A DNA stretch of 48,300 nt from Pseudomonadota bacterium (lineage in GTDB: Bacteria; Pseudomonadota; Gammaproteobacteria; Burkholderiales; Burkholderiaceae_C), in assembly GCA_018240325.1 (NCBI GenBank), contig JAFEFZ010000265.1:1-48300 (forward strand). The letters are read 5' to 3'. Of this stretch, positions 1 through 48,300 are shown one piece after another (the first letter of the stretch is position 1; every line of letters starts with the position of its first letter). The notes beneath the pieces were generated by a model. That model was not told the DNA's origin. It worked only from the letters and a program-made list of their open reading frames with translations, and searched no databases. Both the position numbers and the translations under genes were made by a program.

Positions 1-572
1 CAGCTCCAGTCGGCCAGCGGGTTGAGCTTGATGCGGCCGGCGCCGTCGCGCTCGCTGAACGGCACGGCGCCGCGGTTCGACGACTGCTGGCGGCGCAGCC
101 CGGTGACCCAGGCCGTGCGCCCGGCGAGCATGCGCGCCAACGGCTGCATCTTGCGCAGATCGCAGCAGGCCTTGCGCAGCTCGACGCTGCGGTACATCGG
201 CTCCTCGCCTTGCTCGCGCACGAAGTGCAGCACCGCCTGCTGCACCGGCGTGTGGCGTTCCACCGCCAGCCCGTAGCGCTGCTCGATGCGCGGGATCAGC
301 GCCAGCGTCTGCGCATGCAGCAGGCCGGTGTCCAGCGTGGCCACGGCGATCGGCAGCTGGTGGCGCGCGATCAGGTCGGTCAGCACCATGTCTTCGGCGC
401 CCAGGCTGGTGGCCTGCACGATGGCGCCGGCGTGCTCGACTGCGGCCGACTGCAGCGCCGCCACCGCATGCGCGACGCGCTCGTCGAACTGCGCGCCGGC
501 GCGCGCATACAGCGCGATGGCCGAGGCGGCGCCGGCGCCGGCGCCGGGCAGGGGGCTGCTCACCGCGTTCAT
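1..572 (-). CDS. cysH: assimilatory (phospho)adenylyl-sulfate reductase CysH, partial
   Basis: This gene reduces activated sulfate (APS or PAPS) to sulfite in cytoplasmic cysteine synthesis. It begins at the ATG at 572 and runs off the left edge, so about 190 N-terminal residues are visible. The PP-loop-type start (TSLGAEDMVLTDLIA, about residues 55-69) and the DTG at 81-83 are typical of the family. The adjacent cysteines C136-C137 in LRKACCDLRK are seen in the [4Fe-4S] APS-reductase subtype and are absent from E. coli PAPS reductase; the second cysteine pair would lie outside the window. APS is therefore the more likely substrate, by inference. The start codon overlaps the stop of the DUF934 gene as ATGA, so translation is probably coupled in a cysI-DUF934-cysH operon. 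Confidence 0.9.
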   Translation of the reverse strand, partial: MNAVSSPLPGAGAGAASAIALYARAGAQFDERVAHAVAALQSAAVEHAGAIVQATSLGAEDMVLTDLIARHQLPIAVATLDTGLLHAQTLALIPRIEQRYGLAVERHTPVQQAVLHFVREQGEEPMYRSVELRKACCDLRKMQPLARMLAGRTAWVTGLRRQQSSNRGAVPFSERDGAGRIKLNPLADWS

Positions 573-976
573 GCCGCCTCCCGCGCCTGCTCGCGCACGA
601 AGTGCGGCCGCGGCTCGAGCACGTCGCCCTGGTAGAAGGCGGCGTAGCGTTCGAACTGGCGCTGCGCGGCGCCGGCGTTCACGCCCTCGGCCAGCACGGC
701 GCTGCTGAAGCCGCTGCGCTGCATCTGCACCAGCTGGTCGATCAGCACGTCGCCGGTGGCGCGGATGTCGCCGGCGAAGCGGTAGCGGCGGCGCAGCAGC
801 ACCGCCTGGCTGAAGGCGCGGCCGTCGGTGAACTTGGGGAAGTCCAGCTCGATGCGCGCGACGCCTTGGAGCGCGCCCTCGGCCGCCAGCTCGCCCAGAT
901 CGGCGTCGTTGGCGATGCGCAGGGTCCTAGCGTCCTCGCTGGTTGCGGCGGTGTTGCGGGGAATCAGTTTCAACAT
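569..976 (-). CDS. DUF934 family protein of the sulfate assimilation operon
   Basis: A small protein of about 135 residues with the DUF934 pattern (for example VARIELDFPKFTDGRAFSQA and a C-terminal LIDQLVQMQRSGFSSA stretch). Its biochemical role is not known to me; in Burkholderiales it sits between cysI and cysH and is presumed to help sulfite or APS reduction. The ATG at 976 has GGAACGA upstream. An in-frame ATG at 988 would add four residues and lie 8 bases after the cysI stop, so the start is uncertain. The stop overlaps the cysH start by four bases. No membrane segment or signal peptide is visible. Confidence 0.85.
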   Translation of the reverse strand: MLKLIPRNTAATSEDARTLRIANDADLGELAAEGALQGVARIELDFPKFTDGRAFSQAVLLRRRYRFAGDIRATGDVLIDQLVQMQRSGFSSAVLAEGVNAGAAQRQFERYAAFYQGDVLEPRPHFVREQAREAA

Positions 977-996
977 GGTTCGTTCCATTGACGGGA

Positions 997-2805
997 TCAG
1001 GCGGCGGCTTCCTCGGCCACGCGCGCTGTGCGGTGGCCGCTGCCGTGGCGGGCCGCGTTGGCGGCCTGCTTGAAAGGCTCGTGGCCGACGCGGCGCAGCG
1101 TGTCGATGAAGTGTTCGGCGGCGCTGCGGCGCAGCGCGCGGTAGGTGTCGAGCACCGCCTCGACCACGCCCGGCACCTCGGCGGCGCTGAACGCGGGGCC
1201 GACCACCTTGCCCGGCGCGGCCGGGCCCGACAGCGCCGAGCCGTCGGAGCCGCCCAGCGTGACCTGGTACCACTCCTTGCCGTCCTTGTCGACGCCCAGG
1301 ATGCCGATGTGGCCGCTGTGGTGGTGGCCGCAGGAATTGATGCAGCCGCTCATGTGCAGGTCGATCGGGCCGAGGTCGGTGACTTCGTCGATGTCCTCGA
1401 ACAGCTCGGTCAGCGCCGCGGCGATGGGCAGCGAGCGCGCATTGGCCAGCGAGCAGAAGTCGCCGCCGGGGCAGACGATCATGTCGCTGATCAGGCCGAT
1501 GTTGGGCCGCGCCAGCCCCAGCGCGCGCGCGGCCTCGTACAGCGCCGGCAGGTCGCTCGCATGCACCCACGGCAGCATCAGGTTCTGCTCGTGCGTCACG
1601 CGCGCCTCGCCGGCGCTGAAGGCGTCGGCCAGTTGCGCCAGCGCGTCCAGCGTGGCCGCGTCGGCATCACCCGGCGCGAAGCCGGCGCGCTTGAACGACA
1701 GCGTCACGGCGCGCAGCTGCGGCAGGCGGTGGCCGCGCACGTTCTGGCGCAACCAGCGCTGGTACATCTGGCCGCCGGTATCGACGCCGGCCGGCCGGTC
1801 GGCCGCCTTCAGCTCGGGCACCACGAAGTTGGATTGCACGCGCTGCAGCTCGGCGCGGGTGATGGTGTGCGGCGCGCCGTCCAGCTCGACGATCTCGCGG
1901 TACTCGGCCTCGACGTCGTCGATGAACTTCTGGCCCTCGGCCTTGACCAGGATCTTGATGCGCGCCTTCCACTTGTTGTCGCGCCGGCCCCAGCGGTTGT
2001 AGACGCGCACGATGGCCTCGATGAAGTTGAGCAGCTGGTCCCAGGGCAGGAACTCGCGCACCACGGTGCCGATCACCGGCGTGCGGCCCATGCCGCCGCC
2101 GGCCATGACGGTGAAGCCCACCTCGCCGGCCTCGTTGCGCCGCGCCTGCACGCCGATGTCGTACCAGCCGGTGGCGGCGCGGTCCTCGGCGGCGCCGTTG
2201 AAGGCGATCTTGAACTTGCGCGGCAGGAAGGCGAACTCCGGGTGCAGCGAGCTCCACTGGCGCGTGATCTCGGCGAAGGGCCGGGTGTCGACGATCTCGT
2301 CCTCGGCGATGCCGGCGTAGGCTTCGCAGGTGATGTTGCGGATGGCGTTGCCGCTGGTCTGGATGCCGTGCATGTGCACGCTGGCGAGCAGCTCCATCAC
2401 GTCGGCGGCCCGGGTGATGGGGATCCAGTTGAACTGCACGTTGGTGCGGGTGGTGAAGTGGCCGTAGCCGTAGCGCAGCGGCGGCGCGGCCAGCGTCAGG
2501 CCGGGCTGGGCGGCCTGCAGCGCGTCCTGCGTGGCCTGGGCGTGGGCCAGCAGTTCGGGCTCGGGCTTGTCGTAGTCGCGGGCGATGCGCGCCAGCATGC
2601 GCAGCTGGGCGCTGCTGATCTCGCCATAGGGCACGGCGATGCGCGCCATCGGCGCGTAGCGCTGGATGTACCAGCCGTTCTGCAGGCGCAGCGGCAGCAA
2701 CTGCTCGTCGCTGAGCTCGCCGCGCTGCCAGCGTTCGAGCTGGTCGCGGAACTGCGCCGCGCGGGTGCGCACGAACTGGCGGTCGAATTCGGTGTACTGG
2801 TACAT
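997..2805 (-). CDS. cysI: sulfite reductase hemoprotein (nitrite/sulfite reductase family)
   Basis: This 602-residue protein reduces sulfite to sulfide with six electrons using a coupled siroheme and [4Fe-4S] cluster. The cluster-binding cysteines are visible as a C-x5-C pair (C445 and C451 in CPGGDFC) and a C-x3-C pair (C488 and C492 in SGCINSCGHHH), the standard arrangement of the family. Two ferredoxin-like half domains precede siroheme-binding repeats, and the length matches bacterial CysI. No separate flavoprotein subunit (CysJ) is present, so electrons probably come from ferredoxin or another donor. It leads the leftward cys operon and is divergent from the patatin-like gene, with a LysR-like palindrome in between. 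Confidence 0.93.
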   Translation of the reverse strand: MYQYTEFDRQFVRTRAAQFRDQLERWQRGELSDEQLLPLRLQNGWYIQRYAPMARIAVPYGEISSAQLRMLARIARDYDKPEPELLAHAQATQDALQAAQPGLTLAAPPLRYGYGHFTTRTNVQFNWIPITRAADVMELLASVHMHGIQTSGNAIRNITCEAYAGIAEDEIVDTRPFAEITRQWSSLHPEFAFLPRKFKIAFNGAAEDRAATGWYDIGVQARRNEAGEVGFTVMAGGGMGRTPVIGTVVREFLPWDQLLNFIEAIVRVYNRWGRRDNKWKARIKILVKAEGQKFIDDVEAEYREIVELDGAPHTITRAELQRVQSNFVVPELKAADRPAGVDTGGQMYQRWLRQNVRGHRLPQLRAVTLSFKRAGFAPGDADAATLDALAQLADAFSAGEARVTHEQNLMLPWVHASDLPALYEAARALGLARPNIGLISDMIVCPGGDFCSLANARSLPIAAALTELFEDIDEVTDLGPIDLHMSGCINSCGHHHSGHIGILGVDKDGKEWYQVTLGGSDGSALSGPAAPGKVVGPAFSAAEVPGVVEAVLDTYRALRRSAAEHFIDTLRRVGHEPFKQAANAARHGSGHRTARVAEEAAA

Positions 2806-2902
2806 GACGCTGGATGCGATCTCGCGCCGGCTGCACTCGCGTCCAAACTGCGGTGCCGTCGGCCGTTGAGCCCTGAACAGCCCCCAGGGCCAGGCTGCTC
2901 CC

Positions 2903-2946
2903 AGCCCGCCCCCTTGGGGGTCAAGGAAACTCGGGGCGGCCCGGCG
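2903..2946. repeat. REP-like GC palindromic repeat, copy A (intergenic)
   Basis: An intergenic element between cysI and the patatin-like gene. It has outer inverted arms CCGCCCC (2906-2912) and GGGGCGG (2933-2939) and ends with GGGGCGGCCCGGCG. The same arms and the same GGGGCGGCCCGGCG edge occur on the opposite strand inside sdaA (21076-21143). Similar CCCCCTTGGGGG-type elements are common between genes in Comamonadaceae-like genomes (recollection). Function unknown; it could be a REP/ERIC-like mobile palindrome. Confidence 0.5.
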
Positions 2947-2976
2947 TTTCCTCGAGGCGGGAGTCTAGGAATGCGT

Positions 2977-2993
2977 CATATAGTTTGGAACTA
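2977..2993. promoter_or_regulatory. candidate LysR-type (CysB-like) operator and cysI -10 box
   Basis: TAGTTTGGAACTA at 2981-2993 is a perfect 5-bp inverted repeat and fits the T-N11-A core of LysR-family operators. On the minus strand TATATG (2982-2977) is a plausible -10 for cysI, with no good -35, as expected for an activator-dependent promoter. CysB is the usual activator of cys genes, so a CysB-like regulator is the natural guess. It overlaps the edge of the -10, which is closer than usual for activation, so it could instead act on the divergent gene. Confidence 0.4.
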
Positions 2994-3010
2994 CAGAAAA
3001 GTTGATTGCA

Positions 3011-3016
3011 TATGAT
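3011..3016 (+). promoter_or_regulatory. candidate -10 box for the patatin-like gene
   Basis: TATGAT differs from the sigma70 consensus at one position and would start transcription near 3022, just before the ATG at 3030. No convincing -35 lies at the right distance. If real, it excludes the upstream TTG (3006) and ATG (3012) as start codons. Confidence 0.3.
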
Positions 3017-3029
3017 CGGTTGGAATGAA

Positions 3030-3956
3030 ATGACGGTCTGCGTGCGTCGGCTGGGTGCCGCGCTGCTGGTGCTGCCGGTTCTGCTGGTCGGCTGTCAGAG
3101 CCCTCCCAAGCCTGCGCCGGCGCCACCGCCGCCGGAGCCCGCCGCTCCTGCCGCGCCACAGGCGCGCCCCGCGCCCAAGCCTGCGGTCGTCGGCCTGGCG
3201 CTGGGCGGCGGCGCGGCGCGCGGCTTTGCCCACATCGGCGTGATCCAGGTGCTGGAAGAAGCCGGCATCCGCCCCGACCTGGTGGTCGGCACGTCGGCCG
3301 GCAGCCTGGTGGCGGCGCTCTACGCGTCCGGCAAGAACGGGCGCGAGCTGGCGGCGGTGGCGTTGGCGATGGACGAGGGGGCGATCACCGACTGGTCATT
3401 CCCGGGCCGCGGCCTGATCCGGGGCGAAGCGCTGGCGCGCTGGGTGCGCGAGCACACCGGCGCGAAGCGCATCGAGCAGATGCCGCTGCCGCTGGGCATC
3501 GTCGCCACCGACCTCGACAACGGCCAGGGCATCCTGTTCCGCGTCGGCGACCCGGGCGTCGCGGTGCGCGCGTCGAGCGCGGTGCCGGCGGTGTTCCAGC
3601 CGGTGCGCATCGGGCAGCGCGAATACGTGGACGGCGGCCTGGTGGCGCCGGTGCCGGTGAGCTACGCGCGGCAGATGGGGGCGCAGCGGGTGATCGCCGT
3701 GGACATCAGCACCCCGCCCGAGGGCGGGGCCACCGGCGACCTGATGCGCGTGCTGCTGCAGACCTTCTCGATCATGGGGCGCAGCATCAACCACTTCGAA
3801 CTGCGCGAAGCCGACGTCGTGCTGCGGCCGCGCCTGAACGGCGTGTCCAGCGCCGACTTCGCGGCGCGCAGCCGCGCGATCCAGGCCGGGCGCGAGGCGG
3901 CGACGGCCGCGTTGCCCGAGATCAGGCGCCGGCTGGCGCCGGCTGCGGCGCCCTGA
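3030..3956 (+). CDS. patatin-like phospholipase/esterase, lipoprotein
   Basis: A serine acyl hydrolase of the patatin/RssA type, probably acting on lipids or acyl esters at the cell envelope. From the ATG at 3030 the protein begins with a short hydrophobic signal ending in LLVGC, a lipobox with Cys22 as the modified residue. A Pro/Ala-rich linker follows (about 24-52). The catalytic domain has the oxyanion loop GGGAARG (59-65), the nucleophile elbow GTSAG with Ser89, and the Asp201-Gly-Gly motif, giving the Ser-Asp dyad. In-frame TTG (3006) and ATG (3012) codons would lengthen the N-terminus; I prefer 3030 because of the lipobox spacing, the GGAATGAA just upstream and the -10-like box at 3011. 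About 308 residues. Confidence 0.88.
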   Translation: MTVCVRRLGAALLVLPVLLVGCQSPPKPAPAPPPPEPAAPAAPQARPAPKPAVVGLALGGGAARGFAHIGVIQVLEEAGIRPDLVVGTSAGSLVAALYASGKNGRELAAVALAMDEGAITDWSFPGRGLIRGEALARWVREHTGAKRIEQMPLPLGIVATDLDNGQGILFRVGDPGVAVRASSAVPAVFQPVRIGQREYVDGGLVAPVPVSYARQMGAQRVIAVDISTPPEGGATGDLMRVLLQTFSIMGRSINHFELREADVVLRPRLNGVSSADFAARSRAIQAGREAATAALPEIRRRLAPAAAP

Positions 3957-3972
3957 GCGCACCAAACAAAAC

Positions 3973-3994
3973 GGCCCGGTGTTGCCACCGGGCC
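3973..3994 (-). terminator. intrinsic terminator between patatin-like and phasin genes
   Basis: A perfect 9-bp stem, GGCCCGGTG and CACCGGGCC, with a 4-base loop. Read on the minus strand the hairpin is followed by GTTTTGTTTGG, so it is a good rho-independent terminator for leftward phasin transcripts (stop at 4170). It lies 16 bases after the patatin stop and may also end rightward transcription, although there is no T-run on that side. A second stem joins GGTACC at 3999-4004 and 4025-4030. Confidence 0.75.
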
Positions 3995-4135
3995 GGAAGG
4001 TACCTCTCCAAGGGGCGAACGGAGGGTACCGAGGAGACAACCATCCACAACTGCCGCAGCCTCCTCGGCCGCAGCAACCGCTTCTGATTCCCCGGTACGC
4101 CGGAAAGTTCCGTCCGGTTCGGATCCGTTCGCCGC

Positions 4136-4160
4136 GGGCGGCGTTGTGCGGGCGCCGCCC
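4136..4160 (-). terminator. hairpin directly after the phasin stop
   Basis: GGGCGGCG (4136-4143) pairs with CGCCGCCC (4153-4160), nine bases beyond the phasin stop codon. There is no T-run, so it may stabilise the abundant phasin mRNA 3' end or assist termination rather than terminate alone. Confidence 0.45.
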
Positions 4161-4169
4161 GGTTCAGCT

Positions 4170-4715
4170 TCAGGCGCGCTTGCGGGCGGCCGGCTCGACG
4201 GCCTTGACCGCCGTGCTCGCCACGGCCTGGAAGTTGGCTTCGGCGACGCTGGCGGCCTGCTTGGCGGCCTTGCTCACGCTTTCGTACGCGTTGTTGGCGG
4301 CGGCCACGGCCGACTTCACGAGCGCGACGGCGTTCTCGCTGCCGGCCGGCGCGTTCTTGGCGGCGACTTCGACGGCGGCGGCGAACTTCTGCTGCACCTC
4401 GGCGAATTGCGCTTCGGCGACGCGGGTCACTTCGGCACTGGTCGCGGCAGCGATTTCGTACACCTGACGGCTGTACGACGCGGCCTTCTCGGCCGACGGC
4501 TGCAGCATCGCGGCTTGCAGGGCGAGCAGTTCCTGCGCGTCCTTGACCGACAGCACGGCACGGGTGTTGTCGGCGGCTTCCTCGAGCGCGGTGCGCGCCA
4601 CTTGCAGGTTCAGCTCGACGAGCTTCTCGACGCCTTCGAAGGCCTTGTTGGTCAGGCCGAAGAGGGTCTCGACATTGGCCTTCTGGGCGGCCAGCACTTG
4701 TTCAGCGGTCAGCAT
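4170..4715 (-). CDS. phaP: phasin family protein (PHA granule surface protein)
   Basis: A 181-residue, Ala-rich, cysteine-free, amphipathic helical protein typical of the Phasin_2 family, for example [20 protein letters not shown] at the start. Phasins coat polyhydroxyalkanoate granules in the cytoplasm and limit granule size. Long heptad-like helices occupy most of the chain and the C-terminus is basic (PAARKRA). The start ATG has a good AGGAGA ribosome site seven bases upstream. Transcription is well explained by a sigma70 promoter at 4798-4826 with two matching operators around it, consistent with repression by PhaR when no PHA is present (known for phaP in other Burkholderiales). No PHA synthase gene is in this window. 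Confidence 0.92.
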
Positions 4716-4772
4716 GGTTCAATCTCCTGGGTTGCAGACGGGTGGGGGTTCTCGGTGTTGCCGCCTTCAGCA

Positions 4773-4789
4773 TTTGCTGCGCTGCAACA
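4773..4789. promoter_or_regulatory. candidate PhaR-type operator O1 (downstream of phaP start site)
   Basis: TTTGCTGCGCTGCAACA lies at about +2 to +18 of the predicted phasin transcript. It matches the second site at 4833-4849 in 15 of 17 positions and contains a TTGC/GCAA dyad. A repressor here would block transcription initiation. Confidence 0.6.
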
Positions 4790-4797
4790 TGAGTCAC

Positions 4798-4826
4798 AGT
4801 ATAAGGGTCCACCCGGGTGTTGACAA
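4798..4826 (-). promoter_or_regulatory. sigma70 promoter of the phasin gene
   Basis: On the minus strand the -35 TTGTCA (4826-4821) is followed after exactly 17 bases by the -10 TATACT (4803-4798). The predicted start of transcription is near 4791, giving a leader of about 75 bases. This is one of the best-matching sigma70 promoters I can see in the window. Confidence 0.8.
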
Positions 4827-4832
4827 ATCTTT

Positions 4833-4849
4833 TTTGCTGCAATGCAACA
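4833..4849. promoter_or_regulatory. candidate PhaR-type operator O2 (upstream of phaP -35)
   Basis: TTTGCTGCAATGCAACA lies just upstream of the phasin -35. Its centre is 60 bp from that of O1, close to six helical turns, so both sites face the same side of the DNA. It also lies in front of the divergent deacetylase-like gene. Confidence 0.6.
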
Positions 4850-4892
4850 AAACTAGGGATCGCAGCCTAGCCACGGGCCGCCAACCAGCGCC

Positions 4893-5849
4893 ATGCAGGC
4901 CTTCCACGCCGACAGCTTCACGATCGAACTGCCCCCGGGGCATTCCTTTCCGATGCCCAAGTACCGGCTGCTGCGCGAGGCGATCGCGCTGGCCGAACCG
5001 GGCATCCGGGTGCGCGAGGCGCCTGCCGCGAGCGCGGGCGAGCTGGCGCTGGTGCACGAGCCCGCCTACATCGCGGCCGTGGCCGAGGGGGCGTTGTCGC
5101 CGGCGCAGCAGCGCGAGATCGGCCTGCCGTGGTCGCCGCGGCTGGCCGAACGGGCGCGGCGCTCGGTGGGCGCGACCATCGCCGCCGGCCGCGCCGCGCT
5201 CGGCGAAGGCGTGGCTGCCAACCTGGCCGGCGGCACGCACCATGCCTTTCCCGGCCGGGGCTCGGGCTACTGCGTGTTCAACGATGTCGCGGTCGCGACC
5301 CGGCTGATGCAGGCCGAAGCGCACCGCTGCCGGCGCGGGCTGCTGCGGGTGCTGGTGATCGACCTGGACGTGCACCAGGGCAACGGCACCGCGGCGATCT
5401 TCCGCGACGACCCGACGGTGTTCACCTTGTCGCTGCACGGCGCGCGCAATTTCCCCGCACGCAAGGAGCCGGGCGACCTGGACGTGGATCTGCCCGACGG
5501 CTGCGGCGATGCCGACTACCTGGCCGCGCTCGACGCGGCGCTGGCCGAGACCTGGCGCCGCCACGGCGATCGGCTGCCGGCGCTGGCCTTCTACCTGGCC
5601 GGCGCCGATCCGCACGAGGGCGACCGCCTCGGGCGGCTGAAGCTCAGCTTCGACGGCCTGGCGGCGCGCGACCGCCGCGTGTTCGACGCGCTGCACGCGC
5701 GGCGCATCCCGGTGGCGGTGGCCATGGCCGGCGGCTACGGCCGCGTGATCACCGACACCGTTGCGGTGCACCAGCGCACGCTGTGCGAGGCGCTGCGCAG
5801 CTGGCGCGCCTGGACGGCGCAGACGCCCGCCGGCGGCTGCGGTACGTGA
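4893..5849 (+). CDS. histone deacetylase-like amidohydrolase
   Basis: A 318-residue zinc-dependent deacetylase of the HDAC/AcuC/acetylpolyamine amidohydrolase superfamily. Visible active-site elements are the His116-His117 pair in GGTHHAF, the zinc ligands Asp159 and His161 in DLDVHQGNG, Asp239 in GADPHEGD, and the transition-state Tyr282 in AGGYG. The length fits single-domain bacterial members. Possible substrates are acetyl-lysine, acetylpolyamines or short acyl amides; the sequence does not decide. It is divergent from the phasin gene and shares the intergenic region with the twin operators, so PHA-linked control is possible. No clear Shine-Dalgarno precedes the ATG. The stop codon falls in an 11-bp tandem repeat. 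Confidence 0.88.
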
Positions 5850-5879
5850 GCGGCACCTGAGCGGCACCCGAGCGGCACC
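5847..5879 (+). repeat. 11-bp tandem repeat, three units
   Basis: TGAGCGGCACC, TGAGCGGCACC, CGAGCGGCACC in tandem. The first unit supplies the stop codon of the deacetylase-like gene, so slippage here changes only the 3' untranslated region. Confidence 0.8.
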
Positions 5880-5951
5880 GACCTGGATCGGCCGCGGGGC
5901 CGGCGCCGCACGTTGCCGGCCGGTACGGCCGCGCCCAGCCGGGCACGGCGG

Positions 5952-6266
5952 CTACGAGCGGATCATCGTCAGCAACATCTTCCAGCGCCCGCCGGGCATC
6001 AGCGCGTGGGGCACGTTGGCCGGCATCACGATCATCCCGCCGGCCGCCAGGCGGTAGGGCGTGCCCGCGATCCTGACCTCGGCCTCGCCGTCGAGCACCT
6101 GGATCAGCGCGTCGAAGGGGGCGGTGTGCTCGCTCAGCCCTTGTCCCGGCGCGAACGCGAACAGCGTCACCGTGCCGGTCTTCTTGTCGACGAGGGTCTT
6201 GCTCACGACCGCGCCGTCCTGGTAGGCGATCATGTCGAGCAGGGTGCCTGCGAGGATCTCGCTCAT
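5952..6266 (-). CDS. cupin domain protein
   Basis: A small single-domain cupin of 104 residues. The beta-barrel pattern is visible in GLSEHTAPFDALIQVLDGEA and the second motif in GGMIVMPANVPHAL. The first motif keeps only one of the usual histidines, so metal binding may be weak or altered. Such short cupins are often sensors, isomerases or dioxygenase-like proteins; the function is not predictable here. The ATG at 6266 has GAAGGAAGG upstream. It lies downstream of the alpha/beta hydrolase and metY genes in the same direction (115-base gap) and may be part of that transcript. Confidence 0.85.
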   Translation of the reverse strand: MSEILAGTLLDMIAYQDGAVVSKTLVDKKTGTVTLFAFAPGQGLSEHTAPFDALIQVLDGEAEVRIAGTPYRLAAGGMIVMPANVPHALMPGGRWKMLLTMIRS

Positions 6267-6381
6267 CGGGGCCTTCCTTCGGGGTCGTGTGGAGTCGGGG
6301 TGGGGCGCGGCGACGCCCATGCCGGCGGCGCGCGGGCGATGGCCCGGTTTTCCTGCCCCCGCGGGTGCCGGCCGGGGGCTC

Positions 6382-7185
6382 TCACGCCTGCAACGCCCGC
6401 CGCAGCCCGGCCAGCACCGCATCCGGCGCCTCGGCCATCAGGTGGTGGCCGGTGGGCACGGTGACCACGTCGGCCTTCAGCGCCGCGGCCAGCTCTCGGG
6501 TGGCCTTGGGCGGGGTCATCTGGTCGCGCGCGCCGGTGATCAGCGTGGCCGGGCACTGCACCTTCGCCATCGCCTGCGCGCCGCCGGCGTAGGCGTCGCA
6601 GATGCGGAAGTCGTGCTCGAACAGGTTGATCTCGCCCGACAGCGCCTGCTGGTTGCGCATCAGCGCGCGGTTCGCGCCGTGCAGCCACATGCCCGGCGCG
6701 GGATAGCTCGGCTTGGCCGCCAGCGTGCCGATCGACAGCGCGTTGACCATGTCGATCGCGCGCAGCGGCGCCTCGCGCGCGGTGGCGAGCAGCGCGTCGC
6801 TGACCTTCATCGGGTAGGCGGCGCCCAGCAGCACCAGCCGCGCGACACGCCCGGGTGCACGTGCCGCAGCTTCCAGCGCCACCAGCGTGCCCATGCTGTG
6901 GCCCACCAGCGTGGCCTGCTGCACGCCGGCGGCGCCCATCAGCGCCAGCGTCCAGTCGGCCAGCGCCTCGACGCTGGGCAGCGGCGCACCCGCGCTGCGG
7001 CCGTGGCCCGGCTGGTCGGGCGCCAGCACACAGCAGCCGTGGTGCGCGCACCAGCGCGCCAGCAGCGTCCACACGCTGTGGTCGCCCATCGCGCCGTGGA
7101 TGAACACCACGCAGGGCAGCGTGGCATCGAAGGGCTTGCCGCCGGTGTAGGCGAAGGCTTCGTGCGTGTCGACGTCGAGCTTCAT
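6382..7185 (-). CDS. alpha/beta-fold hydrolase
   Basis: A 267-residue alpha/beta hydrolase, probably cytoplasmic because no signal peptide is seen. The oxyanion loop is FIHGAMGDHSVW (about 28-39), the nucleophile is Ser97 in VGHSMG, the acid is Asp221 in GARDQMTPP, and the base is His247 or His248 in TGHHLMAEAP. Esterase, thioesterase or C-C hydrolase activity is possible. The start overlaps the stop of the upstream metY-type gene as ATGA, which suggests translational coupling. Homoserine acyltransferases (MetX) share this fold and often adjoin metY, but this protein is shorter and lacks the MetX-type motifs I would expect, so I leave it as a general hydrolase. Confidence 0.88.
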   Translation of the reverse strand: MKLDVDTHEAFAYTGGKPFDATLPCVVFIHGAMGDHSVWTLLARWCAHHGCCVLAPDQPGHGRSAGAPLPSVEALADWTLALMGAAGVQQATLVGHSMGTLVALEAAARAPGRVARLVLLGAAYPMKVSDALLATAREAPLRAIDMVNALSIGTLAAKPSYPAPGMWLHGANRALMRNQQALSGEINLFEHDFRICDAYAGGAQAMAKVQCPATLITGARDQMTPPKATRELAAALKADVVTVPTGHHLMAEAPDAVLAGLRRALQA

Positions 7186-8480
7186 GCCGCCTTCTCCGCC
7201 GCGCGCAGCGCGCGCTTGAGGTCGTCGATCAGGTCGTCGGCGTCTTCCAGCCCGATGCTCAGCCGGATCGTGCCGGGGCCGATGCCGGCCGCGCGCAGCG
7301 CCGCGTCGTCCATGCGCAAGTGGGTGGTGCTGGCCGGGTGGATCACCAGCGAGCGGCAGTCGCCGACGTTGGCCAGATGGCTGAAGAGCTTCAGTGCGTC
7401 GATGAAGGCCACGCCCTGGCGGCGGCTGCCCTTCAGGTCGAAGCTGAACACCGCGCCGCAGCCGCGCGGCAGCAGCCGCTTCGCCAGCGCCTGGCTCGGG
7501 TGGCCGTCGAGCTCGGGGTAGCCGACGCCGGCGACCATCGGGTGGCCGGCCAGGAACTGCGCCACCCGGCGCGTGTTGGCCACGTGCCGCTCCATGCGCA
7601 GCGGCAGCGTCTCGATGCCCTGCAGGATCAGCCAGGCGGAATGCGGGCTCATGCAGGCGCCGAAGTCGCGCAGGCCCTCGCGGCGCGCGCGCAGCAAGAA
7701 GGCGCCGACGCTGCTCTCGTCCTGGAACACCATGCCGTGGAAGCCGTCGTAGGGCTCGGTCAGCTCGGGGAAGCGCCCCGATGCGCTCCAGTCGAAGCGG
7801 CCGCTGTCCACCAGCAGCCCGCCCATCACGGTGCCGTGGCCGCACAGGAACTTGGTGGCCGCGTGGTAGACGAGGTCGGCGCCGTGGTCGATCGGCTTCA
7901 TCAGCCACGGCGTGGTGAAGGTCGAATCCACCAGCAGCGGCAGCCCGGCGTCGTGCGCGACCGCGCTGACCGACGGGATGTCGAGCACCTCCAACCCCGG
8001 GTTGCCCAGCGTCTCGCCGAACAGCAGCTTCGTCTCGGGGCGGATCGCCGCGCGCCAGGCGTCGATGTCGCCCGGCCTGACGAAGGTGGTCCGGATGCCG
8101 AAGCGGCGCAGCGTGTAGTGCAGCAGGTTGTGGCTGCCGCCGTACAGCGCGCTGCTGGCGACGATGTGCGTGCCGGCGCCGGCCAGCGTCGCGATCGCCA
8201 GGTGCAGCGCCGCCTGGCCGCTGGCGGTGGCGACGGCGCCGCTGCCGCCTTCGAGCGCGGCGATGCGCTCTTCCAGCACCGCGTTGGTCGGGTTGCTGAT
8301 GCGGCTGTACACATGGCCCGAGCGCTCCATGTTGAACAGGCTCGCCGCGTGCTCGGAGCTGTCGAACACGAAGCTCGTCGTCAGGTACAGCGGCACCGCG
8401 CGCGCGCCGGTGGCGGGGTCGGGCGCGGCGCCGGCGTGCAGCGCCAGCGTGTCGAAACCGGGGTCGGCGTATCCGGCCAT
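7182..8480 (-). CDS. MetY-type O-acetylhomoserine sulfhydrylase / Cys-Met metabolism PLP enzyme (copy 1)
   Basis: A 432-residue PLP-dependent gamma-family enzyme. Family features are SGHVYSRISNPTNAVLEERI (about 54-73), SALYGGSHN, and the Schiff-base lysine K210 in HAATKFLCGHG. The length and the FDTLALHAG start fit O-acetylhomoserine aminocarboxypropyltransferase, which makes homocysteine from O-acetylhomoserine and sulfide, but a methionine gamma-lyase activity cannot be excluded. A second member of the same family lies at 30067-31350. It is the first gene of a leftward group with the alpha/beta hydrolase and cupin and is divergent from the SagB-type gene with 95 bases between. Confidence 0.88.
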   Translation of the reverse strand: MAGYADPGFDTLALHAGAAPDPATGARAVPLYLTTSFVFDSSEHAASLFNMERSGHVYSRISNPTNAVLEERIAALEGGSGAVATASGQAALHLAIATLAGAGTHIVASSALYGGSHNLLHYTLRRFGIRTTFVRPGDIDAWRAAIRPETKLLFGETLGNPGLEVLDIPSVSAVAHDAGLPLLVDSTFTTPWLMKPIDHGADLVYHAATKFLCGHGTVMGGLLVDSGRFDWSASGRFPELTEPYDGFHGMVFQDESSVGAFLLRARREGLRDFGACMSPHSAWLILQGIETLPLRMERHVANTRRVAQFLAGHPMVAGVGYPELDGHPSQALAKRLLPRGCGAVFSFDLKGSRRQGVAFIDALKLFSHLANVGDCRSLVIHPASTTHLRMDDAALRAAGIGPGTIRLSIGLEDADDLIDDLKRALRAAEKAA

Positions 8481-8575
8481 CGTGTCGGCCTTTCGGTGGG
8501 TGGCGATGCGGGCATTGTCGCGCGCGGCCTGCCGCCTTCGCCGGTGCCCGCGGCGTTGACCTAAGCTCGGCCCCG

Positions 8576-10282
8576 ATGGGCAAGTTCGGCTGGATGACGG
8601 GGTGGCTGAGGACAGGCCTGCGTGTGCGGCGCGCGCGGCGATGCCCGGCCGCGCCGGCCGCGCGCCGGCCGCTGCTCGGCGGGCTGGGGCTGCTGGGCAT
8701 GGCGGCGGCCGGGTGGTCGGGCATCGGACTCTGGTCGCGCCCGGGCCGCGCCGCGCCGCTGCCGCCGGCGGCGCCGGGCGATGCGGCCGCGGCGCGCGCG
8801 CGGGTCGAGCAGTACCAGGCCGAGTCGTCGCTGAGCCGCACCCGCGCAGTGCGGCGGGCGCCGCGCGTCGATTGGGGCGATGCGTTGCCGCCGTTCAAGA
8901 CCGTGGCCGGCGACCGCACGCTCGATCTGCCGGCGCCGCGGCACGAATCGCGGCTGGCGCGGGTGCTGGATGCCGCGGCGCTCGGCGACCTGCTCTGGCA
9001 CACCGCCGGCGTGAGCCTGGAGCTCGGCGGCATCCACTACCGCGCCGCACCGTCGGCGGGGGCGCTGTTTGCGACCGAGCTGTACGTCGCAATCCGCCAG
9101 GTGGCCGGCGTCGAGCCCGGGCTGTGGCACTACGGCGCGCGGCATCACCGCCTGCAGCGGCTGGACGCGGCTTCACCCGCCGCAGCGGCGATCGGCCGGC
9201 CCGGCGCCCCTTGGCCCGACGGCGCGGCGGCGGCGCTGGTCGCGACGGCGGTCTTGCGCCGCACCGGCCGCAAGTACGGCGACCGCGCCTACCGCTGCAT
9301 GCTGGCCGACCTCGGCCATGCGCTGGAGAACCTGCGCGCTGCCGCTGCGGCGCTGGGCCTCGCGCTGCAGCTGCAGCCCCGATTCGACGGCGCTGCAGCG
9401 GCCGCCGCGCTGCGCATCGACGAGGCCGAGGAGGGCGTGCTGATGGTCGCGCTGCTGGGCGATGCGGCTGCGGTGTCGCCGGCGTGGCTGCCGCCCGTGC
9501 GCGGCTGGCAGCCGGCGGCGCCGTTGCCGGCGGGCACGACCGCGCGCCTCGGCATCACCGATGCAGTGCACCGCGCGACTTCGCTGCGCTGGGCCGGCGA
9601 GGCCGGCGCGGCAGCCGGCAGCGCAGCGCTGCCGCGGCGCAGCGCCGACGCGAGGGCGCGAGCGACCGCTGGCGCGAAGCCCGCCGCACTGCCGCGTGCG
9701 GGCAGCGGGCGGCTGCCGCCGCCGGCGCTGCCGCGGCAGGCCGACACGTTCGCGCTGATCGCGCAGCGCCGCTCGCGGCGCCGCTTCAGCGGCGCGCCGC
9801 TGGCGCCGGCCGACATCGGCGCGGTGCTGGCGGCGATGATGGCAGCACCGCCGCAGCTGTCGGCCGCGGTGCGCGCCGACCTGCTGAGCCTGCGGGTCGC
9901 GGGCCTGGCCGCCGGCGCCTGGCGCTACCGCAGCGACGGCCACGCGCTGCAGCCGCTGCCGGTGGCGGGCGAGGGGCTGCGCCTGCGCGCCCGCGCCGCC
10001 GCGCTGGACCAGGACGTGGTCGGCGATGCCGCGGCGGTGCTGCTGCTGTCGATCGATCGGCAGGCATTGGCCGCCGACCCCGACGGCTTCGCGCGCGCCT
10101 GGCGCCACGCCTTCCTCGAGGTCGGGCTGGCCGGCGAGCGCGCCTACCTCGAGGCGGGCGCGCGCGGCCTGGCGGTGTGCGCGGTCGGCGCGTTCCACGA
10201 CGACGAGGCGGCGCGCCTGGTCGCGGCCGATCCGGCGCGCGAATGGGTCGCGCATTTCGTCGCGCTGGGCCTGCCGGGCTGA
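8576..10282 (+). CDS. SagB/ThcOx-type tandem nitroreductase-family oxidoreductase
   Basis: A 568-residue protein with two flavin nitroreductase-like domains. The first (about 90-310) has the SagB pattern: RVDWGDALPPFKTV, GGIHYRAAPSAGALFATELY and RKYGDRAYRCMLADLGHALENL. The second (about 385-565) begins FALIAQRRSRRRFSGAPLAPADIGAVL. SagB-type enzymes oxidise azoline rings in thiazole/oxazole-modified peptides, but no cyclodehydratase or precursor gene is nearby, and stand-alone members are of unknown function. The N-terminus is basic, with ARRPLLGGLGLLGMAAAG (29-46), a possible Tat signal or membrane anchor, which is unusual for the family. A TAAGCT box ends 8 bases before the ATG and there is no Shine-Dalgarno. 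Confidence 0.82.
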   Translation: MGKFGWMTGWLRTGLRVRRARRCPAAPAARRPLLGGLGLLGMAAAGWSGIGLWSRPGRAAPLPPAAPGDAAAARARVEQYQAESSLSRTRAVRRAPRVDWGDALPPFKTVAGDRTLDLPAPRHESRLARVLDAAALGDLLWHTAGVSLELGGIHYRAAPSAGALFATELYVAIRQVAGVEPGLWHYGARHHRLQRLDAASPAAAAIGRPGAPWPDGAAAALVATAVLRRTGRKYGDRAYRCMLADLGHALENLRAAAAALGLALQLQPRFDGAAAAAALRIDEAEEGVLMVALLGDAAAVSPAWLPPVRGWQPAAPLPAGTTARLGITDAVHRATSLRWAGEAGAAAGSAALPRRSADARARATAGAKPAALPRAGSGRLPPPALPRQADTFALIAQRRSRRRFSGAPLAPADIGAVLAAMMAAPPQLSAAVRADLLSLRVAGLAAGAWRYRSDGHALQPLPVAGEGLRLRARAAALDQDVVGDAAAVLLLSIDRQALAADPDGFARAWRHAFLEVGLAGERAYLEAGARGLAVCAVGAFHDDEAARLVAADPAREWVAHFVALGLPG

Positions 10283-10336
10283 AGCCGTGCCGCCGACGCA
10301 TGCTGCGCGCGGCGGCATTTGCGGGGCACGACGGCG

Positions 10337-11072
10337 ATGGCGAAGACGCCGGTGTTCATCAGCCGCATCTCGGCCGGGACGGCGCTTGCCCAGGCGCTGA
10401 AGGAGCGGCTGCAGCGCGACTTCCTCGGGCTGCTCGACATCTTCGTGTCGTCCGACCAGACGACGATCCGCGCCGGGTCGAAGTGGCTCGACGGGCGGGG
10501 CTTCGACATCGTGCACCTGGTGCTGCCGGTGCATCCGCGCACCGGCGAGATGGTCTTCAGCGGCGTCGACCCCCGCAGCAACCTGCCGGCGCCCGGGCCG
10601 GCCGATGCGATGCCGCCGGCGGCCTTCGTGCGCCTGCTGGTCGAGGCCAAGGTCCGGCTGGTGGTCCTAGTGCAGTGTTCCACTCTGTGCAGCACTGAAG
10701 AAAACCGATGGATTTGTCGTCCTGGCTAGGCGCAAACCGCAGCGATGCCCAGTGGCATCGCGAGGATTGGCAACGACGCCAGGGCGGCAAAGGCGCGGTT
10801 TTATGTGCTGCATAGCGTGGAACACTGCACTAGCCACCTGCCGCGTGCCGCTGGTGGTGGCGCAGGAGGTGCAGCGGGTGGCGCATGTCGCGGCGAGCGA
10901 CGACGACATCAGCGGCGAGCAGGTGCGCGAATGGGCCGAGTGCTTCTACGGCCTGCTCGCGCAGGGGCGATCGGTGCACCAGGCCTTCGACCTGACGAAG
11001 ACGCAGGTCGAGGTGCCGATGCGCAGCTTCGAGGCGGCGCGCGATGTCGCCTTCGCCGCAGCGCGGCCCTGA
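10337..11072 (+). pseudogene. TIR-CHAT protein gene, disrupted by a MITE
   Basis: The 5' part encodes a TIR-domain start (PVFISRISAGTALAQALKER, then DIFVSSDQTTIRAGSKWLD), directly followed by a CHAT caspase-like segment (RGFDIVHLV, GEMVFSGVDPRSNLPAP, LLVEAKVRLVVL). After the MITE at 10670-10830 the CHAT domain resumes in frame as ATCRVPLVVAQEVQR and ends FYGLLAQGRSVHQAFDLT at 11072. Removing the MITE and one TA joins the frames to read VVLATC, with the presumed catalytic cysteine three codons after the junction; the restored protein would be 190 residues. The TIR half stops at about residue 52, so its catalytic Glu region is missing, and the CHAT His-Gly motif expected after FDIVHLV is absent. 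The gene was probably already a deletion fusion before the insertion. Confidence 0.85.
10670..10830. mobile_element. 161-bp MITE with near-perfect terminal inverted repeats
   Basis: The ends are imperfect inverted repeats of about 29 bp (27 matches); counted with the flanking bases the first 17 read CTAGTGCAGTGTTCCAC on both sides. The element is flanked by TA on both sides (10668-10669 and 10831-10832) within CTAG, as expected for an IS630/Tc1-like TA duplication; a 4-bp CTAG duplication as in IS5 relatives is the alternative. It has no coding capacity. Inside, GCGATGCC (10742-10749) pairs with GGCATCGC (10754-10761), and AAAACCG (10701-10707) with CGGTTTT (10796-10802). It is clearly less GC-rich than its surroundings. 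It interrupts the TIR-CHAT gene. No second copy is seen in the window. Confidence 0.88.
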
Positions 11073-11140
11073 GGGCGATTGAATCGAGCCGCTTGCCCGA
11101 ATGTCGGGTCGCAGGGCGCGTCGCCGGCGATGCGGCTGCC

Positions 11141-11146
11141 TAGAAT
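11141..11146 (+). promoter_or_regulatory. -10 box directly before aroC (possible leaderless start)
   Basis: TAGAAT ends nine bases before the aroC ATG and no Shine-Dalgarno lies between. If it is the -10, transcription starts at or within a few bases of the ATG. The preceding GCGGCTGCC is shared with the trkA promoter region. Confidence 0.45.
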
Positions 11147-11155
11147 GACGCGATC

Positions 11156-12262
11156 ATGTCCGGCTCCACCCTCGGCACGCTGTTTTGCGTCACCAACTTC
11201 GGCGAAAGCCACGGCCCGGCGATCGGCTGCGTGATCGACGGCTGCCCGCCGGGCCTGGCGCTGAGCGAAGCCGACATCCAGCACGACCTCGACCGCCGCC
11301 GCCCCGGCACCAGCCGCCACGTGACCCAGCGGCGCGAGGCCGACGCGGTGCAGATCCTGTCGGGCGTGTTCGAGGGGCTGACCACGGGCACGCCGATCGC
11401 GCTGCTGATCGCCAACACCGACCAGCGCAGCGGCGACTACGCCGACCTGCTCGACACCTTCCGCCCCGGCCACGCCGACTACGCGTACTGGCGCAAGTAC
11501 GGCCACCGCGACCCGCGCGGCGGCGGGCGCGCGTCGGCGCGGCTGACGGCGCCCACGGTGGCCGCCGGCGCGGTGGCCAAGAAGTGGTTGCGCGAGCAGT
11601 ACGGCACCACCTTCGCCGGCTGGATGGCGCAGCTCGGGCCGATCGCGATTCCCTTCGTCGACGAAGCGCAGATCGCGCACAACCCCTTCTTCGCGCCCAA
11701 CGCGGGCGTCGTACCCGAGCTGGAAGCGCACATGGACGCGCTGCGCCGCGCGGGCGACTCCTGCGGCGCGCGCGTGAACGTGGTCGCGCGCGGCATGCCG
11801 GCGGGGCTGGGCGAGCCGCTGTACGACCGCATCGACGCCGACATCGCCTACGTGATGATGGGCCTGAACGCGGTCAAGGGCGTCGAGATCGGCGCGGGCT
11901 TTCGCTGCGTCACCCAGAAGGGCAGCGAGCACGGCGACGAACTGACGCCGCAGGGCTTTCGCAGCAACCACGCCGGCGGCATGCTCGGCGGCGTGTCCAC
12001 CGGGCAGGACCTGGTCGTGTCGATCGCCGTCAAGCCCACCAGCTCGATCCGGCTGCCGCGCGCGTCGATCGACCGCGCCGGCAACCCGACCGTGGTGCAG
12101 ACGCTCGGCCGGCACGACCCCTGCGTGGGCATCCGCGCGGTGCCGATCGCCGAGGCGCTGCTGGCGATCGTGGTGATGGACCACGCGCTGCGCCAGCGCG
12201 CGCAGTGCGCCGACGTGCGCCACGCGGTGCCGCCGATCCCCGGTTCGGTCGGCGGCGCGTGA
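11156..12262 (+). CDS. aroC: chorismate synthase
   Basis: A 368-residue enzyme catalysing the last shikimate-pathway step, EPSP to chorismate, using reduced FMN without net redox change. The family signatures are visible: the start [20 protein letters not shown], the loop [15 protein letters not shown], the FMN/substrate region [20 protein letters not shown], and the C-terminal block with KPTSSI. Length matches bacterial AroC. It begins 83 bases after the dead TIR-CHAT gene and is followed by trkA. The start codon is set by family length; there is no ribosome site and a TAGAAT box lies close upstream, so a leaderless mRNA is possible. Confidence 0.96.
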
Positions 12263-12330
12263 GCCCGCCGGCGCCGCCACGCCGGCCCCCGGCCGGTGCC
12301 GCGTGTGCGGCCGGGCGGCGGGCGGCTGCC

Positions 12331-12336
12331 GATAAT
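12331..12336 (+). promoter_or_regulatory. -10 box directly before trkA (possible leaderless start)
   Basis: GATAAT ends eight bases before the trkA ATG with no Shine-Dalgarno between. The context GGCGGCTGCC before it resembles that of aroC. Confidence 0.45.
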
Positions 12337-12344
12337 CGCGCGCC

Positions 12345-13763
12345 ATGAAGATCCTGATCGTCGGCGCCGGCCGCGTGGGCGAAAGCGTCGCCGAGAGCCT
12401 GGCGTCGGAGAAGAACGACATCACGGTGATCGACACCGCGCCGCAACGCCTGGCCGCGCTGCAGGACCGGCTCGATCTGCGCGGCGTGGTCGGCAACGCG
12501 GTGCAGCCGTCGGTGCTGAAGGCCGCCGGCGCCGAGGACGCCGACATGCTGATCGCCTGCGCGCCCATGGACGAGACCAACCTGGTCGCGTGCAAGCTGG
12601 CGCACGACCTGTTCGGCATCCAGACGCGGATCGCGCGCGTGCGCAGCCCCGAGTACGCCGAGGGCAGCCCGCTGATGGGCAAGCAGGGCTTCGCGGTCGA
12701 CGCGGTGATCTGCCCCGAGCAGAGCCTGACCACCTACATCGGCAAGCTGATCGAGTACCCCGAAGCGCTGCAGGTGCTGGAGTTCGCGCGCGGCCGGGTC
12801 AGCCTGATCTCGGTGCGCACGGTGGTCGGCGGGCCGCTGGTCGGGCACGTGATCTCCGACCTGCCGAACCTGGTGCCGGCGCTGCCGATGCGCATCGTCG
12901 CGATCTACCGGCGCGACGCCGCCGGCCGCGACCGCGCGGTGGTCTGCGACGGCGCGACCCGCATCGAGCCCGGCGACGAGCTGTTCGTGCTCGCCGCGAG
13001 CGAACACATCCGCGGCGTGCTGGTCGGCCTGCACCGGCGCAGCAACCCGGTGCGCCGGGTGATCATCGCCGGCGGCGGCCGCGTGGGGCTGCGGCTGGCG
13101 CGGCAGCTCGCCGGCAGCTGCCGCGTGAAGATCATCGAAGCCGACGCCGCGCGCTGCGAGTACCTGAGCACCGAGCTGCCCGGCGAAGCGCTGGTGCTGC
13201 ATGGCGACGCCACCGACGAAGACCTGCTCGCCGCCGAGAACGTGCAGGAGACCGACCTGTACCTGGCGCTGACCAGCGACGACGAGGACAACATCATGTC
13301 CTGCCTGCTGGCCAAGCGCATGGGTGCGCGCCGGGTGCTGGCGCTGATCAACCGCCGCGCCTACGCCGACCTGGTGCAGGGCGAGGGCACGCAGATCGAC
13401 ATCGCGATCTCGCCGGCGCAGACCGTGATCGGCGAGCTGCTGGCCTACGTGCGCCGCGGCGACGTGGCCGCGGTGTACAGCCTGCGCCGCGGCGCGGCCG
13501 AGGCGCTGGAGGCGGTGGCGCGCGGCGACCGCAAGCACTCGCAGGTGGTGGGCCGGCGCATCGAGGAGTTGAAGCTGCCCGACGGCGCGCAGATCGGCGC
13601 GATCGTGCGCGGCGTGGACGAAGACGGCGATCCGCAGTTGATCATCCCGCACCACGACACCGTGATCGCCGGCGGCGACCACGTGGTCGTCTTCCTGCCG
13701 CGCAAGCGCATGGTGCGGCAGATCGAGAAACTGTTCCAACCCAGCGCCACCTTCTTCTTCTGA
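12345..13763 (+). CDS. trkA: Trk system potassium uptake regulator TrkA
   Basis: A 472-residue cytoplasmic nucleotide-binding gating subunit of the Trk potassium channel. It has two tandem RCK modules. The first Rossmann motif is ILIVGAGRVGESVAESL (about 2-18) and the second is IIAGGGRVGLRLARQL (about 237-252), each followed by a TrkA-C-like region. NAD(H)/ATP binding controls TrkH opening. The gene lies 55 bases upstream of trkH, so the two form a transport operon. Length agrees with E. coli TrkA. Confidence 0.95.
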   Translation: MKILIVGAGRVGESVAESLASEKNDITVIDTAPQRLAALQDRLDLRGVVGNAVQPSVLKAAGAEDADMLIACAPMDETNLVACKLAHDLFGIQTRIARVRSPEYAEGSPLMGKQGFAVDAVICPEQSLTTYIGKLIEYPEALQVLEFARGRVSLISVRTVVGGPLVGHVISDLPNLVPALPMRIVAIYRRDAAGRDRAVVCDGATRIEPGDELFVLAASEHIRGVLVGLHRRSNPVRRVIIAGGGRVGLRLARQLAGSCRVKIIEADAARCEYLSTELPGEALVLHGDATDEDLLAAENVQETDLYLALTSDDEDNIMSCLLAKRMGARRVLALINRRAYADLVQGEGTQIDIAISPAQTVIGELLAYVRRGDVAAVYSLRRGAAEALEAVARGDRKHSQVVGRRIEELKLPDGAQIGAIVRGVDEDGDPQLIIPHHDTVIAGGDHVVVFLPRKRMVRQIEKLFQPSATFFF

Positions 13764-13818
13764 TGCGCATGCCGGCCGCAGTGCTGCCGCCGAAGCGGCT
13801 TCCGTCAGGAGCTCGGCG

Positions 13819-15270
13819 ATGATGCTCGCCGCGGCCGCGCTGGTCGGCCGGATGGTGATGCTGTTCGCGCTGCTGATGGCCGTGCCGCTGGCCTTCGCGG
13901 TGGCGCGCCACGATGCGGCCGAGACGGCGTTCTGGACCGCAGGCGGCGTCACGCTGGGCGTCGGGCTGGGCTTGAGCCTGGCGACGCGGCGCTTCAAGCG
14001 CGAGCTCAAGCCGCACGACGGCTTCCTGCTGGTCGGGCTGACCTGGATCACGCTGCCGCTGTTCGCCGCGCTGCCGCTGCTGCTGGCGCTGCCGGGGCTG
14101 TCGTTCACCGATGCGTACTTCGAGGCGGTGTCGGGCTTTACCGCCACCGGCGCGACGGTGCTCACCGACCTGGACGCGATGCCGCTGTCGGTCAACGTGT
14201 GGCGCTGCTTCCTGATGTGGATCGGCGGGCTGGGCATCGTGGTGCTGGCGGTGGCGATCCTGCCGCTGCTCGGCGTGGGCGGCACGCAGCTGTTCAAGAC
14301 CGAGGTCGCCGGGCCGATGAAGGACGCCAAGCTGACGCCGCGCATCGCCCAGACCGCGCGCGGCCTGTGGGGCGTGTACTTCGGCTTCTCGGTCGCCTGC
14401 TTCTTCGCGTTCGCCTGGGCCGGCATGAGCTGGGAAGACGCGTTCATGCACATGTGCTCGACGATGGGGCTGGGCGGCTTCTCGTCGCACGACGCGAGCT
14501 TCGGCTACTGGAAATCGGCGCGCATCGAGGCGGTGGCGGTGGTGTTCATGCTGCTGGCCGGCATCAACATCGCGCTGTACTTCGCCGCCTGGCACCATCG
14601 CTCTGCGCGCGCGCTGCTGACCAACGTCGAGGCGCGTGCCTATCTGGCGGCGATGGCGTTGACGACCGCGGTCGTGTCGCTGTACATCTGGTTCAACGGG
14701 CAGTACGCGAGCTACCTCGAGGCGCTGCGCCACACCGCGTTCCATGTCGTGTCGGTGGGCACGACCACCGGCTTCGCATCGCAGGACTATGCGCTGTGGC
14801 CGGCCTTTGCCTCGCTCGCGATGATCCTGCTCGGCTGCTTCGCCACCTGCGCCGGCTCCACCGGCGGCGGCATCAAGATGGTGCGCCTGCTGCTGCTGCT
14901 GAAGCAGGCGCAGCACGAGCTGGTGCGCATCGTCCACCCCAACGTCGTCAACCCGGTGGTGCTCGGCGGCCAGCCGATCCCGCAGCGCGTGATGCAGAAC
15001 GTGATCGCCTTCATGATGATGTACGGCGCGACGCTGGTGGTGCTGACGATGCTGCTGCTGTTCAGCGGGCTGGACGTGGTCACCGCCTTCACGGCGGTGA
15101 TCGCCTGCGTCAACAACATCGGCCCCGGGCTCGGCGAGGTGGGCCCCGCCGTCAACTACCAGGGCCTGAGCGACTTCCAGACCTGGGTCTGCGCCGCGGG
15201 CATGCTGCTCGGCCGGCTCGAGCTGCTGTCGGTGCTGGTGCTGCTGACGCCGCAGTTCTGGCGGCGCTGA
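13819..15270 (+). CDS. trkH: TrkH-family potassium transporter, membrane subunit
   Basis: A 483-residue inner-membrane potassium channel subunit with four pore-loop repeats. The filter segments are visible as FTATGATVLTDL, STMGLGGFSSHD, TTTGFASQD and NNIGPGLGEVGP, each containing the conserved glycine. Hydrophobic helices flank every loop, starting with MVMLFALLMAVPLAFAVA. The start ATG has AGGAG seven bases upstream. It follows trkA and ends in a convergent arrangement with the transglutaminase-like gene, the two stop codons lying in opposite arms of one hairpin. Confidence 0.95.
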   Translation: MMLAAAALVGRMVMLFALLMAVPLAFAVARHDAAETAFWTAGGVTLGVGLGLSLATRRFKRELKPHDGFLLVGLTWITLPLFAALPLLLALPGLSFTDAYFEAVSGFTATGATVLTDLDAMPLSVNVWRCFLMWIGGLGIVVLAVAILPLLGVGGTQLFKTEVAGPMKDAKLTPRIAQTARGLWGVYFGFSVACFFAFAWAGMSWEDAFMHMCSTMGLGGFSSHDASFGYWKSARIEAVAVVFMLLAGINIALYFAAWHHRSARALLTNVEARAYLAAMALTTAVVSLYIWFNGQYASYLEALRHTAFHVVSVGTTTGFASQDYALWPAFASLAMILLGCFATCAGSTGGGIKMVRLLLLLKQAQHELVRIVHPNVVNPVVLGGQPIPQRVMQNVIAFMMMYGATLVVLTMLLLFSGLDVVTAFTAVIACVNNIGPGLGEVGPAVNYQGLSDFQTWVCAAGMLLGRLELLSVLVLLTPQFWRR

Positions 15271-15290
15271 AGCCCGCGCGCAGGCTTCAG
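15267..15290. terminator. bidirectional hairpin at convergent stop codons
   Basis: CTGAAGCC (15267-15274) pairs perfectly with GGCTTCAG (15283-15290) around an 8-base loop. The trkH stop (15268-15270) and the opposite-strand stop of the transglutaminase-like gene (15289-15287) are both part of the stem. There is no T-run, so termination strength is uncertain. Confidence 0.6.
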
Positions 15291-15970
15291 CGCGGCGCCG
15301 TTTCGCGCGCGACGTCGGCTTCGAAGTCGGCGTCGCGCACCGCGAAGCTGTCCATGTAGACCTTCGGATAGAAGGCCGCGAAGTCGTCGAGGATGCGCTG
15401 CAGCGGCACGTCGTCGAAGGCGCCGTGCTGGCGCACGTACTCCATGTGGCGGTTGCCGGCGCGGTCGAAGGCGTGATAGACGGAATCGGCGACGCCGTCG
15501 AACTCCAGCGGCAGCAGGCCGAAGCGGTCGCACAGCTCGATGTTGAAGGCCGGGGTTGCCTTGCGCCAGGCGTCGTCGAGCCAGATGTCGGTGTAGCCGT
15601 GCCACACGAACAGGTCGGTGCCCATGTCGCGGCGCATGCGCTCGGTGCTCAGGTGGTTGCGCACGTCGGCGTAGCCCACCCGCGCCGGGATGCCGGCGGC
15701 GCGGCAGGCGGCGGCCAGCAGCGCCGCCTTGGGCACGCACCAGCCGTATCCGTTGGACAGCACGGTGCTGGCGCGCAGGCCGTGCACCGTCATCTCGATG
15801 CGGTACGGGTCGTAGCGGAAGCCGTCGCGCACCGCGTAGTACAGCGCCACCGCGCGCTCGCGGTCGGTGGCGCCGCGCGCATGCGCGTGCGCGTAGGCGA
15901 TCACCGCCGGGTGGCCGCTGTCGACGATCTGGGCGGGGCTCAGCGCGGCGGCGCGTTCGGACGGGGTCAT
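15287..15970 (-). CDS. transglutaminase-like domain protein
   Basis: A 227-residue papain-fold transglutaminase-like protein. The core has the nucleophile Cys78 in NGYGWCVPKAALLAAACRAAG, followed by IPARVGYADVRNH and His124 in FVWHGYTDIWLDD. These proteins may be peptidases, amidases or non-catalytic; the substrate is not evident. No signal peptide is seen. The ATG at 15970 has GAAGGAAACG upstream, which fits a start after a 50-base gap from the MFS gene. It is the last gene of a leftward group of thioesterase, acyl-CoA ligase and MFS transporter. Confidence 0.85.
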   Translation of the reverse strand: MTPSERAAALSPAQIVDSGHPAVIAYAHAHARGATDRERAVALYYAVRDGFRYDPYRIEMTVHGLRASTVLSNGYGWCVPKAALLAAACRAAGIPARVGYADVRNHLSTERMRRDMGTDLFVWHGYTDIWLDDAWRKATPAFNIELCDRFGLLPLEFDGVADSVYHAFDRAGNRHMEYVRQHGAFDDVPLQRILDDFAAFYPKVYMDSFAVRDADFEADVARETAPR

Positions 15971-16020
15971 TGCGTTTCCTTCGGTGGTCGGGCTGCGGCG
16001 CACGGCGCCGCGGCGCGCGG

Positions 16021-17265
16021 TCATTCTGGCACGCGCGCCTGTGCCGCCTTGGGCAGCAGCGCGAAGGCCACCGCGCCGGCCACGAGCATCGCGGCGATCG
16101 TCAGCAGCACCGCGGTGTAGGTGTCGGCGCCGCGCGCCGCCGCCTGCGACGCGACGAAGCCGGTGAACCACTGCATCAGCGCCACGCCCATGAACATCGC
16201 CATCGTGAACAGTGCCAGCGCGCGCCCGACGATCGCCGCCGGATAGCCGGCGCGCACCTCGCTGTACTGCAGCACCATGTAGCCCGACATCACCCCCATC
16301 ACGACCGGCAGCGCGACGTCGAGCACCGCCGAACTCGTCAGCGCCAGCACGGCGAACATCGCCGCGAGCAGGAACGAGCAGCCGACCAGCACGCGCCGGC
16401 GCGCGCTGCCGCCCGGGTCGAAGCGGCCGAACAGCGCCGGGCCGAACAGCGAGGTGGCCGACACCGCCAGCACCACGTTGCCGCTGGCCACCAGCGAGAA
16501 GCCGTGGCGCTCGATCAGCAGCGGGCCCAGCCACAGGCCGCGCAGCGACAGGAAGGACGCATAGCACACGAAGGCCAGCGCCATGATGCCGGCCGTCCAC
16601 GGCAGGCGCAGCAGCGCCGCGAAGGCGAGCAGCGCCTGCGCCAGCGATTCGCGCGGCGCATCGGCCGCCTGCGGCAGCGCCGGCTCGTGCACCCGCCAGG
16701 CGATCAGGCCCCAGGCCGCGGCCGAGCAGGCGGCCAGCACGAAGAAGGCGGCACGCCACGACGAGGCCTCGACCAGCCACGCCAGCGGCGTGCCGGTGGC
16801 GAGCAGGCCGATGCCGCCGACGCTCATCACCAGGCCCGAGACGGCGGCGAAGCGCTCGGGCGGGAAGTGGCGCGCGACGAACACGGTGCACACCAGGAAG
16901 GCGGGCGCGCAGCCGATGCCGATCAGCACCTGGCCGAGCACCAGCGTGGCGTAGCCCGGCGCCAGCGCCGACAGCAGCGCGCCGGCGATCGTCAGCGGGA
17001 ACGCGGTGAGCACGGTGCGGCGCACGCCGTGCAGGTCGATGCCCACGCCCATGAACACCTGCAGCGTGCCGAAGGCGAAGTGAAAGGCGCCGGCGAAGGT
17101 GCCGAGCTGCTGCGGCGACAGCCCGAATTCGGCCTGCAGCGGCGCGGCCAGGATCGCGCCGACGGTGCGGTAGGCCTGGCTCAGCGTGAACGCGGCCGCC
17201 AGCGCGAACAGCATCGCCCAGGGCAGCGCGGCGCGCGCCGGGGCGGCGGCGCCGGCCTCAGGCAC
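16021..17265 (-). CDS. MFS transporter
   Basis: About 414 residues with 12 predicted hydrophobic segments, typical of the major facilitator superfamily of the inner membrane. The first helices read AMLFALAAAFTLSQAYRTVGAILAAPLQ and the cytoplasmic loop between helices 2 and 3 is GIDLHGVRRTVLTAFPLT, a degenerate MFS motif A. The GTG at 17265 gives an 8-base overlap with the upstream acyl-CoA ligase, suggesting coupling; an internal ATG at 17214 is an alternative start. The gene context suggests uptake of an acid that the ligase activates, but that is inference. Confidence 0.85.
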   Translation of the reverse strand: MPEAGAAAPARAALPWAMLFALAAAFTLSQAYRTVGAILAAPLQAEFGLSPQQLGTFAGAFHFAFGTLQVFMGVGIDLHGVRRTVLTAFPLTIAGALLSALAPGYATLVLGQVLIGIGCAPAFLVCTVFVARHFPPERFAAVSGLVMSVGGIGLLATGTPLAWLVEASSWRAAFFVLAACSAAAWGLIAWRVHEPALPQAADAPRESLAQALLAFAALLRLPWTAGIMALAFVCYASFLSLRGLWLGPLLIERHGFSLVASGNVVLAVSATSLFGPALFGRFDPGGSARRRVLVGCSFLLAAMFAVLALTSSAVLDVALPVVMGVMSGYMVLQYSEVRAGYPAAIVGRALALFTMAMFMGVALMQWFTGFVASQAAARGADTYTAVLLTIAAMLVAGAVAFALLPKAAQARVPE

Positions 17266-18883
17266 CGGGCGGCACCGGCGGCGCGGCGGCGTCCTCGGCC
17301 GCTTCGGCGTCGAGCCGGCGGCGCAGCTCGGCCTTGGCGATCTTCTCGAGCGTCGCGCGCGGGAAGTCGCGGACGATGCGCAGCTCGTGCGGCTGCTTGA
17401 AATCGGCCAGTTGCGCCGCGCAGGCGGCGCGCACGCGGTCGAGCAGGTCGCCCTCGGCATGCGCGGCGGGCAGCACGAACAGCACCGGCACCTCGTCGAG
17501 CATCGGGTGGCGCCGGCCGACCACTGCGCACTCGTGCACGCCGGCCACCTGCAGCACCACGCGCTCGATCTCGCTGGCGGCGACGTTCTCGCCGCCCACC
17601 TTCAGCATGTCCTTGGCACGGTCGCCGAAGCGCAGGCTGCCGTCGTCGAGCACGTCGATGCGGTCGCCGGTGCGGAACCAGCCGTCGGGGTCGAAGGCCT
17701 CGGCGGTGGCGCGCGGGTTGCCCAGGTACTCGTGGAACAGCGACAGCCCGCGCACGCCGCGGACCAGCAGCAGGCCGCTGCCGCCCGGGCCCACGTGGCG
17801 CGCGTCGCGCACCGGCACGGCGTCGTCCTCGACGACGGCGATGCCGTACTCGGGCGCCGGCCGGCCGATCGTCAGCGGCCGGTTCGGCAGCTGCGGGCTG
17901 CCGACGATGCCGTGGGAGATGGTCTCGGTCATGCCCCACCAGCCGATCGTCTTGACGCGGAAATGCGCATCGGCCGGCGGCTCGCTGACGGCGCTGCCCC
18001 ACAGCCGGTAGTGGTGCGCCGGCACCTCCTGGTCCATCAGGGCCTTCACGCAGAAAGGCACCAGCGAAGTCCAGGTGCAGCGCTGCGCGAGCGACACCGG
18101 CCAGAACCGGCTGGCCGAAAAGCGCGGCAGCACCACCGCGGTGGCGCCGACCCACAGGCAGGCCAGCACCGAGTAGGCCTGCGCGTTGGTGTGGAACAGC
18201 GGCAGGTGCACCAGGTGCACGTCGTCGGCGCGCAGGTCCTCGTGCAGCGCGTTGACGCGCGCGCCCCACAGCGCGTTGGCGTGCGTCCACAGCACGCCCT
18301 TGGGCCGCGCCGTAGTGCCCGAGGTGTACTGCACGCTGCAGGCGGCAAGCGGATCGGGCGCGCGCCGCGGCAGCGGATCGGCGTCGATCGCGTCGAAGTG
18401 CGTGGCGCGCTCGGGCGCGAAGGCCGGCTCGTCGCCGCCGTCGGTGGCGGTGACCGCGAGCCACTGCAGCCCCGGGCAGTGGCGTGCCGCCAGCTCGGCC
18501 AGCCGCGGCTGGGTGATGCCGGCCACGGCCTCGCTGTGTTCGGCGTAGTAGGCGAGCTCGTCGCCGGCGGCACGCGCGTTGGTGGTGACCGCGACCGCGC
18601 CCAGCCACGCGCACGCATACCAGGCCAGCAGCGCCTCGGCGCAATTGTCCAGGTGGATCAGGATCCGGTCGCCGCGCTTGACGCCGCGCCGCTGCATCCC
18701 GCCGGCGATGCGCTGCACGCGCGCGAGGAACTCGCCGTAGGTCCAGCGCTGTTCGGGCCCTTCGAAGGGCACCCAGACGATGAACGGGTGGTCGCGGCGG
18801 GCGAGCGCGCGCTGCTCGAGCAGCCACGGCAGATCCTGGCCGAGAAACGGGTGGGCGTCGTGGGTGCCGAGCGGCTGGATCAT
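17258..18883 (-). CDS. AMP-dependent acyl-CoA synthetase/ligase
   Basis: A 541-residue adenylate-forming ligase that would activate a carboxylic acid to its CoA thioester through an acyl-AMP. The P-loop motif is QYTSGTTARPKGV (about 185-197), the A5-like motif is GWWGMTETIS, the hinge region is GWFRTGDRIDVLDDGSLRFGDRAKDMLKVGGENV, and the A10-like lysine lies in RATLEKIAKAELRR. It resembles CaiC or benzoate/feruloyl-type ligases, but the acid is not predictable. It follows a PaaI-type thioesterase by 32 bases and overlaps the MFS gene. A probable remnant of a feruloyl-CoA synthase lies on the other strand just beyond the thioesterase, which makes an aromatic acid substrate a reasonable guess. 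Confidence 0.88.
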   Translation of the reverse strand: MIQPLGTHDAHPFLGQDLPWLLEQRALARRDHPFIVWVPFEGPEQRWTYGEFLARVQRIAGGMQRRGVKRGDRILIHLDNCAEALLAWYACAWLGAVAVTTNARAAGDELAYYAEHSEAVAGITQPRLAELAARHCPGLQWLAVTATDGGDEPAFAPERATHFDAIDADPLPRRAPDPLAACSVQYTSGTTARPKGVLWTHANALWGARVNALHEDLRADDVHLVHLPLFHTNAQAYSVLACLWVGATAVVLPRFSASRFWPVSLAQRCTWTSLVPFCVKALMDQEVPAHHYRLWGSAVSEPPADAHFRVKTIGWWGMTETISHGIVGSPQLPNRPLTIGRPAPEYGIAVVEDDAVPVRDARHVGPGGSGLLLVRGVRGLSLFHEYLGNPRATAEAFDPDGWFRTGDRIDVLDDGSLRFGDRAKDMLKVGGENVAASEIERVVLQVAGVHECAVVGRRHPMLDEVPVLFVLPAAHAEGDLLDRVRAACAAQLADFKQPHELRIVRDFPRATLEKIAKAELRRRLDAEAAEDAAAPPVPPGA

Positions 18884-18915
18884 GGGCTGTCCTCGCTTCC
18901 CAGGCTCTCAGCCTC

Positions 18916-19431
18916 TCAGTCTTCCGGCTCTTGCGGCGGCCGTTTGGCGGTGCGCAGCCGCGCCTGGCCGAAATCGGCCGAATCGTCGAACAGCGCGCCG
19001 ATCTTGAAGATGCCGCTGGCGCGGGCGACGGTGGCGCCGTCGGCGCTGACCAGGCCCTGCAGGAACACCAGGCTGCGGGTGGTGCGCAGCAGCTGCGCGT
19101 CGCCCTGCACCCAGGCGCCCAGCGGGCTCGGGCCCAGGTAGTCGACCTGCAGCTGGATCGTCGGCAGCATGCGCCGCGCCAGGTCGGCCGACAGGTAGTG
19201 TGCCGAGATCGGCAGCAGCATGTCGCAGAAGGTGGCCATCATGCCGCCGTGCAGGACGCCCATCGGGTTGCAGTGGCGCGGCTCGACGCGAAAGCCCAGC
19301 TGCACGCCGCCGCCTTCGACCTTGCGCAGGTACAGCGGGCCGTTGGCGCCGATGAAGCCGCTGCCGCCGTACTGGCGCGGCTGGAAGCCTTCGGGAACGT
19401 CGGGGCTGGGGGAGTCGGCGGTGGCGGTCAT
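18916..19431 (-). CDS. PaaI-family hotdog thioesterase
   Basis: A 171-residue hotdog-fold acyl-CoA thioesterase. The motif GVLHGGMMATFCDMLLPISAHY (about 58-79) contains the HGG loop of the family, followed by the beta-strand region PTIQLQVDYLGPSPLGAWVQGD. It would hydrolyse acyl-CoA thioesters, possibly rescuing CoA from dead-end products of the neighbouring ligase. The ATG at 19431 is the first methionine giving full length. It starts the leftward group thioesterase, ligase, MFS, transglutaminase-like. Confidence 0.87.
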   Translation of the reverse strand: MTATADSPSPDVPEGFQPRQYGGSGFIGANGPLYLRKVEGGGVQLGFRVEPRHCNPMGVLHGGMMATFCDMLLPISAHYLSADLARRMLPTIQLQVDYLGPSPLGAWVQGDAQLLRTTRSLVFLQGLVSADGATVARASGIFKIGALFDDSADFGQARLRTAKRPPQEPED

Positions 19432-19529
19432 CGGCAGGGCGAGGTCGGCGGCAAGGCGATGGCCCCGATTCTGCGCGAAGGCGTTCGCGCCGATGCTGCG
19501 ACCGGACTTGCCCGCCCGAGCCCGGCGAT

Positions 19530-19725
19530 GCCGGACACCACCGCCGCGCCGTTCGGGAAGGCTTCTGGCTGGCGCGCGACATCGCGGTCGAGCGTCGCAC
19601 CGGCGGCTGCATCGTGCTGCGCGCGCATCCCGCTGCAGGCCTGTGCGCCGCACCTGCGGTCGCTGCTGCGGCGCTGGGCGGGGCGCAGCGCCCCGAGCAC
19701 AGCCGGCTCGCGCAGCTTGTGCTTC
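19530..19725 (+). pseudogene. probable remnant of a feruloyl-CoA synthase-like gene (N-terminal fragment)
   Basis: The 398-base gap 19432-19829 holds no intact gene. On the plus strand a fragment resembling the N-terminus of feruloyl-CoA synthase-type ligases can be read across frame changes: FWLARDIAVERRTGGCIVLR (from 19563), then IPLQACAPHLRSLLRRWAG (from 19627, next frame), then AQRPEHSRLAQ (from 19683, first frame again). The join gives the familiar pattern of a charged strand, a proline-rich loop and a WA..RPE..LAQ segment. At least two frameshifts and the missing remainder mean it is non-functional. Recognition is from memory of the family and not from a search. I see nothing else in the gap. 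Confidence 0.45.
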
Positions 19726-19829
19726 ATCGGCTGGGCCCTGACCTCGGGCTGCCGCCGCCGGTTGGAGCCGAGCGCCACGGGCGCGGTCGCGATCTCGATC
19801 GACTGACCGGCCGCGCGCGGGATCCAGGG

Positions 19830-20579
19830 CTACTTGCCGAACACCGACTTCAGCAGGTCGGTGGTGCGCGCCGCCGGGTTGCGGCGGATCTGCTTTTCTT
19901 CCTCGCCGACCATGTGGAACAGGCCGTCGAGCGCCTTTTCAGTGACGTAGTGGTCGAGGTCCAGCGACTGCTTGCCCGCCATCGGCACTGCGCTGTAGCT
20001 GCCCATCATCGACTTGTAGGCGCGCGTCGCGCCGACTTCGTCGACCTTCTTCGACACCACCGGCTTGAAGGCGGCATACAGCGGGTCGTGCGTCTTGCGC
20101 CTGAAGAAGTCGGTCGCCGCGGTGTCGCCGCCGGTCAGGATCGCGCGCACGTCGTCGAGCGTCATCGCGCGGATCGCGTCGCCGAAGATCTTGCCTGCCT
20201 GCGGCGCCGCCGCCTCGGCCGCGCGGTTCATGCTGAGGATGAATTCGTCGACCTGCTGCTGGTAACCGGCCAAACGGGCGACATCCGCCACCTTCTGCAG
20301 GCTCGACGGCAACAGGATCTTCACCGCCGCGTTGCCGAAGTAGCCGTCCTTGCGCCCGAGGCTCGCCACCGCGCGCTCGGTGCCCACTGCCAGCGCCTCC
20401 TTGATGCCGGCTGCGTCGGTCTTGGCGTCGCCGCTGCCGGCTGCAGCCGCCGCGGCGGGCGTCTTGGACAGCTTGCCCAGCTGCCGGCTCAGGTCCTCCG
20501 GCTTGGGCAGTTGTGCGTACGTGGCCGGGGCGAGCACCGCCGCCGGGATGATGCCGACGATCCATGGCCTGCGCCTCAT
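19830..20579 (-). CDS. DUF4197 domain protein, exported
   Basis: A 249-residue protein of the DUF4197 family, which is widespread in proteobacteria and of unknown function. A signal peptide is visible ([21 protein letters not shown], cleavage likely before Q23). The mature part contains the family blocks [39 protein letters not shown] and [20 protein letters not shown]. No catalytic motif is evident. It is probably periplasmic. It follows sdaA by 38 bases in the gcv-sda transcript, and AAGGGAG serves as ribosome site. A short 11-bp tandem repeat lies in the spacer. Confidence 0.87.
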
Positions 20580-20587
20580 GCGTCGCT

Positions 20588-20620
20588 CCCTTGTCGATCC
20601 CTTGTCGAACCCTTGGATCA
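20588..20620. repeat. 11-bp tandem repeat before the DUF4197 gene
   Basis: CCCTTGTCGAT, CCCTTGTCGAA and a third degenerate unit starting CCCTTGGAT. On the coding (minus) strand the units carry AAGGG and may have arisen by duplication of the ribosome site. Confidence 0.6.
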
Positions 20621-22084
20621 GCACTCGACGATGTTCACCGCCAGGCCGCCGCGCGCCGTTTCCTTGTACTTGGTCATCATGTCGGCGCCGGTCTCGCGCA
20701 TCGTCTTGATCACCTGGTCCAGGCTGACGTGGTGGGTGCCGTCGCCGTGCAGCGCCATGCGCGCGGCGTTGATCGCCTTGACCGACGCGATCGCGTTGCG
20801 CTCGATGCAGGGGATCTGCACGAGGCCGCCGACCGGGTCGCAGGTCAGCCCGAGGTGGTGCTCCATGCCGATCTCGGCCGCGTTCTCCACCTGCGCGGGC
20901 GTGCCGCCGAGTACCGCGCACAGCGCACCGGCGGCCATGCTGCAGGCCACGCCGACCTCGCCCTGGCAGCCGACTTCGGCGCCGCTGATGCTGGCGTTCT
21001 CCTTGTACAGCAGGCCGATCGCGCCGGCGGTGAGCAGGAAGTCGACGACGCCGGTGTCGGTCGCGCCCAGGCCGGCGCCGGGCCGCCCCAAGCCGGCCGT
21101 GCCCCCCTCGGGGCTGCCGGCGCTTGCCGCCGGAGGGGGCGGGTTCACGAAGCGCGTGTAGTAGTGCAGCACCGCCGGCACGATGCCGGCCGCGCCGTTG
21201 GTGGGCGCGGTGACGACGCGGCCGCCGGCGGCGTTCTCCTCGTTGACCGCGAGCGCGTACAGGTTCACCCAGTCGAGCACCTGCAGCGGGTCGCGCAGCG
21301 CGGCTTCGGGGTTGGCGGTCAGGTCGCGGTACAGCGCGGCCGCGCGCCGGCGCACCTTGAAGCCGCCGGGCAGCGTGCCGTCGTGCGTCAAGCCCCGCTT
21401 CATGCAGTCCTGCATCGTCTGCCAGATGCGCAGCAGGCCGGCGTCGATCTCGGCGTCGCTGCGCCAGTGGCGCTCGTTCGCGCGCATCACGCCGGCGATC
21501 GTCAGGCGCTCGCGCTGCGTGATCGCGAGCAGTTCGTCGCCGCTGTGGAAGGGCAGCGGCAGCACCGTGGTGTCGGGGGCGATCGCCGCGCGCCGGCTGC
21601 CGTCGGCGGCCACTTCGTCGGTGATCACGAAGCCGCCGCCGACCGAGTAGTACACCCGGTTCGCCAGTTCGGCGCCGCCGGCGTCGAAGGCGGCAAAGCG
21701 CATGCCGTTGGCGTGCAGCGGCAGCGATTCGCGCCGGCGGAACTGCAGGTCGCGCTTCTCGGCGAACTCGATCGCCTGCAGCCCGGCGAGCTTGATGCGG
21801 CCGCTGTCGCGCACCGCCTTCAGCAGTGCGGGGATCGCGTCGACCTCGACGGTGTCGGGCTCGTGGCCGGCCAGCCCCAGCAGCACCGCCTTGTCGCTGC
21901 CGTGTCCCTTGCCGGTGGCGCCGAGCGAGCCGTACAGGCCGCAGTGCACGCGCGCGGTGCGCGGCAGCAGGCCGTCGTGCTGCAGCCGCAGCGCGAACAG
22001 CCGCGCCGCGCGCATCGGCCCGACGGTGTGCGAGCTGCTCGGCCCGATGCCGATCTTGAACAGGTCGAAGACGGAGACGGCCAT
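20618..22084 (-). CDS. sdaA: L-serine ammonia-lyase (serine dehydratase), single chain, with repeat-derived insertion
   Basis: A 488-residue iron-sulfur serine dehydratase converting L-serine to pyruvate and ammonia. The start [22 protein letters not shown] and the cluster cysteines in [21 protein letters not shown] and QIPCIERNA match SdaA. Typical single-chain members are about 455-460 residues. The excess lies at about residues 314-337 ([20 protein letters not shown] and following), where a GC palindromic repeat (21076-21143) is translated in frame between YYTRFV and [14 protein letters not shown]. The flanking segments are intact, so the enzyme is probably functional with a disordered loop. 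It starts 10 bases after gcvP, so glycine-derived serine may be channelled to pyruvate. Confidence 0.93.
21076..21143. repeat. REP-like GC palindromic repeat, copy B (inside sdaA)
   Basis: A 68-bp GC-rich palindromic element with outer arms CCGCCCC (21083-21089) and GGGGCGG (21136-21142). It shares these arms and the CGCCGGGCCGCCCC edge (reverse complement GGGGCGGCCCGGCG) with the intergenic copy at 2903-2946. Inside sdaA it is read in frame without stop codons. Confidence 0.6.
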
Positions 22085-22094
22085 CGCGCGGCCC

Positions 22095-25013
22095 TCAGGT
22101 GTAGGCCTCGAGCGGCGGGCAGCTGCAGAACAGGTGGCGGTCGCCGTGCACGTTGTCCACGCGCGCCACCGGGCTCCAGTACTTGGCGCCGCGCAGCGCC
22201 GGCACCGGGTAGGCCGCTTCCTCGCGCGAATAGGCGTGCGGCCAGTCGGCCGCGAGCAGCATCTCGGCGGTGTGCGGCGCGTGCTTCAGCGGGTTGTCGT
22301 CGCGCGGCCACCCGCCCTGATCCGGGCCGGCTTCGACCTTGGCGATCTCGGCGCGGATCGCGATCATCGCGTCGCAGAAGCGGTCCAGCTCGGCCAGCGG
22401 TTCGCTCTCGGTGGGCTCGACCATCAGCGTGCCCGCCACCGGGAAGCTCAGCGTGGGCGCGTGAAAGCCGTAGTCGATCAGCCGCTTGGCCACGTCCTCG
22501 GCGCCGACGCCGCTGGTCTTGGCCAGCGGCCGCAGGTCGAGGATGCACTCGTGCGCGACGCCGCCGCCGCGCACGCCGGCGATCTCGCCGCTGAAGTGGA
22601 TGTCGTAGTGGTCGGCCAGGCGCGCGGCCACGTAGTTGGCGGCCAGGATCGCGGTCTCGGTCGCGTGCTGCAGCCCGGCGGCGCCCATCATGCGGATGTA
22701 CATCCAGCTGATCGGCAGCACGGCGGCGTTGCCCCAGGGCGCCGCGCTGATCGCGCCGACCGGCGCCTGCGCTGGCGCGCCCGGCAGCGCCGGCAGGAAG
22801 GGTGCCAGGTCCTGCACCACGCACACCGGGCCGACGCCAGGGCCGCCGCCGCCGTGCGGGATGCTGAAGGTCTTGTGCAGGTTCAGGTGGCTGACGTCGC
22901 CGCCGAACTCGCCCGGCGCCGCCAGGCCGACCAGCGCGTTCAGGTTGGCGCCGTCCACGTAGACGCGGCCGCCGTGCGCGTGCACCAGCGCGCACAGCTC
23001 CTTCACGTGCGCCTCGAACACGCCGTAGGTGGACGGGTAGGTGATCATCATCGCCGCCAGCTCCGCGCGGTGCTTCTCGCACTTGGCGCGCAGGTCGTCC
23101 AGGTCGACGTTGCCCATCGCGTCGCACTTGACCACCACCACCTGCATGCCGACCATGCCGGCGCTGGCCGGGTTGGTGCCGTGCGCCGATTCGGGGATCA
23201 GGCACACGGTGCGCGCGTGGTCGCCGCGGCTCGCGTGCCAGGCGCGGATCGCCAGCAGCCCCGCGTACTCGCCCTGCGAGCCGGCGTTGGGCTGCAGGCT
23301 GACGGCGGCGTAGCCGGTGATCTCGGCCAGCCACGCGCACAGCTGGTCGTTGAGCTGCTGATAGCCGGCGAGCTGGTCGCGCGGTGCGTACGGGTGCACG
23401 TGCGCGAACTCGGGCCAGGTGATCGGGATCATCTCGGCCGTGGCGTTGAGCTTCATCGTGCAGCTGCCCAGCGGGATCATGCTGCGATCGAGCGCCAGGT
23501 CCTTGTCGCTCAGGGAGCGGATGTAGCGCAGCATCTCGGTTTCGCTGCGGTGCGCGTTGAACACCGGATGCGTGAGGAAGGGCGACGTGCGCCGCAACGC
23601 GGCCGGGATCATCGGCTCGACGCCGGCCTCGAACTCGGCCACGCGCGGCAGCGCGGCGCCGTCGGCGGCGAACACCCGCCACAGCGCCTCGATGTCGGCG
23701 CGCGTGGTGGTTTCGTCGAGCGCGATGCCGAGCATCGTGTCGCCCCACTCGGGGTAGCGGCGCAGGTTCATGCCGGCGGCCAGCGCGCGCGCGGCGAATT
23801 CGGCGGTGCGCGCGCCGGTGTCGAGCGTGATCGCGTCGAAGGCCGCTTCGGTGCGCACCGCCACGCCGAGCCGGCGCAGCCCGGCGGCCAGGATCGCGGT
23901 GTAGGCGGCCACGCGCCGCGCGATCCGCGTCAGGCCCTCGGGGCCGTGGTAGACGGCGTACATGCTCGCGAGCACCGCCAGCAGCACCTGCGCGGTGCAG
24001 ATGTTGCTGGTGGCCTTCTCGCGCCGGATGTGCTGCTCGCGCGTCTGCAGCGCCAGCCGGTACGCGGTGCGGCCCTGCGCATCGACGCTGACGCCCACCA
24101 GCCGCCCCGGCAGGCTGCGCTTCCACTCGTCGCGGCAGGCCAGGTACGCGGCGTGCGGGCCGCCGCCGCCCATCGGCACGCCGAAGCGCTGGGTGTTGCC
24201 GTAGGCGATGTCGGCGCCGAATTCGCCCGGCGGCTTGATCAGCGCCAGCGCCAGCAGGTCGGCGCCGACGATGAAGGCGGCGCCGTGCGCGTGGATGCGC
24301 TCGGCCTGGCCGTGCAGGTCGTGCAGATCGCCCGAGGTGGCGGGCAGCTGGTCGAGCGCGGCGAAGTAGTCGCCGCCGGCGATCAGCGCATCCCATTCGG
24401 CCGCCGAATTCGCGGGCACGACCTGCAGCCCCAGCGGCTCGGCGCGGGTGCGCAGCACGTCCAGCGTCTGCGGGTGCACGTCGCCGGCGACGACGATCTT
24501 GTGGCTCGGGCTCTTTGCGCTGCGCCGCGCCAGCGTCATCGCCTCGGCCGCGGCGGTGGCCTCGTCGAGCATCGACGCGTTGGCGATCGCCATGCCGGTC
24601 AGGTCGCACACCATCGTCTGGAAGTTGACCAGCGCCTCGAGCCGGCCCTGGCTGATCTCGGCCTGGTAGGGCGTGTAGGCGGTGTACCAGGCCGGGTTCT
24701 CGAGGATGTTGCGCTGGATGACGCCGGGCATGTGGGTGCCGTGGTAGCCCTGGCCGATGAAGCTCTTGAGCACGCGGTTGCCGGCGGCCAGCGCCTTGAG
24801 CTCGGCCAGCGCCTGCGCCTCGGTGGCCGGCGGCGGCAGGTTCAGCGGCCGCCGGCGCGCGATGCTCGCCGGCACCAGCGCCTCGACCAGCGCGGCGCGC
24901 GACGCCGCGCCGATCGCCGCCAGCATGCGCGGCTCGTCGGCAGCGCCGGGGCCGATGTGGCGGGCGGTGAATTCGCGCGGGTTCTCGAGTTCGGACAGCG
25001 GATGTGCGGGCAT
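22095..25013 (-). CDS. gcvP: glycine dehydrogenase (decarboxylating), P-protein
   Basis: A 972-residue PLP enzyme of the glycine cleavage complex. It decarboxylates glycine and passes the aminomethyl group to the lipoyl arm of GcvH. Both homologous halves are present in a single chain, as in other proteobacteria. The PLP lysine is K714 in [16 protein letters not shown]; other family marks are [33 protein letters not shown] and [14 protein letters not shown]. The ATG at 25013 gives the expected start ([10 protein letters not shown]). It lies downstream of gcvT and gcvH; the 116-base gap before it carries a strong hairpin. Confidence 0.96.
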
Positions 25014-25086
25014 GGCGGTTGGCAGGTGACGGATGGCAGGAAGGGGCAACCCGGCGGCGGCGCAGCCCCGGGCGCCGGCCTCGGCG

Positions 25087-25116
25087 CGCGCATCGCCGGC
25101 GTGCCGGCGATGCGCG
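25087..25116. repeat. 13-bp palindromic hairpin between gcvH and gcvP
   Basis: GCGCATCGCCGG (25088-25099) pairs with CCGGCGATGCGC (25104-25115) around loop CGTG; one more pair extends it. The core CGCCGGCGTGCCGGCG recurs at 28827-28844. It may tune gcvP relative to gcvH by mRNA processing or attenuation, or simply be a REP-like repeat. Confidence 0.6.
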
Positions 25117-25129
25117 TGCGGGTGCGCGG

Positions 25130-25504
25130 CTACAGCGTCTTGAGCAGTGCGTCGTAGCCGGGCGGGTCCATCAGCTGCTCGAACTCGGCCATGTCGGTGA
25201 CATGGATCTTGAAGAACCAGCCTTCGCCCATCGGGTCGCGGTTGGCCAGCGCCGGGTCGGCGCGCAGCGCGTCGTTGACCTCGACCACTTCGCCGCTGAC
25301 CGGCATGTACAGGTCGGCCGCGGCCTTGACGCTTTCGACCACGCCCGCGATCTCGCCCTTCTTCAGCGTCCGGCCCACCGCGGGCAGGTCGACGAACACG
25401 ATGTCGCCCAGCGCTTCCTGCGCGTGCAGCGTGATGCCGACCACGGCGGCTTCGTGATCCTCGATGTTGATCCATTCGTGGTCGGGCGTGAACATGGTCG
25501 TCAC
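25130..25504 (-). CDS. gcvH: glycine cleavage system H protein
   Basis: A 124-residue lipoyl carrier protein that shuttles the aminomethyl group and electrons between GcvP, GcvT and the L protein. The lipoylated lysine is K60 in [18 protein letters not shown], and the start [21 protein letters not shown] is typical. The GTG at 25504 has GAGGAG at good spacing; an ATG at 25495 would give a protein three residues shorter. It lies 42 bases after gcvT. Confidence 0.95.
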
Positions 25505-25546
25505 AGGCGTGCTCCTCGGGGTCGGGTGGGGGTGGGTGGGAACGGA

Positions 25547-26662
25547 TCAGCCGCGGTGGTAGCGGTGCGGCACGAAGGGCATCGGCGTCACGCGCATCGG
25601 CACGCGTTGCAGGCGCACTTCGGCGTAGACCTCGGCCGCCGGGCGCGCATAGTCGCTGACCACGTAGGCCATCGCGATCGGCTTGTCGACGGTGGGCGTG
25701 ATCGTGCCGCTGGTGACCTTGCCGATCCTGTGGCCGCGGCTGTCGACGACGTTCATGCCTTCGCGCACCGGCACGCGCTCGAGCGCCACCAGGCCCACGC
25801 GCTTGTGCGGCGCGCCCTGGGTCATCTGCAGCGCGATCACCTCCGCGCCCGGGTAGCGGCCTTCGCGCTCGCCGCCCGAGCGCCGGACCTTGGGGATCGC
25901 CCAGGTCAGCCCGGCATGGACCGGGTTGGTGCGGTCGTTGATGTCGTGGCCGTACAGGCACAGGCCGGCCTCGAGCCGCAGCGTGTCGCGCGCCCCCAGG
26001 CCCGCGGGCTTGACCTCGCGCATTTGCGTGAGTGCGCGCGCCAGCGGCTCGGCGGCGTCGGCGGGCATCGAGATCTCGAAGCCGTCCTCGCCGGTGTAGC
26101 CCGAGCGCGTGACGTAGCACTCCACGCCGGTGAGCGTGAAGCTGCCGCCGGTCATGAAGACCAGGCCGGCCACGTCGGGGTTCAGCCGCGCGAGCGCGGC
26201 GACCGCCTTGGGCCCTTGCAGCGCCAGCAGCGCACGGTCGGGCAGCGGCACGATCTGGCAGCGGCCGCCGAGGTTGGTGACCAGGTGCTGGGTGTCGAAG
26301 GCCTTGCGGTCGGCATTGACCACGAGCAGCAGGTCGTGGTCGCGGCGCGTGACCATCAGGTCGTCGAGGATGCCGCCGGCGGGGTTGGTGAAGAAGCCGT
26401 AGCGCTGCTGGTTCAGGCCCAGGCCGATCAGGTCGATCGGCATCAGGCTCTCGAGCGCGCGGTCGGCGCCGTCGCCGATCAGCCGGATCTGGCCCATGTG
26501 CGACACGTCGAACAGCGCCGCCGACTCGCGGCACTGCTTGTGCTCGGCGACGATGCCGGCCGGGTAGCTGACCGGCATCTCGTAGCCGGCGAAGGGCACC
26601 ATCTTGGCGCCGTGTTCGACGTGGAAGGCGTGCAGCGGGGTCTTCAGCAGCTCGGCAGACAT
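25547..26662 (-). CDS. gcvT: glycine cleavage system aminomethyltransferase, T protein
   Basis: A 371-residue tetrahydrofolate-dependent aminomethyltransferase that releases ammonia and forms 5,10-methylene-THF. Family marks are [43 protein letters not shown] and the folate-binding region [18 protein letters not shown]. The ATG at 26662 has a GGGAGA ribosome site. It leads the leftward gcvT-gcvH-gcvP-sdaA-DUF4197 transcript. I looked for a glycine riboswitch in the 187-base region upstream and saw none of the expected conserved segments. Confidence 0.96.
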
Positions 26663-26849
26663 GGCGTTCTCCCAGGTTGGCGCAACCATCGCATTCTGGT
26701 CGCATTTTGGCCCGTGCAGCGCCCGGCGGCGCCGGTTGAAGCGGCCGCCCCGGCGCCGCGTGCACCGCGCATGCGAGGCGGCTGGGGTCGGGTCAGCCCG
26801 ATAATGGGCTGGCACGGGCCGTGGGGCCCGACGCGGAAATGGAGAAGCG

Positions 26850-27545
26850 ATGCTCAACCGACGCCACAGCCTGGCAGCCCTGATCGCGATGGGGGCCGCC
26901 GCCGGTGCGGCTGCCAAGGACCGCTGCGAGGCCTTCACGCCCGAGCGGCAACAGGCCAAGACCCCGGAAGAAGCGCTGCAGCGGCTGAAGGACGGCAACG
27001 TCCGCTTCGCTTCGGGCCAGGCGCTGCACTGCGACCTGCTCGAGCAGGTGCGCAGCACCGCGCAGCAGCAGGCGCCGTTCTGCGCGATCCTGGGCTGCAT
27101 CGACAGCCGCGTGCCGCCGGAGCTGATCTTCGACCAGAACATCGGCGACATGTTCGTCGCGCGCGTGGCCGGCAACATCGCCAGCCCCGACATCGTCGGC
27201 AGCCTGGAGTTCGCGACCGCGCTGGCCGGCGCCAAGCTGATCGTGGTGCTCGGCCACAGCGAGTGCGGCGCGGTCAAGGGCGCGATCGACGACGCCAAGC
27301 TGGGCAGCCTGACCGGCGTGCTGGCGCAGATTCGCCCGGCGCTGGGCCAGTTGAACTACAAGGGCGTGCCGACTTCCAAGGACGCGGCGCTGGTGCAGCG
27401 CGTGGCCGAGCAGAACGCGAAGGACGCTGCCGCCCACCTGACCAGCCGCAGCCCGACCATGGCCGGCCTGGTGCGCGAAGGCAAGTTGAAGGTGGTGTAC
27501 GCGATGCACGACGTGGCCACCGGCAAGGTCGCCTGGTTCGGCTGA
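26850..27545 (+). CDS. beta-class carbonic anhydrase, exported
   Basis: A 231-residue beta-carbonic anhydrase interconverting carbon dioxide and bicarbonate. The zinc ligands are C83 in LGCIDSRVPPE (with the Asp85-Arg87 pair) and H136 and C139 in GHSECGAVKGA. The start NRRHSLAALIAMGAAAGAAA looks like a signal peptide with a twin-arginine-like RR, so the enzyme is probably periplasmic. A GGAGAAG ribosome site precedes the ATG. It is divergent from gcvT, which releases carbon dioxide, although a functional link is only a guess. Confidence 0.92.
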   Translation: MLNRRHSLAALIAMGAAAGAAAKDRCEAFTPERQQAKTPEEALQRLKDGNVRFASGQALHCDLLEQVRSTAQQQAPFCAILGCIDSRVPPELIFDQNIGDMFVARVAGNIASPDIVGSLEFATALAGAKLIVVLGHSECGAVKGAIDDAKLGSLTGVLAQIRPALGQLNYKGVPTSKDAALVQRVAEQNAKDAAAHLTSRSPTMAGLVREGKLKVVYAMHDVATGKVAWFG

Positions 27546-27658
27546 CGCGCCGCATTCGGAGCCCGCGGGCGCGGCGGCATGCGCAGTGCCGCTGCCGTTG
27601 ACCGCAACGCCGCCGCGGGCGTTGCAGTGCGGCGCCCGCGCCGTGCGAAGATTCGGGC

Positions 27659-28804
27659 GTGAGCAAGCCCATACCCCACTGGGAGCCGCTGTCGGACGCG
27701 GTGCTGGCCGACCAGCTGCACGCCTACGACCGGCAGCGTCGCGCGTGCCCGCTGGCGCGTTCGCCGCGCGGCGTCAGCCTCTTGCGGCATGCCGACGTGG
27801 TCGCGGCCGCGGGCGACCCTGCGACCTTCTCGTCGGCAGCGTCGGAGTTCCGCCAGGTGCCCAACAGCCTGGACCCGCCCGAGCACGCCGCGTTCCGGGC
27901 CGCGATCGACCCCTTCTTCACGCCCGAGCGCATGCGCCGGCTCGAGCCGCGGCTGCGCGCGATCGCCCACCAGATTGCCGGCGCGCTGCCGCGCGGCGCC
28001 GCGGTGGATGCGGTGACCGAGCTCGGCTGCGCGTACGCGGTGCGTGCGCAGGCCGAGTGGCTCGGCTGGCAGGGCATCGAACCCGAGCTGCTCGCCTGGA
28101 TGGCGGCCAATCACGCGGCCACGCGCTCGAAGGACCGCTCGCGCACAGCGGCCGTGGCGGCGGACTTCGACGCGCTGGTGCGCGCGCAGGTGCAGCGCCG
28201 GCGCGATGCCGGCGCCGCGGCGCCGCCCGATCCGACGACCGAGCTGATGCAGGTCACGGTCGGGGGCCGGCGCCTGTCGGATGCCGACGTGGTGTCGGTG
28301 CTGCGCAACTGGACGGCGGGCGACCTGGCGTCGATGGCGGCGGCCGTGGGCGTGGTGCTGCACTTCCTGGCCACGCGCGCCGACGTGCAGGCCGCACTGC
28401 GCGCCGATCCGGCCGGGCTGCCCGCGGCGATCGACGAGATGCTGCGCATCGACGACCCCTTCCTGGTCAACCGCCGCGTGGCGACGCGGGCGACCGAGGT
28501 CGCCGGCTGCGCGCTCGAGGCCGGTACCCGCATCTACCTGCACTGGACTTCGGCCAACCGCGACGAGGCGGTGTTCGGCGACCCCGACGCCTACCGGCCG
28601 CAGGAGAACGCCGCGCACAACCTGGTCTACGGCACCGGCATCCATGTGTGCCCGGGCCGGCCGCTGGCCACGCTCGAGCTGGTCGTGCTGGTGCGCACGT
28701 TGTTCGAGCTGACGCAGCACATCGAGCCCGCGGCGGGTGACGCGCCGGTGCGCGAGACCTACCCGCTCGGCGGCTGGGCCCGGTTCGCGGTCGTGCTGCG
28801 CTGA
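27659..28804 (+). CDS. cytochrome P450
   Basis: A 381-residue soluble bacterial P450 monooxygenase-like protein. The heme-thiolate motif is YGTGIHVCPGRPLA with C331, and the ExxR motif is EMLR. The I-helix reads NWTAGDLASMAAAVG and lacks the acid-threonine pair that normally helps split dioxygen, so oxygen activation may differ. The substrate is unknown. It starts with GTG at 27659; no ATG gives a better N-terminus. No ferredoxin or reductase gene is adjacent, so electron donors must come from elsewhere. Confidence 0.9.
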   Translation: MSKPIPHWEPLSDAVLADQLHAYDRQRRACPLARSPRGVSLLRHADVVAAAGDPATFSSAASEFRQVPNSLDPPEHAAFRAAIDPFFTPERMRRLEPRLRAIAHQIAGALPRGAAVDAVTELGCAYAVRAQAEWLGWQGIEPELLAWMAANHAATRSKDRSRTAAVAADFDALVRAQVQRRRDAGAAAPPDPTTELMQVTVGGRRLSDADVVSVLRNWTAGDLASMAAAVGVVLHFLATRADVQAALRADPAGLPAAIDEMLRIDDPFLVNRRVATRATEVAGCALEAGTRIYLHWTSANRDEAVFGDPDAYRPQENAAHNLVYGTGIHVCPGRPLATLELVVLVRTLFELTQHIEPAAGDAPVRETYPLGGWARFAVVLR

Positions 28805-28812
28805 CGCGGCCG

Positions 28813-28860
28813 CCGCGCGCGCCGCAGCGCCGGCGTGCCGGCGCTGCGCGTGCGGCGCGG
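28813..28860. repeat. REP-like hairpin after the P450 gene
   Basis: Inner stem GCAGCGCCGG (28824-28833) with CCGGCGCTGC around CGTG, and outer arms CCGCGC and GCGCGG. The core CGCCGGCGTGCCGGCG is the same as in the gcvH-gcvP spacer. It may terminate or stabilise the P450 transcript. Confidence 0.55.
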
Positions 28861-28887
28861 GCCGCCACCCCCTTTCAGGAGTCCCGG

Positions 28888-29475
28888 ATGAGCACGACCT
28901 TTCGCAAGACCGTCGCCGTGGTGGCGGCCGTCGCCTTCGCCGTGGCGGGCGTCGCCTACTGGTACTGGTCGCCGCTGATCGCGCTGCACGAGCTGCAGAC
29001 GGCGGCCCAGGCGCGCGACACCGACGCCTTCAACCGCCATGTCGACTACGCGAAGCTGCGCGACAGCCTGAAGAGCCAGCTCGGCGCCAAGGTGGCCGAC
29101 GCGATGGGCGACGGCTCGGCCGGCGCCAACGCCGGCGCCGCGCTGGGCACGATGCTCGGCATGGCGATCGCCGACCGGATGATCGAGGTGCTGGTGCGGC
29201 CCGAAGTGGTGATGATGGCGATGTCCGACGGCGTGCTCAGCGAAGCCGCCGGCCACGCCGCCGGCGCTGTTGGCGCGGGCGCGGGCGCGGGCGCGGGCGA
29301 GCCCAAGCGCCCGGCGGTGGAGTGGACGCTCGACCACGAAGGGGTCGACCGCGTCGTCGCCTATGCGTCGATTCCCGGCAAGGGCGCGGCCGGCGGGGCG
29401 ACCGGCTTCGTCTTCGACCGCGACGGCTTCGCCGGCTGGAAGCTGACCGGCGTGCGGCTGCCGCAGGGCAAGTGA
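28888..29475 (+). CDS. DUF2939 domain protein, membrane-anchored
   Basis: A 195-residue protein of unknown function with the DUF2939 pattern. An N-terminal helix (TVAVVAAVAFAVAGVAYWYW, about 8-27) is followed by SPLIALHELQTAAQARDTDAFNRHVDYAKLRDSLKSQL, the family core. A GAGAGAGAG linker around residue 130-138 is encoded by a hexanucleotide tandem repeat at 29275-29298. The C-terminal part (FVFDRDGFAGWKLTGVRLP) resembles a small beta domain. It probably sits in the periplasm tethered to the inner membrane. Its ribosome site (CAGGAG) is clear. Confidence 0.85.
   Translation: MSTTFRKTVAVVAAVAFAVAGVAYWYWSPLIALHELQTAAQARDTDAFNRHVDYAKLRDSLKSQLGAKVADAMGDGSAGANAGAALGTMLGMAIADRMIEVLVRPEVVMMAMSDGVLSEAAGHAAGAVGAGAGAGAGEPKRPAVEWTLDHEGVDRVVAYASIPGKGAAGGATGFVFDRDGFAGWKLTGVRLPQGK
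29275..29298 (+). repeat. GCGGGC hexanucleotide repeat, four units
   Basis: Four exact GCGGGC units inside the DUF2939 gene encode alternating Ala-Gly. Unit changes keep the frame, so linker length may vary between strains. Confidence 0.8.
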
Positions 29476-29571
29476 AGCGCGCGGCGCGAGCCCCGGCGGC
29501 CGTGCAGCGGCCGGGGCGGGTGCTGCCGGCTTGCGCTATCGTCGCCGGCACCGGCCGCTGCCCACCCTGCC

Positions 29572-30036
29572 ATGGACGACATCGCCACGCTGCGCCGCAT
29601 CTTGCGCACCTGCCGCCGCATCGCGGTGGTCGGCTTGTCGGCCGAATGGCACCGGCCGAGTTTCTTCGTCGCCAAGTACCTGCTGCAGCACGGCTGCGAG
29701 GTGTTCCCCGTCAACCCGCGCTACGCCGGCGGGCAGATCCTCGGCCGGCCCTGCGTGGCCGCGCTCGAGGAACTGGACGCGCCGGTGGACATGGTCGATG
29801 TGTTCCGCCGCAGCGCCGACGTGCTGCCGATCGCGCGCAGCGCGGTCGCGATCGGCGCGAAGTGCCTGTGGCAGCAGATCGGCGTGGTCAACCTCGAGGC
29901 CGACGCGCTGGTGCGCGCGGCCGGGCTCGATTCGGTGATGGACCGCTGCGTGAAGATCGAGCACGCGCGCCTGTTCGGCGGGCTGAATTGGATCGGCGTG
30001 AACACCCGCGTGATCTCGGCGCGGCGGCCGGTGTGA
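29572..30036 (+). CDS. CoA-binding protein (YccU-like)
   Basis: A 154-residue protein with a Rossmann-type CoA_binding_2 domain. The nucleotide-binding start is RRIAVVGLSAEWHRPSFFVAKYLL, and the family block VFPVNPRYAGGQILGRPCVAALEEL is clear, followed by DMVDVFRRSADVLPIARSAV. Such proteins resemble the N-terminal half of ADP-forming acetyl-CoA synthetase alpha subunit; the cellular role is unknown. It lies 30 bases before the second MetY-type gene, and the pairing suggests a sulfur or thioester link, by inference. Confidence 0.88.
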   Translation: MDDIATLRRILRTCRRIAVVGLSAEWHRPSFFVAKYLLQHGCEVFPVNPRYAGGQILGRPCVAALEELDAPVDMVDVFRRSADVLPIARSAVAIGAKCLWQQIGVVNLEADALVRAAGLDSVMDRCVKIEHARLFGGLNWIGVNTRVISARRPV

Positions 30037-30066
30037 CCGGCCGATCGACGGGCTGAAAGGCGACCG

Positions 30067-31350
30067 ATGGCCGACCGCGCATTCAAGCCCGAGACGCTGG
30101 CGATCCACGCCGGCCAGATCCCCGACGCCGCGGTCGGCGCGCGTGCGCTGCCGATCTACCAGACGACGAGCTTCGTGTTCGACAGCGCCGACCACGCCGC
30201 CAGCCTGTTCAACCTGCAGACCTTCGGCAACGTCTATTCGCGCCTGAGCAACCCGACCGTCGCCGCACTCGAGGAGCGCATTGCCGCGCTCGAAGGCGGC
30301 CGCGCCGCCGTGGCCGCGGCCAGCGGCATGGCGGCCGAGGCGCTGGCGCTGATGACGATCCTGCAGTCGGGCGACCACGTGGTCGCCGCCGGCGCGCTGT
30401 ACGGCGGCACGGTGACGATGCTGGGCGTGAACCTCGCCAAGTTCGGCATCGAGGCCAGCTTCGTCGATGCGGCCCGGCCCGAAGCCTTCGCCGCCGCAAT
30501 GCGCCCGAACACGCGCGCCGTGTTTGCCGAGTCGCTCGGCAACCCGAGCCTGGCGGTGCTCGACATCGCCGCGGTCGCCGCGGTCGCGCACGCGCACGGC
30601 GTGCCGCTGGTCGTCGACAACACGGTGCCCAGCCCCTTCCTGTGCCGGCCCTTCGACCACGGCGCCGACATCGTCGTGCACAGCGCGACCAAGTACCTGG
30701 GCGGCCACGGCACCACGCTCGGCGGCGTGGTCGCCGAAAGCGGACGCTTCCCGTGGGACAACGGCAAGTTCCCGGGCATGACCGAGCCCAGCCCCGGCTA
30801 CCACGGCGTGCGCTTCTACGAGACCTTCGGCGACTTCGGCTTCACGATGCGCTGCCGGATGGAGACGCTGCGCGTGTACGGCGCCGCGCTGAGCCCGATG
30901 AGCGCGTGGCAGATCCTGCAGGGCGTCGAGACGCTGCCGCTGCGGATGGAGCGTCACTGCGCGAACGCGCTCGCGGTCGCGAAGTTCCTGCAGGCCGACG
31001 CGCGCGTGGGCTGGGTCAACTACCCGGGGCTGCCGGATCACCCGCAGCATGCGCTGCTGAGCCGGCAGATGCGCGGCGCGTCGGGGCTGCTGGCCTTCGG
31101 CGTCAAGGGCGGCGAGGCCGCCGGCGTGAAGTTCATCGAGGCGGCGCAGTTCATGAGCCACCTGGTCAACATCGGCGACACGCGCACGCTGATCAGCCAC
31201 CCGGCCAGCACCACCCATCGCCAGCTCGACGCGGCGCAGCAGCGCGCCGCCGGCGTCACGCCGGACATGGTGCGCATCTCGGTCGGGCTCGAACACATCG
31301 ACGACATCCTGTGGGACATCGACCAGGCGCTCGCCCGGGCAGGCGCATAG
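30067..31350 (+). CDS. MetY-type O-acetylhomoserine sulfhydrylase (copy 2)
   Basis: A 427-residue PLP-dependent enzyme of the Cys/Met metabolism family. It carries FGNVYSRLSNPTVAALEERI (about 53-72), ALYGGTVTM, and the Schiff-base lysine K209 in HSATKYLGGHGTTLGG. The start FKPETLAIHAGQIPD and the length are typical of O-acetylhomoserine sulfhydrylase, more so than the paralogue at 7182-8480. It would make homocysteine from O-acetylhomoserine and sulfide. The upstream neighbour is a CoA-binding protein and the downstream neighbour a DUF1330 protein. Confidence 0.92.
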   Translation: MADRAFKPETLAIHAGQIPDAAVGARALPIYQTTSFVFDSADHAASLFNLQTFGNVYSRLSNPTVAALEERIAALEGGRAAVAAASGMAAEALALMTILQSGDHVVAAGALYGGTVTMLGVNLAKFGIEASFVDAARPEAFAAAMRPNTRAVFAESLGNPSLAVLDIAAVAAVAHAHGVPLVVDNTVPSPFLCRPFDHGADIVVHSATKYLGGHGTTLGGVVAESGRFPWDNGKFPGMTEPSPGYHGVRFYETFGDFGFTMRCRMETLRVYGAALSPMSAWQILQGVETLPLRMERHCANALAVAKFLQADARVGWVNYPGLPDHPQHALLSRQMRGASGLLAFGVKGGEAAGVKFIEAAQFMSHLVNIGDTRTLISHPASTTHRQLDAAQQRAAGVTPDMVRISVGLEHIDDILWDIDQALARAGA

Positions 31351-31423
31351 CGGCCTGGCGCCCGGCCGCGCGGCGGCACGACAGCCCTCGGTGCGGCGAT
31401 GCCCGCATTTCCGGAGATCCCCG

Positions 31424-31717
31424 ATGCCCGCCTACCTGATCGCCAGCCTCGAAGTCACCGACCCCGCGCTGTACGGCGACTACAGCCGCCAGGTCGCGGC
31501 GACCGTGCACGCGCATGGCGGCCGCTTCATCGTGGCCGGCGGCGCGAGCCGCCTGCTCGAAGGCCAGACGCTTGCGCCGCGCACGGTGGTGCTCGAGTTC
31601 CCCGACATGGCGCATCTGCAGGCCTGGTACGACTCGCCCGAGTATCGGCCGCTGATCGAGCTGCGCCGGCGCGCCAGCCGCGGCACGCTGATCGCCGTCG
31701 AAGGCGTCGCCCCCTGA
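31424..31717 (+). CDS. DUF1330 domain protein
   Basis: A 97-residue dimeric alpha-beta barrel protein. The pattern AYLIASLEVTDPALYGDYSRQV, GGRFIVAGG, EGQTLAPRTVVLEFPDMAHLQAWYDSPEY is diagnostic of the family. The activity is unknown; related folds bind small organic molecules. The ATG at 31424 has GGAGA upstream. It lies between metY copy 2 and an AGPS-like flavoenzyme in the same direction. Confidence 0.9.
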   Translation: MPAYLIASLEVTDPALYGDYSRQVAATVHAHGGRFIVAGGASRLLEGQTLAPRTVVLEFPDMAHLQAWYDSPEYRPLIELRRRASRGTLIAVEGVAP

Positions 31718-31745
31718 ACCGCACAACCTGCGAAAGGCCGCTGTC

Positions 31746-33413
31746 ATGACCGAATCGCTGTCCCGCCGCGCGCCGCGCCGCTTCTGGGGCTGGGGCAACG
31801 CCGACGCTGCGCTGAGCCCGCGCGAGCAGGCCACGGTGAACAGCATGCTCGCTGCGCTCGATGCGCCGCTCGACGACCGCCCGGTGCCGCAGGTGGGCGA
31901 GTTCAAGCTGCCGGCGCCGCGCGTCGCGCCGCCGGTGGCGCTGGCGCCGATGTTCTCGGCCGCGCCGCTGGACCGGCTGAACCACAGCGCCGGCAAGAGC
32001 TGGGCCGATTGCGCGCGCATGTGGCTGCGCCAGGCGCCGACGCCGCCCGACTGGGTCGCGTACCCCGACGACGAGCAGGCGGTTGCCGACATCCTCGACT
32101 GGGCGTCGGCTGCCAAGGTCGCGGTGATCCCGTACGGCGGCGGCAGCAGCGTGTGCGGCGGCGTCGAGGCCGCCGTCGGCAGCGGCTACGCCGGCGCGGT
32201 GTCGCTGGACCTCGAGCGCCTGAACCGCGTGCTCGAGGTCGACCCGGTCAGCCGCGCCGCGCGCATCCAGGGCGGCGCGCTCGGGCCCGAGCTGGAAGCG
32301 CAGCTCAAGCCCCACGGCCTGACGCTGCGCCACTTTCCGCAGAGCTTCGAGTTCTCCACGCTCGGCGGCTGGATCGTCACCCGCTCGGGCGGCCACTACG
32401 CGACGCAACACACGCACATCGACGACTTCGTCGAAGCCACCCGCCTGGTCACGCCGCGCGGCGTGCTGCAAAGCCGGCGCCTGCCGGGCTCGGGCGCCGG
32501 GCCCGCGCCCGACCGGCTGGTCCTGGGCAGCGAAGGCACGCTGGGCGTGCTCACCGAGGCCTGGGTGCGGCTGCAGGCGCCGCCGCGCTTCCGGGCGTCG
32601 GCGGCGGTGCAGTTCGCCGACTTCCTGCAGGCGACCGAAGCCGTGCGCGCGATCGCGCAGTCGGGCCTCGCCCCCAGCAACTGCCGGCTGCTCGATCCGC
32701 GCGAGGCGCTGTTCGCCGGTGTGGCCGACGGGCGCCGCACGGTGCTGGTGCTCGGCTTCGAATCGGCCGACCACCCGCTGCAGGCCTGGATGCAGCGTGC
32801 CCTGGAGCTGGTGGCCGACCACGGCGGCCAGTTCGACGCGCAGGCGGTCGAGCGCTCGATGGCCGGCGGCGACGAGCACCGCAGCGGCGCCGCCGGCGCC
32901 TGGCGCGACGCCTTCCTGCGCATGCCCTACTGGCGCGATCCGGCGGTGGGCGCCGGGGTCATCCTCGACACCTTCGAGACCGCGGTCACCTGGGACCGCT
33001 TCGCCGCCTTCTACCAAGGCGTGAAGGCCGACCTGGCACGCGCGATCCATGCCGCCACCGGGCAGCAGAGCGAACTGTCGTGCCGCTTCACGCATGTGTA
33101 TGCGGACGGGCCGGCGCCGTACTTCACCATCGCCACCCGCGCCGCCGACGGCAGCGTCGCCAGCGCGCTGGCCGCCTGGCGCGACATCAAGCAGGCGGCG
33201 AACGCGGCGGTGGTGGCGCACGGCGGCACCATCACCCATCACCATGCGGTGGGCCGCGACCACCGCAGCGGCTACGAGCGCGAGGTCGACCCGCTGTTCC
33301 GGCAAATGCTGGCCGCGGCCAAGCAGGTGGCCGACCCGCATGCGGTGCTCAACCCGGGCGTGCTGTTCGACCCGGCGGGCCGCGCCGTGGGCATCACCGG
33401 CGCGCTGGGTTGA
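31746..33413 (+). CDS. FAD-binding oxidoreductase, alkyldihydroxyacetonephosphate synthase-like
   Basis: A 555-residue flavoprotein of the VAO/PCMH family most like alkylglycerone-phosphate synthase. FAD-binding motifs are VIPYGGGSSVCGGVEA and FEFSTLGGWIVTRSGGHYAT; the active-site histidine cluster is THHHAVGRDH near the C-terminus. Bacterial relatives make ether-lipid precursors or oxidise hydroxy acids, and the substrate here is open. No signal peptide is seen. It follows the DUF1330 gene by 28 bases. Its 3' end overlaps the acyltransferase gene on the other strand by 20 bases. Confidence 0.88.
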   Translation: MTESLSRRAPRRFWGWGNADAALSPREQATVNSMLAALDAPLDDRPVPQVGEFKLPAPRVAPPVALAPMFSAAPLDRLNHSAGKSWADCARMWLRQAPTPPDWVAYPDDEQAVADILDWASAAKVAVIPYGGGSSVCGGVEAAVGSGYAGAVSLDLERLNRVLEVDPVSRAARIQGGALGPELEAQLKPHGLTLRHFPQSFEFSTLGGWIVTRSGGHYATQHTHIDDFVEATRLVTPRGVLQSRRLPGSGAGPAPDRLVLGSEGTLGVLTEAWVRLQAPPRFRASAAVQFADFLQATEAVRAIAQSGLAPSNCRLLDPREALFAGVADGRRTVLVLGFESADHPLQAWMQRALELVADHGGQFDAQAVERSMAGGDEHRSGAAGAWRDAFLRMPYWRDPAVGAGVILDTFETAVTWDRFAAFYQGVKADLARAIHAATGQQSELSCRFTHVYADGPAPYFTIATRAADGSVASALAAWRDIKQAANAAVVAHGGTITHHHAVGRDHRSGYEREVDPLFRQMLAAAKQVADPHAVLNPGVLFDPAGRAVGITGALG

Positions 33414-34602
33414 GCGGCGCCAGCCCCGCGCTGTCCGGCGGCAGACCGGTGCGGGCCCGCGACCCCAGCCCCAGCCACGGCCGCAGCCGGCCGCTGCGGC
33501 GCGCCAGTTGCCATGCGGCGAAGCCGCCGCCGAAAGTCAGCCCGACGATCAGCAGCGCCTCCAGACCCGCCGGCAAGGCCAGCGGGCGCAGCGCCACGGC
33601 CGCGCCGACGATGATCGTCTGGTGCACCAGGTACAGCGGGTACACGGCTTCGGTCAACGCTGCACGCCAGCGGTGGTCGCGGTTCAAGTGGCGGCGCGCG
33701 AAGCCGAGGGCAGCGGCCACGCCGCCCCACTGCGCGGCGGCGAAGGCCAGGCGCACCGGCGCGCGCCAGAGCTCGGGCACCGCCGGCCAGCCGGGCAGCC
33801 ATGCGGGCACGATCACCAGCACCAGCCAGCCGGCCAGGCCCAGCGCCAGCGCCGGCCAGCGCAGCGCTGAAAGCGCATCGAGCAGCGCGCGGCGGCGTGC
33901 GAGCAGCACGCCGAACGCGAACATCGCGCCGTAGCTGGCGTGCGCCGCCCAGTCGCCGAACAGCGCGTGGGTCTCGGGCAGCTGCGGGAACAGCCCCAGG
34001 CGCAGGCCGCCGAACAGCAGCAGCGGCGCCAGCAGCAGCCGCCGGCCCGCCAGCCGGGCCAGCGCATCGGCGATGCGCCGCAGACCCGCGTGCGGCAGCA
34101 GCCGCAGCGCCGCCAGCAGCAGCATCGTGTACACCCACAGATAGGGCAGGAACCACAGGTGGTTCCAGGTGGGCAGGATCAGGCATTCCCTGGCGCTGCA
34201 GAAGCCCGTGTAGGCGCTGAAGTACAGGCGCAGGAAGTCGAGGTAGCCGCCGTCGTAGCCGAACTGCTCGCGCACCTGCAGCCAGGCCTGCGGCGGCACG
34301 ACCACCGCCATCCCGAACAGCAGCGGCAGCAGCAGCCGCTTCGAGCGCTCGCGCGCCAGCGCGGCGCGGCCGAGCATCAGCCCGGTGGCCAGCCCCGAGA
34401 CCACGAACAGCAGGCTCATGCGCCACGGGTTGGTGAGGCGCATCAGCGGCTCGAGCGCGGCGTAGGTCGGCGCGTGTTTGACGTGCCAGCCCCAGGGCAC
34501 GTAATACATCCCGACGTGGTAGAGCACCAGCAGCGCAAAGGCGCCGATGCGCAGCCAGTCGGCGAAGACCAGGCGTTGTGCGGGCAGGGGATCGAACTTC
34601 AT
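33394..34602 (-). CDS. membrane acyltransferase (acyltransferase-3 family)
   Basis: A 402-residue integral inner-membrane protein with about ten hydrophobic segments. The N-terminal motif FADWLRIGAFALLVLYHVGMYY contains the conserved His of OafA/OpgC-type acyltransferases, which transfer acetyl or succinyl groups to envelope glycans. The C-terminal helices include YPLYLVHQTIIVGAAVAL, also typical. The ATG at 34602 gives the classical start (MKFDPLPAQR). It converges on the flavoenzyme gene with a 20-base overlap and is divergent from the methyltransferase. Confidence 0.88.
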   Translation of the reverse strand: MKFDPLPAQRLVFADWLRIGAFALLVLYHVGMYYVPWGWHVKHAPTYAALEPLMRLTNPWRMSLLFVVSGLATGLMLGRAALARERSKRLLLPLLFGMAVVVPPQAWLQVREQFGYDGGYLDFLRLYFSAYTGFCSARECLILPTWNHLWFLPYLWVYTMLLLAALRLLPHAGLRRIADALARLAGRRLLLAPLLLFGGLRLGLFPQLPETHALFGDWAAHASYGAMFAFGVLLARRRALLDALSALRWPALALGLAGWLVLVIVPAWLPGWPAVPELWRAPVRLAFAAAQWGGVAAALGFARRHLNRDHRWRAALTEAVYPLYLVHQTIIVGAAVALRPLALPAGLEALLIVGLTFGGGFAAWQLARRSGRLRPWLGLGSRARTGLPPDSAGLAPLNPARR

Positions 34603-34728
34603 CGCGCCAGCGTAGGCCGACACTTCCGCGCGGGCGAGAGGATTGGGGCGAAACGCGCCGTGCGTGGGGCAAGGCAGCCGGCAAGCGCTCAAGGGCTTCA
34701 CGGACCGACCGGGCGCGATCTCAGGCGC

Positions 34729-34758
34729 TGGACAGAACGACGTCCAGACGTCTATGAT
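34729..34758 (+). promoter_or_regulatory. promoter and candidate operator of the DNA methyltransferase
   Basis: TGGACA (34729-34734) and TATGAT (34753-34758) are separated by 18 bases, each one mismatch from the sigma70 consensus. The spacer contains GACGTC-CA-GACGTC (34739-34752), a double palindrome. A third GACGTC is at 34795-34800, inside the coding start, as CAGACGTC identical to 34745-34752. Confidence 0.55.
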
Positions 34759-34784
34759 GCTGTACCTTCATCCAGTCTTCAACC

Positions 34785-35927
34785 ATGCCACGCAGACGTC
34801 CCGGGCAGGTGCGCGATGCGATCGTCCAGGTACTCGAGCGCAGCCCACGCGGCGCGGCGGTTGCCGAGGTGTGCTCGCAAGTGTCGCAGCTGATCGGTGA
34901 AGCGGTGCCGCCCTCGTCGGTGCGCTCGTACCTGCGGTTGAACACGCCCGAGCTGTTCGCCCGCTCCGAGCGCGGCCAGTATGTCCTCGCCGGTTTTGCC
35001 GTCGACGAGCCTGCCGCCAGGGCTATCCCCGAACCCGCGCAGGCGCAACACCGCATCGGCCGCGCCCGCCTGGTGCAGGCCGACTGCATCGAGTGGCTGG
35101 CGCAGCAGCCGCGCCGGTCGATCCATGCCGTCGTCACCGATCCGCCCTACGGGCTGGTCGAATACACCGCCGCTGAGCAGCGCAAGCTGCGTGCCGGTCG
35201 CGGCGGCGTGTGGCGCATCCCGCCGAGCTTCGACGGCGCCAAGCGCTCGCCGCTGCCGCGCTTCACGGTGCTGACTGCCACCGACCTCGACGCGCTCGAC
35301 CGCTTCTTCGACGACTGGGCGCGCGCGCTGCTGGAAGTACTGGTGCCCGGAGCGAACGTGGTGGTGGCGAGCAACCCGCTGCTCTCGCACCGCGTGTCGA
35401 ACGCGCTTGCCCGCGCCGGGCTCGAGCGGCGCGGCGAACTGGTGCGCCTGGTAATGACGATGCGCGGAGGCGACCGCCCCAAGCACGCCCATGTCGAGTT
35501 CGACGGCGTCAGCGTGATGCCGCGCTCGATGTGGGAGCCCTGGCTGCTGTTCCGCCGTCCGCTCGAAGGCCGGGTGCAGGACAACTTGCGCCGCTGGGGC
35601 ACTGGCGGGTTCAGGCGTATCGGCGACGACAAGCCCTTCGGCGACGTCATCGCCTCGTCGCCGACCCGCGCTGCCGAGCGCAAGCTCGCCAACCACCCGA
35701 GCCTGAAGCCGCAGGCCTTCCTGCGCCAACTGGTGCGCGGTGTGCTGCCGCTCGGGCAGGGCGTGGTGCTCGACCCGTTCGCCGGCTCGGGGTCGACCCT
35801 CGCTGCGGCCGAAGCCGTGGGCTACGACAGCATCGGCGTCGAGCGCGACGCCGAGTACTTCGCACTCGCGGTGCAGGCGATCCCGCGGCTGGCGGCGATG
35901 CCCGTGCCGGCTGGTCAGGCGCGGTAA
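34785..35927 (+). CDS. type II DNA methyltransferase with N-terminal helix-turn-helix-like domain
   Basis: A 380-residue amino-methyltransferase of the beta class: motif IV DPPY (119-122) precedes motif I FAGSGS (332-337), followed by IGVERDAEYF. DPPY favours N6-adenine but N4-cytosine is possible. The first 70 or so residues (VRDAIVQVLERSPRGAAVAEV, then VRSYLRLNTPELFARSERGQYVL) look like a winged helix and could bind DNA or the enzyme's own promoter. The specificity is unknown. The gene is convergent with a PD-(D/E)XK nuclease gene, 3' ends overlapping by 13 bases, so this is very likely the protective half of a restriction-modification system. There is no clear ribosome site. Confidence 0.88.
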   Translation: MPRRRPGQVRDAIVQVLERSPRGAAVAEVCSQVSQLIGEAVPPSSVRSYLRLNTPELFARSERGQYVLAGFAVDEPAARAIPEPAQAQHRIGRARLVQADCIEWLAQQPRRSIHAVVTDPPYGLVEYTAAEQRKLRAGRGGVWRIPPSFDGAKRSPLPRFTVLTATDLDALDRFFDDWARALLEVLVPGANVVVASNPLLSHRVSNALARAGLERRGELVRLVMTMRGGDRPKHAHVEFDGVSVMPRSMWEPWLLFRRPLEGRVQDNLRRWGTGGFRRIGDDKPFGDVIASSPTRAAERKLANHPSLKPQAFLRQLVRGVLPLGQGVVLDPFAGSGSTLAAAEAVGYDSIGVERDAEYFALAVQAIPRLAAMPVPAGQAR

Positions 35928-36523
35928 ATCCAGGACTGGCGCAGCTTCGAGATACCCTGCGCGTGCAGGGTCGCGGTGCGCGTGCCGAGTTCGCCACGCT
36001 CGTTGCGCCTGAAGTCGGCGACCGTGACGTAGCCGAGATAGATCTCGGTGAAGCTCATCGCTCGCCGCTCGCGCGCCGGCTCGGTGGCGTTGTCGACGCC
36101 GTAGACGAACACGCACATCCACTGCTCGCGCGCGCCATGCGTGTCGACCGCGCCGCCAGTCTTCCGCGTGGTCTTGATCTCGATACCCTTGTCGCCGGCC
36201 TTGACCGCGTTGCCGGCGTACTCGCCCTTCAGGACCAGGTCCGGGTGGCCGTTGAAGTACTGGTTCACGACCAGCGCGCGCGAATGTTTGGCGAGACTCG
36301 CGGTCAGCATGTCGGACAGCACGCCGGACATGATCGCCGGGCGCAGGGTGTCGTCGAGCCGGTCCAGGCCCTTGGCCTCCAGGCCGGTGTTGACGTCGTG
36401 GAGGAAGTCGTACACGTCCTGCACTGCTGCGCGGATGTCGTCGAGCCGGAGTTCGTACGGCAGCACCGCGAGCGGGTTGAACTTCGACGGATCGAGGGCG
36501 TTGCGCTTGACCACCATGGGCAT
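35915..36523 (-). CDS. probable type II restriction endonuclease, PD-(D/E)XK fold
   Basis: A 202-residue protein that I do not recognise by name. It contains HPDLVLKGEYAGNAVKAG and then IEIKTTRKTGG; P94-D95 and E115-x-K117 form a PD-x19-ExK nuclease site. The conserved-looking C-terminal block is DTHGAREQWMCVFVYGVDN and TEIYLGYVTVADF. It is placed tail to tail with the methyltransferase (13-base overlap), the usual arrangement of type II pairs, so restriction activity is a strong inference. The ATG at 36523 is one of two candidates; 36517 is the other. Recognition sequence unknown. Confidence 0.75.
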   Translation of the reverse strand: MPMVVKRNALDPSKFNPLAVLPYELRLDDIRAAVQDVYDFLHDVNTGLEAKGLDRLDDTLRPAIMSGVLSDMLTASLAKHSRALVVNQYFNGHPDLVLKGEYAGNAVKAGDKGIEIKTTRKTGGAVDTHGAREQWMCVFVYGVDNATEPARERRAMSFTEIYLGYVTVADFRRNERGELGTRTATLHAQGISKLRQSWIYRA

Positions 36524-36681
36524 GTTTCGCTTTGCTGCCGGCGTTCGGACTGGTCGTCGTCCGCGGCGCGATCGACGGCGGCGCATGATAGGGCGCGGGC
36601 CGGCGACGCATCTCGCGTGTTGGGCCTGGCTCTGCGCAATTGCGCGGGGCTCCTGCCTTTCGGGGCTCGGGTTGTCTGCGT

Positions 36682-37401
36682 TCACACCCCGAGCGCCCGC
36701 CGCAGCCCCTCGCGCCAGGGCCGGCTGCAAGCCAGGCGCGTGCCGTCGCGCAGCGCCACCGTCGCATTGCCGCGGCCGGCGGCCTCGACCGCGCTGACCG
36801 CGGCCAGCGCCACCGCGCGGCTGCGGTGGATGCGCACGAAGCCCGGGCCCAGGTCGGCGAGCAGGCCGTCCAGCGTGCGCCGCAGCAGGTGCATGCGCTG
36901 CGCGCCGTGCAGTTCGACGTAGTTGTCGGCCGCCTGCAGCCACAGCAGTTCGCTGCAGTCGATGACGTGCAGCTGCCCGCGCTCGGCCACCACCAGCCGC
37001 GCCGGCGCCGGCCGCGCCGCGGCCTGCGGCCGGCGCTGGCGGATACGCGCCACCGCACGCGCCAGCCGGGCCGGGTCGACCGGCTTGAGCAGGTAGTCCA
37101 GCGCGGCGGCGTCGAAGGCGGGCAGCGCGTAGTCGTCGTAGGCGGTGACGAAAACCACCGCCGGGCCGCCTTGCGCCGCATCGGGCAACGACGCGGCGAC
37201 GTCCAGGCCGCTCAGCTCGGGCATTTGCACGTCCAGCAGCAGCGCGTCGGGCCGCAGCGATTCGGCCAGCGCCAGTGCCTGCAGGCCGCTGCCGGCCTCG
37301 CCCACCACCTGCACGCCGGGCAGCGCGGCCAGCAGGCGCCGCAGCCGCGCGCGCGCCGGCGGTTCGTCGTCGACGACCAGCAGGCGCAGCGGCTCAGCCA
37401 T
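36682..37401 (-). CDS. LytTR-family response regulator
   Basis: A 239-residue cytoplasmic response regulator. The receiver domain has the acidic pair D11-D12, phosphoacceptor D57 in LLLDVQMPE, and K106 in YLLKPVD. The C-terminal LytTR DNA-binding domain (about 135-235) shows LQAADNYVELH and FVRIHRSRAVAL. It regulates transcription on phosphorylation by its partner kinase. Its start overlaps the kinase gene by 8 bases, so the two are co-expressed. Targets are unknown, but the upstream RND efflux operon runs in the same direction and is a candidate. Confidence 0.92.
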   Translation of the reverse strand: MAEPLRLLVVDDEPPARARLRRLLAALPGVQVVGEAGSGLQALALAESLRPDALLLDVQMPELSGLDVAASLPDAAQGGPAVVFVTAYDDYALPAFDAAALDYLLKPVDPARLARAVARIRQRRPQAAARPAPARLVVAERGQLHVIDCSELLWLQAADNYVELHGAQRMHLLRRTLDGLLADLGPGFVRIHRSRAVALAAVSAVEAAGRGNATVALRDGTRLACSRPWREGLRRALGV

Positions 37402-38464
37402 GCGCGGGCAGCTCCAGCCGCGCGACGCAGCCGCCGCCCGCGCGCGGCTCCAGGCGCAGCGATGCGGCCTCGCCGTAGAGCGAGCGCAGGCGCTGGCGCA
37501 GGTTGTCCAGCGCGACGCCGTGGCTTGTCGCATCGGCGCCGAGCGGCCCAGGCCCGTCGTCGGTGACGCTGACGACCAAACGGCCGCCCTCGACGCGCGC
37601 GGTGATGCGCAGCGTGGTGAGCGCGGCGCGCGGCTCGACCGCGTGCACGAAGGCGTTCTCCAGCAGCGGCTGCAGCGACAGCGCCGGCACCTCGATGGCC
37701 GGCGCGGCGCCGACGTCCCACAGCAGCCGCACGCGATCGGCGCCGAAGCGCTGCTGCATCAGCTCGGCGTAGCTGCGCGCCAGCGCCAGCTCGTCGGCCA
37801 GCGGGTGCAGCGGCCGGCGCGCGGCCTGGGTGGCGGCGCGCAGCAGCGTCGACAGCCGCAGCAGCGCGGCGTCGGCGGCGTCGGCATCGGCGTGCACCAG
37901 GCCGGCGATGGTGTTGAGCGCGTTGTGCAGGAAGTGCGGCTGCATCTGCTGCGTCAGCTGCGCCAGCCGCGCCTCGCTGGTCAGGCGCTCGAGGCGTTCG
38001 GCGCGCAGCCGCTCGGCGGCCATCGCCTGGTGCGAGCGCAGCGCGAACACGACGCCGGCGAACAGCAGGTAGAAGACCGCGAACTTCAACCCCTCGTAGG
38101 CCAGCACCTCGGGCCAGGGCTGGTGCGGGTAGTCCAGGCCGAAGACGGCGCGCACCGCGTGGCGCATGCCGTAGAGCAGCGCGACGAAGGCCAGCGCGAC
38201 CAGCGGCGTCCAGCGCAGCACGCGCCAGAACCAGTGCGCCGGGCGGCCCAGCCAGGGGTCGTCCCGCGGCGTCAGGCGCCAGCGCCAGACCGCCACTGCG
38301 GTGGCCGCGAGCATCGACGAGACTTCGTAGAACAGCGGCCAGGGCGCGAGCGGCTGCCCTGCATACCAGCGTTCCTGCAGGCCGACCAGCACCATCAGCA
38401 GGCAGAAGGCCGCCCAGACCGCCGCCAGGCGCGGCGTGATCGGGGCAGGGGCGGCGTTCGCCAT
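37394..38464 (-). CDS. LytS-type sensor histidine kinase
   Basis: A 356-residue membrane sensor kinase. Four hydrophobic segments (about 12-29, 43-60, 84-103, 124-142) precede a short coiled region and the His_kinase domain. The phosphoacceptor is H177 in QMQPHFLHNALNTIAGL, and the ATP-binding part carries QPLLENAFVHAVEP and DDGPGP. It is the partner of the LytTR regulator, with which it overlaps. The signal is unknown. It begins 53 bases after the efflux outer-membrane gene, so it may be part of the same transcript. Confidence 0.92.
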   Translation of the reverse strand: MANAAPAPITPRLAAVWAAFCLLMVLVGLQERWYAGQPLAPWPLFYEVSSMLAATAVAVWRWRLTPRDDPWLGRPAHWFWRVLRWTPLVALAFVALLYGMRHAVRAVFGLDYPHQPWPEVLAYEGLKFAVFYLLFAGVVFALRSHQAMAAERLRAERLERLTSEARLAQLTQQMQPHFLHNALNTIAGLVHADADAADAALLRLSTLLRAATQAARRPLHPLADELALARSYAELMQQRFGADRVRLLWDVGAAPAIEVPALSLQPLLENAFVHAVEPRAALTTLRITARVEGGRLVVSVTDDGPGPLGADATSHGVALDNLRQRLRSLYGEAASLRLEPRAGGGCVARLELPAHG

Positions 38465-38517
38465 CGTGCCGATGATGCACGCCGGCGCCGCCGCGCGGCA
38501 GCCCGGCCGGGCCGCCG

Positions 38518-39948
38518 TCAGTCGGCGGCTTCCTTCCAGCCGCCGCCCAGCACCTTGTACAGCGTCACCAGGTTCTGCTGCTGCGCGGCCTGCGCGACGA
38601 TGGTGGCCTGCTGCGTGGTGAACAGCGAGCGCTGCGCGTCGAGCACGTCCAGGAAGCTGGCGATGCCGTTGCGAAAGCGCAGCTCGGCCAGATCGGAGCG
38701 CTTCTGCTCGGCCGCGGTCTGCGCCTGCTGCGCGCGCAACTGCTCGCCGTAGGTGGCGCGCCCGGCCAGCGCGTCGGCCACTTCGCGGAAGGCCGCCTGG
38801 ATCGAGCGCTGGTACAGCGCCACCGCGATGTCGCGGTCGGCCTCGCTCATCTGCAGGTTGGCGCGGTTGGCGCCGGCATCGAAGATCGGCAGCGTGATGC
38901 GCGGCGCGAATTGCCAGGCACCGTTGCTGAACAGGTCGCCGAGGCCGGCGCTGGCCACGCCGGCGCTGGCGGTGAGCGTGATGCGCGGGAAGAAGGCGGC
39001 GCGCGCGGCGCCGATGTTGGCGTTGGCTGCCTGGAGCTGGTGTTCGGCCTGCCGGATGTCGGGGCGGCGCTCGAGCAGCTGCGACGGCAGGCCGGCCGGC
39101 AGGTCGGCCAGCAGGCCCTGCTGCGCCAGCGGCAGCGCCGCCGGCAGGTCGGCCGGCAGCGGCCGCCCCACCAGCAGCACCAGCGCGTTCCGGCCCTGCG
39201 CGAGCTGGCGCTGCAGCAGCGCCACCGCCGCGCGCGCGCCCTCGACCAGCGTTTCGGCCTGCGCCAGGTCGTACTCCGACAGCGTGCCGTTGTCGAACAT
39301 CAGCCGCAGCAGCCGGAAGCCTTCGACACGCGAGTCCAGCGTCCGGCGCGCCACCGCGAGCTGCTCCTCGTCGGCCAGCAGCGCCAGGTAGGTGTTGGCC
39401 ACCGCCGCGACCAGGCTGATCTGAGCCGCCTTGCGCGCCTCTTCGCTGGCGAAGAACTGCTGCAGCGCGGCGTCGGTGAGGCTGCGCACGCGCCCGAACA
39501 GGTCGAGCTCCCAGCCGGTGACGCTCAGGCCGGCGGTGTAGAAGCTGTGGCTGCCCTTGCCGTCGGCGCCCGGCTGGTACAGCCCGGTGGCGCCGAGCAT
39601 CAGCGTCGGGAACAGCTGCGAGCGCTGGATCTGGTATTGCGCGCGCACGCGCTCGATGTTCAGCACCGCCACGCGCAGGTCGCGGTTGTCCTGCAGCGAC
39701 AGCTCGATCAGCGCCTTGAGCCGCGGGTCGACGAAGAACTGCTGCCAGTCGATGTCGGCGGCGGGCGGCACGGCGGCAGCCGCCGTTGCGGCGGCCGGCG
39801 CGGCCGCAGCAGCCGTTTGCGCTGCCGGCACGGCGTCGGGGTAGCTTGCCGCCACCGGCGCCGCCGGGCGCTCGTAGGGCGGCGCCATCGACGCGCAACC
39901 GCCCAGCAGCAGGGCCATGCCGGCCAGAAGTGCCCGCCCGACCATCAT
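38518..39948 (-). CDS. outer-membrane efflux lipoprotein (OprM/NodT family)
   Basis: A 476-residue outer-membrane channel for tripartite efflux. It has a lipobox LLLGGC with Cys18, an Ala/Pro-rich linker (about 40-62), and two TolC-like repeats with motifs such as IDWQQFFVDPRLKALIELSLQDNRDLR and RRPDIRQAEHQLQAANANIGAARA. It forms a trimeric duct with the pump and adaptor encoded just upstream. The start overlaps the pump stop as ATGA, indicating coupled translation. Confidence 0.93.
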   Translation of the reverse strand: MMVGRALLAGMALLLGGCASMAPPYERPAAPVAASYPDAVPAAQTAAAAAPAAATAAAAVPPAADIDWQQFFVDPRLKALIELSLQDNRDLRVAVLNIERVRAQYQIQRSQLFPTLMLGATGLYQPGADGKGSHSFYTAGLSVTGWELDLFGRVRSLTDAALQQFFASEEARKAAQISLVAAVANTYLALLADEEQLAVARRTLDSRVEGFRLLRLMFDNGTLSEYDLAQAETLVEGARAAVALLQRQLAQGRNALVLLVGRPLPADLPAALPLAQQGLLADLPAGLPSQLLERRPDIRQAEHQLQAANANIGAARAAFFPRITLTASAGVASAGLGDLFSNGAWQFAPRITLPIFDAGANRANLQMSEADRDIAVALYQRSIQAAFREVADALAGRATYGEQLRAQQAQTAAEQKRSDLAELRFRNGIASFLDVLDAQRSLFTTQQATIVAQAAQQQNLVTLYKVLGGGWKEAAD

Positions 39949-42900
39949 CGTCCTTCCCCGGTCACGCCGTCGAGTTCGTGCGCGTGCATCTTGCGCTGGC
40001 GTTCGCTGCCCTTGAACAGGCTGCGCACCACCACGAAGAACACCGGCACGAACAGCACCGACAGCAGCACGGCGCTGATCATGCCGCCCATCACCCCGGT
40101 GCCGATCGAGCGCTGGCTGGCCGAGCCGGCACCGCTGGCGATCGCCAGCGGCAGCACGCCCAGCACGAAAGCCATCGAGGTCATCACGATCGGCCGGAAG
40201 CGCAGGTGCGCCGCCTCCAGCGCCGCCTGCGCGACGCTCTTGCCGTGGGCCTGCAGATCCTTCGCGAACTCGATGATCAGCACCGCGTTCTTCGCCGACA
40301 GGCCGATGATCGTGATCAGGCCGATCTTGAAGTACACGTCGTTGCTGTAGCCGCGCGCCTGCGTGGCCAGCACCACGCCGAGCACGCCCAGCGGCACCAC
40401 CAGCAGCACCGAGAACGGGATCGACCAGCTCTCGTACAGCGCCGCCAGGCACAGGAACACCGCCAGCAGCGAGAACGCGAACAGGTAGATCGCGGTGTCG
40501 CCCGCGATCCGCTCCTCGCGCGACTGGCCGGTCCACTCGAATCCGAAGCCGGGCGGCAGCTGCGCCGCGAGCCGCTCCATCTCGGCCATCGCGGTGCCGG
40601 TGCTGACCCCGGGCGCGGCGTCGCCGACGATGCGCATCGTCGGGTAGCCGTTGTAGCGGATCAGCTGCATCGGCCCGGTGGTCCAGTGCGGGGTCGCGAA
40701 GGCCGACAGCGGCACCAGCTGGCCGTTGCGGTTGATCGCGTTGAGCTTCAGGATGTCGTCGCCCTGCATGCGCCCGGCGGCGTCGGCCTGCACCACCACG
40801 CGCTGCAGCCGCCCCTGGCTCTGGAAGTCGTTGACGTAGGTCGAGCCGAAGGCGGTGGAGATCACCAGGTTGATCGCATCGAAGCCCACGCCCAGCGCGG
40901 CCGCCTGGTCGCGGTCGATGTCCACGCGCAGCTGCGGCGCGTCTTCCAGGCCGTCGGGGCGCACGCCCGCCAGCTGCTTGCTCTGCCCGGCCATGCCGAG
41001 CAGCTGGTTGCGCGCCGCCACGAGCGCGTCGTGGCCGTTGCCGCCGCGGTCCTGCAGGCGGAAGTTGAAGCCGCTGGCGCTGCCCAGCTCGGGGATCGGC
41101 GGCGGGCTCAACGGGAAGATGAAGGCGTCCTTGATGCCCATCAGCGCGCCGAAGGCGCGCCCCGCCAGCGCCTGTGCCGACTGCCCCGGAGCCGTCCGCT
41201 CGTGCCAGTCCTTCAGCGTGACGAAGGCGATCGCGGCGTTCTGCCCCTGGCCGGAGAAGCTGAAGCCGAGCACGCTGACCATGCTCTGGACCTCGGGCTG
41301 CTTCAGGATGTAGGCCTCGACCTGCTCCATCACCGCCAGCGCGCGGTTGGCGGTGGCGCCCGGCGGCAGCTGCACGTTGATCAGCAGGGTGCCCTGGTCC
41401 TCGTTCGGCAGGAAGGAGGTCGGCAGCCGCAGCACCAGCCAGATCACGCCGGCGACGATCGCCAGGTACACGAGCATCATGCGCAGGCCGCGGCCCACCA
41501 GCTTGCCGAGCAGGCCCTCGTAGCGCTTGGCGGTGGCGCTGAAGCCGCGGTTGAACCAGCCGAAGAAGCCGCCCTTCGCATGGTGGTGGCCGGCCTCGAC
41601 CTGCTTGAGCAGCGACGCGCACAGCGCCGGCGTCAGCGACAGCGCGAAGAAGGCCGAGAACGCGATCGCCGAGGCCATCACCACCGAGAACTGGCGGTAG
41701 ATGTTGCCGACCGCGCCGGTAAAGAAGGCCAGCGGCACGAACACCGAGACCAGCACCACCGTCACGCCGACGATCGCGCCGGAGATCTGGCCCATCGCCT
41801 TGCGCGTGGCCTCGCGCGGCGGCAGGCCTTCCTCGCTCATGATGCGCTCGACGTTCTCGACCACGACGATCGCGTCGTCGACGACGATGCCCACCACCAG
41901 CACCATGCCGAACATCGTCAGCACGTTGATCGAGTAGCCCAGCGCCAGCAGCACCGTGAAGCTGCCCAGCAGCGCCACCGGCACGACGATGGTCGGGATG
42001 ATCGTGTAGCGCCAGTTCTGCAGGAACAGGAACATCACCACGAACACCAGCGCCACCGCCTCGAGCAGCGTCTCGACCACCTTGCCGATCGAGATCTGCA
42101 CGAAGCGCGAGGTGTCGTAGGGGATCGCGTAGCTCATCCCCGGCGGGAAGAACTCCTGCAGCGCGTCCAGGCGCGCGCGCACCGCCTTGGCGGTTTCCAG
42201 CGCGTTGCCGGTGGGCGCCAGCTGCACGCCGATCCCGGTGGAAGGCTTGCCGTTCAGCCGTGCCGAGGTCGCGTAGGTCTGCGCGCCCAGCTCGATGCGC
42301 GCCACCTCGCGCAGGCGCACCGTCGAGCCGTCGGGGTTGGCGCGCAGCACGATGTTGCCGAACTGCTCGACGTTGCTGAGCTGGCCTTCGACGACGACGG
42401 TCGCGAAGATGGTCTGGTCGGCCAGGTTCGGCAGGTCGCCCAGCGTGCCCGACGACACCTGCGCGTTCTGCGCGCGGATCGCGCTGTTGACGTCGGCCAC
42501 CGACAGGCCGAAGCCGAGCAGCTTGGCCGGGTCGATCCAGATGCGCATCGCGCGCTCGGTGCCGAACAGCTGCGCCTGGCCCACGCCGGGCACGCGCTGC
42601 AGCTCGGGCAGCACGTTGCGCGCCGCGTAGTCGCCCAGCGCGATCGGGTCGTAGGCCGGGTCGGTGGAGCTCAGGATCGTGAACAGCAGGAAGTTGCTGC
42701 GCGACTTGTCCACGCGCACGCCCTGCTGCGTCACCGCCGACGGCAGCCGCGGCGTCGCGCGGCTCAGGCGGTTCTGCACGTCCACCTGCGCCAGGTCGGC
42801 GTTGGTGTTGGCCGAGTAGGTCAGCGTCAGCGAGCCGGATCCGTTGGCCTGCGCCACCGACTCCATGTAGATCAGCCCCGGCGAGCCGTTCATCTCCTGC

Positions 42901-43097
42901 TCGATCACGGTGAGCACGTTGTCCTCGAGCGTCTTGGCCGACGCGCCCGGATAGACCACGGTCACGATGATGCCCGGCGGCGCCACCGGCGGGTACTGCG
43001 CCACCGGCAGCTGGGTGATCGACACCGCGCCGCCGACGATCACGAACAGCGCGATCACCCACGCGAAGATGGGCCGGTCGATGAAGAACTTGGCCAT
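39945..43097 (-). CDS. RND multidrug efflux pump permease (AcrB/MexB type)
   Basis: A 1050-residue inner-membrane proton-driven pump. The start AKFFIDRPIFAWVIALFVIVGG and the helix-4 aspartates D407-D408 in VVGIVVDDAIVVVENVER are those of the HAE1 family, at the same positions as in AcrB. Two large periplasmic loops lie between helices 1-2 and 7-8. It exports hydrophobic drugs or toxic metabolites; the range is not predictable. It lies 13 bases after the adaptor gene and overlaps the outer-membrane gene. No regulator of the TetR or MarR type is adjacent. Confidence 0.96.
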   Translation of the reverse strand: MAKFFIDRPIFAWVIALFVIVGGAVSITQLPVAQYPPVAPPGIIVTVVYPGASAKTLEDNVLTVIEQEMNGSPGLIYMESVAQANGSGSLTLTYSANTNADLAQVDVQNRLSRATPRLPSAVTQQGVRVDKSRSNFLLFTILSSTDPAYDPIALGDYAARNVLPELQRVPGVGQAQLFGTERAMRIWIDPAKLLGFGLSVADVNSAIRAQNAQVSSGTLGDLPNLADQTIFATVVVEGQLSNVEQFGNIVLRANPDGSTVRLREVARIELGAQTYATSARLNGKPSTGIGVQLAPTGNALETAKAVRARLDALQEFFPPGMSYAIPYDTSRFVQISIGKVVETLLEAVALVFVVMFLFLQNWRYTIIPTIVVPVALLGSFTVLLALGYSINVLTMFGMVLVVGIVVDDAIVVVENVERIMSEEGLPPREATRKAMGQISGAIVGVTVVLVSVFVPLAFFTGAVGNIYRQFSVVMASAIAFSAFFALSLTPALCASLLKQVEAGHHHAKGGFFGWFNRGFSATAKRYEGLLGKLVGRGLRMMLVYLAIVAGVIWLVLRLPTSFLPNEDQGTLLINVQLPPGATANRALAVMEQVEAYILKQPEVQSMVSVLGFSFSGQGQNAAIAFVTLKDWHERTAPGQSAQALAGRAFGALMGIKDAFIFPLSPPPIPELGSASGFNFRLQDRGGNGHDALVAARNQLLGMAGQSKQLAGVRPDGLEDAPQLRVDIDRDQAAALGVGFDAINLVISTAFGSTYVNDFQSQGRLQRVVVQADAAGRMQGDDILKLNAINRNGQLVPLSAFATPHWTTGPMQLIRYNGYPTMRIVGDAAPGVSTGTAMAEMERLAAQLPPGFGFEWTGQSREERIAGDTAIYLFAFSLLAVFLCLAALYESWSIPFSVLLVVPLGVLGVVLATQARGYSNDVYFKIGLITIIGLSAKNAVLIIEFAKDLQAHGKSVAQAALEAAHLRFRPIVMTSMAFVLGVLPLAIASGAGSASQRSIGTGVMGGMISAVLLSVLFVPVFFVVVRSLFKGSERQRKMHAHELDGVTGEGR

Positions 43098-43110
43098 CGA
43101 TGCGGCCCCG

Positions 43111-44352
43111 TCAGCGGCTCGCGGCCGAAGCCGGCGCCGAGGCGGCGCCCGCCGATGCCGGCGCGCCCGCCGATGCCGGCGCGCCCGCAGACGCCGCCGC
43201 GCCCGCCCACGGCACCGGCTTGACCGGCGCGCCCGGGCGCATCTTCTGGAAGCCCTCGACGATCACCTGCTCGCCGGCCTTCAGGCCCGAGGTCACGACC
43301 CAGTCCGAACCCGACACGCCGGCGATCGTCACCGTGCGCGGCGCGGCCATGCCGCCTTCGCCGACGACGAGCACGCTGTCGCCCTGCGGCCCGCGCGTCA
43401 CTGCCTGCTGCGGCACCAGCGTCGCGCCGGCGATCTGGCCCTGCACCAGGCGCGCGCGCACGTACATGCCGGGCAGCAGCAGCGCGTGCGGGTTGGCGAC
43501 CTCGATGCGCAGCGTCACCTGTGCGGAAGTCGGGTCCACCGACAGGTCGGTGAACAGCAGCCGGCCGCGCTGCGGCAGCTCGCTGCCGTCGTCGAGCACG
43601 ATCCGCACCGCCGAGCGGTCGGGCGGCGCCGCGCTGGCGGCCTTGCGCAGCCGCGCCACGTCGGCCACCGCCTGGGTCGAATTGACGTACACCGGGTCGA
43701 TCTGCTGGATCAGCGCCAGCTGCGTGGCCTCGGCCGCGGACACGAGCGCGCCTTCGGTCACGAGCGCGCGGCCGATGCGCCCGGAAATCGGCGCGGTGAC
43801 GCCGGCGTAGCCCAGGTTCAGCTGCGCGCTGCGCAGCGCCGCGCGCGCCGCGGCCACGTCGGCCTCGGCCTGCGCCTGCGCGGCCAGCGCGTTGGTGTAG
43901 TCCTGCGCGCTGATCGCGCGCGCGTCGGCCAGCGGCTTGAAGCGCGTCGCCTGCTCGCGGGCCTGCAGCAGGTTGGCTTCGGCCTTGGCCTGCGCCGCCT
44001 TGGCACTGTCCACCGCCGCCTGGTACGGCGCCGGGTCGATCTGGAACAGCGGCTGCCCGGCCTTGACGTCGCTGCCCTCCTTGAACAGGCGCTTTTGCAC
44101 GATGCCGTTGACGCGCGCGCGCACCTGCGCCACGCGCGACGCCTCGACCCGCCCCGGCAGCTCGATGACCAGCGGTTCGGTCTTCGGCGCCACCGTGACC
44201 ACCGCCACCTCGGGCGGCGGCGGCGCTGCGCCGCCGCCCTGGGCGGGGGCGGGCTTGGATTCGCCGCCGCCGCAGGCGGCCAGCATCAGGCCCAGCAGTG
44301 CGGCGGCCATGCCGGCATGGCGGAACACGGGCAGGGCGGACAGGGTTCGCAT
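43111..44352 (-). CDS. RND efflux periplasmic adaptor (AcrA/MexA type)
   Basis: A 413-residue membrane fusion protein. It begins with a signal and lipobox LMLAAC (Cys27), then the lipoyl-like and coiled-coil region (VEASRVAQVRARVNGIVQKR, followed by an Ala-rich hairpin), and the beta-barrel and membrane-proximal parts (LLPGMYVRARLVQG, PQQAVTRGPQGDSVLVV). The C-terminus ends in AGAPAS repeats encoded by 18-bp units. It links the RND pump to the outer-membrane channel. It is the first gene of the efflux operon. Confidence 0.95.
   Translation of the reverse strand: MRTLSALPVFRHAGMAAALLGLMLAACGGGESKPAPAQGGGAAPPPPEVAVVTVAPKTEPLVIELPGRVEASRVAQVRARVNGIVQKRLFKEGSDVKAGQPLFQIDPAPYQAAVDSAKAAQAKAEANLLQAREQATRFKPLADARAISAQDYTNALAAQAQAEADVAAARAALRSAQLNLGYAGVTAPISGRIGRALVTEGALVSAAEATQLALIQQIDPVYVNSTQAVADVARLRKAASAAPPDRSAVRIVLDDGSELPQRGRLLFTDLSVDPTSAQVTLRIEVANPHALLLPGMYVRARLVQGQIAGATLVPQQAVTRGPQGDSVLVVGEGGMAAPRTVTIAGVSGSDWVVTSGLKAGEQVIVEGFQKMRPGAPVKPVPWAGAAASAGAPASAGAPASAGAASAPASAASR
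43147..43200 (-). repeat. 18-bp tandem repeat in the adaptor gene
   Basis: Two exact units of GCCCGCCGATGCCGGCGC and one degenerate unit encode a repeated Ala-Gly-Ala-Pro-Ala-Ser tail. Units keep the frame, so tail length may vary by slippage. Confidence 0.8.
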
Positions 44353-44510
44353 GGACGGGCTCGGGTAGTTCGCGTTCGTGGCGCGCGGCCGACACGGCAG
44401 CGGATCGGCACTGCCGGCACGAGGCTTGCACGATGCGGGCCGGCGCGCGCGCCGCGCAGTGTACGCACCCGTGCGCCTGCAGGCCCTGCGGTGGGCGCGA
44501 TTCCCGCAGC

Positions 44511-44530
44511 CGGCGCCATCCCTGGCGCCG
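44511..44530 (-). terminator. hairpin between the DUF2252 gene and the efflux operon
   Basis: CGGCGCCA and TGGCGCCG form an 8-bp stem with a 4-base loop, 37 bases after the DUF2252 stop. It has no T-run but would separate the DUF2252 transcript from the efflux operon downstream. The rest of the 215-base interval (44353-44567) holds nothing I can identify. Confidence 0.5.
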
Positions 44531-44567
44531 TTGCGCCTGCGCGCAGCCGAGGCAGCGGCGCCGCCGA

Positions 44568-46238
44568 TCACGCGCCTTCGAAAACCGCCTCCAGGCGGCC
44601 GTCGCGCAGCGCCTGCAGCAGCGCCTGGTGGTCGGCCGCGTTCTGGCGCTCGTAGGCGAGCGCGAAGTCGGCCAGCGCATCGGCCAGATGCTGGCCGCCG
44701 CCGACGTAGCCGCTGAGCAGCGCCGGATCGCCCGAGCGCGCGTGCGCGCGCGCCAGCGCCCAGCCGGTCAGGCGCGCGTAGTCGCACATCGTGCCCGGGC
44801 GGTACAGCTCGACTTGCGGCTTGATCTTCACGTCGCGCAACTGGCGCACGTACAGGTGCGTGCCCTGCGCCGAGACCAGGTGGCCGAGGAACAGGTCGGA
44901 CGAGGCCTGCATCAGTCGCTGGCCGAAGACCACGCGCGCGCCTTCGGTGGCATAGGCCTCGACGTTGACGTGCGGCGCCAGCACCGACGGCCGCGCCTGC
45001 TTCAGCTGCAGGAACAGCGGGTCGTCCTCGGCGGCGAAGAGCATCGCCACGCCGCAGATGGTGCCGACGCTGCCCACGCCGACCACCTTCATCGCGACGT
45101 CGGCCAGCTCGTAGCGGTCGAGCAGCACGCGCCGCTCCGGCGGCAGCGAATCGCGGTACGCGGCCACGTCGGCACGCACCTGGTCGGCAAAACCGGGTAC
45201 GCGCCATTCGTCGGGGTGGAAGATCAGCGGCGGCGTGTCGCGGATGCGCGGCACGTCGCCGTCGTCCTGCGCCAGCTTGTGGAACTCGACATCGGCGCTG
45301 CGTGCCATGGCCTTGGCGCGCAGCTTGCGCGCACCGTGCTGCACCGCCTTGTCGCCGAAGGCCTCGACCGCCTCTTCGTCATCGACCGAGTCGTACCAGG
45401 CCTGCAGCGTCGGCATGGCCGCCAGCGCGGCCAGCCGCTCGGCGTAGCCGAGCACCGCCGCGCGCACCGCTGCCTTGGCCTCGCCGGGCGAGTCGCCGTT
45501 GTGCAGGCTGGCGATCGCGAAGCTGGCCGCCAGGCGCTTCAGGTCCCATTCCCACGGCGCGGGGTGGGTTTCGTCGAAGTCGTTGATGTCGAAGATCACG
45601 CGCCGCTCGGGCGTGGCGAAGGCGCCGAAGTTCAGCAGATGGCAGTCGCCGCAGGCCTGCACGATCTGCCCGGTGGCGGGGGTGGGTTCGAGGTCGGCGG
45701 CCATGATCGCCGCGGCGCCGCGGAAGAACGCGAAGGGCGAAGCCGCCATGCGGCCGTAGCGGATCGGCACCAGGTGCTCGATGCGCCCGACGCTGGAGTC
45801 GATCAGCTGCTGCACCGGATCGCGCCGGCGCGCGGCCGGGCGGTACTCGGCGTGCGCCTCGCGCGGGCAGGCCACGCGCAGCGCACGGCCGGCTTCCTGG
45901 CGCTCGCGCCGCGTGCGCAGGTGGGCGGGCTTGTCCAGGTAGGCTACCCGGATCGGCGGCGCGAAGGCGCCTTCCGGCACCGGGTCGGGCGCCGAGGCCG
46001 CAACGGCGGCCGCGGCCTTGGCCTGCTTGGCCTCGGCCCTGGCCTTCTTTGCTTCGGCCTTCGCCTTCTTTGCATCGGCCTTGGCCTGCTTGGCTTCGGC
46101 CTTGGCCTGCTTGGCCTCGGCCTTGGCCCTTCGCGTCTCGGCCTTGGCCTGCTTCGCTTCGGCCTTGCCCGTGCTGGCCTCGTCCTGGCTCCTGGCGGCC
46201 TGGGTCTTGCCCGGGTCGGCGGTCTTGGTCTTGCTCAT
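44568..46238 (-). CDS. DUF2252 protein with Lys/Ala-rich repeat tail
   Basis: A 556-residue protein. The main part (about 95-556) is the DUF2252 family, distantly related to aminoglycoside-phosphotransferase-like kinases: the motifs GDCHLLNFGAF and FDINDFDETHPAPWEWDLKRL correspond to the family's catalytic and metal-binding segments. Substrate and role are unknown. The first 80 residues are different: residues 24-76 are built of about seven KAEAKQA-type heptads, which form a charged coiled coil or a histone-H1/PhaF-like DNA-binding tail. No signal peptide is seen, so it is probably cytoplasmic. It is divergent from the acyl-CoA synthetase gene. The ATG at 46238 is the first start that includes the repeat. 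Confidence 0.88.
   Translation of the reverse strand: MSKTKTADPGKTQAARSQDEASTGKAEAKQAKAETRRAKAEAKQAKAEAKQAKADAKKAKAEAKKARAEAKQAKAAAAVAASAPDPVPEGAFAPPIRVAYLDKPAHLRTRRERQEAGRALRVACPREAHAEYRPAARRRDPVQQLIDSSVGRIEHLVPIRYGRMAASPFAFFRGAAAIMAADLEPTPATGQIVQACGDCHLLNFGAFATPERRVIFDINDFDETHPAPWEWDLKRLAASFAIASLHNGDSPGEAKAAVRAAVLGYAERLAALAAMPTLQAWYDSVDDEEAVEAFGDKAVQHGARKLRAKAMARSADVEFHKLAQDDGDVPRIRDTPPLIFHPDEWRVPGFADQVRADVAAYRDSLPPERRVLLDRYELADVAMKVVGVGSVGTICGVAMLFAAEDDPLFLQLKQARPSVLAPHVNVEAYATEGARVVFGQRLMQASSDLFLGHLVSAQGTHLYVRQLRDVKIKPQVELYRPGTMCDYARLTGWALARAHARSGDPALLSGYVGGGQHLADALADFALAYERQNAADHQALLQALRDGRLEAVFEGA
46010..46169 (-). repeat. imperfect 21-bp tandem repeat coding for KAEAKQA heptads
   Basis: About seven units of a 21-bp repeat in the DUF2252 gene encode K/Q-A-K-A-E-A-K heptads (residues 24-76). 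Each unit change keeps the frame, so the number of heptads may differ between strains. Confidence 0.8.
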
Positions 46239-46351
46239 GGCGTCGGGTCGTCTCGGTGGGCGGCGCGGGCTGCACGGCCTGCGGATCGGGATGGCGCGTC
46301 GCGGCCGCATCGGGGCAGAATGGCCGGCAGCGACTCGGAGGAACTGGGATT

Positions 46352-47998
46352 ATGAGCATCTACGACCAGCATCTGGACCAGACCGCCGCCAACCACGTGG
46401 CCTTGAGCCCGGTGAGCTTCGTCGAGCGCAGCGCCGAAGTGTTCGGCGACCTGCCGGCGGTGATCCACGGCGCGCGCCGCTATACCTGGGCGCAGTGCCG
46501 CGAACGCAGCGCGCGGCTGGCGGCGGCGCTGCGCGCCTTCGGCATCGGCCGCGGCAGCACCGTCAGCGTGATGCTGCCCAACACGCCCGAGATGGTCGAG
46601 GCGCACTACGCGGTGCCGGCGCTGAACGCGGTGCTGAACACGTTGAACACCCGGCTCGATGCGCCGCTGCTCGCCTGGCAGATGAACCACTGCGAGGCGG
46701 CCGTGGTCATCACCGACCGCGAGTTCGCGCCGGCGATGGCCGAGGCGCTGGCGCGGCTGAAGGCCGAGCACGGCCGCGAGCCGGTGGTCATCGACGTGTG
46801 CGACAGCGAATACGCCGGCCCGGGCGAGCGGCTGGGCAGCCACGAGTACGAGGCGCTGCTCGCTGCGCACGAGCCCTGCGCCAGGCTCGAAGGCCCGGCC
46901 GACGAATGGGACGCGATCGCCGTCAGCTACACCAGCGGCACCACCGGCGACCCGAAGGGCGTGGTCACGCACCACCGCGGCGCCTACCTGAACGCGGTCA
47001 GCAACGCCGCCACCTGGACGATGCCGCACTTCCCGAAGTACCTGTGGACGCTGCCGATGTTCCACTGCAACGGCTGGTGCTTCCCGTGGACGGTGGCGAT
47101 GCTCGGCGGCACGCACCTGTGCCTGCGCCGCGTCGAAGCCGGGCCGATCCTCGACGCGATGCGCGTGCACGGCGCCGACCACTACTGCGCGGCGCCGATC
47201 GTGCACGCGCTGCTGATCAACGCGCCCGCCGCGCTGCGCGAAGGCATCACGCAGCGCGTGCGCGGCATGGTGGCCGGGGCGGCGCCGCCGGCGGCGATGA
47301 TCGAAGGCATGGCGCGGCTGGGCTTCGACATCACGCATGTGTACGGGCTGACCGAGGTCTATGGCCCGGCGTCCGTCGCGGTCAAGCGCGACGGCTGGGC
47401 GGCGCAGAGCCTGTCGGAGCAGACTCGGCTCAACGGCCGCCAGGGCGTGCGCTATGCGCTGCAGGAGAGCATGACGGTGCTCGACCCGGTGACGATGCAG
47501 GAGGTTCCGGCCGACGGCCAGACCATGGGCGAGATCATGTTCCGCGGCAACATCGTGATGAAGGGCTACCTGAAGAACCCGGCGGCCACCGCCAAGGCCT
47601 TCGAGGGCGGCTGGTTCCACACCGGCGACCTGGCGGTGATCGAGCCCGACCGCTACGTGAAGATCAAGGACCGCAGCAAGGACGTGATCATCAGCGGCGG
47701 CGAGAACATCAGCTCGATCGAGGTCGAGGACGCGCTGTACCGCCACCCGGCGGTGGTGGCCTGCGCGGTGGTGGCGCGGCCCGACCCGAAGTGGGGCGAA
47801 TCGCCGGTCGCCTATGTCGAGACCCAGCCCGGCGCGCAGGTGACGGCCGCGGACCTGATCGCGCATTGCAAGAGCCTGCTGGCCGGCTACAAGGTGCCCA
47901 AGGAGATCCGCTTCGAGCCGATCCCCAAGACCAGCACCGGCAAGATCCAGAAGTTCCAGCTGCGCGAGCGCGCAAAGAGTTCGTCGGCGATCGAGTAG
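46352..47998 (+). CDS. acyl-CoA synthetase (AMP-forming, medium-chain/DmdB-like)
   Basis: A 548-residue adenylate-forming ligase. The P-loop motif is SYTSGTTGDPKGVVTHH (about 192-208), then LWTLPMFHCNGWCFPWTVAMLGG, the A5 motif YGLTEVYGP, the hinge GWFHTGDLAVIEPDRYVKIKDRSKDVIISGGENIS, and the catalytic lysine region PKTSTGKIQKFQLRE. These features match acyl-CoA or 3-methylmercaptopropionyl-CoA ligases (DmdB-like). It probably activates medium-chain or branched acids for beta-oxidation, since an enoyl-CoA hydratase gene follows by 41 bases. A GGAGGAA ribosome site precedes the ATG. Confidence 0.92.
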   Translation: MSIYDQHLDQTAANHVALSPVSFVERSAEVFGDLPAVIHGARRYTWAQCRERSARLAAALRAFGIGRGSTVSVMLPNTPEMVEAHYAVPALNAVLNTLNTRLDAPLLAWQMNHCEAAVVITDREFAPAMAEALARLKAEHGREPVVIDVCDSEYAGPGERLGSHEYEALLAAHEPCARLEGPADEWDAIAVSYTSGTTGDPKGVVTHHRGAYLNAVSNAATWTMPHFPKYLWTLPMFHCNGWCFPWTVAMLGGTHLCLRRVEAGPILDAMRVHGADHYCAAPIVHALLINAPAALREGITQRVRGMVAGAAPPAAMIEGMARLGFDITHVYGLTEVYGPASVAVKRDGWAAQSLSEQTRLNGRQGVRYALQESMTVLDPVTMQEVPADGQTMGEIMFRGNIVMKGYLKNPAATAKAFEGGWFHTGDLAVIEPDRYVKIKDRSKDVIISGGENISSIEVEDALYRHPAVVACAVVARPDPKWGESPVAYVETQPGAQVTAADLIAHCKSLLAGYKVPKEIRFEPIPKTSTGKIQKFQLRERAKSSSAIE

Positions 47999-48039
47999 CG
48001 CAAGAGCGCAAGAGCTGAAAGGCGGAAGGAGGACGGGCG

Positions 48040-48300
48040 ATGGACGAGCAACCTCTGGTGCTGCATGCGCGCGACGCGCGCGGCGTGGTGACGCTGACGC
48101 TGAACCGGCCGCAGGCCTTCAACGCGCTGTCCGAAGGCATGCTCGACGCGCTGCAGCGCGCGCTCGACCGCGTGGCGGCCGACGACACGGCGCGGGTGGT
48201 GGTGATCGCGGCGGCGGGCCGCGCCTTCTGCGCCGGTCACGACCTGAAGGAGATGCGCGCCGAGCCTTCGCTCGGCTACTACGAGCGGCTGTTCGCGCAG
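48040..48300 (+). CDS. enoyl-CoA hydratase/isomerase, partial (N-terminal)
   Basis: The first 87 residues of a crotonase-fold enzyme; the gene continues past the right edge. The start VTLTLNRPQAFNALSEGMLDAL and the oxyanion-hole segment GRAFCAGHDLKEM are diagnostic. It would hydrate enoyl-CoA in fatty-acid or branched-acid breakdown. A strong AGGAGG ribosome site precedes the ATG, 41 bases after the acyl-CoA synthetase, so the two form an operon. Confidence 0.93.
   Translation, partial: MDEQPLVLHARDARGVVTLTLNRPQAFNALSEGMLDALQRALDRVAADDTARVVVIAAAGRAFCAGHDLKEMRAEPSLGYYERLFAQ

Follow-up and report, generated by a model that had tools for sequence, protein, structure and literature searches.

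The window, by which we mean the whole 48,300-nucleotide stretch of DNA that was analyzed, carries the pieces of a broken gene between a SagB-type dehydrogenase gene and aroC (Table 1). Two reading frames, 10337-10669 on the left and 10830-11072 on the right, are present with the peptides quoted in an earlier note on this DNA, and a MITE lies between them. The left frame runs into the element and reaches a stop codon at 10727-10729 after 19 codons. The insertion point falls between VVL and ATC, and the Cys is the third codon beyond it, in agreement with the earlier placement of the insertion three codons before a presumed Cys. At gathering thresholds, Rfam detected nothing in the window.

Table 1. 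Features of the relic gene, its lesions and its borders in window coordinates. G022 is a genome of the same genus that carries an uninterrupted relative.
Feature	Position	Strand	Basis or remark
SagB-type dehydrogenase gene, 568 aa	8576..10282	+	NCBIfam TIGR03605, 3.3e-42
Relic codons 1-52, start of TIR domain	10337..10492	+	87% identity to G022 protein residues 1-52
Deletion scar, three codons replacing G022 residues 53-221	10493..10501	+	Alignment and codon positions
CHAT-like half, first part (FDIVHL...VVL)	10502..10669	+	Corresponds to G022 residues 222-277; dN/dS 0.39 vs G022
Left TA of target-site duplication, within CTAG	10668..10669	.	
Hairpin MITE, 161 bp	10670..10830	.	Near-palindromic
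CHAT-like half, second part (LATC... to stop)	10830..11072	+	77% identity to G022 protein end; Cys conserved in all three copies
Right TA of target-site duplication	10831..10832	.	
aroC, fixed right border of a variable interval	11156..12262	+	Named from the earlier note and from synteny; 76 of 81 genus genomes have a match

Uninterrupted relatives and genomic setting

Each window piece was searched in 198 genomes, its own included, and matches were found in three: the own genome (G000) and two genomes of the same genus, G022 and G061. The G022 protein is uninterrupted and 356 aa long, counted from a start that aligns with the window ATG. The G061 copy (L040:6110-7177) has an in-frame stop in the linker, exactly between the TIR and CHAT-like parts, which remain open as frames of 178 and 163 aa. 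The earlier note had expected an intact homologue to be either a small TIR-CHAT protein or two adjacent genes, and these two genomes present one form each. All three copies come from draft assemblies, and two of the three are damaged, by different lesions.

We assessed continuity across the insertion with the uninterrupted relatives, not by joining the window flanks. In G022 a single open frame covers both window pieces, residues 221-282 matching the left frame and residues 276-354 the right frame, and the G061 copy is likewise continuous through the MITE site. Because consecutive G022 residues lie on the two sides of the element and G061 is uninterrupted at the same site, the MITE inserted into a gene, and the earlier proposal that it interrupts one continuous frame holds. 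The contig could instead join two separate loci wrongly at a repeat, given that the MITE is present in high copy number and that many contigs end inside it. However, the two flanks correspond to adjoining residues of a single protein in G022 and again in G061, and the surrounding TA and CTAG are consistent with a single target site. Judged by this homology, a misjoin is very unlikely and a true insertion is the reading that we adopt.

Alignment to the G022 protein also revealed a second lesion, a net in-frame loss of 166 codons from the window gene. The deletion removed most of the TIR domain, including the Glu of WVNFEAGA (Glu81), as well as the linker and the beginning of the C-terminal half. 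This catalytic-region Glu is therefore absent from the window copy, and it is present in G022 and G061. The suggestion that the TIR half had lost its catalytic second part by deletion was thus borne out.

When the G022 protein was compared with 398 relatives, 23 gave matches, and both halves were matched in only three (the own genome, G022 and G061). The other 20 match one part of the protein: 18 match the TIR region, sometimes with the linker, G005 matches residues 180-228 and G027 matches residues 134-329. In a scan of genome contigs with the alignment A3, three of 52 candidates were confirmed, namely G022, G061 and one distant planctomycete TIR protein. When the left piece served as the query, none of 205 candidate stretches proved to be a relative. 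None of 64 candidates from viral contigs was confirmed. Five records came from phages at a limit of E 1e-3 and another five from plasmids at a limit of E 1e-5, all matching the N-terminal part of the protein and none covering 80% of it, and the CHAT half of G061 had no match in plasmids. One of these TIR proteins, encoded on a Deinococcus plasmid, showed no CHAT similarity. A related TIR protein, annotated as hypothetical (L181:4001-4753), adjoins terminase genes in a Streptococcus phage record.

The gene occupies a variable place in the genome. In the genus aroC adjoins metZ, which lies upstream in 24 of the 29 stretches that were fetched (from 75 other genomes with an aroC match); of the five without metZ, two were under 400 bp, one had 1,500 bp read and two had no metZ in a wider stretch. 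The metZ-aroC interval ranges from 163 to 4,492 bp among the measured genus genomes, and ten such intervals, inspected by eye, contain chemoreceptor-like, CBS-like and unknown genes. In the window the interval (8481-11155) measures 2,675 bp and holds the SagB gene and the relic, neither of which had a match in the 29 fetched stretches, short ones included. The earlier note had pointed to the SagB-aroC interval of related genomes as the place to look for an uninterrupted or longer allele; the relic pieces matched none of the 29 stretches, and a longer allele does exist, in G022, in a different context.

The G022 gene is flanked by hydrolase-like and glgC-like genes and the G061 gene by OsmC-like and thioesterase-like genes (names assigned by eye), so that the three copies lie in three different contexts. 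No defense genes were seen beside the gene in these contexts (the window, G022 and G061; partly by eye). We considered SagB as a functional partner and rejected it, since SagB is not beside the gene in G022 or G061: in G022 its relative lies on a different contig, and at E 1e-20 no relative was detected in G061. From the three contexts and the lack of SagB as a fixed partner we infer a solitary gene that was acquired by transfer. As for the SagB-type gene itself, no other peptide-maturation gene was noticed beside it in the window, and SagB relatives of about 50% identity are located elsewhere in 15 of the 80 other genus genomes (E 1e-20).

The TIR and CHAT-like halves

The isolated window pieces had no matches in Pfam (E up to 10) or in PADLOC or NCBIfam (E up to 1), and the domain assignments therefore rest on the relatives. 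The family-profile search proposed in the earlier note thus failed with the window pieces, succeeded for the TIR half by way of the relatives and gave nothing in Pfam for the CHAT-like half. Both relatives match Pfam TIR_2 well above the curated cut-off of 28 bits (G022, E 3.4e-12 and 47.3 bits; G061, E 5.5e-14 and 53.1 bits). Glu81 of the G022 protein aligns with a Glu of AbTIR that we take to be catalytic in that protein. The ThsB models of PADLOC gave weak matches, 1.1e-4 at best.

The C-terminal half of the longer relatives, G022 and G061, has no Pfam match, PF12770 (CHAT) included. Homology to accepted CHAT proteins (L061, 8tl0 and L175) was nevertheless found by three separate routes. 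First, the G022 protein matches a protein of the same-genus genome G027 (L061; search E 9.9e-5) that is itself a clear Pfam CHAT protein (6.2e-55) and is TPR-CHAT-like; BLASTP aligned the two at 26% identity over 109 residues, from FDIVHL onwards. Second, a two-row profile searched against the PDB up to E 10 returned a sole match, chain A of 8tl0 ("CHAT domain-containing protein"; E 0.0081, profile positions 93-155), which an excerpt of the source names SAVED-CHAT (PMC11417357). Third, the two-row profile gave two weak matches outside the own genome among 398 genomes of the phylum, one of them L175, a Pfam CHAT protein (1.4e-6), and the other a response regulator that we took to be a false match. 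Alignment to L175 with hhalign gave a probability of 90, an E of 1.5e-6 and a score of 48.7, L175 having been chosen as the best match of the 398-genome search, a choice that favors its score. The controls scored at most 23.1 (200 shuffles), 10.9 (reversed sequence) and 13.1 to 16.8 (six unrelated window proteins).

The His-Cys dyad was judged on alignments to the relatives, to L175 and to the G027 protein. The Cys of ATC is kept in all three copies. VHFSGHG of L175 aligns with VHLALPVHP in G022 and VHLVAGVDP in G061, so the dyad His is not at the aligned place in either protein, nor does it appear when the G027 CHAT protein is aligned. Moving a gap could place the His of VHP in G022 close to the dyad position, but G061 has Asp there. 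The earlier note had attributed the missing His-Gly motif to decay. We reject that interpretation, because both longer relatives also lack the motif and its absence is therefore a family trait. Since the dyad His is not kept in the family, classical His-Cys protease activity of this half seems unlikely.

Other comparisons were less clear. With the single G061 sequence as query against the PDB, 8tl0 ranked fifth (E 0.73), behind unrelated proteins. A PADLOC SAVED_CHAT match (5.6e-4) was obtained for one form of the G061 sequence and vanished with other query ends. An AlphaFold2 model built from six short rows had a mean pLDDT of 39.3, too poor for fold comparison. These weak single-sequence scores, the poor model, the missing Pfam match and the absent dyad His would all fit some alpha/beta domain other than CHAT. 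We nonetheless regard such a domain as improbable, given that three CHAT proteins were reached separately with collinear motifs, and that shuffles and the six unrelated window proteins score far lower. The C-terminal half is thus likely to be a diverged CHAT domain, and the description of the locus as a TIR plus CHAT-like relic with a MITE insertion is upheld by the TIR_2 matches and the CHAT homology of the longer relatives. We are nearly certain that the locus is a pseudogene of a rare solitary gene with a TIR domain and a diverged CHAT (caspase-like) C-terminal half.

The hairpin MITE and the order of the lesions

The inserted element is short, has no coding capacity, ends in terminal inverted repeats, duplicates TA and occurs in many copies, as is characteristic of MITEs. 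Its arms, counted with the target bases, are 29 nt long and 93% complementary, and as a single DNA strand it forms one hairpin (-58.6 kcal/mol, z -8.9; none of 200 shuffles was as stable). The own genome has 75 listed matches, which, with each place counted once, comprise 17 places of nearly full length (at least 158 of 167 bp, at no less than 90%), 16 shorter places at 96% and above, of which many sit at contig ends, and seven diverged ones; the other listed matches are places matched in reverse, the element being palindromic. Fourteen own copies were examined, and all 11 that retain both exact ends are flanked by a TA duplication within CTAG. Outside the MITE, CTAG is found at five of the 368 TA sites of the window. 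Some match to the MITE is present in 30 of 81 genus genomes (own included), the best outside the own genome being in G037 (93% over the full length).

The own genome, a draft of 321 contigs, yielded no DDE_3 transposase, and a DDE_3 gene is present in three of eight other MITE-bearing genomes. In one of these, the sister genome G059 (L179:1196-2363), a 1,164-bp IS630-type element lies between TAs in CTAG and contains an open frame of 372 aa (DDE_3, 3.3e-22); of the outer 12 bp at its two ends, 10 and 11 agree with the MITE. No MITE-like ends were seen around the DDE_3 genes of the other two genomes. That an IS630-family element transposes into TA is established, according to an excerpt of the published account (PMC2170065). 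Given this precedent, the TA-in-CTAG target and the similar ends of the G059 element, the MITE was most likely moved by an IS630-type transposase. Together with its CTAG target, the hairpin MITE offers a usable marker of recent transposition in the genus. About 53 bp of the inner hairpin (window 10726-10778) recur in many genomes of the genus without the ends of the MITE, as at ten listed places in G054, and in part also on Aureimonas, Mitsuaria and Cupriavidus plasmids; this core is perhaps shared by several element families.

We compared the window MITE with a consensus of 12 own copies, which are 12 of the 17 near-full-length places. There is a single difference, and three of the remaining 11 copies carry the window base at that site. 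As it has no private change relative to the 11 other own copies, the window copy is, by this comparison, young.

For the coding pieces, Nei-Gojobori dN/dS between the window and G022 was 0.16 for residues 1-52, 0.39 for the 56 codons between scar and MITE and 0.22 for the 79 codons after the MITE; between G022 and G061 it was 0.40 for residues 1-52 and 0.53 for the scar-MITE stretch. These values indicate that most of the divergence accrued under constraint. The higher divergence of the scar-MITE stretch was considered as a sign of decay and rejected, because G022 and G061 are also most divergent from each other there. With G061 as the outgroup (52, 56 and 30 codons), 31 changes fell on the window branch (8, 10 and 13 at codon positions 1, 2 and 3) and 43 on the G022 branch (11, 9 and 23), and 14 were unresolved. 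The window branch shows a slight apparent excess of first and second position changes. By eye, the window departs at two TIR positions from residues common to G022, G061 and two additional relatives. Such changes are compatible with relaxed constraint before the MITE arrived, and it is plausible that the deletion came first and the insertion second.

An alternative is that the short form left by the deletion, in which the start of the TIR domain is fused to the CHAT-like half, worked as a small protein until the MITE alone killed it recently. The deletion is in frame, the pieces contain no stop or frameshift, their dN/dS against G022 is low throughout (0.16 to 0.39) and the MITE copy is young, all of which would suit a working short form. 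On the other hand, most of the TIR domain with its Glu is gone, as is the start of the CHAT half, and the two altered TIR positions are shared by four relatives. Moreover, an uninterrupted short form was found in none of 398 relatives, and a third of random deletions keep the frame anyway. We therefore give a working short form little credence.

Proposed history and comparison with known systems

These observations suggest how an unusual gene is being lost by an ordinary route, a large internal deletion and a young hairpin element. A rare one-gene TIR-CHAT gene would have been gained by transfer. The window copy lost 166 codons in frame, and with them the TIR Glu, the linker and the CHAT start. 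A hairpin MITE, probably moved by an IS630-type transposase, inserted in CTAG three codons before the conserved CHAT Cys, bringing a stop into the upstream frame. The gene would now be undergoing loss.

Other bacterial TIR proteins are known to cleave NAD+. The ancestral protein may have been a one-gene stress or defense effector in which the TIR domain was an enzyme cleaving NAD+, with the CHAT half, its Cys kept and its dyad His not, more probably serving as a sensor, scaffold or regulator than working as a classical protease. We offer this mechanism tentatively, at somewhat less than even confidence, and a role in defense or self-killing is suggested by the domains. The account as a whole, the pseudogene together with a mechanism understood as conjecture, we consider quite probable. 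A more specific version is doubtful, although attractive: a rare solitary immune protein, whose CHAT domain gave up the protease dyad to become a sensor or regulator, might have been transferred into one genus and quickly broken in two of its three copies, as expected of a costly self-killing gene.

With an uninterrupted relative known, the locus documents the loss of a rare TIR-CHAT gene by deletion and MITE insertion. It also suggests a fusion in which the TIR domain is joined to a CHAT-derived half that lacks the dyad His. The loss itself is ordinary, and the architecture of the longer relative in G022 is the part worth following; if that protein is active, a CHAT fold would be used in regulating a TIR enzyme.

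In excerpts of the open-licence literature we found no solitary small TIR-CHAT gene, and one bacterial case with both domains, the target of DGR 2 in Thiohalocapsa PB-PSB1, for which a conflict-system role is proposed (PMC10907252). Like that target, the protein described here combines CHAT and TIR domains in one bacterial polypeptide. The Thiohalocapsa protein, however, is a variable DGR target with partner genes, whereas ours is encoded by a solitary gene and its CHAT half is without the dyad His. The MITE resembles IS630/Tc1-mariner-type MITEs (ISY100; excerpt of PMC2170065) in its TA duplication and terminal inverted repeats, and a CTAG target is also named for an IS630-associated transposon in the title of a reference cited there. 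It differs in being almost entirely one hairpin and in that no DDE_3 transposase was found in its own genome. The TIR half belongs by Pfam to the TIR fold family of AbTIR (PDB 8g83) and Thoeris ThsB, and its Glu aligns with that of AbTIR; unlike those proteins it is followed by a CHAT-like C-terminal half, and ThsB models match it weakly. According to excerpts of the respective reports, CHAT occurs in Borvo and in type III-E CRISPR systems and TIR in other systems (PMC10952713), and the TPR-CHAT of Craspase is a His-Cys protease with H585 and C627 (PMC9729208). As in SAVED-CHAT (8tl0) and TPR-CHAT, the CHAT domain here would be one module of a larger protein, with sequence similarity to 8tl0 around the Cys. 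Those two are His-Cys proteases of CRISPR systems, whereas the present family does not retain that His and pairs its CHAT half with a TIR domain.
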